Source: Cyanidiococcus yangmingshanensis (lineage: Eukaryota > Rhodophyta > Bangiophyceae > Cyanidiales > Cyanidiaceae). From it: a stretch of DNA of 64,000 nt. The DNA lies in NCBI GenBank assembly GCA_013995675.1, contig VWRR01000015.1:1-64000 (forward strand). Reading direction: 5' to 3'. The notes under the pieces are model-generated. The model was given only the letters and a program-made list of their open reading frames with translations. It was not told the origin of the DNA and did no database searches. How positions within the stretch are numbered: the first letter of the stretch is position 1; every line of letters begins with the position of its first letter. A program made the position numbers and the translations under genes. Positions 1 through 64,000 of this stretch are shown here, piece by piece.

Positions 1-1326
1 TTTCAGATTCGATAGCGCACCTGCTCGCGCACAACCATCGGATCTCACCGTACTCGTTAGATTGCCCATGGATGCTGTGCTGGCGCCGCCATCGCCGCCA
101 TCGATTCGGCGCTCCTTGGCCGTTCTGCGATGCCGCCGCTCCCATCGCAGAGGCCCGGCGTCCAACCTGATCTCTTGGATACACTTCACTGGCCCAATGG
201 CGCCTGCTCATCTTGGATAGGCCTGCCTTCGATCGGGGTTGCTTCGGACGAGCCCTCGACGTCGCATCTTGGACCCCAGTTACGATCCTCCACCACGCTG
301 CTGCCTGGCCTAGACGCTCCCGCAGGGATCTTTTCCGGTTTGAGACAATAACGAGCTGGCGAATGGCTGCACAACCAAGGACCCATGCAGATCTGAACGA
401 TGCTGGTGCGCTCGTCGACCACAGCATGAATCGTTGGAGACTCGCATAGATCTTCAAGGTTTTCGTTTCGCTCTGACTTACTCTTTTGTGCCCAACTGCT
501 CAAATATAGATTGATCGGACCAACTGACTATTTAACATCTCAATAGACCCATGGTTGTCTAGTCTGTATGAACAATGATTGGTATTGGCGCTTTCTCAAT
601 ATTATTCGAACTGACGACATGCTATGCTATGTCGTATTCAATGAATATCAGTTATGGAAACCTCTGGGGAGTAGCGAACAGTACGATCGGTCACCTCGGA
701 GACGCTCGGTCGGTCGGCGATTGAGAACAGCGAACGCATCCTGCGCCGCTGTCAATCGCCAGGCCACCACCGGACTGGACAGCACAGAATTGGACACGAC
801 TAGCCGCGACAGATCCATCGCGCGGCGCGCATCTCCCGCCAAAGCCTAGGCGCAGGCGCAGGCGCACGCGCACGCACGCTTTTGCCTGACCGAAAATGGA
901 CAGACGCTGTGACGCCGCACGCGATCGCCAGCGAACGCCAGCGAACGCTCGCACGAGCAATCGATGCGCCGCCCCCAGCAGTGATGCGCCGCCCCTAGCA
1001 GTGATGCGCCGCCGCCTCTGACGGGACAGCGTCCACGAGACAGCTCACCGTCACAGGATCAACGTGACAGCTCCCCAAGACATCATTCCCTGACAGCTCC
1101 CCAGGACAGCACCTGCTGCGCCACAGCGTCCTGCGACAGACAGACGGACACGGCGCGCACCCCAGCCGAGGCGTGCAAGCAGCCAATCCGAGCGTCCGAC
1201 CCAATTCAACGCGCAACTGTCGTTTGGTCGGCGGCGCCAGCGCCAGCGCCAGAACCAGACCAACAATGCCATCCGGTATCATCGATCCTAGATCCTCACG
1301 GCGCGCCTGACGGAGGCGATTTCAGC

Positions 1327-1448
1327 GATGGCCGAGAGCGATGCTGATACCGATGCCGATGGCCGAGAGCGATACCGATGCCGATGCCGATGGCCGAGAG
1401 CGATACCGATGCCGATGCCGATGGTCGAGAGCGATGCCGATGCCGATC
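1327..1448 (+). repeat. 30-bp minisatellite in copy A
   Basis: Four near-identical units of about 30 bp, each starting GATGGCCGAGAGCGAT and filled with CCGATG hexamers. Copies B and D carry only a short remnant at the matching place (near 7120 and 24560). The block has therefore expanded in copy A or shrunk in the others. Confidence 0.85.
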
Positions 1449-1744
1449 CCGATCGCGATGGCCAACAGAGACAACAGCAGCAACAGCAGCGGTATTCACA
1501 GAGACCGCGCACAGGCCGGTGCCAGCATCGATCACAGTAGGAACCGACACCATGAACCCTGCAAAGCGACCTAATGGTGACTTGACGATACGAAACGAAG
1601 CGACCATGGGCATGCAAAAAATAACAAAAAAAAATATACTCGGCCTGATACTTACCCTGCTCTTGAATGGAGGGTTACCTGAAAAAAATAGCAATACAAA
1701 ACAGAGTTGGTGCAAGACATTCAGCAACCTGCCTTGTTGGCCTG

Positions 1745-1930
1745 AACTGAACAGAGCTGAACAGAGATTAACGCAGCTGAGCAGAGCTGAGCAGAGCTCA
1801 ACATAGCTGAACAGAGATTAACAGAGCTGAACAGAGATTACCGGAGACTAACGGAGCTGGGCAGAGCTCAACATAGCTGAACTAAGCTGAACATAGATTA
1901 ACGCAGCTGAACAGAGCTGAACAGAGCTGC
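1745..1930 (+). repeat. Short degenerate tandem repeat (AGCTGAACAG-like)
   Basis: About 18 imperfect 10-bp units alternating among GCTGAACAGA, GCTCAACATA and GATTAACGGA. The same block occurs in copy B (about 7450-7520) and copy D (about 24890-25030) with different unit numbers. It is therefore a length-variable part of the element. Confidence 0.8.
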
Positions 1931-2619
1931 GCTGCACCCTCCAGTCGTGGTTCTGTTCGACGCGGTGCGCAGCACTAGCACCGACACACACGCACGCACC
2001 CTGGTGGGACCGGATCATGCTCCGACCCCACAGCTCTCAGCAACCATAAAAATCATATGAACCTTTTTTTACAAACACAGGGGAACCGAAAAAAGAAAAA
2101 GAAAAAGAAAAACTGCGCAGCTCAAGAAATAAAGCGCCCAGAGCCGGTGAGATAGTAGCTCGCCCTGGAGCTACGACCATTTCTCTCTACAGTTACTGAG
2201 CGCACCAGACGCACTACAGGCACTGGAGGCACCGGCGAGCGCCTCCGCACACCCACCTGCAGTCGACTGAGCTGAGCACTACCAACACCAAAACTAAAAC
2301 CACCAACAATAACAATAACAACCAGTATTCTAGACTGAGCGATAGCAAAAAAATAAATAATAAAATAAAAAACAAAATGCAGAAACCGACCCAGCCAGAA
2401 ACGATACGTACGACGCGTCGACCAGCTCGCACAGCTGGCCAGCGATCAATAGATGCATGGATACGCAGCGGCCATCGCGCCACGCTGTCCCGTTGCGGGC
2501 GCGCCCTCGTACCGTCCCTAGAAACGGAGGGACGCTCTCGGGGGGAGCACTTGATCACCGACGATTTTGGCGAAATCAACAAATCACGCCAAAATGTCCC
2601 TCACATACTCAGCGACAAG

Positions 2620-4375
2620 AATATAAAAGAAACCGGAGAAAAACTGAAGAACAAGGCCAGAAACCAGCCTCGAGACCCTGTGAAAACACAGCTTCGGCCC
2701 CGGCTCAACGCTACTGTCTGGCAGACTGGCCTGGGCCAGCCTGTGCACCCAATCACCGACGATTCTCAAAATCACAGCGAGACATACCAAACCAGGCCTG
2801 AAGCTACCAATAACACGTCTGTAAAAAGAAACCGGAGAAAAACTGAAGAACAAGGCCAGAAACCAGCCTCGAGACCCTGTGAAAACACAGCTTCGGCCCC
2901 GGCTCAACGCTACTGTCTGGCAGACTGGCTCGGGCCAGCCTGTGCACCCAATCACCGACGATTCTCAAAATCACAGCGAGGCATACCAAACCAGGCCTGA
3001 AGCTACCAATAACACGTCTGTAAAAAGAAACCGGAGAAAAACTGAAGAACAAGGCCAGAAACCAGCCTCGAAAGACTTTGAAAACACAGCTTCGGGCCCC
3101 GGCTCAACGCTACTGTCTGGCAGACTGGCTCGGGCCAGCCGGTGCACCCAATCACCGACGATTCTCAAAATCACAGCGAGGCATACCAAACCAGGCCTGA
3201 AGCTACCAATAACACGTCTGTAAAAAGAAACCGGAGAAAAACTAAAGAACAAGGCCAGAAACCAGCCTCGAGACCCTGTGAAAACACAGCTTCGGCCCCG
3301 GCTCAACGCCACCAGTCGATAGACTGGCCCGGGCCAGCCAGTGTGCTCAATCACCGACGATTCTCAAAATCACAGCGAGGCATACCAAACCAGGCCTGAA
3401 GCTACCAATAACACGTCTGTAAAAAGAAACCGGAGAAAAACTAAAGAACAAGGCCAGAAACCAGCCTCGAAAGACTTTGAAAACACAGCTTCGGGCCCCG
3501 GCTCAACGCTACTGTCTGGCAGACTGGCTCGGGCCAGCCGGTGCACCCAATCACCGACGATTCTCAAAATCACAGCGAGGCATACCAAACCAGGCCTGAA
3601 GCTACCAATAACACGTCTGTAAAAAGAAACCGGAGAAAAACTAAAGAACAAGGCCAGAAACCAGCCTCGAAAGACTTTGAAAACACAGCTTCGGCCCCGG
3701 CTCAACGCCACCAGTCGATAGACTGGCCCGGGCCAGCCAGTGTGCTCAATCACCGACGATTCTCAAAATCACAGCGAGGCATACCAAACCAGGCCTGAAG
3801 CTACCAATAACACGTGTGTAAAAAGAAACCGGAGAAAAACTAAAGAACAAGGCCAGAAACCAGCCTCGAAAGACTTTGAAAACACAGCTTCGGGCCCCGG
3901 CTCAACGCTACTGTCTGGCAGACTGGCTCGGGCCAGCCGGTGCACCCAATCACCGACGATTCTCAAAATCACAGCGAGGCATACCAAACCAGGCCTGAAG
4001 CTACCAATAACACGTCTGTAAAAAGAAACCGGAGAAAAACTAAAGAACAAGGCCAGAAACCAGCCTCGAAAGACTTTGAAAACACAGCTTCGGGCCCCGG
4101 CTCAACGCTACTGTCTGGCAGACTGGCTCGGGCCAGCCGGTGCACCCAATCACCGACGATTCTCAAAATCACAGCGAGGCATACCAAACCAGGCCTGAAG
4201 CTACCAATAACACGTCTGTAAAAAGAAACCGGAGAAAAACTGAAGAACAAGGCCAGAAACCAGCCTCGAGAGCCTGTGAAAACACAGCTTCGGCCCCGGC
4301 TCAACGCCACCAGTCGACAGACTGGCGTGGGCCAGCCGGTGTGCACCCAATCACCGACGATCCTCAGACTCTCAA
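2620..4375 (+). repeat. Array of about 199-bp tandem units, copy A
   Basis: The marker AAACCGGAGAAAAAC recurs nine times at steps of 199-200 bases (about 2630, 2829, 3029, 3229, 3428, 3627, 3827, 4026, 4225). Units differ by small blocks that look shuffled: some carry CTGTCTGGCAGACTGG, others CACCAGTCGATAGACTGG, in front of a GGGCCAGCC box. Several contain GCCAGTC-GATA-GACTGGC, a perfect 7-bp inverted repeat. A 199-base period is not divisible by three, so the array cannot encode a repeat protein in one frame. Confidence 0.95.
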
Positions 4376-5075
4376 CAAAACACACCAAACCGTCCTTCAC
4401 ATACTAATCAACAAATATACAAAAAGAAAGTAACAAAAAAACAAAAGAACAACACCTCAAACGCACCGCCAAAACTCTTCAAAACACGGCTACAGCCCTG
4501 GGCTGACACGCCACAAGAGGCTGCGCTGGGCTGCGCTGGGCTGCGCTGGGCTGCGCTCGGCTAGGCTAAGCTCTCAGCCCTGGCGGACTCGGGCACACAC
4601 CACCCTCGACTGCCCAGCCGAACTCTCTCGAGAGGTCATCAAAATACCCAAATACTAAAAGCAACAACAATAACAAAAACTGAAACTGAAACTGAAACCA
4701 GACCAAAAGAAACTTCACCACAAAAAAAACTCTACAAAAAAACAAAACAGAACAAAACAGAGAGAAGGAAAACGTCACCAACACTCAACCACAAGCTCAA
4801 GAGCAGCGGACGAGCGCAGACACAACGCCCGATCGAGCTTGAGAGGCGACCTCGATCGCCCAAGGGCCGCTCACCTGTGACCCGCGTCCAGCAGAGCGCT
4901 GCCAGCCAGCATGGAGTGCGTAACCAGGACACACTCTGAAGCCCTAACGATAAATAGAAAACCGACTTCTGGTTGATAGGGAGCTTGGCTCCATCGAAAG
5001 GGCCCAGAACAATCATATCCCACCAGCCCATTCACCCCTTTCACCACAATTTCATCATGTCATCCCATTCTCCTT

Positions 5076-5690
5076 TTTCCACTGAGACTTCTCATTCACT
5101 CCATTTTCATTATTCACAGCGTCTCAATGATGGCTCAAGTCAGCACGATCAATTGCTTTGTGCAATGCATATCATCGATTGCTCTCTGAACGTTCTGCAT
5201 GGCTGGCGCTGACCAGGTTGGTGTTCGCCGATAGGTTGGTGGTTCTGCTTCGCGCGCCGACTCAGTCTCTTTATGTGGAGATGTGTTTTGTCGCCTCGTT
5301 GAGCTTTTGTTTGTGATGCTGTTGCTATCCGTACATGTAGTATTCGCTCACGTTTTTGTGCTTTCTTCTTTGATGATTACATTTTGAGTTTTGCTCTTGC
5401 GTTGGTTGATACTGCTCAGACACAGATGTCCATCAATATTGGTTTACGGACGCTGCTTTTTTCTTCCATTTTTTCTTATTTCCGGGTTTTTTTTCGGAAA
5501 CGATTGGGGTCTAGATCCTTACCAGTAGCTGGCTTCTCGGTTTGGGGGACCTTTTCGAATTGTCAGTCTCTGAGATCTTGTTCAGATCTACATCTCCATC
5601 GCTCTTTCGCCGCCGCTGGGGATGCGTACCGGTTGCAGCGCTCGTGCACGATTCGCACTTTGATCGCGCCCAGGGTTACTCGTTCCTGAT
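5076..5690. other. Spacer between repeat copies A and B
   Basis: T-rich, lower-GC DNA with no supported gene. Just before it, at 5027-5044, two CCCATTCAC-like 9-mers mark the right end of copy A. The part near 5590-5700 leads directly into copy B and may be the true left end of the element, which the window start hides in copy A. Confidence 0.5.
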
Positions 5691-8264
5691 CATTCGATTT
5701 CGGATTCGATGGCGCACCTCCTCGCGCACAACCATCGGATCGCACGGTATTCGTTAGGCTGCCCATGGATGCTATGCTGGCGCCGACATCGCCGCTATCC
5801 CCAGAATCTCCGCCCTCGCCGTCCTCGATTCGGCGCTGCTCGGCCGATCGGCGATGCCGCCGCTTCCATTGGAGAGGCCCCCGCGTCCAACCTGATCTCT
5901 TGGATATACTTCACTGACCCAATGGGCGCCTGGGCATCTTGCATAGGGATGCTTCCGATCGGGGTTGCTCCGGACGAGCCATCGACATCGCGGCTGGGAC
6001 CCCAGTTACGACGCTCAAGCACGCCGCTGCCTGGCCTAGATGCTCCCACAGGGCTCTTTCCCTGTTTTAGACAACAACGAGCTGGCACAGTGCTGTACAA
6101 CCAAAGACCCATGCAGATCTGAACGATGCTGGTTCGCTCGTCGGCAACAGCATGAATCGTCGGAGACTCGGATATGTCTTCAAGGTTTTTGTTTCGCTCT
6201 GACTTACTTACTTTTTTGTGCCCAACTGCTCAAATATAGATGGATCGGACCAACTGATCATTCAACAGATCAGTGAACATATGGTAGTCTAGTCTGAATG
6301 AGCAATGATTGGTATTGGCGCTTTCTTGATATTTTTCGAACTGACGACATGCTATGCAATGTCGTATTGAATGAGAAGTAGTTATGGAAACCTCTGCGAG
6401 TTGCGAACAGTACGATCGGTCACCTCGACACGCTCGCTCGGTCGGCGATTGAGGACAGCGAACGCAGCTTGCGCCGCCTTCGATCGCCAGGCCACGACCG
6501 GACTGGACACGACTGGCCGCGACAGATCCAGCGGGCGGCGCGCATTTCCCGCCAACGCCTATGCGCAGGCCTAGGCGCAGGCGCAGGCGCAGGCGCACGC
6601 ACGCTTTTGCCTGACCGAAAATGGACAGACGCTGCGACGCCGCACGAGATCGCCAGCGAGCGCCAGCGAAGCCAGCGAGCGCCAGCGTACGATTGAGCGA
6701 TTGCATGCGAACGCTCGCACGCGCAATCCATGCGCCGCCCCCAGCAGTGATGCGCCGCCCCTAGCAGTGATGCGCCGCCGCCTCTGGCGGGACAGCATAC
6801 GCGGGACAGCTCACCACGACAAGATCAACGTGACAGCCCCCAAGAAAGCATTCCCTGACAGCTCCCCAGGACAGCTCCCCAGGACAGGACCTGCTGCGCC
6901 ACGGCGTCCTGCGACTTACAGACGGACACGGCGCGCATCCCAGCCGAGCGGCGTCTGTCGCCAATCCGCGGGTGCCGACCCAATTCGCCGAGCTAGGGTC
7001 GTTTCGTCGGCCACCACAGCGCCAGCGCCAGCGCCAGCGCCAGCAAACGCCATCTAGGATCATCGATTCCAGATCCACACGAAGCGCCAGACGGAGACGA
7101 TTTCAGCGATGGTCGATGACTGATTGTCGATGCCGATGCCGATTGACAATTCCGATCGCGATGGCCAACAACGGCAACAATAGCAGCAGCGGCGGCATTC
7201 ACAGAGATTGCGCAGTTGCTGGTGCCAGCATCGATCACAGTAGGAAACGACACCATGAACCCTGGAAAGCGACCTATGGTTACTTGACGATACGAAACGA
7301 AGCGACCATGGGCATGCAAAAAAATAACAAAAAATCTACTCGGCCCGATACTTACCCTGCTCTTGAATGGAGAGTTACCTGAAAAAAAAATAGTAAAACA
7401 AAACAGAGTTGGTGCAAAAAAATTCAGCAACCTGCCTTGTTGGCCTAAGCTCAACATAGCTGAACAGAGCTCAACATAGCTGAACAGAGGTTACCGGAGA
7501 TTAACGGAGCAGAACAGAGCTGCGCTGCACCCTCCAGTCGTGGTTCTGTTCGACGCAGTGCGCAGCACTAGCACCGACACACACGCACGCACCCTGGTGG
7601 GACCGGATCATGCTCCGACCCCGCAGCTCTCAGCAACCATAAAAATCATATGAATCTTTTTTTACAAACACAGGGGAACCGAAAAAAGAAAAAGAAAAAG
7701 AAAAAGAAAAAAGAAAAAGAAAAACTGCGCAGCTCAAGAAATAAAGCGCCCAGAGCCGGTGAGATAGTAACTCGCCCTGGAGCTACGACCATTTCTCTCT
7801 ACAGTTACTGAGCGCACCAGACGCACTACAGGCACTGGAGGCACCGGCGAGCGCCTCCGCACACCCACCTGCAGTCGACTGAGCTGAGTACTACCAACAC
7901 CAAAACCAACACCAACACCAACACCAAAAAACCAACAATAACAATAACAACCAGTACTCTAGACCGAGCAGGCAGAAGAAAATAAAAAATAAACAATAAA
8001 AAATAAAAGAAAATAAATGAAAAGTGCAGAAACCGACCCAGGTAGAAACGATACGTACGACGCGTCGACCAGCTCGCACAGCTGGCCAGCGATCAATAGA
8101 TGCATGGATACGCAGCGGCCATCGCGCCACGCTGTCCCGTTGCGGGCGCGCCCTCGTACCGTCCCTAGAAACGGAGGGACGCTCTCGGGGCGAGCACCTG
8201 ATCACCGACGATTTTGGCGAAATCAACAAATCACGCCAAAATGTCCCTCACATACTCAGGGACA

Positions 8265-9640
8265 AGAATATAAAAAGAAACCGGAGAAAAACAAAAGAAC
8301 AAGGCCAGAAACCAGCCTCGAGACCCTGTGAAAACACAGCTTCGGGCCCCGGCTCGACGCCGCCAGTCGATAGACTGGCCCGGGCCAGCCGGTGCACCCA
8401 ATCACCGACGATTCTCAAAATCACAGTGAGGCATACCAAACCACTCTTGAAGCCCTCAATAACACGTCTGTAAAAAGAAACCGGAGAAAAACTGAAGAAC
8501 AAGGCCAGAAACAAGCCACGAGAGCCTGTGAAAACACAGCTTCGGGTCCCGGCTCGACGCCACCAGTCGATAGACTGGCCTGGGCCAGCCGGTGCACCCA
8601 ATCACCGACGATTCTCAAAATCACAGCGAGGCATACCAAACCAGGCCTGAAGCTACCAATAACACGTCTGTAAAAAGAAACCGGAGAAAAACTAAAGAAC
8701 AAGGCCAGAAACCAGCCTCGAAAGACTTTGAAAACACAGCTTCGGGCCCCGGCTCAACGCTACTGTCTGGCAGACTGGCTCGGGCCAGCCTGTGCACCCA
8801 ATCACCGACGATTCTCAAAATCACAGCGAGGCATACCAAACCAGGCCTGAAGCTACCAATAACACGTCTGTAAAAAGAAACCGGAGAAAAACTAAAGAAC
8901 AAGGCCAGAAACCAGCCTCGAGACCCTGTGAAAACACAGCTTCGGCCCCGGCTCAACGCCACCAGTCGACAGACTGGCCTGGGCCAGCCGGTGCACCCAA
9001 TCACCGACGATTCTCAAAATCACAGCGAGGCATACCAAACCAGGCCTGAAGCTACCAATAACACGTGTGTAAAAAGAAACCGGAGAAAAACTGAAGAACA
9101 AGGCCAGAAACCAGCCTCGAGACCCTGTGAAAACACAGCTTCGGCCCCGGCTCAACGCCACCAGTCGACAGACTGGCCTGGGCCAGCCGGTGCACCCAAT
9201 CACCGACGATTCTCAAAATCACAGCGAGACATACCAAACCAGGCCTGAAGCTACCAATAACACGTCTGTAAAAAGAAACCGGAGAAAAACTGAAGAACAA
9301 GGCCAGAAACCAGCCTCGAGAGCCTGTGAAAACACAGCTTCGGCCCCGGCTCAACGCTACTGTCTGGCAGACTGGCCTGGGCCAGCCGGTGCACCCAATC
9401 ACCGACGATTCTCAAAATCACAGCGAGACATACCAAACCACTCTTGAAGCTACCAATAACACGTCTGTAAAAAGAAACCGGAGAAAAACTAAAGAACAAG
9501 GACAGAAACCAGCCTCGAGAGCCTGTGAAAACACAGCTTCGGCCCCGGCTCAACGCTACTGTCTGGCAGACTGGCCCGGGCCAGCCGGTGCACCCAATCA
9601 CCGACGATTCTCAAAATCACAGCGAGACATACCAAACCGT
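8265..9640 (+). repeat. Array of about 199-bp tandem units, copy B
   Basis: The AAACCGGAGAAAAAC marker occurs seven times at 199-200-base steps, against nine in copy A. The first two units carry CCAGTCGATAGACTGG. Later units mix both block types seen in copy A, in a different order. Confidence 0.95.
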
Positions 9641-10270
9641 CCCTCACATACTAATCAACAAATATACAAAAAGAAAATAACAAAAAACAAAAGAACAACA
9701 CCTCAAACGCACCGCCAAAGCTCTTCAAAACACGGCTACAGCCCTGGGCTGACACGCCACAAGAGGCTGCGCCTGGCTGCGCTGCGCTGCGCTCGGCTGC
9801 GCTGGGCTGGGCTCGGCTAGGCTAAGCTCTCAGCCCTGGCGGACCCGGGCACACACCACCCTCGACTGCCCAGCCGTGTTCTCTCGAGAGGTCATCAAAA
9901 TACCCAAAAACTAAAAACAACAACAATAACAAAAACTGAAACTGAAACTGAAACCAGACCAAAAGAAACTTCACCGCAAAAAAAAACAAAACAGAACAAA
10001 ACAGAGAGAAGGAAAACGTCACCAACACTCAACCACAAGCTCAAGAGCAGCGGACGAGCGCAGACACAACGCCCGATCGAGCTTGAGAGGCGACCTCGAT
10101 CGCCCAAGGGCCGCTCACCTGTGACCCGCGTCCAGCTGAGCGCTGCCAGCCAGCATGGAGTGCGTAACCAGGACACACTCTGAAGCCCTAACGATAAATA
10201 GAAAACCAACTTCTGGTTGATAGGGAGCTTGACTCCATCGAAAGGGCCCAGAACAATCATATCCGACCAG

Positions 10271-10299
10271 CCCATTCACCCCATTCACCCCATTCACCC
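10271..10299 (+). repeat. Telomere-like 9-mer repeat at the right end of copy B
   Basis: Three perfect CCCATTCAC units. Read on the minus strand the unit is a rotation of AATGGGGTG. From memory, the telomere repeat of Cyanidioschyzon merolae is AATGGGGGG, so this unit would differ by one base. Copy A has one perfect and one imperfect unit at the same place (5027-5044). Confidence 0.7.
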
Positions 10300-10349
10300 A
10301 AATTTTATCATGTCACCGCAATCCCATCATGTTATCCCATTCCCATGTT

Positions 10350-11785
10350 CCACGCTAGTCTTTTTGGTTTTTCTGGTCGCGCTTGTCTGGTTGGACGCAT
10401 TGATTGCCTTAAATTAATCCGGTTGCTTCAATGACGCCATCCTAACAAGGGTCAATCACCTATGCTTTTTTTTGTCTTGGTGTCTGCCTGGTCGCTCTTC
10501 CTCAGTTGAAGGTATTGGTTGCTTTGGCTGGATCGCTGGAGTTGTCGCCCGTTCTGCTTTTCCATACGGTCTCAGGTTTTTTTCTCCTTCGGCTTGTTGC
10601 CGTTTCTGCTTCTCCGCCTAGGCGGAATTGGTTTGAACGTAGTTTTGTACTTGTGCAGTGTTTCGCGTGGATGCGTTTGTTTGTGTTCCTTTTTCAGTTC
10701 GGCACTTTTCAACAGGAATGGGGTTTCGTCCTCGCCACGTGCATGTATTTTTGCTCGGGCTTGCTCGATTCTGGTCCTCGCTAGATCTCGAAATGCATGT
10801 CTTTCTGGTTTGCGCTATAAATACATCTCCATGCCGTCGCTCTAGGCGGTACGTTGGTTGCGGTATCCGTTCCTTGGCCTTATTCGTAGGTCGACGCTAT
10901 CTAGCCTACCGCCGTTCTCGCGCGCTCTTTCCAGATCGAGTCCAGTTGCTGGCGCTGACCTCGCGCGATGCTCCGGTTCGATGGGCGGCTCAGCGCGCCC
11001 GGCCACCTGATGACGCGCTGAGATCAACCGAATGCCGATGATTCCAACGCCGGCGTCGTCATCAGCGCCCTCGATGGCACCCGCCGTTCGGGACGTTCGC
11101 AGCGACGCCGCGCCCTCCAGCAGTGAGCCCTTCCACCCGGCCTAGCCCAGTTTTCTTGGACCTAACTCGGCCTAATGGCCACGATGGTCATCGTAGGGCG
11201 GCATTTGGGCATTAGATTATGTCCAAACATGTCATCGACATTCCAGATGCCTCACCAGCTACCATGCTTCGTCAAGCTCGCCGCTACTAGTACGATACGC
11301 TCCAGCAGGTACTGGACTGATTGGAGACTTGCACTATCTAGCGTTTTGCTCGGTACCTTGTACAACCCAGGCGGATCTGCACGCCGCTTTCATGTTCATT
11401 TACAACAACAACAACAACTACAACTACAACTACAACTACAACTACAACTACAACTACAACTACAACAAATTTGTACAATGCACGCTCGAATTCAGCTTCG
11501 CGTTCACACCGCTTCTCGTTCACGCGATCACTGGTCATCTGGTGAGCTTAGGAATGGATCATCTCGTTATCTTTACTTCAATTCAATAAATCTGGGAGCT
11601 TGAGGAGTACCGTCCATGGACTACGACTTGCGCGCACCCTCTTGCCCTGACAGACAAAAAAAACATTTATATGGAGTGTGTGATAGCTCGAAAATCAGTC
11701 GTGGAGACGCCCAGCAAGATCGAAAAGAAAAAGACACGACCGGCCGGCCGGCCGCTTGGCAATCTAGGAGAGCGAGCGTGATTTC
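10350..11785. other. Spacer between copies B and C
   Basis: No supported gene. T-rich around 10450-10750. Contains a short-repeat tract at 11400-11468. The open frames here have no recognisable domain. Confidence 0.5.
11400..11468 (+). repeat. CAA / CTACAA microsatellite
   Basis: Five CAA units followed by about nine CTACAA hexamers and a final CAACAA. Simple-sequence repeat with no apparent gene around it. Confidence 0.95.
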
Positions 11786-12285
11786 CGCCGCTGTCAATCA
11801 TCACCAGGACACATCTGGACAGAGCACGCCACCACTGGACTGGACTCGACTGATCTTGACCGAGCTATACTTACCTGGACAGCACAGGCTACTACCGGAC
11901 TGGACAGCACAGAATTGGCCGCGATAGATCCGGCGTGCGGCGCACATTTCCCGCCAATGCCTAGGCGCAGGTTTAGGCGCAGGCGCAGGCGCAGGCGCAC
12001 GCACGCTTTTGCCTGACCGAAAATGGACAGACGCTGCGACGCCGCACGAGATCGCCAGCGAGCGCCAGCGAAGCCAGCGAGCGCCAGCGCACGATTGAGC
12101 GATTGCATGCGAACGCTCGCACGCGCAATCGATGCGCCGCCTTCAATGGAGATGCGCGCCGGCAGGACAGCACCCTTGGCGCGACAGCGTCCAAGGCCAA
12201 ACAGACAGGCAGACACGGCGCGCACTCCAGTTGAGGCGCGCCAGTGCCAGCAATAGCCATCTGGTATCATGGATTCTAGATCTAC
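11786..12285 (+). repeat. Dispersed repeat element, copy C (internal fragment)
   Basis: Matches only the piece of copy A from about 757 to 1294. It starts at CGCCGCTGTCAATC, continues through GCGCAGGCGCAGGCG and CTTTTGCCTGACCGAAAATGG, and ends after CATCTGGTATCATGGATTC. It lacks both the left part and everything from the minisatellite rightwards. Same orientation as the other copies. Confidence 0.8.
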
Positions 12286-15200
12286 GTGAGAAGCCATAGA
12301 TCCGCGTTCTTAGCTATCTCCTCTAACCGTTGCCACGATCCATCGGGAGTTTGAAAGAAGGCTAAGAATGTTAGAAATGCACCGTTAGTAACCTAATGAT
12401 CTGAAGAGACGAAACCATTAACTTGTGAAAACTAGCACTCAGATGGTCGCATGCACTCTTCCTGACTTGAACGAAACCAGGCAAAAGCGGTCGCTGGGAT
12501 TGTAAGCGAGGACTGTTCACTATGGCACCAGATGCTTTTTTTCTCTTGGAGCTTCATGCCGCAGCATGCACCCCGGTGAAACCTGATCCAGGGTCTGTCT
12601 TCTCTACTAGTGACGACAGGAAAAACAAATGACACACGCTTACAGACGCGTTGGAGCAATCCATGATGACGGAAATCTCGAAGAATTTTTTTTTCCAGCG
12701 ATCCAAACCGCGGCGGCCCGAGCCAGTCCAGGATTCAAGATCGTCTCCATTGTCTAGGTTTGCTTGAGGCTGCGGGGAACGGCTCGCCGCATCCGCTTGC
12801 ATCCGACTAATCGGATGACTACCATGGATTACCACCAACAACTGCAACCGTGGCCAATAACAAGCGGCCTACACCCAGACAGCGAAAAAAGCAGAAACCA
12901 CCCTAGCCAAAACTTTATAGGAAAATGCCTTCAATCATCTGGCCAGAGAGATTTTCAGCGTGCAACTGGACCATGCTCGGTCCATTGCTGGTGCGCTCTA
13001 GTACAGCCGCCTTCAGCGAGGCGGATCTGCTCCGCTTGGGCACAGCCATAAAATGAACCGTCTCGGAAACTTCCGCCAACCACATAAAATCGATTCCGTA
13101 CACTGTTTCGTATCACTAAATAGTGAACAACGAAGGGATGAATGCTCATCAAAGCCATGAATGTAGCATGATCTAGTCAATGCCCACAAGTCGAACCTGG
13201 TCCCAGTGGTTGACCGGGTTCCCTCGACCTGGCTCTGACTTTGGGTCAGCATTCGAATGCACAATTATCACCAAGTGTCTCTCCGGGTCATACGCCAAAT
13301 CATTGTCGACGAAGGTCTGATTCTGACTAGAATGAATTCGTTTTCAATAAATTGGCACTTTGAGGAGTTTGCTCGCGATTTCTCTGGTGACCATCTGCGC
13401 AAGCTACACAGGTCCAGACGCAGCGCTATGAGAATCCAGGTTTCTGAACCAGTTCGGTTATGGATATCCGGGGTCATTACTTCGCGGGCTTTTCATGCAG
13501 CACCGTGAGCCACCTTATCATGAACGCGCACTTCTGATTCTCTCCAACAGGTGCTCCTTGCATTCATTGCTACGAAAGCTTGTTCCTTTTCATAGTACGC
13601 GCAGGACAGCAGCACGCCAAATGGATACTCGATTGCCGTCTCCCCCAATTTATTGGGATTCTTTCGAGTATGCTGTCGCCCACCAACCTGCGTTACCTGG
13701 TTGTAACCATCACTTTGAGTGTGGTTTCTTGGCCAGGCCGCGAATTCGCACGATTGGTTGCTTGATCCTCCCATTCGCGTGTGCTTCCCAGCAACTTTTT
13801 CATGTTTCGACTGAATTCCTCGCAGCACCCTTCCGTGAAGCTCTTCATGTGTAGAGGAATACTTACTGAAAATTGCTCGTGCCGAGCGCTCTCTACCTCC
13901 TTTAAATGGATTCTCCCTTGGAAGTGTCGGTCCGCAGCAGAACCAAAAACCTTCCTCCCGATCAGAAATATCCGACAGGTTGTGTAAAGCGTATTCTGCA
14001 CCTGCTGGTTATCTTCATTTCTTCATTCAAGCTCATGGGCAGGCCGCATAAATCCATCGACCGAGCCAGGGCTCGGTATTATGTCCCGTTCAGCAGAATA
14101 CTCTTTGATGACATCTTGTTGGTGCATCGATCCCTCGCAATACATCTCTAACTCTGATCCTGATTTCGAGGGCATCTCTTGCGTTCTCAATCAAGACATT
14201 TGCTGCTTTTTCTAGTCTGCCAATTTTGTGCGAACACTTTCTTCGAATGAGATTTCTGGAGACTTGGAATGGGCATTCCTTTTCGATGAGTATGTTGGTG
14301 CGCTCCACAATCCTCTGTGGTTTGGACTCGTCAGAAGCAGATCGATGCTTGAGCCATGAAAGCTGATCTGGCCCTCTGTATGCAACGGCAAAGAGTGTCT
14401 TTCTAGTGTCGACGATACTTTGATTGGATGCAAGCACCGATGACTCGATTCCTAGGATGTCCTCGTACTCAGACGTGGTTTGGAAACGCAATGACTCCAC
14501 CAAAATTGCGCGCTCGGCTCTGCCGAGTGATTCCCCCGTGCCGCATATCTGCTCCCTCAAGTGAGATCACAGCGTTTCTACCGTTTCTGGGAAGGGCTCT
14601 GGGGGCAGCATCGTGTGGAAGCATATCAGCGAATGCGCGCCTTGCCATCCGATCGAGCTCCTGAGTATTCAATGGCACCGCACTGGCAAGCACCCGGTCG
14701 ATCGATGCCGCTACGAGCAGCAGCGTTGATGCTGATTGCTGCACAGGAACGGATTCAGCGAGACCAGCCAAATCGAGGCCATCTTGCAGAATTCGGACAG
14801 CTCTCAGAATGTTTTGCAATCGCTGGTCTTGCTCAGTGCGCTGAAGCGGTGCTCGAGTCGAATGCATATCCCACGATGCCGGAACCGTTTCGCGGATCAT
14901 CCTGCTGTCGCCTTGAAGAGCGCAGAATGCATGCCCATCAATCTGGCCCCCATCTTTCTTGCCATTTGCCTTGCGCAGGAATGGATCCATCGATCGGAGA
15001 AGCAGTTGGCAGTACGTCATGAACTTTTATCACTGCTTGCTCTCTGACCACTTTTTGATGGATAGAGGTCGTCAAGAACTGGACGCAGGAATAAGCATTC
15101 TTTTCGTATTCATGAACAGAAAGGATCTAGGCCATCAACCGGAAGCATGGAACTATCGTGCCGGAGACATGGACGGGGAGCCAGGGCTACAGCCACCCTC

Positions 15201-15702
15201 GTCTATGTCCGTGGCAAGCCTCTCTCTACATGGGCGACTCGATAAACGTTACAGCATCTCTCGATATTCATCTTTGTGCGATTTCTCCCAAGACCCCAGT
15301 CCAAAAATCCTCGGAGATCGCGACTTTGGTCTCGGTACCTGCAGGAAGCATCAATTCTTTTCTCTCCTGATCGGTTGTGCAGGCACCGATATCCCAGAGA
15401 CCGGCAACCAAGCCATCATTCCAGAGTGTAGCTACCAAGAGCAAGGTTGTACCACGCCGTCTAAAATCTCTCTATGCGCACCGTCCTGATCGAAACGGCT
15501 CATCAGAGACGTACGTATACACCTCATCCTCGTAAAGTGGACAAAAGCAGTCTCGGTCGGAGCAATCAGATACCCAGAGTGAAACCGTGATGTTTCTGCA
15601 ATCATCCAAACGAAATTTACGTGGGAAAATCACTTTTGTGTCGCTTTTTTGTTCATCAATTTTCGGTCCAAAATTTTTTCTGCATATATTCAGCACGTTC
15701 CT
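12286..15702. other. Gene-poor region, no supported gene
   Basis: About 3.4 kb without a recognisable protein or RNA gene. On the minus strand between 13693 and 15020, three open frames of 102, 156 and 183 codons follow each other in different frames. They could be a decayed or intron-bearing gene but show no family motif. A 74-codon minus-strand frame at 15472-15696 adjoins the ABCG gene and is likewise unrecognised. Confidence 0.4.
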
Positions 15703-17778
15703 CTATAAACTTTTCTGGAACCGCTGCTTGTTTAAAAGCAAGCCAACGTAGGCAATACTCCGGTATGCAATATCTAGCATAATCAGAAATCCAATGTTTC
15801 CACCAACGCCAAAAGAGTTCACATCAAACAACTGCATCGGACTCGTGTCTGAATTTGACGATGGCAGGGAGCCAAACTGGTTTGTCATCAAAGCAGCAAA
15901 GGCGTATGATAAGAATGAAACAAAGCGAATCCAGCTCAGCCAGACAGGCATCGCATTGGGCCCGATAAAGAATCCTGCGAAAAGCAGTGAGAGCACGATC
16001 ATAATAGCTGCGAATGAGGCGGCCGTTTTGGGACTCTTCGCTGATGTGCTCGCTAGCAAAGTAATTGACTCTGCCGCATGTGCAGTGAGCGTCAATATGA
16101 CCACAAAAGTGAAAAACGTTGATGCTTGGGGTTCAAGTCCGACCATCCAATATGTGATGCAGCTGTATAGAAGGACCAGCACAATAAGCAAGGGCAGTTC
16201 AGTGAGGCTCTTTGCCAAAAAGTACGCACTCACCTGATACGTGCGAGATGTACGCTCCCTCAAGACTATGCTCCTCTCCATCGGATACGTAAAGACAATC
16301 GAGAAGGCTGCTCCGAATGACTGATTCACAATCAAGTAGAAAAGAATACCAACTACGGCTCTTTCATCTGAAGAGTTACGACCCGTATTCATCCAAATTA
16401 AACCCAGAACTAGGGCATACACCAAAATTTGCAGGAATCGTGCGAGAACGTTTGCGCGATCCCGAAGCATGAGATCCCATGATCGTCTCAACAGAATGAC
16501 AAATTGCTCAACCCACCTGGCTGAATACTTGCGCTCACCGATGCAGGTCAAGAACGACAACAGCCTAGGAGTCTCCTTGGGTTTCACCACCATCGCATCA
16601 TCCAAAGGCTCATCGAGCTTTGCTTCCTTTTCTTTGCGGTGTCTCGAGAAGCTCGCTTCCAGGTACGCGATGCGGTCCCGAGTCTGCTCCTCCAACATTT
16701 TCGAGTGCGTGCTCAGCGAGATCAAATCCAGTGCAAAGTCCGCTGGATTGTAGTACGCTGGACATGGGTACCCCAGCTGGGAAAAGTAGCCAACCATCTC
16801 TTTGGCCGAACCGAGATAGACTTGATAGCCCTCACTGAGCAGGAGCAGATCGTCAAACATCTGAAAGATTTGCGACCGAGGCTGATGGATCGTCGCTATA
16901 ATCGTGCGTCCTTCGCGAGCCAGGCGTAGCATGGTGAGCATCACCGCCTGGGCATGGAAGGAATCTAGGCCAGACGTGGGCTCGTCCAACAGGAGCAGCG
17001 GCGGATTCGTCACGAGCTCAATGCCAATGCTGACGCGTTTCCGCTCGCCACCACTGATGCCTCTGCTTTCGAAGCTACCAACCTTGGTGTCCGCAACCTT
17101 GCTTAGCCCAAGTTCGTAGATCACTTGGTCCACGCGACGCATTTTCTGCTCCAATGGCATCGATGCCGGCAACCGGCACCGCGCACTAATCTCAAGCTGC
17201 TCCCGCACGGTAAGCTCCGCAAACATCCGATCCTCCTGTTCCACAAAACCGGTAATCCTTCGAAACGTGTTCAAGTGCCGACCATGACCATTCACGAGCA
17301 GCTCACCCGAGATCTCGTACTCGCCGGCTGGCATTCGGCCTGCCAGCAACGTCAATAGCGTCGATTTGCCAGCGCCGCTCCCGCCCATGATGGCGAGCAT
17401 CCGGCCGGGCTGTGCGCACCCGGTGACTCCCCTTAGAATTGGTTTCAGCTCGACTTTTTTGGTGCAGGGCAATACTCCGCCGGTCTGGGTCTGCACAGAA
17501 ACCCGAATATCGCGCCAGCTTATCGAAACAGTCTTAAACGAGGCCAAGGCTTTATCGGTGAGCGTGGGCCCTATGCTCGCTTGATCGATCAAAGATCCGC
17601 TAAGGCTATGTCGACGAAACTCTGCAAACTCGTCATCTATAGTCGAGTTCAGTGGATCAAACGGCACAAAGCGAACGCCACCTACGTCGTAGGGCTTGCT
17701 ATCTGGGAGCGACAACACTTGCCCGTTCGCCTTTGGTAGCGAGGCTTCTTCGTCAGGTGCGCTCTCCACAGGAATCAT
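15703..17778 (-). CDS. ABCG-family half-transporter (White/ABCG2-like)
   Basis: ATP-driven membrane exporter of the ABCG subfamily; such half-size proteins work as dimers. The order is the ABCG order: nucleotide-binding domain first, membrane domain second. From the ATG at 17778 (691 residues) the Walker A motif GGSGAGKST lies at about 132-140, the signature ISGGERKR at 241-248 and Walker B LLLLDEP at 261-267, followed by TSGLDS and the H-loop TIHQPRS. The C-terminal half holds about six hydrophobic segments. An upstream TTG at 17811 is in frame, but the ATG is the more likely start. The substrate cannot be told from sequence; sterols, lipids or pigments are usual for the family. The frame is intact and all catalytic motifs are present. 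Confidence 0.96.
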   Translation of the reverse strand: MIPVESAPDEEASLPKANGQVLSLPDSKPYDVGGVRFVPFDPLNSTIDDEFAEFRRHSLSGSLIDQASIGPTLTDKALASFKTVSISWRDIRVSVQTQTGGVLPCTKKVELKPILRGVTGCAQPGRMLAIMGGSGAGKSTLLTLLAGRMPAGEYEISGELLVNGHGRHLNTFRRITGFVEQEDRMFAELTVREQLEISARCRLPASMPLEQKMRRVDQVIYELGLSKVADTKVGSFESRGISGGERKRVSIGIELVTNPPLLLLDEPTSGLDSFHAQAVMLTMLRLAREGRTIIATIHQPRSQIFQMFDDLLLLSEGYQVYLGSAKEMVGYFSQLGYPCPAYYNPADFALDLISLSTHSKMLEEQTRDRIAYLEASFSRHRKEKEAKLDEPLDDAMVVKPKETPRLLSFLTCIGERKYSARWVEQFVILLRRSWDLMLRDRANVLARFLQILVYALVLGLIWMNTGRNSSDERAVVGILFYLIVNQSFGAAFSIVFTYPMERSIVLRERTSRTYQVSAYFLAKSLTELPLLIVLVLLYSCITYWMVGLEPQASTFFTFVVILTLTAHAAESITLLASTSAKSPKTAASFAAIMIVLSLLFAGFFIGPNAMPVWLSWIRFVSFLSYAFAALMTNQFGSLPSSNSDTSPMQLFDVNSFGVGGNIGFLIMLDIAYRSIAYVGLLLNKQRFQKSL

Positions 17779-20327
17779 CACAAAGATCAGTGGCTCCAAG
17801 TGTTGGCACAAAAAACAGCTCAGAAACTACCTCCGAAATTATTGCGCTCTACACAGAGCCAATAGAACGTACGCGGTATGATCCTACCGTTGCACGTGCA
17901 TATTCGTGGCCGGATTTAGGTGCGATCGGCCCACGTGCAAACGCACACTGCATCTCGCTGGCGATTGCAGGAGGCGTATCGTCCAACGGATTCTCCAGCA
18001 AGAGAAGGTGAGTCGATGCGCAACCCGCGAAGGCTAATCTCCCGGAAGGATCGCACTCGCGGACGCGCACCACCGAATTTCGTCGTCGTTTGGTGGCCTC
18101 GATTGCCACGTGCAAGCTCGGGTTGCTTCGAACACGTAGCGACTCGACTGCGCAAGCACGCTGAAACTCTTTCCCGAACTTGAGGTGGTACTTGTTTTCT
18201 GGACTGAGTCACATAACCGCTGAACGTCATTGGCACAAAGCTGTAGTATATACCTAGCGCCAAGTCTTTAAAGAATATACTATAGAAATATAACTGCAAA
18301 GCGCTGTTCAATCTCCTGGGTTTTCTGAGAAACTCTCCTTACTCAGATCGGGCGAGGTGTGCTAGATCCTCGGCTTTGGGGTAGAGTTTCGGTATCAGCA
18401 ACGACGTTGGGAACTGGAAAACAAGCCCTCTTGTTCCTGTAGAGAATCTGAACCGCGTATCAAAGACGAGGCCAGTTGCGCGCTCGTGTTAGAACGCAGT
18501 TCTCTGTCCTTGAAGTGTGCAGGGCTGGTACCCTAGAATGAGCGCTGGAAAAATCGGCGCCTTCTTCGAGAGATCGCTGCGCCTGGTTACCGCTTCATGT
18601 TTTGTGTTTTTCGCAGACTGGAAACACTGTTTGCGAAAATGTACTCCTGGAAAGCTTCTTGCTTTTTCTAGAATAGTGCATCGGCGTGTCTCTGGGATGC
18701 ACGACGAGGCTATCTCCCGTTGACATCTCTGTAAATATTTTGTCTAGCATGCGCAAGAAACACAGAGGTGCTCCAATGCGAGGATATGAAAACGCATTTT
18801 CCGTTCAAACTACAATGATTTTTCCACACAGACCAACAGAGAAGCAAACACAGAATACGAAACCGATCGAATCCACAAGACATGTTCAAGTGGTCTCATC
18901 TGATGGCGTGGTTCCCGAACCGAGCGTGCCCTGCAGAGGCTATCCGGCGAATGTCCAGTCTAAAATGAAAAATGGTTCTAACTTTGGTAAGGAAGAAGTT
19001 GCGAAAAGCTTGACAAAGTCGTCTTGCTTTCCCGCAGCGATGGACTTTGGTTATATTGTCGTGACGGTGCGGAACACACCTTACGTTTCATAGAATCTTA
19101 ATTGATACAACATGTGCGGATGATCTTCAAGTTCCTCTAGACTGTCCACCCTCAAGCCCAGAAGAGTGGTGACCTATGGTCGAGTCCAAGCTTTGCCGAC
19201 CAAACCTTTAGAGATTGTGTGGTCTGCGTGCTCAGCCCCTCAGACAGGTTCCCGTTCCGGTGGGTACCTGCTCATTCGCACATTCCTGACGGCACACATT
19301 TTACGACCGTGGAGACTGTCGCAAATAGCAGAAAAGCCGTGAGCGTCAGTGTAAAGCGCAATTTAACGTGTATGATGACAACCGAGAGCAGACCGTTCTC
19401 GTGTATGTGCGCAGATCGTGCAAACGAGAACCCTGGAAGGGAAGACTGTGCGCTGTACGCACTTTGACTGTCAGAATCAGACTGCGCAGAGCGTTTCCCT
19501 CTCCGTAAGCATTCACACTGGCTTGTGGATAGGCTGAGCTAGATGCAAAAGTTTCTTTGGATTCTTGTGATCTATTGTGCAACCCACCTATTCGACATAA
19601 CCTATTTCCCAAACGTGGCCTGGGATGAATAATATATTGCGTAAAAGCCTTTCCAACTATTGCGTCTTGTGGTCAACAATCCGCCATCTGGGAGTCATCA
19701 GTGCAGTCGAATAGACTCACACCAGGAAAATGTCCAGATTGATCGTTCCTGATGATCAAAGCTCGATTCATGTTCCAGTGGAAGATAGGCTCCTCTGAAT
19801 ATCGCGATTCCCTCGCTCGTTTCGAGACTGATTGGAAGGACCAAGCCTCCCTTGAGCCCAAAACCATTCTTCCTCTGTTACGGCTGTTGCTGATGCCACT
19901 GCTCGAATTATGCCAAAAGTTTGGTTCCCCTAGCTCTCGTCCTAGAGAACCGTTCTCAGGGCCAAGAAACAGCACCGCACCGCACCGCACCGCTGCCGAG
20001 CTTCCCCAAAAGCCGAAGTGGGCGGTGGTCAGCCTGCAAGGCCAGTCCCATAACCTGGGAAGCAATCGACCGGCACAACGTCTCCCTAACCTCTTCAAAT
20101 CTTTTATAGAGTATCTAGAAACTTGTAGACTGCGAGGAAAAAGATCGAAACCGAAAACCTACCCGAGAGAAACCATACGGGTAGGTTTGTGAACCATGCT
20201 TGCGGGCACGGCCGAGCGAAACGTAACACGACGCAGGATCGCACTGTCCGATCTATCAAGAGGTCTCCTCAACCTAGCTGCGTACACTTGTTTGTTCTGA
20301 GGGACTCTCTCGAAACATGAGCTCAAA
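17779..20327. other. Spacer between ABCG gene and RRP42
   Basis: About 2.5 kb with no supported gene. Opposed open frames at 19673-20192 and a 135-codon plus-strand frame at 18686-19093 show no family motif. A strong inverted repeat lies near the right end. Confidence 0.4.
20155..20188. promoter_or_regulatory. Perfect 11-bp inverted repeat upstream of RRP42
   Basis: AAACCTACCCG (20155-20165) and its exact complement CGGGTAGGTTT (20178-20188) flank a 12-base loop, 140 bases before the RRP42 ATG. It could be an RNA hairpin in a 5' leader, part of a small RNA, or a protein-binding site. Only the symmetry is certain. Confidence 0.6.
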
Positions 20328-21284
20328 ATGCCAGCTGATCTCTCTCATGTCGAGAAACGAAACATCTTGTGGCTACTGAGGGAACACGGCGTTCGAATTG
20401 ATGGACGAAGTTTCTCCCAAACCCGCTCAGTAAGTTTGCAGACCGACGTGCTGCCTTCAGCCGCGGGCTCTGCGCGCATCCTCGTCCGCGGAGGGAACGA
20501 CGTGTTGGCTAGCACAAACACCGAGCTAAGACAGTTTGACGTTGCAATTGATGCAGATACTATTCTCAAGAAAGGTTCTGTTGGGTTCTCCGTTGAGTTT
20601 TGTGGCGTTGCAAGTCCAGAGTTCCAAGGTCGGGGCAGCGAGGTCGTCGAGGTTGAGCTCGTGTCTCTACTCGAGAGTATGTACTCCTCTTCGGCTGAAT
20701 TTCTGCTTCATCTTGTAGCTGGAGAGCGGAAACTTGCTTCCAACCCTTCGGTGCTACGAGTATGCTGCTGGGAAATCTACGTAGATGTTCTCATTCTAGG
20801 CGCCAGTGGTGGAAATATTGTCGACGCAGTCTCATACGCCGTTCGCTCTGCCATTGCGACGACCTTTGTGCCAGCCGTGTTTTGGCAAGAGGATGCCCTC
20901 GGAGGGAGCTGGGAACTGGACGAGCGTGCCGAGTGCTGTCATCGACTTGACGTTACTCATGCGCCAGTGTGTTCGAGCGGAGCTTTTATGTCAGAAAGCT
21001 TTTTGGCTGAACGAATCGGATCAGAAATACCTGAGCTCGTCGTCCCTCAGTGGCTTATTTTGGATCCCTGTGCAGAAGAGGAGTCACTTGCTGGCTGTAC
21101 GATTTCAGTGGCAGGCACCAAGCACCGGCAAATTTGTGCTGTATGGAAGAGTGGCGCTGAGCCAGTCTCTCTCGACCTCACGCTAGAGGCGACTCGACTC
21201 TGCGAGACAGAATGCGCGCTACTGTGCGATGAAATGGATGCGATGCTCGTTGACATGGATAGAAGTGATCTGGATGAGCCTTAA
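20328..21284 (+). CDS. RRP42: Exosome complex RNase PH-like subunit RRP42
   Basis: A ring subunit of the eukaryotic RNA exosome, which degrades and trims RNA 3' ends in nucleus and cytoplasm. The 318-residue product has the RNase PH fold order. The N-terminal IDGRS segment (about residues 24-28) is followed by the SARILVRGGNDVLAST strand pair, then TPEFEGRG-like SPEFQGRG (about 97-104) and CWEIYVDVLILGASGGNIVDA (about 147-167). The last segment is the best match to RRP42 rather than RRP43 or RRP45. Eukaryotic ring subunits have lost phosphorolytic activity and act as structural channel parts. The ATG at 20328 fits the family's usual short leader. Frame intact, no intron. Confidence 0.88.
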   Translation: MPADLSHVEKRNILWLLREHGVRIDGRSFSQTRSVSLQTDVLPSAAGSARILVRGGNDVLASTNTELRQFDVAIDADTILKKGSVGFSVEFCGVASPEFQGRGSEVVEVELVSLLESMYSSSAEFLLHLVAGERKLASNPSVLRVCCWEIYVDVLILGASGGNIVDAVSYAVRSAIATTFVPAVFWQEDALGGSWELDERAECCHRLDVTHAPVCSSGAFMSESFLAERIGSEIPELVVPQWLILDPCAEEESLAGCTISVAGTKHRQICAVWKSGAEPVSLDLTLEATRLCETECALLCDEMDAMLVDMDRSDLDEP

Positions 21285-22701
21285 GATTCGTAGATGGTGT
21301 TGATTCTAATTCGAATGACACCCTGTATGGACTGAAAACTGAGATAAGCACGTGCGCTGAACCGAAACACCATGATTTCAAAGCCTTTCTGAATATGTGC
21401 CTACGTCAGCGCACTCCGTCTGCTTGTAAATTACAAGCAGTTTATGTCAGCGTTGATCAACGAAACCCCATTGTTTGGGTAATGTCGCACCTGATAATTC
21501 TGGTTGCCGAAAAGCGCGTAAGGATGATGCCCGTGGCAATATATGGGAAGATTCCGGCTTTATACTTTGTATGAGTGATGATGTCATCCACGTCGACGGA
21601 ATGAAAAAAACCGCGGGATGCATTGCATGTTTTGATTTAGAAACGAAAGCATGTTGCAGTTCTTGTCACGCACAATGCGGAAACCTCGAGCACTCTTGAC
21701 CAGACATTGAGTGCAGGTCTCGACGCGACAATCAGTTGAACCCTCGCTAGTTGTACCTGCAGCAATCAAAGCCAAAAGTGTAGGCTCTCAATAGTGCTGC
21801 GGGATGCAGATCCTCGCACGATGCCGGGAATCGCTCGTGGAAGAATTCACGAAGAAATTCAAGCTTATCAAGAGCTTGGAAGCAGTCGTGATGCAACTTT
21901 TCCGATGAATATATTGGGCGGAGAGCACTTTCAATAGTTCTCAAGGTGCTGAAATTCTGAAATACACTACCAACATTTCCGCGTCCGCTCTCTTGTAGAA
22001 CGCTCTCGCTTGGACATTTGCTGCGAAATCTTTTTGCGTAGGCTTTCAAGGCCTTGGATTATACACAATGGAGCATTTCTCGAATCATCTTTGCAATCAT
22101 GTTGAGCGGTTGTGGAGAAAATGATGTTTCTCCAGACTGCAGCATTCAGGAACAACTGGTCCATGGAACTGCTCAACGTGACTGGTATCATTAGCTGGAT
22201 TGGGTCTCTTCTTCGACCCGTGTCAACCACAGGGCGCTAGGTACATGAGCTGCCACGGAAAATCTAGGAATAACGACTCGGTAAAATGTCTGCTCTCTGT
22301 TGTCTTGGACAAAAGGTATCTGGCTAGTTTAGACACGCCCATGGTTACCGATGAATGCAGGTGTGGCTCTCCAACGATACTTTTTCGTGCATAGAGCCTC
22401 ACATTGTGCTAAATGTGTGCCGTTGATTAGACATCCGGAGATCCATCGCGTCTTCATAGGCGCACTGATAGGGTCTCAGCTGGTGCCGGGCATTTCCAGA
22501 ATAGTTACACTGTTGCATACGAACGAGGTCACCTTGCGGAATCCGCTTCTACGATGCGCGCTTTGCGTTGCTCTGGACCCTTGCGTAGTCTCGTCTTTCG
22601 TTCAGCTGCGAACAAGGTCTATGATAGCATGAACGCCCGTCCACGGCCTTCATCTGAGCTTGGCAAGCCTATTTGAGCAAAAGAGCGACTCATCAGAAGC
22701 T
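21285..22701. other. Spacer, no supported gene
   Basis: About 1.4 kb between RRP42 and the methyltransferase fragment, whose 3' ends face each other. Minus-strand open frames of 100 and 87 codons (21747-22049 and 21967-22230) overlap in different frames and show no family motif. Confidence 0.4.
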
Positions 22702-24207
22702 CTAGAGCTCGCAGAGGCGACTGCAGTCCTTTAAAATGCCATGAACCGCAGACTCGAGTTGAATTCGAGGAATCTCGTGCCTGCCTTGGTCTGACCCATT
22801 CTTCTCGATGGCATCGATAACATGAGTCAGATACAATTCATATAGATCGTGCCGCGGATGATGCAGAAATTGCTTTTTCAAACCATGTGGCAAAGCGGTC
22901 TCCTCTGTGCAGAGATATAGCATCCTTCTCACGTCGGAAGCATGCTGCAGACGGATGATTGTCTGAAACCCCAAAGATTGTAACGTCGTAAACCCTCTGG
23001 CGCTGTCAACTGCGGTGCGATCAAAAATTTCCTCTAGCTTCGCGATTTCAGATCCATCTTCTGTAAAATTGACACGAAGTATGTCAAAAAGCACCCGTAT
23101 CGCCACCGCATATGGATCGGAACGGCTCAAAAGTTCGCGAAGCTCGCACACATCGATCCCACGCAGTCCCGAGAGCTGCTGCATGACATTCCAGGCAACA
23201 CTGGTGCACAGCTCAGAGCCCTCATCCAACCAGAGATCATCAATGTGTCTTGCGCCCAGGATCCGGGCTTTCGCGATTCCCTCATTTTCAATCATTGAAT
23301 CCAGGTTCAGAAAAATATCTCGGTAGAGAGGGACCAAGCTGGTGGCCCACTCGAGTTCGGCACCTGGAACGCATGCATTCATCCACGCCAAGAGCCCCGC
23401 AAATGTTTGGGCATGAGCTCGCCGGCGTCGACTACAGTCAGAGTCACCAAATATGCCTCCTTTCCGACGAATGAGATAGCTCTGAATCCGTTTGGTGCAC
23501 TGTTCGTGCACGAAAAGTTCGAACGAGTCAGAATCTTTCAAGTATGTCAGGCGCAAGAGCCCCTGATGCCAAATTCGGCGTTCGAACAGACGTCCAAAGT
23601 CCGAGAGAGCGCTGCGACCATCTCTGAAAAAACGGTCTGCCTTGACGACCTTCTCATCTGTTCTAGAACGTTCCAATGCTGCAAATGATCCTCCTTGTAG
23701 CCAGAAATTCAAGATGTTCTGCTTTTGCGCCAAAGACAGATTGTATGCTGGTCCTAAAACACTCCTCAACCTCAGAGTGACGTGGGCTAGCGTTGTGGCA
23801 ACAGAAACCGATATGTTCAGCGATTCTACAAAGCCATACATTGGAATCGTACACAAAACGTCAGCAGAATCATGGATTTGTCTTGAGACTCCAGAGCTCT
23901 CACTTCCGAATACAAAGGCGCATTTCTGGTTTGCGTCTTGATCAAAGTTAATGTCGTAAAGGGACACACAGCAGTTTGGCTGCACAGATGATGCAAAGAT
24001 TCGGTATCCTTCTGCTCGCATTTTATCGAGCAGCTCGACAGCGTTCCCGTGCGCCTGTAAACTGAGCCACTTGTGCGCACCACTCGCTGTGTCACAAGCG
24101 GCAGCCCGGAGAAACTGCCGCAGATACCGGCTCCTATCCGCTAGATCCAAAGCAGGCCCTTGCCCACACGCGCCGGTCGCATACCTTTCAGGCGGAACGA
24201 AATGCAC
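22702..24207 (-). pseudogene. TrmH/SpoU-type RNA 2'-O-methyltransferase, 5'-truncated
   Basis: SPOUT-class ribose methyltransferase fragment. Motif 2 FVFGSESSGVS and motif 3 IPMYGFVESLNISVSVA are clear, and the region before them (ASGAHKWLSL) matches TrmH-type proteins. The C-terminal knot residues are present. About 330 further residues follow that I cannot assign. Motif 1 (the N-x-G/A-x-x-R-T-A segment) should lie just upstream of the first residues VHFVPPER, but there the frame meets a stop within the repeat element, whose homology begins at about 24210. Only a GTG is available as a start. The gene therefore looks decapitated by insertion of, or rearrangement at, copy D. I did not find the missing part on the far side of the element near 26.6 kb. 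An assembly join is an alternative. Confidence 0.75.
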
Positions 24208-24209
24208 TG

Positions 24210-26575
24210 GCCCCTAGCAGTGATGCGCCGCCGCCTCTGACGGGACAGCATACGCGGGACAGCTCACCGCGACAAGGTCAACGTGACAGCTCCCAAGAAA
24301 ACATTCCCTGACAGCTCCCCAGGACAGCACCTGCTGCGCCACGGCGTCCTGCGACAGACAGACGGACACGGCGCGCACCCCAGCCGAGCCGCGTCTGTCG
24401 CCAATCCGCGGGTGCCGACCCAATTCGCCGAGCTAAGGTCGTTTCGTCGGCCACCACAGCGCCAGCGCCAGCGCCATCAAACGCCATCTAGGATCATCGA
24501 TTCCAGATCCACACGAAGCGCCAGACGGAGACGATTTCAGCGATGGCCGATGACTGATTGTCGATGCCGATGCCGATGCCGATGCCGATGGACAATTCCG
24601 ATCGCGATGGCCAACAGCGGCAACAGTAGCAGCAGCGACGGTATTCACAGGGATTGCGCAGTTGCCGGTGCCAGCATCGATCACAGTAGGAACCGACGCC
24701 ATGAACACTGGGAACGGACCTATGGTGACTTGACGATCCGAAACGAAGCGACCATGGGCATGCAAAAAAATAACAAAAAAAAATCTACTCGGCCTGATTC
24801 TTACCCTGCTCTTGAATGGAGGGTTACCTGAAAAAAATAGCAATACAAAACAGAGTTGGTGCAAAAAAAATTCAGCAACCTGCCTTGTTGGCCTGAGCTG
24901 AACTGAGCTGAACAGAGATTACCGGAGATTAACGGAGCTGAACAGAGTTTAACTGAGCTCAACATAGCTGAACAGAGCTCAACATAGCTGAGCTAAGCTG
25001 AACAGAGATTAACGGAGCTGAACAGAGCTGCGCTGCACCCTCCAGTCGTGGTTCTGTTCGACGCGGTGCGCAGCACTAGCACCGACACACACGCACGCAC
25101 CCTGGTGGGACCGGATCATGCTCCGACCCCACAGCTCTCAGCAACCATAAAAATCATATGAACCTTTTTTTACAAACACAGGGGAACCGAAAAAAAAAGA
25201 AAAAGAAAAAGAAAAACTGCGCAGCTCAAGAAACAAAGCGCCCAGAGCCGGTGAGATAGTAGCTCGCCCTGGAGCCACGACCATTTCTCTCTACAGTTAC
25301 TGAGCGCACCAGACGCACTACAGGCACTGGAGGCACCGGCGAGCGCCTCGGCACACCCACCTACAGTCGACTGAGCTGAGTGCCACCAACACCAACACCA
25401 AAACCACCAGCAAAACCAAAACCAAAACCAACAACAACAACGACCAGTATTCTAGACTGAGCAGATAGCAAAAAAAATAAATAAAAAAATAAAAAACAAA
25501 ATGCAGAAACCGACCCAGCCAGAAACGATACGTACGACGCGTCGACCAGCTGGCACAGCTGGCCAGCGAAGAATAGATAGATAGACAGATAGTGGCGATC
25601 GTACCCACGCTCGGTCCCGTTGCGGGCGCGCCTCTGGTACGGCCCCTAGACGGAGAGCCGCGCTAGGGAGGTACCTGATCACCAAAGATTTTGACAACCT
25701 CAACAAAAAGCGCCAAAACGTTTGTCACATACTCACTAACATATATCAAAAAAGAAACCGGTGAAAAACAAAAGAACAAGGTCTAAAACGAGCCTCCAAA
25801 GCTGTTCAAAACACACCGCGCTCGCGCTGGCTCGGCCCTTCTATACGGAGACAGAGCGGCCCGATCTGGGACTGGCACCCGCCAGCTGGTGCGGCGCAGG
25901 CACCCAATCACCGACAATCCTCGGACTCTCGACAAAACACGCCGAAACATCCCTCACATACCCTATAATAAATATATAAAAAGAAACTGACCAAAAACAA
26001 AAGAACAACGCCTCAAACGTGCTGCAAAAGCTCTTCAAAACACTACTAGAGCCCTGAGCCGACGCACCGTAACTGGCTCGGCGAGGCGAGGCGAGGCGAG
26101 CTAGGCTTTGCTGGGTCAGGCTAAGTCAGGCTAGGTCAGGTTAGGCTGGGCTCGCAGCCCTGGCCGACCCAAGCACATGCCACACCCTCGACTACCCATC
26201 GACCCTCTCTCGAGACGCCATCAAACAAATTCAAAAAAAATACAACAACATCAATTATAATAACAAGAAGAAGAAGAACAAGAATGATAACAACAACAAG
26301 GAGACCCAAAGAAACTCCACAGAAAGGGAAACCAGAAGAGAGAGAAACCTCACCAACACTCCACCACAAGCTCAGAGAAGCCGACGCGTGCAGACACGGC
26401 GCCGCCGATCGAGAATAGAGACGATCCACATCGCCCGAGAGCCGTTCAGTGACTACTGTCCAGGTGGGCGCTGACAGCCAGCATGGAGTGCGTAACCAGG
26501 CCATCCTGAACCCCTAGAAAGAAACAGACAATCTCTGGTTCGTAGGGAGCTCGGTTCCACCAAAAAGGGCCTAGG
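24210..26575 (+). repeat. Dispersed repeat element, copy D (left-truncated)
   Basis: Homology to copies A and B begins sharply at CCCCTAGCAGTGATGCGCCG (A about 994, B about 6761) and runs to the shared right end near TTCGTAGGGAGCTCGGTTCC. The first 1.3 kb is very close to A and B. From about 25580 rightwards it is clearly more diverged. It has about one 199-bp unit (near 25755) instead of nine or seven. Its left boundary abuts a truncated methyltransferase frame. Loss of the left end with a kept right end resembles 5'-truncated retrotransposed copies, but there is no poly-A tail. Confidence 0.85.
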
Positions 26576-29500
26576 ATCCGAACGAGAACTCATATTGCCT
26601 TATGTTACCCTAGCACTCTGCCTCGCTCGTCCTTGTTGGATCAGGATCAGCCAGCAGCCGCTCCAGATGCTTTACCACTGGAGGATGTGGCTCATCACGA
26701 GCCTGCAGCGGACTGCGCTTGTGAAGACTGGTGGCTTCGTGCCCTGACGTTCACGTCAGCATCCTTTGTGGAAGTTCAAATTCACGAAGCCTGTAAGCTG
26801 TATTCTCTGCCTTGGTCTCGAATCCAAACCTATCATACGGACACGTAGTCATTACTCGTTGTGGGGGCATTTCATCTTTGGGCGACGAGGCGTCTCCGCG
26901 CGGTATTGTCAGCTCGCTACAAACCCGAAATTCACTTCATCACGAGAGCGAATGGCTTGTGCCACGCGTCGATCGAAGGCATCTCGATGCTTGGTGATTG
27001 CGATGCCACTGACTATGCGCTTTGGCTGGGGGCAAGGCGCCTGTGTCACCGGAGCCAACCCCAACATGGTCGGTGTCCGAACAGAATCCAGCGAGTACAA
27101 AACAGGCTCAGCAGACAGGCAATTGCCTGCGAGCCCGTGGCGAACGGAGCATGTGCCACCACGATGTACACCGACGTAAGCTGCACATGTCCAGTCGCCC
27201 GTTCTTGACTCACGCTGGATTGAACGTCATTTCGCCACGTTTAGATCCTCTCTGGGAGCTCGGTAGTCTCCTTCCGTCTCGGAGGATGCCAGCATCGCAC
27301 TTTATGGAAACGTAAACCGCAACGGAGGCGCGCTCGGCTCCATTCGGAGCGCTTTCATCACAGCGCTTACGCGTCTGCGTATGCTGCATTGGTCGATGCT
27401 GACTCTCCTCCGTGTAGGGCGCAGCGATTGCACCGGATTAGGCACGGAGCCACGAGCTTGCTCTCGATCGAGCATTGGCTGGGCAAAACACGAGCGCTGA
27501 GCTTTTCTCGGAAAGCGCTCGATGATCGCACGAACAAGCAGCTGCAGCGGGGAATGATCGGGCTGCGGAGTCATCTCAGCACTATGGTGCGTGCCTACTG
27601 GCTATCGGCCTCGCGGTAGCGGCCTACGGAATGGCCTCTTCTGCAGCGAGGCGATGTTTTTGCGGCTCCAGCCATTTCGAACGAATCGAGGGACCACACC
27701 AGACCTATGCCTAAGCGGACATGTTATTTCCCTCTGCTCTCGGTCAGTATGCATAGATATTCACCTCGGGCCGCGATTCCCAGTTGTTGCTGAATGGCAC
27801 AGAGTCGCGGCGCTCCTCAGACGCGCACGATAGATTGGTTGCCGCTATCCCAGTTCGTCTGGATTGTTGTGTCAAGGGCGCCACTGCATCGAACGCTGGC
27901 GTCAACATCTTCTGTTTTTCGAGAAACGCTTAGTTTGCCGCTTCAGCATTTCAGCGCGACAAGGCCGAGTTCGTCTCGGCGAGCCTTTGCACCCTGTGAA
28001 TCGGTTTCTGCCAACGCTCAGCTCCGTGCTCGGACCGGCGCCATAGCTGAACGGCTCGCGCAGCTTCCATGCCTCGTACTCGGCTGGACGGAGTCGTAAA
28101 CGCTCGGCGAGCATTGTTTCGCGGGGATTCTACTGTGGGTCGCACCTTGGATCTCGCTCGCTGGTTTCTGTTTCCAAAGCTCCACGCCCCGTATCTCCCG
28201 TAGAATTCTGTTTGGCTTTTGACTCCTCCAAATGTTTAAAAACTGCTCGATGCGGAGACCTCCAGGACCCGGCGATCTCCGCGCAATTCATCCCCCGTCG
28301 GCATCTCAAGCCTCTCTCAAGACGCTGCGCCAATCAGCCCTGTCTCGCCTCTAAGCTTTGGGGGCCGTTTTCGAGTCACATGCGCGGCTTCCCTGTCGCC
28401 TGCGACGAGACCGCAAGGACGCGTTGCGGCTGGATGAGACGCTGTCGAACAAACTCGCATACACGCGAGGAAAAATCCCAATTCCAAAGTCTTTTCGAAC
28501 TCGCGTTGCCTTGAAATTCCCCTCGTTGGCAATCTCTGCTGTGGCAACTGCATCGATTTTATGGCGCGAACGAGCCCACCCAGTGCGCCATCGAGTTCTC
28601 TGTCGGCTCGTTGCTACCCGCTTTCCACCGGGCGGGCTCGCACGACACAGACCGTTCCGGAGCTCGGTGCCCGGCAGCAGCATGACTGATCATGATCAGA
28701 GAGCGTCTTAGCTCTCGGAAAGACAAGCGGCGGCGTGGCTGCACAGTCGAAGTCTCGATTCGAAGAGCCCAACCATTTCGAGACAGAATTGCAATGGACA
28801 ATCGGTAATCTCTTTTGGGTTATTCGACATGTACCCATGTGGCAGGAGAAACGTATGGTGCTCGCTCCGGAAGCAAATTAAGCCCTTTCACTTCTCGGCA
28901 ACAGCACCGCTGGTGCGTTTTTCCACGAAGCTCACCATGCTATTGCAATCATACGAAGCGATTGCGCAGACTCATGTCGTATCGAGGCGGCGCACGCACA
29001 GCAGCTTGTTTGCTCCAACGCAGAGTCCCTTGAGCTGCTTGAAAGACTTTTGACCTTTTCCTCTCGCTGCGAAGTTTGCATAACCTCTCCGACTCGGAAA
29101 GTGTCGATGGAATACAGCGTGTTCGGTATTCTGGATGCACAAATGTTGCTGTATGCAGAAGCAGTGCCGCGTCGGGACTCGCCAAAACCGCACACAACAA
29201 ATAACGATGGAAAAGAACTTACACTTTCCTTTTCGAGCATTTTCGAGCAACGACCCTCATTTCTGTCGTCTCCTGGTTCCCGTCCACCGCCGGTGTAACC
29301 GGGCTTCTCGAGTTGCAGTCAGAGGCGATACGAACGAAAGGGCCCATTTGGGTTCCGCCCTGTCGACGCATGCCAGCAACTCTGGCTCAGCTCGTGCCCT
29401 GCACCCAGCGGCCAAGCGCAGGAACACGATAAGAATAGCCCCCGTGGCAGGAATCATTATAGCAGAAGCGCATGCGTCATTGCTAAAGCGGCCTCGGTAA

Positions 29501-29590
29501 CTTGCGCGCAAGCGTTGGTCGCGAGTGAGGTATGAAGAATCCATACTGCAGCACCAGCCCTAATTTTAACGTACCCGAACGTACACAGGA
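26576..29590. other. Gene-poor region, no supported gene
   Basis: About 3 kb with only short overlapping open frames on both strands (longest 137 codons, 26766-27179). No domain, RNA gene or long repeat is recognisable. Confidence 0.45.
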
Positions 29591-31804
29591 ATGGAAAACC
29601 ATCCTGCGGGTGTAACGGAAGAACGAATGCCGCATCGGCTCGGTGGAGGCGCCGGATCAATCGCTGCGAGCCAAGGCGCCACTGTCGCCGCGGTTACCCG
29701 CGTGGCCACGATAGATGGCCGACGCTGCCACTCAACAGGCGAATTTGTGATCACTGAGCGATTGACGCCAAGCGCTTTTTCGGGAACGACGCTTCAAACA
29801 CCCGAACCCCAATTAAAAAACAAATGTCCAAAATTATTATTTCTAATGTTTACTACAACGCACCGAGCTAAGCTGCTAGAGCTGCGACGAAACTGGCAGT
29901 CCGCGTTGAGAACTAAGGCTCGCCGAGTTCGGTCGAGACTCCTCTTTCTGTTGATGCTCGCGGCTGTGACCCTTTTTGGCACAGGTTGGCGGCATTGGAT
30001 GCTATCGGTGGGCCTTAAAGGAATAGTTGCTGAACACCACAGTCCGAGTGCCTCGGCAGGAACCACTTCCGGCAGTACACCTGGTGCACTGGCGCAGCGC
30101 GCGCTGCCGCTACAACCCTGGACCGCTGCCGAGCTTGACGAGCTTGCGATGTTGTGGATCGGTATAGAGGACGCCCTTAGCGTGGCGCACCAAGTCTTTC
30201 TAAATCAAAGTGCAGGCGATGGTAACGAGGAGGAGAAACTCGTTCGAGGCCATGCGCACGCCTGGCGTAGGTTCATTCAAGTCGTGCCGCAAGCGCCACC
30301 GTCGTTGCCACGAGCACCACGATCGCCAAGCATTCCAACCACGACAGTAACGGAGGAGATCATTCGCTTGCGACGGAAAGCCATCACGAGCGTTGTGCGG
30401 GGACAGAAAGACATGCAGGCTTCAGATCCTGGCGAGACAAGGCGAGGTATCGTAATTCCAGCCGGTGGTCCGCGCCTCTTCCAGATGGCTCTCGTGGAGC
30501 TCCAAGCGCTCCGCAAACTTGCAAAATGTCAGTTGCCTGTGGAGATTTTCTACCGCGATGCCAGCGAGGCACCGTCTCCGGCCGTCGAGAAGTGGGTCAC
30601 AGAGACGTTCGGCCCCGTCGTCTTTCGCAATGTTGATCAGGTGCGACAACGCGCACAGCAGATGCGCAAAGAACAAGCACTGGCACAAATGCAGATAGCA
30701 TCCAAAAAGTCAACGACAGCTTCAACGCCTAGGCCGCCGGAGGAGATGCCTCCTCTGTCACCGGAGCTGCGCTTCGAAGGCTACGGAATGAAAGTTATTC
30801 CCTCGGTGTTGAGCGCATTCGATGAGCTTCTAGTGCTGGATAGCGACAACATACCGCTGCTGAACCCGACAGCGCTATTCTCTCTTGGTCGTTTTGGCGC
30901 TGGCGAGATCGGCGGCTTCTTCTGGATCGACTACTCTGGGATCTTCGAGTTCGAGGGGTATCGCGACACGGCGCTGTATCGGACAATGTTGCGACAGCTG
31001 GAGCCTCCACCGTGTCCGAGTAGATCTACAAACGTCGGGCCATTCGCGGATCCCCTAGTTGTGTATCCCGAATCCTCATCGACATCATCGTCGTCTACGG
31101 AAACGAAATCCTACTGCGGTGTCGCTGTCTCGGATCGTCGCGGAACCGAGTCAGGTCAAGTTCTGTTGCGTCGCCGAGCGGTCGATGGAAAACGGAGCTT
31201 TTGGCTCCCGCTCATGCTAGCTGTCTACATGTACCATTATCGAGACTTTTTCTACCGACATATGCTCGGAGATAAGGACTCTTTTCGACTTGGCGGGTTC
31301 GCGATCGGTGAACCGTCAGAGTTGTCTCCATATGCACTGGGCGGTAGTGGTTTCCGTGACAACGATGGTGGTGCCCACTGCCACGCGATGTTGCAGTTCT
31401 GGCCGTATGAACTGGAACTATTCGACTCAGCCGTCGTGTCGCAGACAATTGCAAATATCGAGACGGTCCGTGAACGCCATGTGCGTTTCGGTCGGACGCC
31501 GCTTTTTATGCACAGAAATCTCCGCAAAATACCAAGCGAAGGTGTGCGACTGATGCGCGAGCAGCCCTATAATCTTCAAACCACTTGCTGGAATAATGTA
31601 AGCGGATCAGAGGCCCGCGACGCCCCGCGCCTATCGAATCCGCCCCCGGAGTTCCTCATTCGATTTACCAATCCAACCGCAATCTGCGTGGATACAAAGG
31701 AATTTCTCGGATTCGATATCGATCAACTCATTGTCGATTACATCGATAATCTGTGGGATCAGCGAGAGTGGCGCAAGTATCTCTATGAACAGAAAATTTT
31801 TTAA
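29591..31804 (+). CDS. GT71-like alpha-mannosyltransferase (MNN1 family)
   Basis: Probable Golgi type II membrane glycosyltransferase that adds mannose to glycans, as MNN1/MNT-type enzymes do in fungi. Seen: a short basic stretch, then one hydrophobic segment LLFLLMLAAVTLFG (about residues 116-130) as signal anchor. A lumenal domain follows, starting RGIVIPAGGPRLF and leading to ELLVLDSDNIPLLNP (DSD at about 417-419), the metal-binding motif expected for a GT-A enzyme. The region around GGFFWIDYSG also fits the family. An in-frame ATG at 29846 lies closer to the membrane anchor and may be the true start; the 85 residues before it look like untranslated leader. The acceptor is unknown. Frame intact. 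Confidence 0.85.
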   Translation: MENHPAGVTEERMPHRLGGGAGSIAASQGATVAAVTRVATIDGRRCHSTGEFVITERLTPSAFSGTTLQTPEPQLKNKCPKLLFLMFTTTHRAKLLELRRNWQSALRTKARRVRSRLLFLLMLAAVTLFGTGWRHWMLSVGLKGIVAEHHSPSASAGTTSGSTPGALAQRALPLQPWTAAELDELAMLWIGIEDALSVAHQVFLNQSAGDGNEEEKLVRGHAHAWRRFIQVVPQAPPSLPRAPRSPSIPTTTVTEEIIRLRRKAITSVVRGQKDMQASDPGETRRGIVIPAGGPRLFQMALVELQALRKLAKCQLPVEIFYRDASEAPSPAVEKWVTETFGPVVFRNVDQVRQRAQQMRKEQALAQMQIASKKSTTASTPRPPEEMPPLSPELRFEGYGMKVIPSVLSAFDELLVLDSDNIPLLNPTALFSLGRFGAGEIGGFFWIDYSGIFEFEGYRDTALYRTMLRQLEPPPCPSRSTNVGPFADPLVVYPESSSTSSSSTETKSYCGVAVSDRRGTESGQVLLRRRAVDGKRSFWLPLMLAVYMYHYRDFFYRHMLGDKDSFRLGGFAIGEPSELSPYALGGSGFRDNDGGAHCHAMLQFWPYELELFDSAVVSQTIANIETVRERHVRFGRTPLFMHRNLRKIPSEGVRLMREQPYNLQTTCWNNVSGSEARDAPRLSNPPPEFLIRFTNPTAICVDTKEFLGFDIDQLIVDYIDNLWDQREWRKYLYEQKIF

Positions 31805-33273
31805 TGAGTCGACGAAACTCGAGATCGGAATGAGGTGTTCGGTCCATCGGCTGGGCTATCCCAATATCCAATGCACAATTTCGTATGCGAGGGAGAACTG
31901 AACAAGAGCATCAGGTCATTGAACAAAAAGTGCAGCGTCACCCATCCGCGTTGAAAAAGGCCGGCACTATAACTGCTCTTATCCATGGCATTTTCGACTC
32001 GACGCACCAGGAGCTAGCTGCAAAAGCCTCTAGTTCACAAGACTGGTTCTTATGACGATAAAATTCGAGGTAAACAGGCATTTCTCCACCTTGTTCTACC
32101 TGGTGCCGCTCTGTCTCGCGGCTCCTTTGACGCGCGCCTGGTTTGCAGGAGAGCTGCGTTCTCTCTGGCACTATCGCGAGCCGGACCTGGACTCGAATCA
32201 CGATTCTGTTTCACGCTCCAATTAGGTTTATGACGCCTGCTAATTGTGAGCATTTTCAGAATACGATCTGCAGATAGGTGCATAGGTCTGGATGTGTTAG
32301 TAGGCAAACACACCGAATAAACTCTACGTTCCATGTCTAGAGGCATACACGGGCAGCGTGCAGAAGCTGCATCGTCGCTGGCGCTATGCTCAAGGGCGAA
32401 AAAGACGGGATGAACAATACGAAAACTAGAATAGAACGAACATTGACGAGAATGGATACGCGCTTTGGATTCCCTCAGAATCACGACCAGAGAATCATAG
32501 AGTGGAGATGAGTCAGCGCTTTCTCTGTGAAGTAGAAAGGAGATGCTACCGACGACTGACTGCATGAGCCGCTCATGACGCTGCCGAGACAGCGATGAAG
32601 CGTAGACACACGAAGCTCCTATAGCGTATCCGAACGAGTCCGGACATGGCAACTGCCAGTGCTGATACAGGTACGGTGTTCACACCAGCGGTTATTTTCG
32701 TTGAGCCTGCTTACCGGCACGAAGTATCCTAATCGGCCCATCGTTTCTTGACTTGAACTGCGCTTACGACCAAGTACGCTGCTGCGTCATGGTTCAAATA
32801 TGGAAACCATCGAGCAACCTCGCATTTTCCAGAGAGCCAAGTCCTATTCTAGCTCAGCAACCCGCTTCGATCACAACCTCAGTCTGCGAGTACGAACGAC
32901 TGAAAAAAGCTGCAAAGTCTACGCTTGCTGCTACGCTTGCTTCAAAGTCTCAGACTCGCGTTGATCGAAAACCATCCTCTGAACGTATAGAGACAATGTG
33001 CTGCCCTTGATACGCCAGGAACCCTCCAGTTCTCACTCGGAGCGACGAGAAAGTGCCAGACGTTTATGGAGCGACCCTGCGTCCTGATCAGAAGAGTCTG
33101 ATCGACGAGCCCAACGCTTGCGCAGGGCGTTGCCTCCCGAGACCTGCCACTGCAGTATCCTTCCAAGACCTTGACAAGAGCCTATCCTGGACTCGAGACC
33201 CGTCCACAGCGTCAGCCTGCCCCGACCAAGCACCAGCGTATGCTTGTAGTTGCCTTATAACCTCCCGGTTGTC
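31805..33273. other. Spacer between converging genes
   Basis: Separates the 3' end of the mannosyltransferase from the 3' end of the SF3B1-like segment. The only sizeable frame is the 200-codon minus-strand one listed separately. Confidence 0.4.
32050..32652 (-). CDS. Hypothetical open frame, 200 codons
   Basis: I do not recognise this frame. It is basic in its C-terminal third, rich in R, S and A, and has no clear signal, membrane segment or zinc motif. It lies alone in a spacer. It may be chance: GC-rich spacers in this window give several frames of 100-180 codons. Kept only because it is the longest unexplained frame that does not overlap a recognised gene or repeat. Confidence 0.2.
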   Translation of the reverse strand: MPCPDSFGYAIGASCVYASSLSRQRHERLMQSVVGSISFLLHRESADSSPLYDSLVVILRESKARIHSRQCSFYSSFRIVHPVFFALEHSASDDAASARCPCMPLDMERRVYSVCLPTNTSRPMHLSADRILKMLTISRRHKPNWSVKQNRDSSPGPARDSARENAALLQTRRASKEPRDRAAPGRTRWRNACLPRILSS

Positions 33274-34305
33274 TCACAAACAGGCTTCTGGGCATTCTGG
33301 CCCGGCCAAAGCGAAAAGACAACTCGAGCTGCCGCTCATGCCGCCAAAATAATCCCCGAGCCAACGTTGCACTGGCCAGTAGAGGCCACGCACCGCCTTG
33401 GCGGGATGAAACAAACCCTGGGCCAGGTACTGGTGAAGCACGCCGGCCCCCAACGCTACCCCCAAGGCCCGCACCGCAAACTTGACGGCATGAGTGAGAT
33501 GCGAGTCCGAGACCTCGGCACCCAAGGCAATGTAATTGGGCCAAACGTGATTCAGCAGGTGCACCAGAGCCTCCTCGTAGCCTTGATCAACCAGCGCCAG
33601 CGCGAAATGGCCAACAGTCTCGCAAGCCACCTGACGATGGGTCTCGTACCGCTCAACCAGCGCCGACTCGAGCAGACGCGTCACCGCATAGACCTGGACC
33701 GGATCCCAGACTCGTTTCATGGCGCCTGAGAACGAGCACAAGAAACCAATGGCCTTGATCACGCCGGTCTGTACATGCTTGTCCTCCTCAGTGACATAGG
33801 CATCGAGCAGGAGGAGCGGTAGGACACCCCCCAAATCCTGTGCTGCGGCAATCGCGAGAGCCACCGCGGCAGCGATACGCATCGAGCGGTCCGACTGCTG
33901 CAGCACCGACAAAAGCGGCCCTACGAGCGTCTCGATCCGACCAAGTACGCGCGCTACCCAGCCATATGCCTCTACGGCTCGGTAGCGAACGCGACGACGC
34001 TGTGCTCCGAGCGTGTCGCGCATCTCGTGGGCCACTCGTAGCCACGCTGTATCCGGTATGCTGCGTCCAGCGTGACGAGCAATCACCATGACGAGATACG
34101 CTGCAGCTGCTTGGACCTCCTCCACTGGATTGCGCAGCACGAGCGTCAGGCGCGATAGGATCTCTGCAAACGGGACATGTCTCGGTTGCAGCTCGGTCGC
34201 CAATGCATCCAGAATGGTCGCGAGCGCTTCCAGCAGACGAGCCAGGGCCTCGGGGTACACCTCGCTGTAGCAAGCGGCAAGCACGATGCCCAGTCGTTCG
34301 AGCAC
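33274..34305 (-). pseudogene. SF3B1 (U2 snRNP SF3b155) C-terminal HEAT segment, orphan
   Basis: Open for 343 codons and collinear by eye with the last third of SF3B1, the HEAT-repeat protein that clamps the branch-point duplex in U2 snRNP. Diagnostic stretches are EEALVHLLNHVWPN and HQYLAQGLFHPAKAVRGLYW, near the SF3B1 C-terminus. The residues lining the branch-adenosine/pladienolide pocket appear kept: human K1071, R1074 and V1078 align with R, R and V in GAQRRRVRYRAVEAYG. Roughly the first 1000 residues are missing. The frame meets a stop ten codons upstream of the GTG at 34305, and the neighbouring SET gene leaves no room for the rest. No ATG lies near the start. The tail after GLYW does not resemble SF3B1. 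Either a truncated duplicate or the last exon of a rearranged gene. Confidence 0.75.
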
Positions 34306-34509
34306 CTCGACTTGTCCGAAACGCGACTTTATCTAGGCATGACGCTTTTTGAATCCATAACATCACTGAGCGACGGGATTTGTATACGAATCGTCTCGGT
34401 CGCTGCAACCTAGATCTAAACTGCTGGGGCGCTCGTTAGAGTTTACCGCACCAAGACAAGGGCTCCTTCGCTGCATTGGGACCTGCGTGCAGTCAATAGC
34501 AGCGACTAC

Positions 34510-37500
34510 CTAGTTCATGAAACCAACACAGTCCGTGTCGCCACAGAAACAGGGAATCTTGGAGGCATTCTCCAAGTCAAACATATAGTTATAGGTGAGT
34601 TCCTCGCCTCGACGAATGGCTCTCGAACTGCGAATCACGATCACGTCGTGACCGGGTTGATCGCTTAGACGTAGAATCTCGCTGTAACAGTTCGGTCGAC
34701 AGGAATGATTGATGAAACGAGCGACGCTGCCACGCATGGTCGCGTCGACTACCCAGTCTGCATCGATACGAAACATGTAACAGCCGATACCGCGACGATC
34801 ATAGTGACGCTCGCGGACATCAGCCACCGGAGAAGCAATGCGCTCACCTGCATACTCGATAATCATCTGATCGGGTTCAAGGTCACAGCGGGCAAAAAGG
34901 CCGAATCCATGAATACGAGAGCGCAACGGTACACAGTATTGACGGGTTTTGATCTGCATCTGGCGATACTCTCGACGCTCAGCGGCTGTCGCAGGCACTG
35001 CACCGGTTGCAGAACGCTTGCATCTTGGCTGCGTACTTTCTGCATTGGTTGACAACTCGATAATCCTTGATTCTGCGCCCGATGGGCCGCCCGGTCGAAC
35101 GTTCAGCGGATGCTGCTGGTGCAGGAACGACTCAACAAAACGATGAACAGCCCCTAAACAGGCCCATTTTTCAGCATGGCTCGGGCGTTCATAGGGACGA
35201 CATCGCGCCGAGCCGGTAACATCGCTTAGGCGCACGCGTGCTGCGTCTCGTTGGAGGCACGAGCGCTTGCCAGCGTCGCCTGGACCCTGAGCATCCGCAC
35301 AAGCGAGACGACGCACAAGTGCTGGTACTGGACAGAAGAAGCGTTGCGCCAGAATAGACTCATGTTTGGAGCAAAGATCCCAGAGTGAGCGCAGGGATGG
35401 ATTGTTCGCGACTGGAGGTACACTGGTCTGCCAGATGATGCGCACCCGCTCGATGAGCTGATGCCATACTGCATGGGCACTCGCACCCATCAGGCACAAG
35501 CTTGGATCATCCAACGCACGTAGGGAGTAGGCTCCAGTGTGCGAACCTGTCGCCGTCCAGCTCAAAAAGTATATCGTTCGTCGCAACGGAGTGCTTGCGC
35601 TCCAAAAGCGGCGCGCTGCATACAAGTCCTGGGGCAGCGTATTCATCTCATTCATGTCTGCTGGCTCTGGTGAGTTCCATTCGCCATGGTCCAACAAGGT
35701 CCAGGCGCCGATACGCAGTGCCGGTTTTGAAGCAGATGTTGACGCCCTGGTGCACTCCAGGCGGCTCAGCAGAGGCGCCAGACTCATTGCATGAGCGTGA
35801 ACGGTAGGCAGGTTCCGACCGGTGACACGAGCGAACAGCGCTCGATGGTCATGACACCAACACATCAGGCTTCCCCGAATGATCTCAAACGAGGACGCCT
35901 CTTGTGCACACGGCAGGTGAAAAGCTCGCGAACATGCCACATAGGAGCAAAACACCGATGCTCCGGGCCGATGACACTCTGTACAACATCGGGTCCTAGC
36001 GCCCAGCACAACCTCGCCCAGCAGAGAGCCCCAGTGCGTGGATAACGCCAGGCAGGCCGAGTGAACCCACGCTTGACGTTCGTTTGCGTCATGAATAGGT
36101 ACCAGTTCGCCAAGCCGGGCATTGCCATCGTCCTCAGGGCGCTCACAGAGGACACAACGACGGTAATCGGACGTGGAACAGAGCAATGGCCACAGGAGAT
36201 GCTCTTGCGTTAGCCGTTCAGCCAAACTCGCCTCGGTCGTCGGGCGAGTCCAGGCCAAGTTCCGAATGGACCACGATGAACCGGCGTCGCTCGTCTGTTC
36301 AAGATCGAGTACGCGTCGAGAACGACACGACGCTGTATTCGCTAGAACGATTTCTCGGTGAGTATCTTGCGACACCATTTTGGATGGCCTCGTGCCCGAA
36401 GCAAGATTGGGACTGTCCCTTTCGGTATGAAACTTGTTCACCTTCTCCGATTGCCTGAATGCTGTCCAGGCTGAGCTAGGAGTCAGCGGTTGTTCATCAC
36501 CCGTAGCAGGCGTTCGGTTCCGTCTGAGCAGCAAGTCATCACGCTGCTCCGTTTCGTCACCAAAGCGCGGGAGCAGATCGGGCTTGTCCTCGAGTTTCAT
36601 CCTAGTTTGCGAAAACATCGTATCCGCACCTCGGGTAATCACTTCTATCGCCTGGCCCAGGAATTCGCCTAGTCGCCCATAAGAAGCGATCTGCTGCTCG
36701 TTGCCTGCAATGCTTGACTCTGTTTCCGCTGCCGCCTTTGAGCATGGCATACATAACAAGGTCCCTTGCAAAGCAAATACGTTGGTATCGAGTCTCCTGT
36801 CGCAGACCAGACAAGCCAGATCCGCAAGAATGCATTCCGTTCGAGATTCAGGCACAATGGCCATGCTATCCTGGTGAGCTGCAGCGCCCACAGCATCGTC
36901 AGATACATCATGCTTCGCAAGAAACAGACGATGTCCAGTGGCAATTCCACAGTCGTCACATTGCTTGGACGAGCGGTTCATCTCATGTGGGCCCAGGGCT
37001 TCCTCGCCAAGTCGATGTTCAGACGAAAGCACGCGCTTACTCGCTAGCATCGTATGCGCAGTCGTGATCGAGTTTTCTGAAACGGACGCGCTCAAGGATG
37101 CGTCCGAATTGACATCGACCTTTGGTGCAGCTGCTTTGGTGCGCGGTCCTTGGCGACTCACGCCAGCGGTCTCCAGCTCTGCTGGTTGCCCCTGATGATC
37201 ATCACCAAAAGGATACAAGGTCGGCCCAGGACCAGCAGCGAAACTGAGCGACCGCTTGGGCGAACCAAGCAGCTCAGTGACCACTCTGGTCTGTGCTGCA
37301 TTCGCCTTGATGTCAAGCAGAGGAGCGCGCTGGTACTGCGCACACGCCAGCCAACACAATGGACAGCAGCAAAGAATGCGCATGAGAGGATCTTCGGAGC
37401 TCCACGAACTCATCTGTGACCAGTTGAGCATATGCAGGCAGGCGATATGATAGGATTCGCCGCAGAGCCAACAGAACGAGGCGCTCTGATTTGAGGCTTC

Positions 37501-40083
37501 TGCGGTTACATGACAAACGCGGCACAGTTCCTTGTTCAGAGAGACTGCAATCCGGCAGGGAATGAACTGCTCCAATCCAGCTTGTTCGGGGACGTTCCAG
37601 TCAAGGATGCCTAGTGATGACAAGGAATGAATACTCGTTGGCAGCTCCATGAGGGTTTCAGCATTGTCGCGAGTTTCGGAATCGTTTCTCTGGCGATCTG
37701 AAAGGGCATCTATGGAAGAAGCCTCATCAAGGGCAACGGCAAGGCACTGATGTGATACATTCGCCTCCATCGCGATGCCGTTCATTGGCGACGAACGCAC
37801 GAGTTCCGATAACGACAGACAATAACCCGATATATTGCGTTGAGCTTGGTCTGCATTCGACGCTGCTTCTGCTTTCTTACTTTCCGCCATGGATCCCTGA
37901 AAACGCCTCGCTTGTCGAGCTCGCCGGGAGGGCTTGCGTCGCCAACGCCGCTCTAGAGCCTGGAGCGCTTGATCAACAAAGGAGGACCATGGCTGCGGCT
38001 CCACATCCCCAAAGTTCAGCTCTTGCACGAGACTCCAAACGAGGCAAACATCTTCAGGATGGGTGATTCTCGCGCTGCTGCCTTTCTCCTGCGGTAGATC
38101 CGTTGGTTTGCGAGCATGTTCATCCACTGCAACGAATGGCACGCGTTTCTTTCTTTGACCAGACGACACGCGAGGTCGCTTCAGCGCTTCAGATGTCGAA
38201 TCTGGATCCTTTTCGGAAACCACATTCATTGTTTCGTGCTGGAGCCTCAGTGGATTAGATTCCAACGATTTCGAGCTGAGGGTCTCCGTCCGCTCTGCAA
38301 ACGCTAATCTCTGATCGGGCTTTTCTCGAAACGGATTATGCTCCTCAAATGGAGATACGGATTCCAAAACAGCGGACTCGGGCTGCAGATTGGAATCTCG
38401 ATTCATGGTCATCTTAGCTGATGGTTTCGGTTCAGTTGGTAACGTGCTATGATCAGTGGCTGTCTCGCAGTGCAGCCCTATAAGAGGGGCATTCAACTGG
38501 CCCCGTGCTTGATTTTTTGCACGAGTGGTTTGTCTTGCTCGATCAGGATCAGAGATCATTTCTTGGCCAGCATCTACGGAACGATTTTCCGAGTGGGCAT
38601 CGTTCCATGTGCGCCGCGCCATTAGCTGGCGATTCGAAAGTGCCTCTCCAGCACGATCATCATGGTCAGCATCTGAGGGTATCGGCTGCGGGCCAGTCCC
38701 CATTGTCTCGTCACAAAGTCTACGCGGCTGCCTACCTAAAGCCAGCGCACAGCCATGTCCATGAATGCCGGCATTCTCATTCGCTGCAGCGGCATATACA
38801 TCAGTTCGCCGCTTGGATGTATTCTTCGTGATTTTCGTCCCTATCAAGTGTCGTCTTCTTGAAACTCGCAACTGCTCCTTGCTGACGTGTGCACCATATT
38901 TGGCTCTAGATTGTGCGTGCGAATTGAATGCTCGCCGTCCTTGAACTGCTTGAACGCCCGCTGCAGATGCATCTTGAACGCCCGCTGCAGATGCATCTTG
39001 AACGCCTTGCGAATCTGCAACTGCTGTGCGCTCACTAGACCGCTGTTTCTTGGAATTTCGGGAGTGTTCCCTGTATGTCACCCTTGTCGATCGCGCTGCT
39101 CGATTGCTCTCGTTCCGTGATGATTCCAACCTGTCTGAGCTCACCATCGCGCATTTCCGACGAGCCATCGTTCTGCGGCTCGTCGTCTCGTCAAGAGACG
39201 ACCATGAATCGGCCATTGGAGGATGCGAGCGCTCTGTTGACTGCCTCACACAAGCATCACAATGAAACATCATCTTCTTACTTCTGGGTCGGTGCTTTGC
39301 GACACATCCGCAATGGTACTGCCGCCGGCAGCGAGAGCAGACCCAGCGATCCTTTGTATCATGGTCGGAAAACCGCTGAGCGCATGTCGCACAGCGTGCA
39401 CAGACTGGACACTGCCAAAGACGTTCGTCCTGGGGCAACAGCACGGTTGGACACTGCCCCATGCCAATACAATGTAGATGGGCGGAACGCTCACAAGCGC
39501 TGCAGTGCAGCCGGGGTGAGACCATTGGCCATGGCTCTCCACTCGAGAGGCACCAGTCACAGGGAGTCAGCCATTCCGCAGATGGTGTCTCTAGACAGAG
39601 AAGCTCACTGCGGAGAAACAGACCGCGCTTCTCAGCGACGTTTCGATGACGCCCGCAGAAAACGAGTCGCTGCTTCGTCAAAACGGCTGCTCCCGCCAGA
39701 ATCGCACAGCGAAAGTGGAAGTAGGTCCAGCAGGTTCGGGGCGCTCGATACGCACAAGTGATAGTTCCACCTGGCGCATGGCATACACTGCAGCGAATAG
39801 AACGACCTCGACGCACTGTTGCGCCGACAACGTCCTCCGTGAACAAGTCGTGGCTCAGACACTCGGCACTGAAGCGAAGACATTGTTCGTGAACATAAAG
39901 AGGCTGTTTCGCTGGCGCTTTGGGTCTAAACGGACCCATCAAGCGCCCTTCAACACACGGTTGCTCCCCACTTTGACCACAGAGCGCGCAACACTCGCTG
40001 CGGGTCGGCTCACAGAGCGCGCCTGCGAAGGGTACTTGTTCAGCAAGCTGGCTTCGACGCTGGCGCTTCCTTGCCAGCACCAT
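34510..40083 (-). CDS. Trithorax/ATX-like histone H3K4 methyltransferase (multi-PHD, FYR, SET)
   Basis: Chromatin protein of the KMT2 type. From the ATG at 40083 (1857 residues), positions approximate: an extended PHD finger (30-150), clustered PHD fingers (175-285), a further PHD-like finger (850-925), a small CxxC pair region (about 1115), a second extended PHD (1310-1430), FYRN then FYRC (1458-1570), and a C-terminal SET domain (1715-1857). The SET domain shows HGFGLFA, the cofactor-site motif RFINHSCRPNCYS, ELTYNYMF and the post-SET cysteines ending CFCGDTDCVGFMN. That ending is typical of trithorax proteins. The middle is low-complexity and carries an eight-residue tandem repeat GVQDASAA. 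An upstream GTG at 40104 is in frame but the ATG is preferred. It starts divergently from the HtrA gene, 350 bases away. Frame intact over 5.6 kb. Confidence 0.95.
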   Translation of the reverse strand: MVLARKRQRRSQLAEQVPFAGALCEPTRSECCALCGQSGEQPCVEGRLMGPFRPKAPAKQPLYVHEQCLRFSAECLSHDLFTEDVVGATVRRGRSIRCSVCHAPGGTITCAYRAPRTCWTYFHFRCAILAGAAVLTKQRLVFCGRHRNVAEKRGLFLRSELLCLETPSAEWLTPCDWCLSSGEPWPMVSPRLHCSACERSAHLHCIGMGQCPTVLLPQDERLWQCPVCARCATCAQRFSDHDTKDRWVCSRCRRQYHCGCVAKHRPRSKKMMFHCDACVRQSTERSHPPMADSWSSLDETTSRRTMARRKCAMVSSDRLESSRNESNRAARSTRVTYREHSRNSKKQRSSERTAVADSQGVQDASAAGVQDASAAGVQAVQGRRAFNSHAQSRAKYGAHVSKEQLRVSRRRHLIGTKITKNTSKRRTDVYAAAANENAGIHGHGCALALGRQPRRLCDETMGTGPQPIPSDADHDDRAGEALSNRQLMARRTWNDAHSENRSVDAGQEMISDPDRARQTTRAKNQARGQLNAPLIGLHCETATDHSTLPTEPKPSAKMTMNRDSNLQPESAVLESVSPFEEHNPFREKPDQRLAFAERTETLSSKSLESNPLRLQHETMNVVSEKDPDSTSEALKRPRVSSGQRKKRVPFVAVDEHARKPTDLPQEKGSSARITHPEDVCLVWSLVQELNFGDVEPQPWSSFVDQALQALERRWRRKPSRRARQARRFQGSMAESKKAEAASNADQAQRNISGYCLSLSELVRSSPMNGIAMEANVSHQCLAVALDEASSIDALSDRQRNDSETRDNAETLMELPTSIHSLSSLGILDWNVPEQAGLEQFIPCRIAVSLNKELCRVCHVTAEASNQSASFCWLCGESYHIACLHMLNWSQMSSWSSEDPLMRILCCCPLCWLACAQYQRAPLLDIKANAAQTRVVTELLGSPKRSLSFAAGPGPTLYPFGDDHQGQPAELETAGVSRQGPRTKAAAPKVDVNSDASLSASVSENSITTAHTMLASKRVLSSEHRLGEEALGPHEMNRSSKQCDDCGIATGHRLFLAKHDVSDDAVGAAAHQDSMAIVPESRTECILADLACLVCDRRLDTNVFALQGTLLCMPCSKAAAETESSIAGNEQQIASYGRLGEFLGQAIEVITRGADTMFSQTRMKLEDKPDLLPRFGDETEQRDDLLLRRNRTPATGDEQPLTPSSAWTAFRQSEKVNKFHTERDSPNLASGTRPSKMVSQDTHREIVLANTASCRSRRVLDLEQTSDAGSSWSIRNLAWTRPTTEASLAERLTQEHLLWPLLCSTSDYRRCVLCERPEDDGNARLGELVPIHDANERQAWVHSACLALSTHWGSLLGEVVLGARTRCCTECHRPGASVFCSYVACSRAFHLPCAQEASSFEIIRGSLMCWCHDHRALFARVTGRNLPTVHAHAMSLAPLLSRLECTRASTSASKPALRIGAWTLLDHGEWNSPEPADMNEMNTLPQDLYAARRFWSASTPLRRTIYFLSWTATGSHTGAYSLRALDDPSLCLMGASAHAVWHQLIERVRIIWQTSVPPVANNPSLRSLWDLCSKHESILAQRFFCPVPALVRRLACADAQGPGDAGKRSCLQRDAARVRLSDVTGSARCRPYERPSHAEKWACLGAVHRFVESFLHQQHPLNVRPGGPSGAESRIIELSTNAESTQPRCKRSATGAVPATAAERREYRQMQIKTRQYCVPLRSRIHGFGLFARCDLEPDQMIIEYAGERIASPVADVRERHYDRRGIGCYMFRIDADWVVDATMRGSVARFINHSCRPNCYSEILRLSDQPGHDVIVIRSSRAIRRGEELTYNYMFDLENASKIPCFCGDTDCVGFMN

Positions 40084-40433
40084 GGAAGGCAACGGCACGA
40101 ACACCGGCGTCCAAGTAAGTCTTGGTAAGCCTCAGGTGTAACTTTGCTGCCTCTTGTTGAAGAAAGCGAAACAAACCGTTATCGCTAGTTGATCAAAGAC
40201 GTTTGCCCTAAAGCCTCAGGTCTGCACGACTCGCCAAGCCATGAGACTCATTTCGCGCGCTGCCAGCGGGGATGCATCGCAGTGCGCTCCTCAGTGTGCT
40301 CCAGGTACCGGTGGTGTCCCTTGCAACGACTTTGAACCAGATCAATCACAGACGAGCAACGGAGGAATATTGAGTGGCGATCTGACTACTGCTTGGTCGC
40401 TGCATCAGTCAAAGGACTGCTTAGTCGTCCGAA

Positions 40434-40841
40434 ATGAGTAGGCTGGCGAGAGCGCTTCGACCAATTTTCTGGCCAGGTTCTGTACCAACAAGCCAGGCGA
40501 GGAGGTTTCTCGACTGCGGCAGTTGTGGGACACTTCACCATTCTTCCTCCAGCTCAACGTTGTATCAAGCCAGAAACACCGTGGTTCGCGTCATACAGAG
40601 GCGTACGCTGACGCGCTGGTGTGCGCTTGACCAGGCAGAAGTTGGTACCCGGGACTCGCGTACTCGTTCGAGGCGCCCCTGGAGTCATTGGCTATTGAGC
40701 GCATCTGGTGGGCTGGTTGGAGTCCTTAGTGCAGCGGCCCTGGTTGACATCGACGGGTCCCCGCGTAAGTGGCTAGAGCGTGCTCGATCATTCGTGTTTC
40801 AACATGCTAATGCAGCGACCACTGCCGTTAGCAAACTCTGA
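40434..40841 (+). CDS. Mitochondrial HtrA protease, N-terminal part (leader and membrane anchor)
   Basis: This 135-codon frame begins MSRLARALRPIFWPG, a basic, serine/arginine-rich stretch without acidic residues, as in mitochondrial presequences. It ends with one hydrophobic segment WLLSASGGLVGVLSAAALV. That layout is exactly what precedes the protease domain in HtrA2/Omi proteins. It overlaps the protease frame (starting 40780) by 62 bases and is offset from it by +1. The two are most likely one gene whose frame is broken by a one-base difference or sequencing error. The alternative, a separate small protein, is less likely. Confidence 0.7.
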   Translation: MSRLARALRPIFWPGSVPTSQARRFLDCGSCGTLHHSSSSSTLYQARNTVVRVIQRRTLTRWCALDQAEVGTRDSRTRSRRPWSHWLLSASGGLVGVLSAAALVDIDGSPRKWLERARSFVFQHANAATTAVSKL

Positions 40842-41907
40842 GCCGAATACTCAATCAGCGCCTCCAGCTGCCACTGAGGTAGCTCCGGCAGACAAGCCCC
40901 TAACTCGTTTTGCGATTGCTGATGCTGCTGCTCGAGTTGCTCCAGCTGTGGTCAACATTACTGTCACCATGTCGACTGGCGAGCGTTGGATCTTCGGCCC
41001 GTTCGCGCCTCCAACGACGCTGGCTCAGTCGACTGGCTCTGGGTTTATTTTCGATAGCAAGGAAGGATTGGTGCTCACCAATGCCCATGTCGTCGCTGAA
41101 ATGCGTAACGCTCCGCAAACCAGTGAAATGACGATCACGTTGCAGGATGGGCGCTCCTTCCCGGGTGCAGTGGAGAGCGTCGATGCCCTCACGGACCTCT
41201 CCATTGTACGCATTCTCGAAGCAGGGACTGACCTGCCAGCCGCTGAACTGGGCTCTTCGAGCTCGCTGCGCACTGGCGAGTGGGTGATTGCGGTCGGCAG
41301 TCCCTTGATGCTCGCGAACACGGTCACTTGTGGGATCGTGAGTGCGACCAATCGAGAGGGTTTCGAGATTGGGTTTCCAGTGGGAGCCCCCCGACTTGCA
41401 TTTATCCAGACCGATGCAGCCATCAATATCGGGAATAGTGGCGGACCGTTGGTGAACCTGGACGGCCAAGTAATTGGTATAAACACGTTGAAAGCGCTCA
41501 GCTCGGATGGTATCTCGTTCGCGCTCCCCATCGATCTGGCAAAGGAGGTCATTCAGCAGCTTCAACAGCACGGACGAGTTGTGCGTCCGTTTCTCGGTCT
41601 CAAGCTCATCACGCTGACACCAGCGCTGGCTGAGGAGCTTCGAAAACGCTCTAGTATTGGGTTTCCAGCCGACCTCCATGAAGGTGTCTGTGTTCCCCAG
41701 GTTCTGCCTGGCGGTCCCGCTGATCGAGGTGGACTCCGCGCCGGTGATGTCGTCATCGCGGTCGATGGCAAGCCCGTTCGGAGTACTCGCGATATTCTGG
41801 ACATGTTAGGGAATCGAATCGGGAAGCCAATTGAGTTTACGGTCATTCGAGGCAAACGAGGCCAGCGTGTCACCTTGCAAGTGATTCCCGAACAGGCCAA
41901 AGCCTAG
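40780..41907 (+). CDS. HtrA/Deg-type serine protease with PDZ domain
   Basis: ATP-independent quality-control protease of the S1C family. In this 375-codon frame the catalytic triad is visible: His103 in LTNAHVV, Asp139 in ALTDLSIV and Ser220 in NIGNSGGPLVN. One PDZ domain follows (about 285-370, with GLRAGDVVIAVDGKPV). The protease domain begins near residue 45, so the first residues of this frame are not the true N-terminus. The leader sits in the overlapping frame to the left and points to the mitochondrial intermembrane space, as for HtrA2/Omi. One PDZ rather than two also fits HtrA2 or plastid Deg proteins. Family assignment is secure; the location is inferred from the leader. Confidence 0.93.
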   Translation: MLDHSCFNMLMQRPLPLANSEPNTQSAPPAATEVAPADKPLTRFAIADAAARVAPAVVNITVTMSTGERWIFGPFAPPTTLAQSTGSGFIFDSKEGLVLTNAHVVAEMRNAPQTSEMTITLQDGRSFPGAVESVDALTDLSIVRILEAGTDLPAAELGSSSSLRTGEWVIAVGSPLMLANTVTCGIVSATNREGFEIGFPVGAPRLAFIQTDAAINIGNSGGPLVNLDGQVIGINTLKALSSDGISFALPIDLAKEVIQQLQQHGRVVRPFLGLKLITLTPALAEELRKRSSIGFPADLHEGVCVPQVLPGGPADRGGLRAGDVVIAVDGKPVRSTRDILDMLGNRIGKPIEFTVIRGKRGQRVTLQVIPEQAKA

Positions 41908-42803
41908 ATCCATTCCAGAGATATCAATCATGTGGACGTGATCGGAACGACCATGCTAAAAGCGGCGCGCTGGAGCATGATCTGTCTCCGTTTGAAAGAT
42001 ACGATGCCGAGAACCGCCTCTGTGGATCGGTAAAATGAGTTCACGCTAAGCTTGGCAAGATAAACCAGACCTAGGAACTGTCTCCAGCTGGAGAGAGGCT
42101 GCCTGATTCGAGGAGGTCACCTTATTATCAAAACGCTCGTCCGCAGAGATGGCGCTCCATGATCCGTCCACAGAGCGCGCGCATCTAGCCGCGTGGTCGT
42201 AGACCGCGGTTGCCTCACCCATGTTCACAAGGTTGCCGGCAAAAAGCAGCATCGTGCGAATGCGGCCGAGAACGTGTACCTCAGTACGATGGAGAGACAC
42301 TCTCGGCCGCCTCGAAAAACAGGGTCACGGTCGGTGACAAGTCAGCGTTCGGCGAGCGTTACGTATGTAGCTCGGGTTGCCAATACATACCGCCCGTGAC
42401 CAATGGCGACCACGTCAGGATAGCGCACCAGAACCCCTTGATTCTTTTGTTGGAGAGTGAACGCTTCTAAATAAGCGGATGGATGCTTGTCGATTCGGGT
42501 GCAGGCTGTAAGACAGAGTTACAAGGACCGGATCACGCATCAATACAGACTCGTCTTGGACCTGAGACCCGCATATGTATCTAACGGATCGTCATCGAGC
42601 CGCACAAGCCATGAAAGACAAAAATGCTTCGTGCCGTTCGTGTCGCCTGTTAGAGTGCCTGCGCGTGTGTCGTTTCTTTTAGGAAGGCACCTGACGCACA
42701 CCCGCGCTAGTTGCAAACCAGCGTCTAAAGCGTTGCCATCGATGAATCCAGGCCCCGGAACAGACGCAAGTCTCATAGCATATCCCCGAACGCCTATTCA
42801 CTT
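41908..42803. other. Spacer, no supported gene
   Basis: Lies between the 3' end of the HtrA gene and the 3' end of the V-ATPase D gene. Short overlapping frames only; the 189-codon plus-strand frame 42487-43056 is largely antisense to the V-ATPase gene. Confidence 0.4.
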
Positions 42804-43697
42804 TCAAATATTCAACAGGTCCGGATCGTGTCCAGTGGTCTGTTCCAAGAGCGATTCAGCAGCTGCTGTTTCCGCGCCCAGCGCCTCATGGAAGCTGTTC
42901 AAGTCAAAGGCATTCAACGCTTGGGCGGCACGACGTTCTCGAGCTCGCAGCTCAGTGGCCTGTGACCGAGCCAGTTCCCGCTTCTTTCGATTTTGCACAA
43001 GTTTTAAGCGGAAAAACTCTTCGCGCTCCTGCTCGTCAAGCTCGCTGACGATGTAGGCGATCGTGTTCTCTAGACGTGGAATCAGGACGTTTTCGAGAGC
43101 ATTGACTCGTCGGTTGGTGATTTTGATAGCTTCATCCAAGACCATGAAACAGGTCTGTAGAGAGGCAAGCTCTACCAGCGCGCTCAATGCCTCCTGATAC
43201 GCATCTCGGCAAGAGATGATCTGTTGGCCACCGCGACCAAGCCCCCGATACTGAACTATCGAGGTAGCGCCGACTACACGAGACCTAGACGGGTTCAGCG
43301 CCTCCGCAGCGCCGTTTTCGCGGCTCTCAAAAGCAGTCGACGCATCCGTCGCGACCGTTACACAACGATAGGACGGGAGCGGGACACCTGCAACGTTCTC
43401 GAAACGCACGCGCAGCCGCGTCTCGGCGTGGTCGACGCCCTCCAGCACCACGTGCTTCAACTCCTCGCCGACGACGTACTTTACGGCGGCAAATCGAAAA
43501 GAGGCATTCCGTAGTAGATCTGCTGCACGGAACTTTCGATCAACAATTTCTCGCAAAAGCGCACGAAATCGTACCGTTAAAGCGTCGCTTTTCTTCTTAA
43601 GAAGCGCGTGTCCTCGTCGCGCACCCTGCAGACGCGCCTTGATCTGGGTCAGCGTCATACGAGATGGGACCACTGGAAGCACATGGCGCTGACTCAT
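42804..43697 (-). CDS. V-type proton ATPase subunit D
   Basis: Central rotor-stalk subunit that couples ATP hydrolysis in V1 to proton transport in Vo on vacuolar and other endomembranes. The family start is clear: [32 protein letters not shown] (long basic helix, about residues 9-40). So is the C-terminal coiled-coil arm with [37 protein letters not shown] (about 205-245). The ATG at 43697 gives 297 residues, somewhat longer than the usual 250 because of a C-terminal tail and an alanine-rich insert near the middle. An in-frame extension to 43727 adds ten residues without ATG. Frame intact. Confidence 0.96.
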
Positions 43698-44620
43698 GGT
43701 CAAAGATGTATGAGCTACGCGCAACACCGCAACGTTGGTGTACCTGTGCGAGTTCCGTTACTTGACGACGAGTCACCGACTTCGAACTCAGATTGGACCA
43801 GAACAGTCGGCTCGGGCGCAATGGAGGTCAGCGTTGCGTCCAGCGATGCGGCTGCCCCTCAGCCAGATGCCGATAGAAGCGAAAACGCTTTATCATCAAA
43901 GACTAGATCGGTATTGGAAGAGAATTCCGTGCTCGGGTAGTTCATAGGTACCAAGTGCGTCTGAATAAACGTCACAAGCGTGTGGATGAGGGGCACGTGA
44001 GACGCAAAAGACCCGATGAAGCTCCAATCGAAGTCGAAGCGCCACCGATGAACGCCGATATAGCAGGGAGCGCTTCGCTCTTAAACGCTGTTCTGCATGG
44101 CATCATGAAGCGTTTGATTTTCAGGCGACTTTGGATGATGGTTACTACGTCTTTCGTGTGGTCGCGTCACGAGTGCATGTTCAGCCATGTTGCGCGGGAA
44201 ATATCCTACAGCGTCCCTGGATCTGTTGTTTAAATGGTGCGATGCAAACTGCCATGGGAATATTGACGGGCTCGAGTCCCAGCAGATGCGCTGACTCGTG
44301 ATGTACGCGCCCTGATCACAGCATCCGGTTCTTTCGGGGCTGGCTGGCCTGCACGCGACCGAGCAAGCTTTCCCGGTGTCTGCGGACCCAGTGGCCTTCG
44401 TTTCCGAATTCGGGGCTCTCTATCCCGTTGACCCAGTCAGTGTCTCGGTTCAGTACCCTAGATCACGAATTGACTCATGCCTGTGACCTGACGAGGTCGT
44501 ACTGGGGCATCGCTCTGGTGCCGAGGCTCCGCACCCAGCAGTCGCCATAGGCGATCGGAGTGCGCATGTCGGTTGCGGTACGCCAACCGCTCGTAGCCTC
44601 AACGTTCAATGCGACATCAT
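43698..44620. other. Spacer, possibly with a non-coding RNA
   Basis: Several short self-complementary stretches lie between 44300 and 44600. I compared them by memory with SRP, RNase P and U snRNAs and could not match them. Open frames are short and broken. Confidence 0.3.
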
Positions 44621-45250
44621 TTAATCATCCTCTTTGAGAATGAAGCCTGTGCCCCCACACTGACTGCAACGAATTTTGCCAAGACCAAAGCAAACCTCAC
44701 AGCAGACGCCACCAACGCGACCCGCTCCAGAGCACATGTCGCAACGCAGTTTGCCACGCGCCAAACAGCCGGGGCATCGTTCGCTGCGTCGCGGGCGTCC
44801 ACGTCTCACTGCAGTTCCGGGAGATGCCTCGACTCCTTCCTCTGATCCAGGCTCCGTCTCAGCACCCGAACTAGGAGTACTCGATGCAGGCACGGCGACA
44901 TCGTCGGCGGGAGGCACCTCCTCGGTCACGGCGCGCGTCCTCGACGCGTCACCCAACCCGGTCACTATCGTTCGATAGCGACGATCCTTCAAATTCAGAA
45001 CCGTCCGAACACCATGATTATTTATTGATCTTCCATCATCAGACAGAAAAGTCCATCCAGGCCTCTTGCTCTCGTGCCGTCCGCAGCAACAGTCCCGAGT
45101 ACGCAGACGCTGGCTCCTCGTCGTTCCAGGGACTCGAGTCCAACCCAGCTGCCTCCAATCACCCTTTGATCCGCACCTCACGCCCATTCCACAACACGAC
45201 TGATCAGTATCTTTTTCATTACACCGAAGGCACCGTATGAGATTCTCCAT
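44621..45250 (-). CDS. DnaJ-type CxxCxGxG zinc-finger protein (BSD2-like)
   Basis: A 209-residue protein without a J domain. The C-terminal 45 residues form a DnaJ-type zinc-binding module with four cysteine pairs: CPGCLARG, CDMCSGAG, CEVCFGLG and CSQCGGTG. Such stand-alone modules occur in plastid assembly factors such as BSD2 (Rubisco folding) and related photosystem factors. The N-terminal part is rich in R, C, S and G and could hold a transit peptide, though it has unusual cysteine pairs of its own (CLRC, CC). The middle is acidic and low-complexity. Role inferred only; a protein-folding or redox function in the plastid is likeliest. Confidence 0.8.
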   Translation of the reverse strand: MENLIRCLRCNEKDTDQSCCGMGVRCGSKGDWRQLGWTRVPGTTRSQRLRTRDCCCGRHESKRPGWTFLSDDGRSINNHGVRTVLNLKDRRYRTIVTGLGDASRTRAVTEEVPPADDVAVPASSTPSSGAETEPGSEEGVEASPGTAVRRGRPRRSERCPGCLARGKLRCDMCSGAGRVGGVCCEVCFGLGKIRCSQCGGTGFILKEDD

Positions 45251-46462
45251 GCGCCAGCGAGAACGACCTTATCAAACCTGCACCCCAGCGTGCACGGTAA
45301 GATCACAGGTCGCGGCCAGCGAGATATCGACTGCAGGGCGCTCAATCGTGATGTATGGAAACAGACAAAATAGATCAGAGCGGACACAACGCTCTCGATC
45401 CCATCTGTCCTTTCATTCCATGATGGTCTATCTACATTCGTATCGACTGGACATGCATGCCAATCAATCCCATAGCGCATGGTACGCATCTCGCTACAGC
45501 AACCTCTGCAGGCGCAGCGCAGAGAACTTTCGTAGACTGTTTTTGACGAATTGCGCGAAGTTGATTTCAATAGACTTGCTCCATGGGACCTTGTCGACTT
45601 GTGTGTTGTTGCTGGAGGGCTTTCGCGCGCATCGTCCATTCTTGTGCTCCATGCATATCCAGAGTAAAGCCAGATTCGTGAAGTAATGGAAACTCGAAGG
45701 TCCGACTATGATGATAGGGGATTCGATCCATCGTTCATGATGCACGCTGCATTGCCTAAACTGAATCCAAAGCGCTGGCACCGCTACTGACGTGCAATGG
45801 ATATGCCTTCTTGAAGTATAGGCTCTTATTCTAGTGAGCAGGTTTGAGTGACGCTGAAGGCTTGAGTTCAAGTCTTCGGCTGCCGATAAGTCTTCGGAAT
45901 TCTGATCGGCAATCAAGCGTTACTCCGATACGATCGGTTCAGCATCAACATTCACAAACACACAAGCACACTAACCGTGCAAATACCAGGTCGACGGCAT
46001 GAACAAGAATCCTTCAGGGCCAGTGATAGGACCTGAAAAAAATCCTCGGAGCGAAGCAGTGCCTCTGGATTCATGTATCCTTTAGGGACATCGGGGGTTT
46101 CGCGATATATACCAACCTTGAACATAGACGACGCACTGGGGGGGGGGGCCAGTGACCAACATCACAACATCGATGCTTGCTATGTACGCTGGCTTGATCG
46201 CAACAGAAAGGTTCACGTACAGCTTCCGTGTTTGGCCGCAAACCAGGGCCAGCGAGCGACGAATCCACAACCAGCGTATCAAGATCCAAGTCGAAACGAG
46301 CCGAATGGATGGCTTCTTGCGCCACCATGACGCGATGAAGCAAGCATGCCATGAAGATATGCTCTGAATCGAAGCGGTATGCAACTATCCCGTTATTTCT
46401 CAAGTCTCGCAGGAAGGTCTCGGGTCCGCGCTTGGAGCTGAGCCCTGTGCCGCGTCGCTCAC
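45251..46462. other. Spacer, no supported gene
   Basis: Holds an 11-base G run inside an inverted repeat (listed separately). Frames of 110-153 codons on both strands show no motif. Confidence 0.4.
46134..46154. repeat. G11 tract flanked by CACTGG / CCAGTG arms
   Basis: Eleven consecutive G (46138-46148). Its edges form a 6-bp inverted repeat, CACTGG at 46134-46139 and CCAGTG at 46149-46154. As RNA or single strand it would place nine G in a hairpin loop. The exact G count is prone to sequencing error. Confidence 0.8.
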
Positions 46463-49282
46463 TTAAGAAACATACGCGGGCTCGCGATCCGACGGTTTTT
46501 TGAAAAAATCTCGATGCGCATGCGCGTTGAGCAAATATTCAATTCGTTGTGTGGGTGAGCTCGGCGAGCCAGCCGCTCCGACACCAGTCTCTGATGACGA
46601 CAGGGATTGATCTCGCGCCTGTCGTGCCAGTCCCGGTGCGGCTGCCTCCCACATACGAACGGAACCGCTCTCATCCGCAGTGACCAGCAGGGCACAATTT
46701 GGCGTATACGCGAGCCGAACACAGGTCAGACCGTCGTGATGTGTTGTCTGTCGCAAGGCCGGTTCAATTTCTGGAGCTGCTGGTCCCCGTCTTGTCCTTC
46801 TTGGAGCCGGCAATGCATTCGGATCAAACTCCCAAATGCAGAGCTTTCCGTCCTGCCCAACGGAAGCCAGACGATACAGCTCAGGTCGCAGGGAATCCGG
46901 CAGAGTCAAGTCACGTTCAGAGGCCATGTCGACGGAGAGATCATCCCATGCGACATGATCAGACGGAAACCAGCACAGCGAGGTCACGAAACTGGAATGG
47001 CCGCTGCCACGAACGATCCCTTTCAGCGCCTCTGAAGCGGACTCGGGTACACCCCATATGGTTAGCATATCGTCCTCGCCGCCTGTGGCCAGGAAGCGAC
47101 CATCCGTTGACCAGGCGACGCAGAGCAACGCTCCGTAATGGGATCGCGCTTGTGCGAAAGCTTCGATCGGTGCACTGTTCATCGACTTTTTGATCAGGTC
47201 ATCCAGATCAGGGATCGCATACAGGCGCAACATACCATCTCGGCTGGCACAGGCCAGCTGCCGCTGCCATACCGAAACACTTGTAATGCCAAACCCCGAA
47301 GGAATCTGGGCAAGTAGTGCTGTCTGACATTTGCTCGGTGCAAGGCCCGTCGGCAATGCATGAATGTAGATACTCCCATTGCCTCGGGCGGTGATGAGGC
47401 GATCTCGCTCCGAGGTTACCGCCAGCGCCATGACCATGACCTGTTTCGGCTGGTCCGCAGCCGACATGAACGCGCTCGGGACACCGATGCAGTCATAGCC
47501 ACCGTCTGCGGTTCGCAGTGGGTCTCGATGAATGAGCACTTCACCGTTTGCAAATCCGATAATTGCCAGAACAGTGTCCTCCAAGGCCGACAAGCACAAT
47601 GTATGACAAGTTGGTAACGCCCGAAAACGAAATTTCTGGTGGACACGCCCATCGCCTTCACCTTGGATGATGTAGACCTGGTCTCGGTAGTTGAGTAGTA
47701 GAAGCGGCACCATCTCATTCGCTTGATCCGAGTCCAGCATGGGCACATCGAGCCCAAGACTGGTTTGGGGAGTCGCGGAGCGGGCCACGCCCGATTTCGC
47801 AGGCAAACCCGGCTCGATATGGTGATTGTCGTGATCGCTGCCAGTGGTTGTATGCGCATCCAGCTGCTCCCGCACAATCGGCGATCCTGGGGTGCTCGTG
47901 CCGACTTTGTCACGGCCTGTGCTGGTCCATCGATTCAGCCAGCCCATCATGGGCCGATTCACCGCTGTCTCTGAGGCGGTCAAAGCGAGATGCGAACACT
48001 GGCCGTAATTGCCAGTTTGGCCAGGCGACGGGTACGAATCCACAGCCATGAGCTCTGGCGCAATGCGAGACCGCGATGGGGCTTTTGGCTCGGCGCCATT
48101 CTCCGGTACCATGGTATCGCTCCCTCGAGCAAGTGCATTCCCACTAGCACTGCTACTCTCAAGCGAGCGTACAGAGGCTGCTCGCCGACGACCAAACAGC
48201 CCTCGCCGCTCGCGCGTGTTGCCTGATACTGCCGACGGTGGTGGTGTACCCGAACGCGGATGGTCCATACCGCCCGCTGAATGCATCGCCGGAGTTACTC
48301 TTCGTCCATTGACATCGCCCGCAGCGATGATCATAGCGTTGGGCGTCAAGATCTCACTATCAGCGGATAGCGTTCGTCGATAGGCCGCCATGATAGAGGC
48401 GTTCTCGACGATGGCGTTCATCAGCATCATACTGAGCAGAGCTCGAGGAATGAGAAGCACGGAGACTTGCGTGCCTCGCGTGCCCCAGCCATAGTTCACT
48501 CGTCGTCCCACCACAGGGCCGCCGATTCCCAGAAAGCCTCCCATGGGCGAGGCGCCCTGACAATCCCCAGCGAGCGAGGGCGATGAGCTCGCGCTCCCCC
48601 CTGTGCTCTGCGAGGCATGGGGGCTCGAGGGTGCATTCCCCCCGTGGGCGTGGCTGCTCCCGAGACCCATCATGCTGGCACCACTCGCCGCAAGGGAGGT
48701 GAGGCGACTAAGCATGCTGCGCGCTTCGTAACCGCCGCTGCCACCATTGCCACCGCTGACGTTGCTGGAAGGGTTCGCGCGCCTCCCGTTCGCAGCGCCG
48801 GCTGAGCGATCCGACCCCGAGTCCGCACGCGCTCGCGGTTCCGTCGCGTACAGACGCTCGCCGACCCACTCAGCACTCAGCTCAAAAACGCCGTGACCGG
48901 GAATGGCAATACTTCGTCGCAGCACCTTTCGCGGGCTCGTCATGGCGGCCTGCGGTGAGCCAACCACGTACCCCGAAAGATTCGCTACACCAGATACTCC
49001 GTCAACAGCTTCGCGATCACCCGAACCGCTACCGCCAGTTGCATCAGCACCGCTACCGTAATAGGCACCGTCGTTGTTGCGTGGCATTGTCGAGGGCCCA
49101 GGCGCCGGCCCAACGCTGTGCCCCCTTGACGCAGCCACCGGACTTGAGGCAGCGCTCTGCGGTCGCGAGCCGGAACCGACACCACCGACACCTAACCAGT
49201 TGCTCGTGGAGCTGTTGAAGGATTCTCCGGTTGTAGAGGAACCAGAGCAAGAGCGTTGATGGGTACCTGATACCTCGCGCAT
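46463..49282 (-). CDS. WD40-repeat protein, WDR20/DMWD/CreC-like
   Basis: A 939-residue protein. The first 500 residues are low-complexity, rich in S, G and A, and probably disordered. From about residue 520 onwards a WD40 propeller follows. Its best landmarks, YGALLCVAWSTDGRFLATGGEDDMLTIWGV and then RLASVGQDGKLCIWEFDPN, match the spacing and wording of the WDR20/DMWD/fungal CreC family. The long insert between those two repeats is also typical of that family. In animals and fungi these proteins are cofactors of USP12/46-type deubiquitinases. Whether such a partner exists here cannot be seen. Start: ATG at 49282; the disordered leader makes the exact start uncertain. Frame intact. Confidence 0.85.
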   Translation of the reverse strand: MREVSGTHQRSCSGSSTTGESFNSSTSNWLGVGGVGSGSRPQSAASSPVAASRGHSVGPAPGPSTMPRNNDGAYYGSGADATGGSGSGDREAVDGVSGVANLSGYVVGSPQAAMTSPRKVLRRSIAIPGHGVFELSAEWVGERLYATEPRARADSGSDRSAGAANGRRANPSSNVSGGNGGSGGYEARSMLSRLTSLAASGASMMGLGSSHAHGGNAPSSPHASQSTGGSASSSPSLAGDCQGASPMGGFLGIGGPVVGRRVNYGWGTRGTQVSVLLIPRALLSMMLMNAIVENASIMAAYRRTLSADSEILTPNAMIIAAGDVNGRRVTPAMHSAGGMDHPRSGTPPPSAVSGNTRERRGLFGRRRAASVRSLESSSASGNALARGSDTMVPENGAEPKAPSRSRIAPELMAVDSYPSPGQTGNYGQCSHLALTASETAVNRPMMGWLNRWTSTGRDKVGTSTPGSPIVREQLDAHTTTGSDHDNHHIEPGLPAKSGVARSATPQTSLGLDVPMLDSDQANEMVPLLLLNYRDQVYIIQGEGDGRVHQKFRFRALPTCHTLCLSALEDTVLAIIGFANGEVLIHRDPLRTADGGYDCIGVPSAFMSAADQPKQVMVMALAVTSERDRLITARGNGSIYIHALPTGLAPSKCQTALLAQIPSGFGITSVSVWQRQLACASRDGMLRLYAIPDLDDLIKKSMNSAPIEAFAQARSHYGALLCVAWSTDGRFLATGGEDDMLTIWGVPESASEALKGIVRGSGHSSFVTSLCWFPSDHVAWDDLSVDMASERDLTLPDSLRPELYRLASVGQDGKLCIWEFDPNALPAPRRTRRGPAAPEIEPALRQTTHHDGLTCVRLAYTPNCALLVTADESGSVRMWEAAAPGLARQARDQSLSSSETGVGAAGSPSSPTQRIEYLLNAHAHRDFFKKPSDREPAYVS

Positions 49283-50585
49283 CGCTCAAGGCGCCATCCC
49301 AGAAAACACCTTATCTGCATGCATCGTGCCCGAACACACGCATCGTGACGCAACGTGCACGCATTTGGTGCGCCGCGATGCCAGAAATCGCAATTGGTGC
49401 ACGCATCGCGCGTCACGTGTCGAACGGCGACAGCAGCAGCAGGGAGGGCGATCGCCTGCCAGAGACGCTCCTGCAAGCAGCGATGCCCATCCAGTCCGTG
49501 GCCGGGATATCGTCCACCACGAGCGAGAGGTATCCCCCGTTCAGCAGCAATATGCGCACCAGAGGATGTAGGTCGAATAGATACAGGCTGAGAAATGTGT
49601 TTCATAGGAGATCGATCGATGTCGAATGCTCGAGTCCGCGACGAAGAACCAGCACGATACGGAGCCATGCGGAACCACATGGAGTGAGTCAACCAGCCTA
49701 TCGTCGTTTTCTGTGAGCACTCGCGCATGCTCAAACAAGTCCGGATTGAGTGCCCGATCACAGCTCGTGCACGGCCAGCGCACGAGAGAGTCAGTGAGAG
49801 ACTGCTTCTTCGTCACCTATCTTTCAATCATCTGGATCAGATGCACGCATCTAGTACCGCGTGCGCCTGGCCGAGTGTGTGGGTTACCCAGAAGATTGAG
49901 ATTCTCTGGCGTGCCCGCTCGATCCGTAGGCGTGCGTATCCGCTCGAACAGACCCGCAGGCGGAAGCAACGATGACGCGCGGCCGTGAATGGACACTTCG
50001 TGCGTACTCGACGCCACGGACCGCCATCGGGCTACGCGAATACGACCCGGAAGCGATCGACGAGGGCAATCGCGCAGACGGCCCATCCCCGCCTTCTCTA
50101 TGGTTTGTGAATACGCTGTCGATGAAGCTGGTTGCGCAGCTTGCCCAAATATTCGGCAGGAGATCCCTCCCGAAGCATCTGCGGTGAACACGGCCGGCGC
50201 AGCACATGGCCGTCCTCCCCTATCGACCATCATGTATCGATTTGTTCCAAGGAACATGTCGTGATGAGAGCGTACCAGAGCGGTGGCTACGGTCTCGGCC
50301 TACAAACATCATTGGGCTTGTCGTGGCGGCAACAGTTCATTGCTGACCGCTGAAGCGAAAACGCGCCATTGGTGTGCCGATCCCCCGCACTGATTCGAAT
50401 GGTACCGGCTCGAGCGACGCCGCCCGGGGTGATTCGTGCCCAATGTCATCGACAGGCACGCGTCCGAGCGAGAACACGTCTGCCGCAGTTCACAAAGATA
50501 TCGTTCAAACGTCCTGAGGACGGTAACCGAGGCTGAACCTCTTCTCCACGCACAAGTGCACCGTTGACCGCTGTTGCTTGAAGAC
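49283..50585. other. Spacer between divergent genes
   Basis: About 1.3 kb between the divergent starts of the WD40 and VTE3 genes; presumably contains both promoters. No motif or RNA gene recognised; overlapping frames only. Confidence 0.4.
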
Positions 50586-51641
50586 ATGTTTGGTTTCGTA
50601 GGCGGCTCCGCAGGGGGGCTCTCTTTAGGTGTACACCAAGCCGGCTTGAGCTCGACTAGCAGACAAGCGACACATAGAGGTGGGCTCTGCAGACGGCAAC
50701 AGCGCCGTTGCAGGATCGTGAGTGCGCTGCCAAGCGAAGGCGCGGCTGCTGCAGTGCCGCCGCGGCGACATCAAGGTCTAATCCAGCACAAACGGGAGGC
50801 TTTTTGGTTCTATCGGTTTCTCTCAATTGTTTATGATACGATTGTGAACCCGTTTCACTGGACAGTCGACATGCGGAGTGCCTCGCTGCGACAGGCTGGC
50901 CTGGGCGATGCCAGTGGTCGTGCTGACTTTAAAGTGCTTGACGTGGGCGGCGGCACTGGTTTCTGCACGGAGGGTATCGTCCAGTACGTGGCACCGGCTC
51001 AGGTTACGTTGCTTGATCAGTCGCCACATCAGATGGAGATAGCGAAACGGAAGCCAACGCTCCGTGGCGTAACGTTCGTGCAGGGCGACGCAGAGGCCCT
51101 ACCCTTCCCAACGGATTCGTTTGATCGGGTGGTTTCTGCCGGCTCGATTGAGTATTGGCCGGAACCTCAGCGCGGCATTGCCGAGGCATACCGTGTCCTC
51201 AAACAGGGCGGGCTCGCGACCATCATTGGGCCTGTGCGTGCGACCAATCCAATCAGCCGCTTCTTCTGTGATCTGTGGATGCTTTTTCCGACGGAGGAGG
51301 AGTATCGGGAGTGGTTCACTCGGGCCGGTTTCACTGACCTGAAGATTTCTTACATAGGGCCGCCAGCGTACAAGGGAATTCGACAGCACGGGCTCATCAT
51401 GGGCTTGACCATTACTGGCCGCAAATCGATGCCAGGCGAGCCACGAATTCAGCTTGGGCCCATGAAAGAGCGACTCGATCAGTCCAAGCCGATGTCGCTG
51501 GCAGAACGCGTCGTGTTCCTGGGAAGATGGTTTCTCGGTTGTATCGCTGGGTTTTACTACTTCTTGCTTCCATTCGCGATTATGATCTATGCGGCCCTCT
51601 TTATCAGAATGCCGCGCAAATCAGAGGACGTCGTAGCGTAG
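50586..51641 (+). CDS. VTE3: MPBQ/MSBQ methyltransferase (VTE3)
   Basis: SAM-dependent methyltransferase of the plastid inner envelope. It methylates 2-methyl-6-phytyl- and 2-methyl-6-solanesyl-benzoquinol in tocopherol and plastoquinone synthesis. Seen from the ATG at 50586 (351 residues): a basic, serine-rich leader of about 60 residues consistent with a plastid transit peptide; the VTE3-specific stretch LIQHKREAFWFYRFLSIVYD; the SAM-binding loop VLDVGGGTGFCTEG; DQSPHQ; GDAEALPFPTDSFDRVVSAG; SIEYWPEPQRGI; and a hydrophobic C-terminal anchor. A TTG twelve bases upstream extends the frame but ATG is preferred. This gene is the best evidence that the host is photosynthetic. Frame intact. Confidence 0.95.
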   Translation: MFGFVGGSAGGLSLGVHQAGLSSTSRQATHRGGLCRRQQRRCRIVSALPSEGAAAAVPPRRHQGLIQHKREAFWFYRFLSIVYDTIVNPFHWTVDMRSASLRQAGLGDASGRADFKVLDVGGGTGFCTEGIVQYVAPAQVTLLDQSPHQMEIAKRKPTLRGVTFVQGDAEALPFPTDSFDRVVSAGSIEYWPEPQRGIAEAYRVLKQGGLATIIGPVRATNPISRFFCDLWMLFPTEEEYREWFTRAGFTDLKISYIGPPAYKGIRQHGLIMGLTITGRKSMPGEPRIQLGPMKERLDQSKPMSLAERVVFLGRWFLGCIAGFYYFLLPFAIMIYAALFIRMPRKSEDVVA

Positions 51642-52646
51642 ACGCAGCTGCTCCGCCAGCTAGGTTGTCAGAGAGTGTCCGATTCCTTCATCGAAGTTCG
51701 ACGAATGTCATGGGAAACGTCTGCAGACCAAAGAGCCGACTGGTGCATGATCGTCAAACAAATCGGCCAAAGACATAAACCGAAGCAGACTTTCTGGGCG
51801 CGTTTCGTGCCGCTTGAGAACGACGGACCAGTGCTCTTCTCAACCGAACTTGCTTTCAACCGATGACAAGGATCGTGGTTTCCACAACGATCGCGGCAAT
51901 GGTCAGCGCTTCGGCGCGTTCGTTCACTTGAAAGTCAGGAAAGAACACTCTTCAAAATCTGAAAGAGGACGTTATCGCTGCTTCGCCGCTAACAGAGGCT
52001 CGCTAGTGCAGACGCCCCTCGGATGGGCCTCGGCCGAGCAGGCGAACCGAGGCCTATCAAGAGAGACAAGACGTGACGTGGCCGGATCATTGCATGGACG
52101 CCACATATGACCATCACGCCTTACATGGGACGCACCGAGTCGACATCTGTCCGCTTCGAGGTTCTCGAACTGGCGCAGGGATCGGATCCGAGTCACGAGT
52201 CGCACAGCTTGCCTGTAGCGAAAAAAGGATAGTTCTTAGTCGGCGACCCCTAGCTTCTGCTACCATCAGAGCCAGACCTCGAAGCCCATTTCATATCGTC
52301 AAACACGGCACGTTTTGAGAAGGACACGCTTCTCGCTGCTGACGTCGCACCAGCTGGATGGTGCCCATAACAATGGCGTGCCGGTGCTAGACAAGTACAT
52401 GTCACCGACTGTATGCGACCTCGAATGCGGAAACAACGACACATGACGTGTTTGGCATGGCCCCCACTGATCCAGGAGTCCGCGTCTCTTCGCCCCCGTG
52501 GATCGCATTGCCAGAGATTGGACGCAGACCTTGGCTTGTCCATCGGGCGCCCGAGCGCCAACTGCAACCGAGCGAGGCCCCGACGCACAGTCGACTACAG
52601 AACGAACGCCACCACCATACGCACGAGTCGTTTCAGCCATACTCAT
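51642..52646. other. Spacer between converging genes
   Basis: About 1 kb between the 3' ends of VTE3 and the LIM gene. Only short overlapping frames; no RNA gene recognised. Confidence 0.4.
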
Positions 52647-53084
52647 TCATCCCAGCTGATTGCGCAAGTCCTCGATCGCATCGTGAAGCTCTGCCATATG
52701 TTGCTGTTGTTCTTCAACCCGCTGCAGCAAATAGTCCAGGTAGCGTGCGAGCGGCTCGCCTGAAGCTGGCGGGTTCCACGCGCCCAACGGCATCCTCTTG
52801 TGTTCAGCCTCCTGGGCTCGCCCCGAAACACCATTCTTGGAGGGCGTCACCACCTCGTAGCGCCCAGCAGCGTGAAACTGCGCATCAAAGTGTGGCTTGC
52901 AGAACAGTGTGCCACTGATCTGGGCGTACGTCCCTAGGGCAAGCTTCTTGTTACACGTGTGACAACGGAAGCAGTTGGCGTGGTAGATGCGCCCATCCGT
53001 AGCAACTCTTTCAGCAGCGTAGACTGTTTTATTACAAAGACAACACAACTCTGAGGAACCTCCGTAAATCATCGTACTCGTCAT
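52647..53084 (-). CDS. Single LIM-domain protein with C-terminal coiled coil
   Basis: A 145-residue protein. One complete LIM double zinc finger occupies residues 14-65: C14-x2-C17, H35-x2-C38, C41-x2-C44 and C62-x2-H65, all eight ligands present. The C-terminal 35 residues (LDYLLQRVEEQQQHMAELHD onwards) form a short heptad-patterned helix suited to dimer formation. LIM domains bind proteins; relatives act on actin or in transcription. With one finger only, it differs from the two-LIM proteins of plants and animals. The function cannot be named. Start: ATG at 53084. Confidence 0.88.
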   Translation of the reverse strand: MTSTMIYGGSSELCCLCNKTVYAAERVATDGRIYHANCFRCHTCNKKLALGTYAQISGTLFCKPHFDAQFHAAGRYEVVTPSKNGVSGRAQEAEHKRMPLGAWNPPASGEPLARYLDYLLQRVEEQQQHMAELHDAIEDLRNQLG

Positions 53085-53930
53085 AGAACGGAACGTTGGC
53101 GGGTATTCGTGTGACGAACCGGGAATTTAAATTGAAGAGGAAACGCTTCCGCCAAGCGACCGCGCTGCGGGCGCCCCATCGATCGGCCAAACGGACACGT
53201 GTCCGTTGCGGCCCTCGGGTTTGGCGGCATGGTCTGCTGCGGAAACGCTCCGGTGGCGGAAATCGCCACCAAGGACGACGATGGCGACGCCGGAAGGAAA
53301 TATCCGCGAGTGCCGAGGATGCACGTTCTCGACATGGCCCCGCTGCATCGTCAGACCCGCGGTCTCGATGACCAAGTCGTTCGAAAAGGCTCAGCATCTT
53401 GACGAATGCGAGTATCTTCACTAGGCTAGTCGTGGAGGCCTGGCGCTGACCATGCGCATTTCGATGCATACCGTACACGTAAACGAATGATTGCGTGACC
53501 TTGCGAATCGCTGCGTCTAGGAGTACTGTTTCGGCAGGATATGGCCACTCGTCCACCTACCGCTTACGTCCCGAATCGTCGCATTCGTTCTTGACCCTGC
53601 CACATGCGGCGGGCGATCAAATCATGTCAGAGGACTGGTTTCCAAAGCAAAGCCTCTGCGCCGATGAGCATTGTGGGGTCGTCGCGAAGGCTTGGTATGT
53701 CGCTGGCCAAGCGCCCCAGGTATACCAAAGAAATGCTGGATAGTGTGCGGTGCATTCGATGGTTCAAAGGGTCAGAGATCTCTGCTCCTCAATCCGCAGT
53801 GTCTCTTGCAGGACGAGGCTCGATCGTCGAGGGGATGTCCATCGGACTGGGCGCCGGTTTCGTTAGACATGGTTGGCGGCCGCCAATCGCGGACGTGTTC
53901 ATGCGCCGTTCGTGAGAGGACGACACTCCC
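53085..53930. other. Spacer between divergent genes
   Basis: About 0.85 kb between the starts of the LIM and coatomer genes. A 174-codon minus-strand frame (53032-53556) overlaps the LIM start in another frame and looks like chance. Confidence 0.4.
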
Positions 53931-54892
53931 ATGGAGAGTAAACATGACTGGTATGACTTTTGGAACTTTTTCTATCTCGGAAACTATCAGGCGGCTGTAG
54001 AGGCGTGCCCTCAAGGTCTGGAACAAAGTCAGTGGCCTCGGGAGGTGTTACTCGCGCTTGTCCGTTTGCGACTCTCCCAGCGCGACTGGGATAGCGTCCA
54101 AGGGCTGCAGGGCTTGTTTACCGATGAATGGACAGCGTCTGTGATCAAAGTTTCGCTGCAAGTTTTTATGAACGGGAGGGTCGCTGACGACCAGGAAAGC
54201 GTGCGGTCGGCGGTCCTTAGTGACGCAAACGCGCTCGAATCTGTCGATGAACCGGGCCGACTGCTCGCGACCACGGCGCTACTTCAGGTGGGTCTCTATG
54301 CGGACGCTCTGGAGATACTACCGCTGGCTTGTTGCAGAGATGATGCTGAATCTCGGGCTTGCCGCGTGGCTTTGTGGCTCCAACTGAACCGGCTGGACCG
54401 CGCTCAGCTAGAGTTCCGGGCATTCGAGGTCTGGGCCGAGCAGCAGCTCATCGGTGGCGACCACGCAGCGATCGGGACGCTGCTGCAGATCACCAAAACA
54501 ATGCTAGTTTTAGCAAGCGATCACGTCGAGGAAAGTCGATATCGAGAGCGCCTTGATGGTCTGTACCGAGCTTGCCGAACGCTACGGACAAACGGCGAAG
54601 CTGCTCAACCTGATTTACTGCTGTTCGCTGCGCCTCGGTCGTAAGGAGGCAGCAGAAAGGACGCTTCAAGAGGCGCTCGCCCTGGAACCTAATGATCCAG
54701 ATACTTTGGCAAATGCATGCAGCACATTCGGCAGCAGAATGGATGGTGACCGCAGCGTGCGCCGGTGCTGCAGGCATCGTGAACCAATATACGGAGCGGC
54801 TTCGGGTGCAGGCACCGTGGCATCCATGGCTGCGCTGTCAAGAGACATTTGAGAAAAAACTCGACGAATGTTTAGTGAACCCGTTGACTTGA
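53931..54892 (+). CDS. Coatomer subunit epsilon, in three overlapping frames
   Basis: Tetratricopeptide-like subunit of the COPI vesicle coat (Golgi-to-ER transport). The start DWYDFWNFFYLGNYQAAVEA matches the family's N-terminal helix pair. The first frame stays coding to about 54530. The match then continues one base over, from about 54535, with ESALMVCTELAERYG and LGRKEAAERTLQEALAL (the QEALDKDSGYPETL region of animal epsilon-COP). After about 54710 it moves one more base over, with GIVNQYTERLRVQAPWHPWL to the stop at 54892. Both steps are +1, and the homology is otherwise collinear and of normal length (about 320 residues). An AAA run near 54530 is a plausible place for an extra base. Likely a working gene with two assembly indels, or a young pseudogene. 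Confidence 0.85.
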
Positions 54893-56072
54893 AAACGCTG
54901 ATGATTGAATGAAGATCGCTCGAAGAAACTGAATCGCGGCGGACCCTTTCAAAGAGTCGAGACTGATGGCGAACCGCGACGATGCATCGGGCCGTGGATG
55001 GTAACGTGCTCTTCGGGAGACTCGGAATGATGTTCAGAGCATGGCTCGTTTTTTCGCTTGAATCCTTTACGCAGAACGCGATCTTTCGGATGACCGAGAT
55101 CGCTTACTGGTGGCTTCCTCGCCAGGTTCCGCACACCATCTGGGCTCTTATCGCTCGCACATAGTATCTATACACCAACCGAGGATCGCATCCATCAACA
55201 TAAAGTATTGACAGGGACCGAAATCCCTATTCAGGACGCGGTTGCTTTATAGGATTCTCGTCCATGGCAAGAACGGTGAGTATGATCGTGACGCTTCCGA
55301 TGCGACGTCCATAAACGCACGGATGTCACTGCTCCAAGAGCCCGTCTCGAAGCAGGTCCTGTTCAGATGCCATGAAAGTGTCCGAGCATTCGCTCCAACG
55401 CCTCCGTATCGATCGCCAACAGCGTCAAATCAGAACGACTGGCACTCTCTGACGACTTGCAAGCACGAAGGTTGCGTGCGGCCACTGTACAAACCTTTGG
55501 CTGGCGCTTGCAACCAGCCACAACGATGAGCACGATGACCTTCGTTCATGACTGAAACCACCTGCACGATCCAACTTTAGGTTCTGGGAGCCGTATTTGA
55601 ATAGAGGCGCTCAGATGATGTCACTCGTTCGAGAGGGATCTTTCTCGTGGTGAGGATATCCAGACATCCCAGAGTCACTATAGCTTGGGTACGGCGAGTG
55701 CAATTCGAGTCTCGCCGACATGAGGTCCATAGAAACCGGCAAACGGATCTGATGGATTGGTTGGTCATTCCGTCGAACTACGCGTTCGTTATCAATCAAT
55801 GTTTATGAGAAGCTTTTGGACAGACCTTAAAATAGCGATAAACTTGTTCTTAGACGCAAGCCGCTCACGCGCGGTGCTATATACGAGAATCGGAGACGAT
55901 CCGCCGAAGATGGTACGGAGAGCGCATTCAGAAACTCGATCAAGCAGCAAGACTTTGCGGATCATCGAGTGTCCGTCTCCGCTAGATCGGTATCCCCTTT
56001 GGCATCAATGTTCTCGACTGGTGCGCTCAGAACAAAAGCATTCGGATGTGCCTCGGACGTCAGCGGCGGAGC
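54893..56072. other. Spacer between converging genes
   Basis: About 1.2 kb between the 3' ends of the coatomer and kinase genes. Somewhat AT-richer than the neighbouring genes. No supported gene; frames of 60-100 codons only. Confidence 0.4.
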
Positions 56073-58244
56073 TCAGATCTCTTCAACGAGCGCGGCTCGT
56101 AGCTCCTCGCGTTTCGCAGCATCATCATCATCGGCAGGGAATTTCTTGTCGAGTTCAGTGCCACTTGGCGGTTTTGAGGATCCGCCTCTCTGACGACGAA
56201 GCTGGGAGCGTCGTCGATCCATCACAGCCTGGAGACGGGGAGTAGGCGTGTTCTCATTCCTTTCGCGTCGGCCCAGCGCTCGTTGGAATTCCTCCCAGAA
56301 AACTACAATGTCTTCAAAGTCTGGGCGCTGCTGGCTACGTCGACGGAAGCAGCCGTCCAAGAGTGATTTGAGACCTTCGTCTGTCTCTCGTGGCGGATAC
56401 AGACGATCGCCCCGTTGCGCTACGCGATAGATCACCTGAATGGGATGCTCATTCGACCAGGGTTTCTCACCAGTGATCAGCTCCCAAACGATGACTCCGT
56501 ACGACCAGACGTCACTCTTCTCGTCGACGGCTTCGTGACGCATCACTTCGGGTGCCATCCATTCGGGGGTACCTGCCGCCCCAGTCATGAGCATGGTGTT
56601 GACGCGAGAACGGCTAAGACCGAAATCTGTCACGATCGGCATGCCGGTTTCACCGTCAATGAGCACATTCGGCGACTTGAGATCTCGATGGATCACCGGT
56701 GGACGTTGCGAGTGCAGATAAAGCATACCCTGCGCAATGCCCAGCGATAGAAATGCAATCTCGGCTAGGGTAAACGCGGGTCCATCTTCCGAACGTCGCG
56801 AATGAATCAGGCGATAGAGCGAGCCGCCACTAACAAACCCTAAAACAATGCAGAGATGGGGCGGTCTCGTCACCGTTCCACAAAACGGCACAATGTTCGG
56901 GTGTCGCAGTCGACTAAGAAGCACCATCTCCTTTTGGAAATCTTCCACCGTTTCAAGGCTGAAGCCGTCATCGTCTCGAGTGAGTTGTTTCACCGCCACG
57001 ACCAGACCACGCCATTCGGCCATGAACACTTCACCGAACGCTCCTGATCCAAGCTTGCTGCCGAGTTGCAGCTCGTCGTATGGTATATCCCACTTGGCTC
57101 GCCATTCAGAATCAAAGAGAAGCGGTGCGTTGCCATAATATTCCATTTCAGTGGCCCTGATCTCGACTGCATCAACCGTAACGGCTTCGTGCACGGTCGA
57201 TAGTGAGCGCTGCAGGGCCGCGGTCCCCGGTTCGGTACCCAATGCACCCTTTGCTGCCGCAACGAATCGGGATGGGTTCTGACCCTGATCCAATGTCCGC
57301 GACTGAAATCCAACACCTCGCGAGCAGAAACGCCACGGATCAGCATTCGGCTGACTCGCCGAGGATACGCCAGACGCATCCGACGAGTTCGTTTCGTTGA
57401 AGGATGCTCGCCTCGACTCGGGCGGCCCACGATTGCGAGATAAAGCAGAGGTGTTCACATCTCGGTTTTGTTGCCAGAGCTGCCGCGCGAGACCACCCTC
57501 ATGTTGCTCATGGCGGAGGTTCTCTACTCGCTCCAAACGACGATGAAGCGCTGCCAGATCACCGACGGCTCGCGGGAGTGCCTCTCGATTCTGTTCACGG
57601 CAATCGAGAACGCAACGATCTGGAATACATTGGGCCAGCGCGGGCAGATCCGCGCTCCGCCAATAGATCATGCAAAACGTCTCCGGACCAAACTCGCAAG
57701 CCTGACAGACCGCTAAAGAGAAAAGCGTGCCACACTGCGGTGAGCGGAAAAACGAGTCAGACACCAATGCAACCAGCCTCCGCGAATGAAGTAAGGCGCT
57801 ATACCATTCATCCATGAAGTACGCAGAACGCACTTCCGCTTCGTCACCAGCTGTTCGGGCGGATTCCAGTACCAACGGTTCTCGATTCATTGCACTTGCT
57901 GGTTCTGCAACGCGATTCTCCGAGTTGGCGACAGGATCTCCAATGTAGCTGGTTTTCCTCTCCTCGGACGATGCCATCACCGCACCGTCGGAAACGAGAT
58001 TCGGGCGCGCTTCCGCTTCCGCTGCTGCTGCTGCTGCTGCCGTCTGATCTGCAGTCGCAACGCCGCCGCCAGGCGCAATCTTGCTTGTAGCAGCGCCATC
58101 TTCAGAACCAAATATCGCCTTTGAGTGCGGTCCCGCAACGACCATTCTATCCAATGTCGCGATTAGCTCATTGACTGGCCTCGCATCGCCCTCTGTAATG
58201 GCGCTGGGAGCAGCCACAGACCCATTTGAAGCGGGCAGTGGCAT
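56073..58244 (-). CDS. TIR-half plus Raf-like (TKL) protein kinase
   Basis: A 723-codon frame with two recognisable parts. Residues about 145-255 read as the second half of a TIR fold: DEWYSALLHSRRLVALVSDSFFRSPQC, then ETFCMIYWRSADLP. Residues about 385-680 are a complete kinase domain of the Raf/CTR1-like TKL type: glycine loop GSGAFGEVF, VAVKQL, catalytic HRDLKSPN (about 518), DFGLSR (about 540), WMAPEVM and DVWSYGV. All catalytic residues are present, so the kinase should be active. The first 145 residues are low-complexity with an alanine run. The ATG at 58244 directly follows an in-frame TAG, and the frame overlaps the upstream macro/TIR frame by 77 bases at a +1 offset. The first TIR half lies in that frame, so both are probably one gene. 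Confidence 0.9.
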   Translation of the reverse strand: MPLPASNGSVAAPSAITEGDARPVNELIATLDRMVVAGPHSKAIFGSEDGAATSKIAPGGGVATADQTAAAAAAAEAEARPNLVSDGAVMASSEERKTSYIGDPVANSENRVAEPASAMNREPLVLESARTAGDEAEVRSAYFMDEWYSALLHSRRLVALVSDSFFRSPQCGTLFSLAVCQACEFGPETFCMIYWRSADLPALAQCIPDRCVLDCREQNREALPRAVGDLAALHRRLERVENLRHEQHEGGLARQLWQQNRDVNTSALSRNRGPPESRRASFNETNSSDASGVSSASQPNADPWRFCSRGVGFQSRTLDQGQNPSRFVAAAKGALGTEPGTAALQRSLSTVHEAVTVDAVEIRATEMEYYGNAPLLFDSEWRAKWDIPYDELQLGSKLGSGAFGEVFMAEWRGLVVAVKQLTRDDDGFSLETVEDFQKEMVLLSRLRHPNIVPFCGTVTRPPHLCIVLGFVSGGSLYRLIHSRRSEDGPAFTLAEIAFLSLGIAQGMLYLHSQRPPVIHRDLKSPNVLIDGETGMPIVTDFGLSRSRVNTMLMTGAAGTPEWMAPEVMRHEAVDEKSDVWSYGVIVWELITGEKPWSNEHPIQVIYRVAQRGDRLYPPRETDEGLKSLLDGCFRRRSQQRPDFEDIVVFWEEFQRALGRRERNENTPTPRLQAVMDRRRSQLRRQRGGSSKPPSGTELDKKFPADDDDAAKREELRAALVEEI

Positions 58245-60807
58245 CTACCAGGGCTGCCGTCGAATACCTGTCGGGCACCGGCTCAAGATCCGACGGTAAT
58301 GCAACCGATGGTGGCACAACGTCGCCATCTTCCGAAGCGGCAGGTTTCGCATTCCGCCGCGCGGATTCTGATCCTCCAATGTTGGTGGACGCCAGTTCCG
58401 ATTTCGAAATGAGCTCACCAATAGAGGTCGGTCCAGCACCTTGCAACGACGACGACTCGCTCCATTCACGTTGTTGCGCGAGTTCCGTTGCAGCAATATC
58501 AAGCGCGCGACTATGCATGTCAAATACCTTGAATCCGTATCGAGCTCGTAAGAGGTGAATGAGTTCCCAAGCCACTTTGGTGTCGTCGCGATGGTAAATA
58601 ATGAAAAAGTCCCGAGTGAATCGGCGTTTTTTCGGAGCTGCTCGCAATGGTGGCAGCGCTGTGTCCCTAGTCTCTGATGAGGAGTCGGGCCCTGCGCGAG
58701 GCGACGGCGCACAGACCGTCGTTGGTGGGGCCTCTATCGGTGCCGCCTGCGCAAGCGTATCCGTTGTGGGATCTGTTTCCTGATACGAGTGGCTGGGGTC
58801 ATATCGATATGACTCATCGAAACAGCCACGGAATGACGAAAGCAGCGCATACACCGGTGCAGTGCAGAAACCAGGAGGCAACAAGATCCGCACAAGTGGA
58901 AGGTTCAAACCAGCACTGCACCAGCGCAATGCTGCATCCAAAAGATAGGTCAGCACATCGATGCCCTCCGCAGCATATTCCAAGGATAGCGGAAACATGA
59001 CGCTACGTATAGCCGTTCTTCCAGTGCTGAGCAAGGTCAGAAAGCCGAACGCGTTCTGAATTACGCGCTTGTACGACAGCGAATGATTTCCATCCATCAC
59101 AAGAATTCTACGGAACTCGACACCTCGTGGACGCGGGCGCCGCAGCGCGCTTGTCACCCAGGCTGCATAATGCCGTCGATACGCACGCTGTGGTTTGGAT
59201 TCTGCCGCCAAAATCGGTAGATACAAACCGACAGAGCGCAGCTCTGCAAGAATGCTCGGCAAACTACTCTCCATCTTTGCAGGGACAATGGATTCCATCG
59301 GGATCGGATGAACCCTTGTGGGTTTTGTACCAGAGGCGGGCCATGGAGACGACGACTCTGGCGCGGTCGGCGCCATTCCCGTGGTCGATCCCGCATCACG
59401 GGAGCCCTCTGCATCAGCGCCTGGAGTATTCGATCCAAAAAGAAGGCTCAAGCTGAACTGGTTAGAAGGCCTGTGACTGGCCTGTGCGAGACCTCTCGAG
59501 GCCGGCTTCGTAGGGTTCGCACAGATAACCAGCAGATCCACCGCATCGCCCGCAGCCATATTCACCACGGATCCTTCACATACTTCCACGATTGATCGAC
59601 CAGAGGAACGATGAACGGTATAATACTCCTTACGCTGGAACGATTGCGCCAGCACAGGCAGCAGCGGCAGTGCTGCTTCTGGCGATGCTTCGGAGTCATC
59701 GGAGACGGGTCGTTCTCCGTTCGCCTCGGAAGTACGTCCCTCTGCAGTAGGTGCACCCACAACCGGTGCATCATCGCAAAGGCTCGAGACCACTCTATCT
59801 GGGCTGTTGAGCCGCTCGCCGATGGAGTGCTCACTCGCGATTGCCGGCGCCTCGTCGGTGTCGGCGTCATGAAGCTCGGGACTTGGAATCTCGGCGATCG
59901 CTGCCGCGTGCGCATCCGTCCGTGCATCTGTCGATGCCAGTGGTGGTTCCCGCAGACTATCGATGCTTTCAGGTACAGTCGATGACTGATCGATGGGCGC
60001 GGCTTGATTTCGCGCACCTAAGGGCATCCCCGCCGGATCCGTAATGCTTTGAGAGTGATTCGCATCTTCGGCATGAAGATCAGTGTAGCCTTCAGGTTTG
60101 GGCCTCAACTCGAATTTGGCGTATCCATTGAGTGCATCTGTTGAGAAAGACTGCCCCGATCGACAACCCTCCTCTGTGGAAAGAGAGCGCTCTTGAGGTA
60201 TGTTCGTCATCATTGATGCAGAGGGTTCCCGTGTCGCACGCGATCTGTGGTCATCCCCATGGAATGATCGAGATCCACCACTAGCCGTACTACCTGCACG
60301 GAGTTTCTCGCGCCGCGATGGCGGCTGCGTACTCGTCGATGAGCCACTGACCCCAGACAACCCATCGCGAGCGGACGGTACTGCATTCGCGTCTTTCGGG
60401 CAATAAACGCGCTGTAGCTCTCCATCCAACCAGATCGAAGAGTCGCCTCCGAGACCGGCGGGCCCGACCGAGGTGCCCAGATTTCCGAGGCCGCGCAGGT
60501 ATGACCCGACCAATAGCGCAAGAACACGGGCAGCAAAATTGCGCTTTTTGGATGGATCTCGGGTTCGGGCAAGTCGCTTTCGTCGCTGAAGGCTTTCAGC
60601 CCCTGACATCGACTGCACTTGTGATGCGGTTATCGGGGCCTCCGCCAAATCCAAGGCCTCCTCAACCTCATGCGGAGGCGCTGTTCGCGACTTGCGACCT
60701 CGGCGGAAGAACCGTCGTCGAGGCTGCCGCTTCTCGGAGGCGCCCACAAACTGATCCTCCGCAGCTTGTTTCATGTCGTTGTTCGCGAAATGAACCATTC
60801 CAGACAT
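58168..60807 (-). CDS. Macro-like and TIR-half protein, probable N-terminal part of the TIR-kinase gene
   Basis: From the ATG at 60807 this frame has 879 codons (an in-frame GTG at 61092 would add 95). The first 400 residues are low-complexity, rich in S, R and E, probably disordered. About 400-665 resembles a divergent macro domain (ADP-ribose-binding fold): GRSIVEVCEGSV, then DAVDLLVICANPTKP in place of the usual VDAIVNAAN, later TAIRSVMFPLSLEYAAEG and LPLVRILLPPG. The glycine-rich phosphate loop is not kept. At about 725-770, RDFFIIYHRDDTKVAWELIHLL then YGFKVFDMHSRALD matches the opening strands of a TIR domain. The frame runs out at 58168 without the rest of the TIR, which continues in the overlapping kinase frame. 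TIR call fairly firm, macro call tentative. Confidence 0.75.
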   Translation of the reverse strand: MSGMVHFANNDMKQAAEDQFVGASEKRQPRRRFFRRGRKSRTAPPHEVEEALDLAEAPITASQVQSMSGAESLQRRKRLARTRDPSKKRNFAARVLALLVGSYLRGLGNLGTSVGPAGLGGDSSIWLDGELQRVYCPKDANAVPSARDGLSGVSGSSTSTQPPSRREKLRAGSTASGGSRSFHGDDHRSRATREPSASMMTNIPQERSLSTEEGCRSGQSFSTDALNGYAKFELRPKPEGYTDLHAEDANHSQSITDPAGMPLGARNQAAPIDQSSTVPESIDSLREPPLASTDARTDAHAAAIAEIPSPELHDADTDEAPAIASEHSIGERLNSPDRVVSSLCDDAPVVGAPTAEGRTSEANGERPVSDDSEASPEAALPLLPVLAQSFQRKEYYTVHRSSGRSIVEVCEGSVVNMAAGDAVDLLVICANPTKPASRGLAQASHRPSNQFSLSLLFGSNTPGADAEGSRDAGSTTGMAPTAPESSSPWPASGTKPTRVHPIPMESIVPAKMESSLPSILAELRSVGLYLPILAAESKPQRAYRRHYAAWVTSALRRPRPRGVEFRRILVMDGNHSLSYKRVIQNAFGFLTLLSTGRTAIRSVMFPLSLEYAAEGIDVLTYLLDAALRWCSAGLNLPLVRILLPPGFCTAPVYALLSSFRGCFDESYRYDPSHSYQETDPTTDTLAQAAPIEAPPTTVCAPSPRAGPDSSSETRDTALPPLRAAPKKRRFTRDFFIIYHRDDTKVAWELIHLLRARYGFKVFDMHSRALDIAATELAQQREWSESSSLQGAGPTSIGELISKSELASTNIGGSESARRNAKPAASEDGDVVPPSVALPSDLEPVPDRYSTAALVDATARFKWVCGCSQRHYRGRCEASQ

Positions 60808-62216
60808 GTTCAGCAAGAAAACTGCCGGAACTATCTGGGTAACTGCAGCAGACCGACCTCGCCGGTGCGGACTTTGCAGCCCTTGCGACAAGCAAGATTC
60901 AATTCTATTTCGTGTCAATGTCCAAAAGAGGTCAAATATAGCAGCGCTACCAAAGCCGCGGCCTCCTGCTATTTCAGTGCGCCACTCTGGCTGCTGATGC
61001 TCGTTCTCCGGAACGCTTTCCGGCTGATCAAGAACCTGAACGCCACGCTTCGTAGCGAATGCTACCTCAAGACAACCTCTGCTGCGAAACACAAACTGAA
61101 ACTATCTAAATATCAAAGGATATCTCGAAGAGAAGCCGAGAAGCTCTCGGACGAGTTTCGACAGCCGCTCAGAAAACGCGAGCCAGTCGCGCGCAGCGAC
61201 GCCGCTGCACTACCAGCCCCAGAGCCGTTTGAGCGTCAACTATTGCCTACCCGGCAACAGATGCCAAGTCCCGTCCCTGAACGCCTAAATACCTTGCCCG
61301 TTTTTAGAGTAAACCCAGGCGTTACGAACAAGCGCTTGCCAACAAGAACACAACCTCTCGGATACAAATTGCAACAACGTATGCACGCATGCGTGCGCGC
61401 TGCCACCACGCACGCACCATGCGTGTGTCCGTTCAATCCGTGCGTGCATATGCATGCAAGCAGTGGCGCTGCGTGCGGATGGCATCGACCGGTGGCCCGC
61501 TGCGCAGCCGCAACCGGTGACAGCGATTGCCAAAGATGCTGCACCGCAGTCCCGTTTCGAGATTCGTATAGCGTCTGCACCGTTGCATGCGCACCCGTCC
61601 GCGGTCTCGCTGGCCGAACACGCATCACTGGATATGCATTGTTTGGTCGACCAAAATATCCACAGATAACCGAGTACGCATTCCTTGGTTGTCGAAAACC
61701 CCCGTGTACGATCGAGTGTGCATTCCTTGGTCAACGATCGTTCTATGCGTACGATGCGGGTCGTCGGCCAACGCCCCGTGGTGACGACCCAGAGACGTTT
61801 ACGGCGACTCTGAGCGAATGCATGGTGGCCTGGACGCTTGTCGTGAAGTATTACATTCTCGTACAGGCCGATTGGCCACCATGCTCTCTGTGTCTAGCGG
61901 GATGCGTGCCGTCACCCGAATGAGAAGAGACAAATGTTTTGTAGGCCTAGGTCGTTGCACCCCGTAGACATGCGGAGGCGTAGATTATGTGATTTGGATC
62001 AATCGTGTGGCCTTGGGTTGCTCCATACGCTCTGCAAGTCGACGGATGGCCTGATGTATGCTTCGTCTTGGAGAGATGTGCCTACTCTGAGTGTTCCGAA
62101 TATGGTCGCGTCATCATACATGCCAGGTTTTTTCTTGTTGCTGGGTGCGTTTCGGGCGCTCTCGGCGCCTGCATTCGGCTGACGCCCCAACGGCGAGTAC
62201 GATAGGCGCGTTGGTC
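60808..62216. other. Divergent spacer upstream of TSR3
   Basis: Contains GCATGCGTGCGTGC-like alternating stretches near 61385-61455 and three imperfect repeats of TACGCATTCCTTGGTTGTCG type at about 61636-61735. A 417-codon plus-strand frame (60670-61923) spans it, but its content is repeat-derived and its left part is antisense to the macro/TIR gene. Not called as a gene. Confidence 0.5.
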
Positions 62217-62918
62217 ATGCGCTTGCGAGTTATGGGCCCAGAGCCGCTTCTGGGTCCCAACTCGGAGCTGGATCGTCCAGATAGAGAGGAACACGAGCAG
62301 ATTCGTCTGTACATGTATGACTTTGGGCAGTGCGATGTGCGTCGCTGTACTGGACGCAAGCTGCTTCGACACGGCTTATTGTGCTCGTTGCGGTTAGGGG
62401 TCCCGTGTCACGGGGTACTGCTCTCACCGGACGCTTCCACAGTGCTTTCGCGCGCGGACGAAACGTGTGTGCGCAAATGGGGGCTCGCTGTTATCGACTG
62501 TTCATGGAATCAGATTGAAGCGTCTTCTTTACGTCGGGTACATTGTCGGGGCCTAGGACAACGACGACTCTTGCCGACGCTCCAAGCAGTCAACCCAGTA
62601 AACTACGGCCGTGGAGCTCGACTGAGTTGCGCGGAAGCTCTCGCTGCGGCGCTCTATATTGTGGGTTGCAAGTCGACAGCGCGGCGTGTCTTGCAGCCGT
62701 TCGGCTGGAGCCATGCTTTCTGGGATGTCAATCAGGTGGCTTTGGATATGTATGCGGCCTGTCCGGACGCTGATGCTGTTCTTCTCGCCCAAGATGCCTG
62801 GCTAAAGCAGGTAACGCGAGAGTATGTGGAAGCAAGAGCTCAATGGGATCCTTTCGCTGGTCTGGACTCGGATGAATCGGACTCCAGTGCGAAAGCAGAC
62901 GCTCCAAACAACGGATGA
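62217..62918 (+). CDS. TSR3: 18S rRNA aminocarboxypropyltransferase TSR3
   Basis: Transfers the aminocarboxypropyl group of SAM to the N1-methyl-pseudouridine of 18S rRNA, a late cytoplasmic step in small-subunit maturation. Seen in the 233-residue product from the ATG at 62217: YMYDFGQCDVRRCTGRKLLRHGL (about 30-52), GVLLSPDASTVLSRAD, VIDCSWNQI, and the long family signature LPTLQAVNPVNYGR followed by LSCAEALAAALYIVGC. A short acidic tail is usual for the family. The frame extends upstream to a GTG at 62091, but that part has no homology. The stop codon at 62916-62918 falls within the first unit of the 98-bp tandem repeat. Frame intact. Confidence 0.95.
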   Translation: MRLRVMGPEPLLGPNSELDRPDREEHEQIRLYMYDFGQCDVRRCTGRKLLRHGLLCSLRLGVPCHGVLLSPDASTVLSRADETCVRKWGLAVIDCSWNQIEASSLRRVHCRGLGQRRLLPTLQAVNPVNYGRGARLSCAEALAAALYIVGCKSTARRVLQPFGWSHAFWDVNQVALDMYAACPDADAVLLAQDAWLKQVTREYVEARAQWDPFAGLDSDESDSSAKADAPNNG

Positions 62919-63280
62919 AGGGGTATGGTCGTTACTCTCATGGTTTCATCGCTCGGGTTCGAGCACGGTATCGCCATGATTTAGAAGTGGTCTTATCTGC
63001 CCGAGATAACGGATGCAGGGGTATGGTCGTTACTCTCATGGTTTCATCGCTCGGGTTCGAGCACGGTATCGCCATGATTTAGAAGTGGTCTTATCTGCCC
63101 GAGATAACGGATGCAGGGGTATGGTCGTTACTCTCATGGTTTCATCGCTCGGGTTCGAGCACGGTATCGCCATGATTTAGAAGTGGTCTTATCTGCCCGA
63201 GATAACGGATGCAGGGGTATGGTCGTTACTCTCATGGTTTCATCGCTCGGGTTCGAGCACGGTATCGCCATGATTTAGAA
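62910..63280 (+). repeat. 98-bp tandem repeat, 3.75 near-identical copies
   Basis: The mark GTATGGTCGTTACTCTCATG recurs at 62923, 63021, 63119 and 63217, exactly 98 bases apart, with almost no differences between copies. Each full unit holds two perfect hairpins: GCTCG-GGTT-CGAGC, and TTATCT-GCCCG-AGATAA about 30 bases later. The first unit begins over the TSR3 stop codon, so the array would lie in that gene's 3' untranslated region. The GGTTCGA core recalls a tRNA T-loop, but the pairing around it is wrong for one. Confidence 0.95.
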
Positions 63281-64000
63281 CTAATACTGTATGCGCTGAA
63301 CTGAGCATATCTTGATGGACCTCGTGATATTGCATCTAAGCGCTAGTGCAAACAAAACAACGTTTCTGGTCTTCGAAACGTTTTTCGTTGGACTCGCTGC
63401 CGTTATGTAAAGGACGCAACATCTTCCACTGAAGTGAGATTCGCACTCACCGTTATAGGAGCGATGGGATGAGCATCACACGCACACACGAGCAGTCGAT
63501 ACCAAGAGGCTGCGTATCCAGTACGGATCGGTCTGGAAGCTCAGTGGTCCCTTCCTCGAGCAATCTTGCCGCGATTGCGACTCAGTCTCAACAAGTATCT
63601 AGAATCAAATAACCCTCTGAGATTTACAATCCTGCTGATAATCCCGGCCTGAGATCCTGACACGGGGCGATGCTACTCACCGGGAAGGATTGCACGCGGC
63701 CATCGGAGACTGCATCGCCACCGATCGAAATGCTATCAGAATAACCCTGTTTCAAGCCGGGGCAATCACAGAAATCAAGAAGCTCGCTTCCCGATCTCAA
63801 AGATCTACGTACCTCAACTCGCACAATATCCTTGAGGTTCCTGGCGAAAGTAAGTGCCCAAGCTCGAGCCCGAGGCGGTCCCTGAAAAAATGCTCGCGAA
63901 TGAATACACCATGATTTGCGGTACGTGGCGCCGAGCAACCGGGCGCTGAATGACTGCCAACTGATGCAGTGTAGCGCTGAGCTGGTGTACTAGTTATCAC
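63281..64000. other. Right-end spacer, no supported gene
   Basis: No recognisable gene up to the window edge. Two mutually antisense frames of 104 and 74 codons at 63624-63938 have no motif. Confidence 0.45.

What the first reader, a model, noticed from the sequence alone, without database searches (positions are those of the whole stretch)
56073..60807. Probable macro-TIR-Raf-like kinase protein: a new signalling architecture
On the minus strand a macro-like region, a TIR-like domain and a complete TKL kinase lie in line, in about 4.7 kb. The kinase is certain from its motifs. The two halves of the TIR lie on either side of a frame overlap and fit together in the right order (opening strands in one frame, the later strand/helix pairs in the next), separated by a low-complexity insert. 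TIR domains make or sense ADP-ribose-type signals and macro domains bind ADP-ribose. A kinase fused to both would join NAD-derived signalling to phosphorylation in a single alga protein. I know of no described family with this order.
Basis: partly seen in the sequence, partly recalled or inferred. Interest (0 to 1): 0.9.

Follow-up and report, generated by a model that had tools for sequence, protein, structure and literature searches.

The report
Red-algal macro–TIR–Raf-like kinase family
This red alga carries one member of a family of signalling kinases found across red algae, in which a plant-like (CTR1-type) kinase is joined to two domains usually linked to NAD and immune signalling, but both of those domains look changed from working enzymes or sensors into control parts.

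Summary

It is not a one-alga novelty: the order recurs in Porphyridium, Chondrus, Gracilariopsis and (TIR weak) Galdieria. The kinases form one clade near plant EDR1/CTR1. Pyropia "TIR+Pkinase" genes were listed in 2019 (PMC6928737); I found no paper describing the macro part.

The NAD reading is weakened: the TIR catalytic-Glu position is never Glu (0 of 68 rows), the macro adenine-Asp position never Asp (0 of 67). Best reading: a CTR1-type kinase with a macro–TIR regulatory scaffold.

The parts
56073..60807 (-). Whole gene as inferred from relatives (about 1,577 codons, read in two frames)
   Evidence: ORFs; read-through P0001; intact single-ORF relatives P0002 and P0003
60442..60588 (-). 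Conserved basic/amphipathic N-terminal stretch (KKRNFAARVLALLVGSYLRGLGNLGTSVG) shared with P0002 and P0003; role unknown
   Evidence: alignment A1
58813..59646 (-). Macro-fold domain with degenerate ADP-ribose motifs; low-confidence insert at about 59266-59487
   Evidence: AlphaFold2 of the window's own frame, Foldseek, VIA-align; motif counts
58453..58614 (-). TIR domain, first half (RDFFIIYH strand, helix A, FKVFDM strand), upstream frame
   Evidence: insert-removed TIR_2 match; alignment A1
57843..58452 (-). Low-complexity, fast-evolving insert inside the TIR
   Evidence: alignment with P0002/P0003; absent from the compact red-algal relatives read
58170..58250 (-). Zone of the frame break (ORFs overlap 58168-58244)
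   Evidence: relatives unbroken
57525..57842 (-). TIR domain, second half (helix B, VALVSDSFF, SPQCGTLF helix, later strand/helix pairs); catalytic-Glu position is Leu at 57723-57725
   Evidence: TIR_2 match; BLASTP to Porphyridium P0144 E 2e-10; counts
56304..57071 (-). TKL (CTR1-type Raf-like) kinase domain; VAVK, HRDLKSPN, DFG and APE visible in the ORF
   Evidence: PF07714 E 2.5e-56; ORF; nearest PDB sequence CTR1 3ppz E 5.1e-72; trees

Best explanation
This is the cyanidiophyte member of an ancient red-algal kinase family with the order: disordered tail, macro-fold domain, TIR domain, CTR1-type Raf-like (TKL) kinase. Shown: the parts and their order, the kinase motifs, the shared ancestry across red algae, and the absence of the canonical catalytic and ligand residues. 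Inferred: the macro and TIR parts no longer cleave NAD but form a regulatory and self-association module in the place that the EDR1 domain holds in plant CTR1/EDR1 kinases. A stress or immune cue makes TIR modules self-associate (as in TIR adaptors such as MyD88), which brings kinase domains together to switch each other on and start a MAP-kinase-type cascade. In a good part of the other red-algal members an N-myristoylation-type start (such as MGNxxSS) would hold the protein at membranes; the cyanidiophyte and Galdieria-type rows lack it. The frame break in this window is most likely a small recent indel or an assembly slip inside the TIR insert, not a gene boundary.
Against: No activity, binding or oligomer was tested. 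Most family TIRs have a Glu one residue before the classical position (62 of 68), which could move into the site, though not in the 4 cyanidiophyte or 2 Galdieria-type rows. The placement near EDR1/CTR1 has only moderate support, long branches meet there, and the EDR1 rows themselves came out as one group in only 7% of bootstrap trees. The Pyropia induction is small, its second TIR+Pkinase gene did not pass the threshold (1 and 1.27), and the Pyropia sequences were not compared here. Model pTM is 0.58, so domain contacts are unknown. Three of six family members scanned, and the window itself, stay under the TIR cut-off.
Confidence: 0.6

Rival explanations
1. Active NAD/ADP-ribose relay: the TIR makes an NAD-derived nucleotide, the macro domain of the same protein binds it, and the kinase is switched on, like the two-gene TIR and TM-macro Thoeris system but in one polypeptide.
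For: Both folds occur in one chain. Bacterial precedent in the abstract and passages of PMC11204291: a TIR makes ADPR and IAD, and a macro domain binds them and oligomerises. A Glu sits one residue before the usual site in 62 of 68 rows.
Against: The classical Glu position is Glu in 0 of 68 rows; the macro Asp position is Asp in 0 of 67; the aligned macro core has no GGG loop. The window's own copy has Thr and Leu at the two possible Glu places.
Confidence: 0.12
2. Two separate genes or a decaying pseudogene in this alga: the frames are not joined and the downstream ORF makes a short kinase with half a TIR from its own ATG at 58244.
For: The frames do break, and the downstream ORF has an ATG right after an in-frame stop.
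Against: Homology to an unbroken relative continues up to the break, no other stop lies in the ~1,577 codons, and the kinase is 90% identical to P0002. A TIR cut in half should not fold.
Confidence: 0.2
3. A short intron, or programmed frameshifting, joins the two frames.
For: It would also give one protein.
Against: Intron counts of 27, 36 and 44 are printed for what I take to be the three Cyanidiales genomes in a passage of PMC9812998, which calls them intron-poor (column heads not seen). Homology to P0002 runs into the overlap on the upstream side, leaving little room. No slippery site and no splice signal was tested.
Confidence: 0.1

Closest known systems
Plant CTR1/EDR1-type (group B) Raf-like MAP3Ks
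   Different: The plant hits carry the EDR1 domain PF14381. Here a macro-TIR module stands in its place; no PF14381 match in this genome, though that search had no positive control
TIR+Pkinase genes of Pyropia yezoensis (Tang et al. 2019, PMC6928737; passages and table rows seen)
   Same: A TIR and a kinase in one red-algal gene (py01330.t1, py08661.t1); the first was induced on oomycete infection
   Different: No macro part is mentioned in the passages seen; sequences not compared here
Thoeris TIR and TM-macro defence system (PMC11204291; abstract, outline and passages seen)
   Same: Pairs a TIR with a macro domain in immune signalling, with macro oligomerisation as the switch
   Different: Two bacterial proteins with working NAD chemistry; no kinase
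Canonical macrodomains (PARP9, PARP14, PARP15, macroH2A1.1)
   Different: Adenine-binding Asp not kept, no GGG loop, second loop LSGALLS in most rows and LSLEYAA in the window in place of STGxxG (motif roles recalled)
ASK1-type MAP3Ks (recalled; a word search of PMC10972558 found no TIR in it)
   Same: A stress-activated MAP3K controlled by a large N-terminal module
   Different: No shared domain order shown here

Membership tests
TKL / CTR1-EDR1-type Raf-like kinase | TKL kinase domain with intact catalytic motifs, nearest to CTR1 | tested here: met
   Motif patterns over 67 family rows: HxDxK..N, DFGLS and APE in 67 of 67, [VA]AVK.L in 61 of 67
TKL / CTR1-EDR1-type Raf-like kinase | EDR1 domain (PF14381) N-terminal to the kinase | tested here: not met
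   no PF14381 match in either ORF at E up to 10, nor in P0180, P0144, P0225, P0126, P0231, P0217 at E up to 1
TIR domain superfamily (fold) | TIR profile match over the whole domain | tested here: met
   three of six family members above the Pfam cut-off; PDB TIR hits with a profile that holds no cyanidiophyte row. The window's own copy falls just under the cut-off even with the insert removed (26.6 of 28 bits); its link to the family is BLASTP 2e-10 for the second half and the alignment with P0002/P0003/P0126
NAD-cleaving TIR | Catalytic Glu in the WCxxE helix | tested here: not met
   0 of 68 rows have Glu there; position set by alignment with TLR2 and Cat1; its catalytic role is recalled
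Macro domain (fold) | Macro fold | tested here: met
ADP-ribose-binding macro domain | Adenine-binding Asp (GDI motif), NAAN, GGG and STGxxG loops | tested here: not met
   Asp 0 of 67 rows with a residue; first Asn of NAAN (placed by eye) Val or Ile in 67 of 67; no GGG loop in the aligned core; one Gly of the last loop kept in 64 of 68 rows but not in the window. Motif roles are recalled; binding itself was not tested
Red-algal macro-TIR-kinase family (named here) | Macro-like domain, TIR and CTR1-type kinase in this order in one protein | tested here: met
   in the window only across a frame break

The most novel reading that the evidence does not exclude
The macro-TIR module is a built-in receptor for a NAD-derived or other nucleotide signal that directly gates a CTR1-type MAP3K: a one-protein eukaryotic counterpart of Thoeris-type signalling, kept through the history of red algae and using a re-built ligand pocket (for example around the conserved KPQxxYRRHYxxWL stretch).
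Probability: 0.13. Interest if true: 0.92.

Novelty: new variant of a known kind. Interest (0 to 1): 0.66.

Why it matters
Red algae are a close outgroup of green plants, and their stress and immune receptors are largely unknown. A kinase family near plant CTR1/EDR1 kinases, present from unicellular hot-spring algae to seaweeds, with a macro–TIR module where plants have EDR1, makes a concrete question testable: how these kinases were controlled before ethylene and pathogen signalling took them over in land plants. It also gives a eukaryotic case of macro and TIR domains recruited together, a pairing otherwise known to me from bacterial phage defence.

Tried and rejected
Pfam on the macro region gave no Macro match (one insert-removed relative matched DUF3648 under its cut-off, which I did not follow), and a PDB profile search with its 10-row alignment gave nothing; only structure prediction showed the fold. 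A scan of bacterial and archaeal genomes for the macro-like domain gave 13 pattern matches and no relative. The first protein search returned only P0002 and P0003 (8,000 candidates scored); a second with their profile listed 120 of 127 hits, of which all but those two covered 7-27% of the query; I took them as kinase-only matches and did not check them one by one. Neither search reached the compact red-algal family, which only the kinase-region search showed. PF13676 in the own genome gave no hit at all, though the gene is there, probably because the break and the insert split it; a Porphyridium TIR query found only this gene. EDR1 (PF14381) in the own genome: no hit, but no control rang either. 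VIA-align of the full Chondrus model showed kinases only among its 50 rows, so the TIR fold rests on sequence profiles and on the AF2 strand/helix order, not on a structural search. An ASK1 parallel was considered, but the two papers looked at did not support a claim. Eight of the 70 PF13676 kinase hits were left out of the family alignment (P0171, P0199, P0206, P0207, P0212, P0213, P0216, P0219). Alignment A7 was built and dropped because its tail scattered.

Searches behind 'not seen in print': (open-access full texts only; no subscription papers, no preprints).

Full report
What is there. The window lies at the start of contig C7 of a 12.07-Mb genome in 20 contigs. This fits a Cyanidiales red alga: the three Cyanidiales genomes are said to have 20 chromosomes each, and a 12.0-Mb genome is among them (passages of PMC9812998). 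My reading is Cyanidiococcus-like, but one printed sentence pairs 12.0 Mb with Cyanidium, and no record names the window, so the species is unsettled. On the minus strand one ORF runs from 61092 (ATG of the likely start at 60807) to 58168, and a second from 58244 to 56073. They overlap by 77 nt in different frames. In 300 base shuffles of this 5-kb strand the longest open frame was 303 codons, far below both ORFs.

The kinase. PF07714 matches at 2.5e-56. The nearest solved sequence is plant CTR1 (5.1e-72). The lysine, HRDLKSPN, DFG and APE motifs are visible in the window's ORF and present in P0002, P0003 and P0126. Over 67 family rows a simple VAVK pattern missed 6, the other three patterns none.

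The fusion is real. I read the two frames through as one hypothetical protein of 1,577 aa and searched 5.8 billion proteins with its macro–TIR region; 8,000 candidates were scored. Two proteins came back at E up to 1: P0002 (1559 aa, 56% identity) and P0003 (1451 aa, 46%), both covering 100% of the query region in one uninterrupted protein (alignment). Both come from metagenome-type sources without an organism name. tblastn with P0002 stays in the window's upstream frame to about 58240; the downstream frame carries the rest of the TIR and the kinase. The break is therefore inside the poorly conserved insert of the TIR, and intact relatives exist. Whether it is a real recent mutation or an assembly slip cannot be settled from one assembly. 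An intron is unlikely on the intron counts printed for these genomes (27, 36 and 44, column heads not seen).

The TIR. In the raw downstream frame it scores only 0.058. With the insert left out the window's two halves match TIR_2 from position 1 to 109 of 122 at 8.8e-6, 26.6 bits against a cut-off of 28; P0002 and P0003 score 22.8 and 24.8 bits. Of six other members scanned, Chondrus P0180 (43.2), Porphyridium P0144 (42.5) and P0225 (46.6 bits) pass; P0126, the Galdieria partita protein P0231 and the similar P0217 do not. A profile of ten family TIRs, none from the cyanidiophyte group, finds TLR2 (6.8e-6), the CRISPR-associated TIR Cat1 (4.8e-5) and MyD88 (6.2e-5) among 57 PDB sequences at E up to 1. 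The window's second half matches the Porphyridium TIR at 2e-10. In the AF2 model of the Chondrus protein the region at 255-395 alternates strand and helix as a TIR should, with block pLDDT 77-97 over 251-390. At the position aligned with the Glu of WCxxE (catalytic role recalled) the residue is A 54, L 6, S 3, T 3, N 2 of 68 rows: never Glu. One residue earlier 62 of 68 have Glu, but none of the four cyanidiophyte or two Galdieria-type rows.

A red-algal family. A search with the kinase region had 5,013 hits at E up to 1e-20 among 8,000 scored candidates and listed the best 120; 70 of the 120 carry a TIR_2 call with the kinase. Those of the 70 with a readable organism name are red algae: Porphyridium, Timspurckia, Madagascaria, Purpureofilum, Chondrus, Gracilariopsis, Pyropia. 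Nine family proteins were read in full, and all nine hold the macro-like domain ahead of the TIR region and the kinase. In the family alignment (62 of the 70, plus P0002, P0003, P0126, P0217, P0231 and the window) one of 68 rows has a gap at the tested macro column; P0196 starts late and is the likely one. The Galdieria partita protein has the same order with a TIR too changed for Pfam's cut-off. In the careful kinase tree (35 rows chosen by me) the 18 macro–TIR members form one clade with 100/100 support, inside a 26-row group with plant and green-algal EDR1/CTR1 kinases at 80/87. The exact branching within that group is open, the EDR1 rows form one group in only 7% of bootstrap trees, and long branches meet there. 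A wider quick tree of 50 rows gives the same red-algal clade.

How it probably works. Shown: parts, order, shared ancestry, intact kinase motifs, absent canonical residues in both accessory domains. Inferred: the macro–TIR part regulates the kinase by self-association or by an unknown ligand, in the position held by the EDR1 domain in plants. Of 67 family rows 62 begin with Met, and 20 of these fit an N-myristoylation pattern (pattern recalled), which suggests a membrane place in a good part of red algae, but not in cyanidiophytes or the Galdieria type. For biology, Tang et al. 2019 list two Pyropia TIR+Pkinase genes, one rising 1.51- and 1.59-fold in two infection stages with Pythium and the other not passing the threshold (1 and 1.27; PMC6928737, passages and table rows); I did not compare those sequences. 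The bacterial TM-macro Thoeris system, where a TIR makes ADPR and IAD and a macro domain binds them and oligomerises (PMC11204291, abstract and passages), is the nearest functional precedent for pairing the two folds, but this family lacks the classical residues for such chemistry.

Novelty. TIR+kinase in a red alga is in print as a table entry. I found no paper describing the macro domain in it, the spread across red algae, or the placement near CTR1/EDR1, in seven searches of an open-access library. I rate it a new variant of a known kind: a Raf-like MAP3K with a new regulatory module.

Noticed in passing
window 2625-4366 and 8271-9638: Two arrays of a similar ~200-bp tandem unit (8.7 and 6.9 copies, 94% matches within each) near the contig start, satellite- or subtelomere-like.
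   Followed up: no
window 62910-63280: A 98-bp tandem repeat, 3.8 copies at 99% match, next to the + strand ORF 62091-62918: possibly a recent expansion.
   Followed up: no
G000:C8:140618-140992 (-) (L002): The only Macro (PF01661) hit found in this genome, 128.8 bits, with GGGGVDGAIH and ISCGVYG motifs: a clear contrast to the degenerate macro part studied here.
   Followed up: partly
family rows such as P0138, P0157, P0173, P0198: N-myristoylation-type starts (such as MGNxxSS) in 20 of 62 rows that begin with Met, absent in the cyanidiophyte and Galdieria-type rows.
   Followed up: partly
P0217 and P0231 (Galdieria-type members): HMDLKSPN in place of HRDLKSPN in the catalytic loop, and a TIR too changed for Pfam's cut-off: the family evolves fast there.
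   Followed up: no
G000:C16:648245-649042 (-) (L006): Another TKL kinase of this genome that branches just outside the EDR1 plus red-algal group.
   Followed up: partly

Follow-up and report, generated by a model that had tools for sequence, protein, structure and literature searches.

A macro-like domain, a TIR domain and a Raf-like kinase in one predicted protein of the red alga Cyanidiococcus yangmingshanensis

The minus strand of contig VWRR01000015.1 from the hot-spring red alga Cyanidiococcus yangmingshanensis encodes a macro-like domain, a TIR domain and a complete TKL kinase in line, in a gene running from an ATG at 60807 to a stop codon at 56073 (56073..60807). Three homologous proteins establish, at the level of sequence, that the order macro-TIR-kinase lies within a single chain. 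The macro-TIR half is homologous to two-domain proteins of bacteria, as its aligned sequence demonstrates, and it is likely that a sensing module of bacterial kind here controls a kinase instead of breaking down NAD. We consider it slightly more probable than not (about 0.55) that this half is a non-enzymatic switch for the Raf-like kinase in the same polypeptide.

In the window (the whole 64,000-nt stretch analysed), the gene occupies two minus-strand frames that a one-base slip can join, an upstream frame at 58168-61101 (977 aa from stop to stop) and a downstream frame at 56073-58244 (723 aa). The two overlap in different frames by 77 bases (58168..58244), and codon usage placed the switch near 58220-58247, with coding signal on both sides. 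A protein search with the upstream frame as the query, which depends on shared exact words, retrieved P0001 (1559 aa), P0002 (1451 aa) and P0003 (1236 aa). In each of these the macro, TIR and kinase domains lie in one open frame with no stop up to the kinase, and the first residue of P0001 aligns with the window ATG at 60807. The initial annotation had proposed one protein with this domain order and had suggested a search for the same order elsewhere; the three single-frame homologs bear out both the protein and the order. Among the four algal proteins, the domain cores were 48-89% identical whereas identity was 12-38% in the inserts and linkers that lie along the chain between the start of the macro domain and the kinase, which rules out chance. 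The sole source name met for any of the three homologs was "serine/threonine protein kinase", for P0001; the N-terminal half therefore seems to have been overlooked there. Near the N-terminus, a conserved patch (60424..60561, minus strand; residues 83-128 of P0004) is 65% and 43% identical in P0001 and P0002, respectively, and is missing from P0003; these approximately 46 residues could form a targeting helix or a membrane helix.

The kinase (56268..57149, minus strand) was assigned to the Raf/CTR1-like TKL group from a PF07714 match in the downstream frame (Pfam, E = 2.5e-56), its top PDB sequence match (CTR1, E = 2.4e-71) and a kinase tree. Its catalytic motifs are present in all four algal proteins, and the PF07714 score confirmed what had been called certain from the motifs. 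The tree was built from 21 rows, which included 11 of the 30 kinase loci in the same genome (from 64 matches) and 6 of 18 bacterial loci; L003, which is the window itself, was omitted as a duplicate, and L036 was taken on the wrong strand, making its placement meaningless. The kinase grouped with locus L007 (G000:C13:222556, a 755-aa frame), its nearest own-genome paralog, with support of 100/99; profile searches detected no macro or TIR signal at that locus. The PADLOC mad6 model matched the kinase at 56304-57071 (3e-83) and also L007 (7e-76). Membership in MADS was rejected, since a paralog without the macro-TIR half matches as well and the mad6 match is thus generic; the model fails to separate MADS kinases from the present eukaryotic TKL kinases.

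Structure prediction and hhalign located the macro-like domain in two segments of the minus strand, its first three strands at 59512..59652 and the rest at 58792..59262. Between them, after strand 3 and probably close to where macro loop 1 would be, lies an insert (59263..59511; residues 433-515) of 83 residues, 71-83 in the other three proteins, which is 12-34% identical and has a pLDDT below 50 over most of its length. The predicted structure has the macro fold, in support of the domain proposed from the letters alone; the Pfam Macro profile, searched at E<=10, matched none of the four algal proteins, and Foldseek on its own gave no match to the macro model below E = 0.001. The ligand loop that follows the P-L strand (FPL) reads PLSLEYAAEG in the window, as against PLVATG, PLVSTG and PVVASG in three bacterial proteins, and sequence alignment showed it to be altered in all four algal proteins. 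P0003, the most divergent relative, has PLTREYG, with a glycine one residue past the bacterial [TS]G place, and the argument from this loop is therefore weaker than the one from the TIR glutamate described below. In the same genome as a whole, Pfam Macro gave a single match, in a separate 240-aa frame (L055, G000:C8:140618-140992; E = 8.8e-37).

The TIR domain is likewise divided on the minus strand. Its first half (strand A, helix A and strand B; 58456..58632) was placed by TIR_2, structure prediction and a profile of bacterial macro-TIR proteins, and its second half (from helix B through helix E; 57519..57827) by TIR_2, hhalign, the same profile and a structure model. A low-complexity insert (57828..58455) separates strand B from helix B at the BB loop; its location is based on how the elements succeed one another in the models, as residue-level MAFFT alignment places the bacterial strand B wrongly. 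The insert has 209 residues in the window and 197, 194 and 108 residues in P0001, P0002 and P0003, respectively. Searched as raw frames, the upstream frame had no Pfam match at E<=10 and the downstream frame showed the second half only (TIR_2, E = 0.058). When the insert was cut out by script beforehand, the joined halves of the window matched positions 1-109 of the 122 in TIR_2 at E = 1.6e-6, scoring 29.1 bits where the cut-off is 28; P0001-P0003 reached 25.2-25.8 bits, so that one of the four algal proteins passes, and solely with the insert removed. Against six-frame ORFs of at least 60 aa in the window, the profile built from three bacterial macro-TIR proteins matched just these two frames, placed in the expected order (E = 1.4e-10 and 5.3e-8). 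Models exist for the separate halves; their element order fits a TIR, and they are weak (mean pLDDT of 48.9 for the second half). These results uphold the earlier proposal of TIR halves parted by a low-complexity insert. Searches of the same genome for TIR and TIR_2 gave zero matches and missed even the present split TIR, and hence do not bear on whether it is the only one.

TIR NADases require a glutamate in helix C, which in plant TIRs stands beside a conserved cysteine (PMC9153377). At that position all four algal proteins have leucine, encoded in the window by CTT at 57723..57725 (minus strand; residue 1028 of P0004). The surrounding motif is S-P-x-C-x-x-L-F in the four algal proteins versus S-x-x-C-K-E-E-F in the three bacterial ones, and the glutamate is kept in all three complete bacterial homologs. 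The four leucines may represent one inherited event. With this substitution and the altered macro loop, the suggestion that the protein makes NAD-derived signals was not supported.

The algal and bacterial cores aligned by hhalign over 319 columns (E = 1.1e-23). Profile A2, built from the algal cores, had matches at E<=0.1 in 14 of the 392 planctomycete genomes, convincingly in G114 only (the other 13 at E = 0.005-0.1), and gave none in the single genome G003. G114 carries two adjacent genes of approximately 400 aa, each macro-like plus TIR, with A2 E-values of 1.1e-24 and 1e-12 and TIR_2 E-values of 9.3e-22 and 3.3e-22; one of the two proteins also has a faint macro signal (Pfam Macro, 0.24; NCBIfam macro hydrolase, 0.042). 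This planctomycete pair (L056:97-2517), whose products are 58% identical and have an intact TIR glutamate, looks like a small bacterial TIR system in its own right. With a bacterial protein as the query, 4 of 298 genomes in the phylum of G003 matched at E<=1e-8, one nearly over its full length, which supplied a third bacterial macro-TIR protein, and the others in part. Profile A8 was found in 1 of 398 genomes in the phylum of G002, there as the TIR part alone, and in 1 of 392 in the phylum of G114, namely G114 itself; these counts cover the phyla of G002, G003 and G114. Because the cores align with bacterial proteins and the kinase groups with L007, the macro-TIR module is bacterial in type and the kinase is native to the alga. 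Tentatively, and with more doubt than confidence, we suggest that Cyanidiophyceae captured a bacterial macro-TIR immune module; after the loss of its ADP-ribose and NADase sites, the module would have been fused to a native Raf-like kinase to form an innate-type receptor kinase in one chain.

The initial annotation had placed the TIR halves on either side of the frame overlap. These halves and their order stood; the overlap itself is most likely a one-base slip in the present sequence, real or from the assembly, and lies outside the architecture; a slip is favoured because three homologs run through, the genus has few introns, coding signal flanks both sides and no good splice pair occurs among the best candidates. 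If the slip is real, the gene may be a recent pseudogene: the strain would then produce a shortened macro half and, if anything else, a separate kinase begun at the ATG at 58244. The single break, which none of the three homologs has, fits such a loss, but both frames are otherwise open across 4.7 kb with coding signal to either side of the switch, and we regard it as rather unlikely. One-base slips are common in PacBio long-read assemblies, and the published Cyanidiococcus assembly, built from PacBio long reads (PMC9812998), is of the type prone to them. A short intron bridging the frames is a still poorer explanation and was rejected: 415 candidate pairs restore the frame under loose rules (GT or GC ... 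AG), but none of the best 40 of these 415 combines a good donor with a good branch site, there is no clear non-coding gap in the coding signal, the introns reported for Cyanidiococcus number just 36 (PMC9812998, PMC13353863), and the homologs, known as proteins rather than from their own DNA, are continuous across the site. That the locus comprises two separate genes, for a macro protein and a kinase, is hardly credible: the window does show two frames and an ATG at 58244, but the TIR is divided between them and the three homologs are single proteins.

The kinase is the sole predicted enzyme of the chain, because the TIR glutamate is lost, the macro loop is changed and the kinase motifs are present in all four proteins; on these sequence grounds a regulatory role is the best interpretation of the macro-TIR half. 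A signal, either a protein partner or a nucleotide, would alter the assembly of the macro-TIR module; the altered assembly would gather the kinase domains or free them, whereupon they would phosphorylate each other's activation loops and relay the signal as a MAP3K. This would resemble animal MyD88 and IRAK, in which non-catalytic TIR assemblies activate a TKL-group kinase, yet within a single polypeptide. TIRs without the glutamate are reported to act through assembly, with Myd88/Mal leading to IRAK (PMC9153377). Against the switch, the BB loop of known TIR assembly is seemingly swapped for the long insert, which disfavours the standard TIR-TIR interface, and the domain assignments are faint by Pfam Macro, Foldseek and TIR_2. 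Nucleotide binding is common in both macro and TIR folds, and the degenerate domains could instead have kept the capacity to bind an NAD-derived nucleotide, ADP-ribose or another, and signal its presence to the kinase. Inactive TIR-class domains have been reported as nucleotide sensors (PMC9503650), and P0003 retains its displaced glycine; however, the macro loop is altered throughout, an insert follows strand 3 in all four proteins and another insert occupies the TIR BB loop. We therefore prefer assembly or the sensing of a partner, both ligand regions being changed, and judge ligand sensing a lesser possibility. An active NADase, with the kinase working on or near the product, is very improbable: the bacterial homologs keep the glutamate, but leucine replaces it in every algal protein.

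The genome searched comprised 12.07 Mb in 20 contigs, the window being the start of contig 7. Ten large neighbouring ORFs had ordinary nuclear-type domains in a domain scan. A 1864-aa frame at 34513-40104 is likely a histone methyltransferase, as it has a SET domain together with zinc-binding domains of PHD-like type. Two arrays of a similar unit of approximately 200 bp (2625-4366 and 8271-9638; 8.7 and 6.9 copies, 94% matches) lie near the contig start, and a 98-bp tandem repeat (62910-63280; 3.8 copies, 99% match) begins where an ORF matching Ribo_biogen_C ends.

Animal TIR domains reach kinases via adaptor proteins. The present genome is reported to have approximately 4,800-4,900 genes (PMC9812998, PMC13353863), and these organisms have been termed genetically tractable (PMC13353863). 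A conserved one-chain macro-TIR-TKL protein in so small a genome would rank among the simplest testable TIR-kinase pathways, and would show a route from a bacterial NAD-handling module to a signalling domain that has given up NAD cleavage. If the module was indeed captured, the protein would be an independent counterpart, in a unicellular alga, of the MyD88-IRAK step, and it would connect prokaryotic TIR immunity directly with MAP-kinase signalling.

Among the matches listed in the open-access literature searched, no macro-TIR-kinase family is described, which agrees with the initial annotation. The closest relatives of the N-terminal half are the bacterial two-domain proteins (two adjacent genes in G114 and one in G653; 385-403 aa), which are homologous over macro and TIR in identical order; unlike the algal protein, they have an ORF without a kinase, lack long inserts, and keep the TIR glutamate and the macro [TS]G loop. 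The kinase domain is held in common with the plant Raf-like MAP3K CTR1, for which we know of no macro or TIR domain, and with the own-genome TKL kinases, of which L007 differs from the present gene in its profile-negative macro and TIR searches. IRAK is a TKL kinase, and MyD88/Mal and IRAK are separate proteins joined by death domains. The animal system likewise links a TIR without the catalytic glutamate to a TKL-group kinase (PMC9153377), through several proteins where the alga has one chain that includes a macro domain. Thoeris with a macro-domain ThsA (PMC11204291) shares TIR and macro domains in one system, but as separate proteins with an active TIR, and the word "kinase" is absent from the text of that paper; membership in Thoeris, with its separate NADase TIR ThsB and ThsA effector, was rejected for the present fused protein, whose TIR glutamate is missing. 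Another red algal TIR protein, the TIR-NBARC-WD40 protein reported from Chondrus crispus, has NB-ARC and WD40 where the present gene has macro and kinase domains (PMC9806590).
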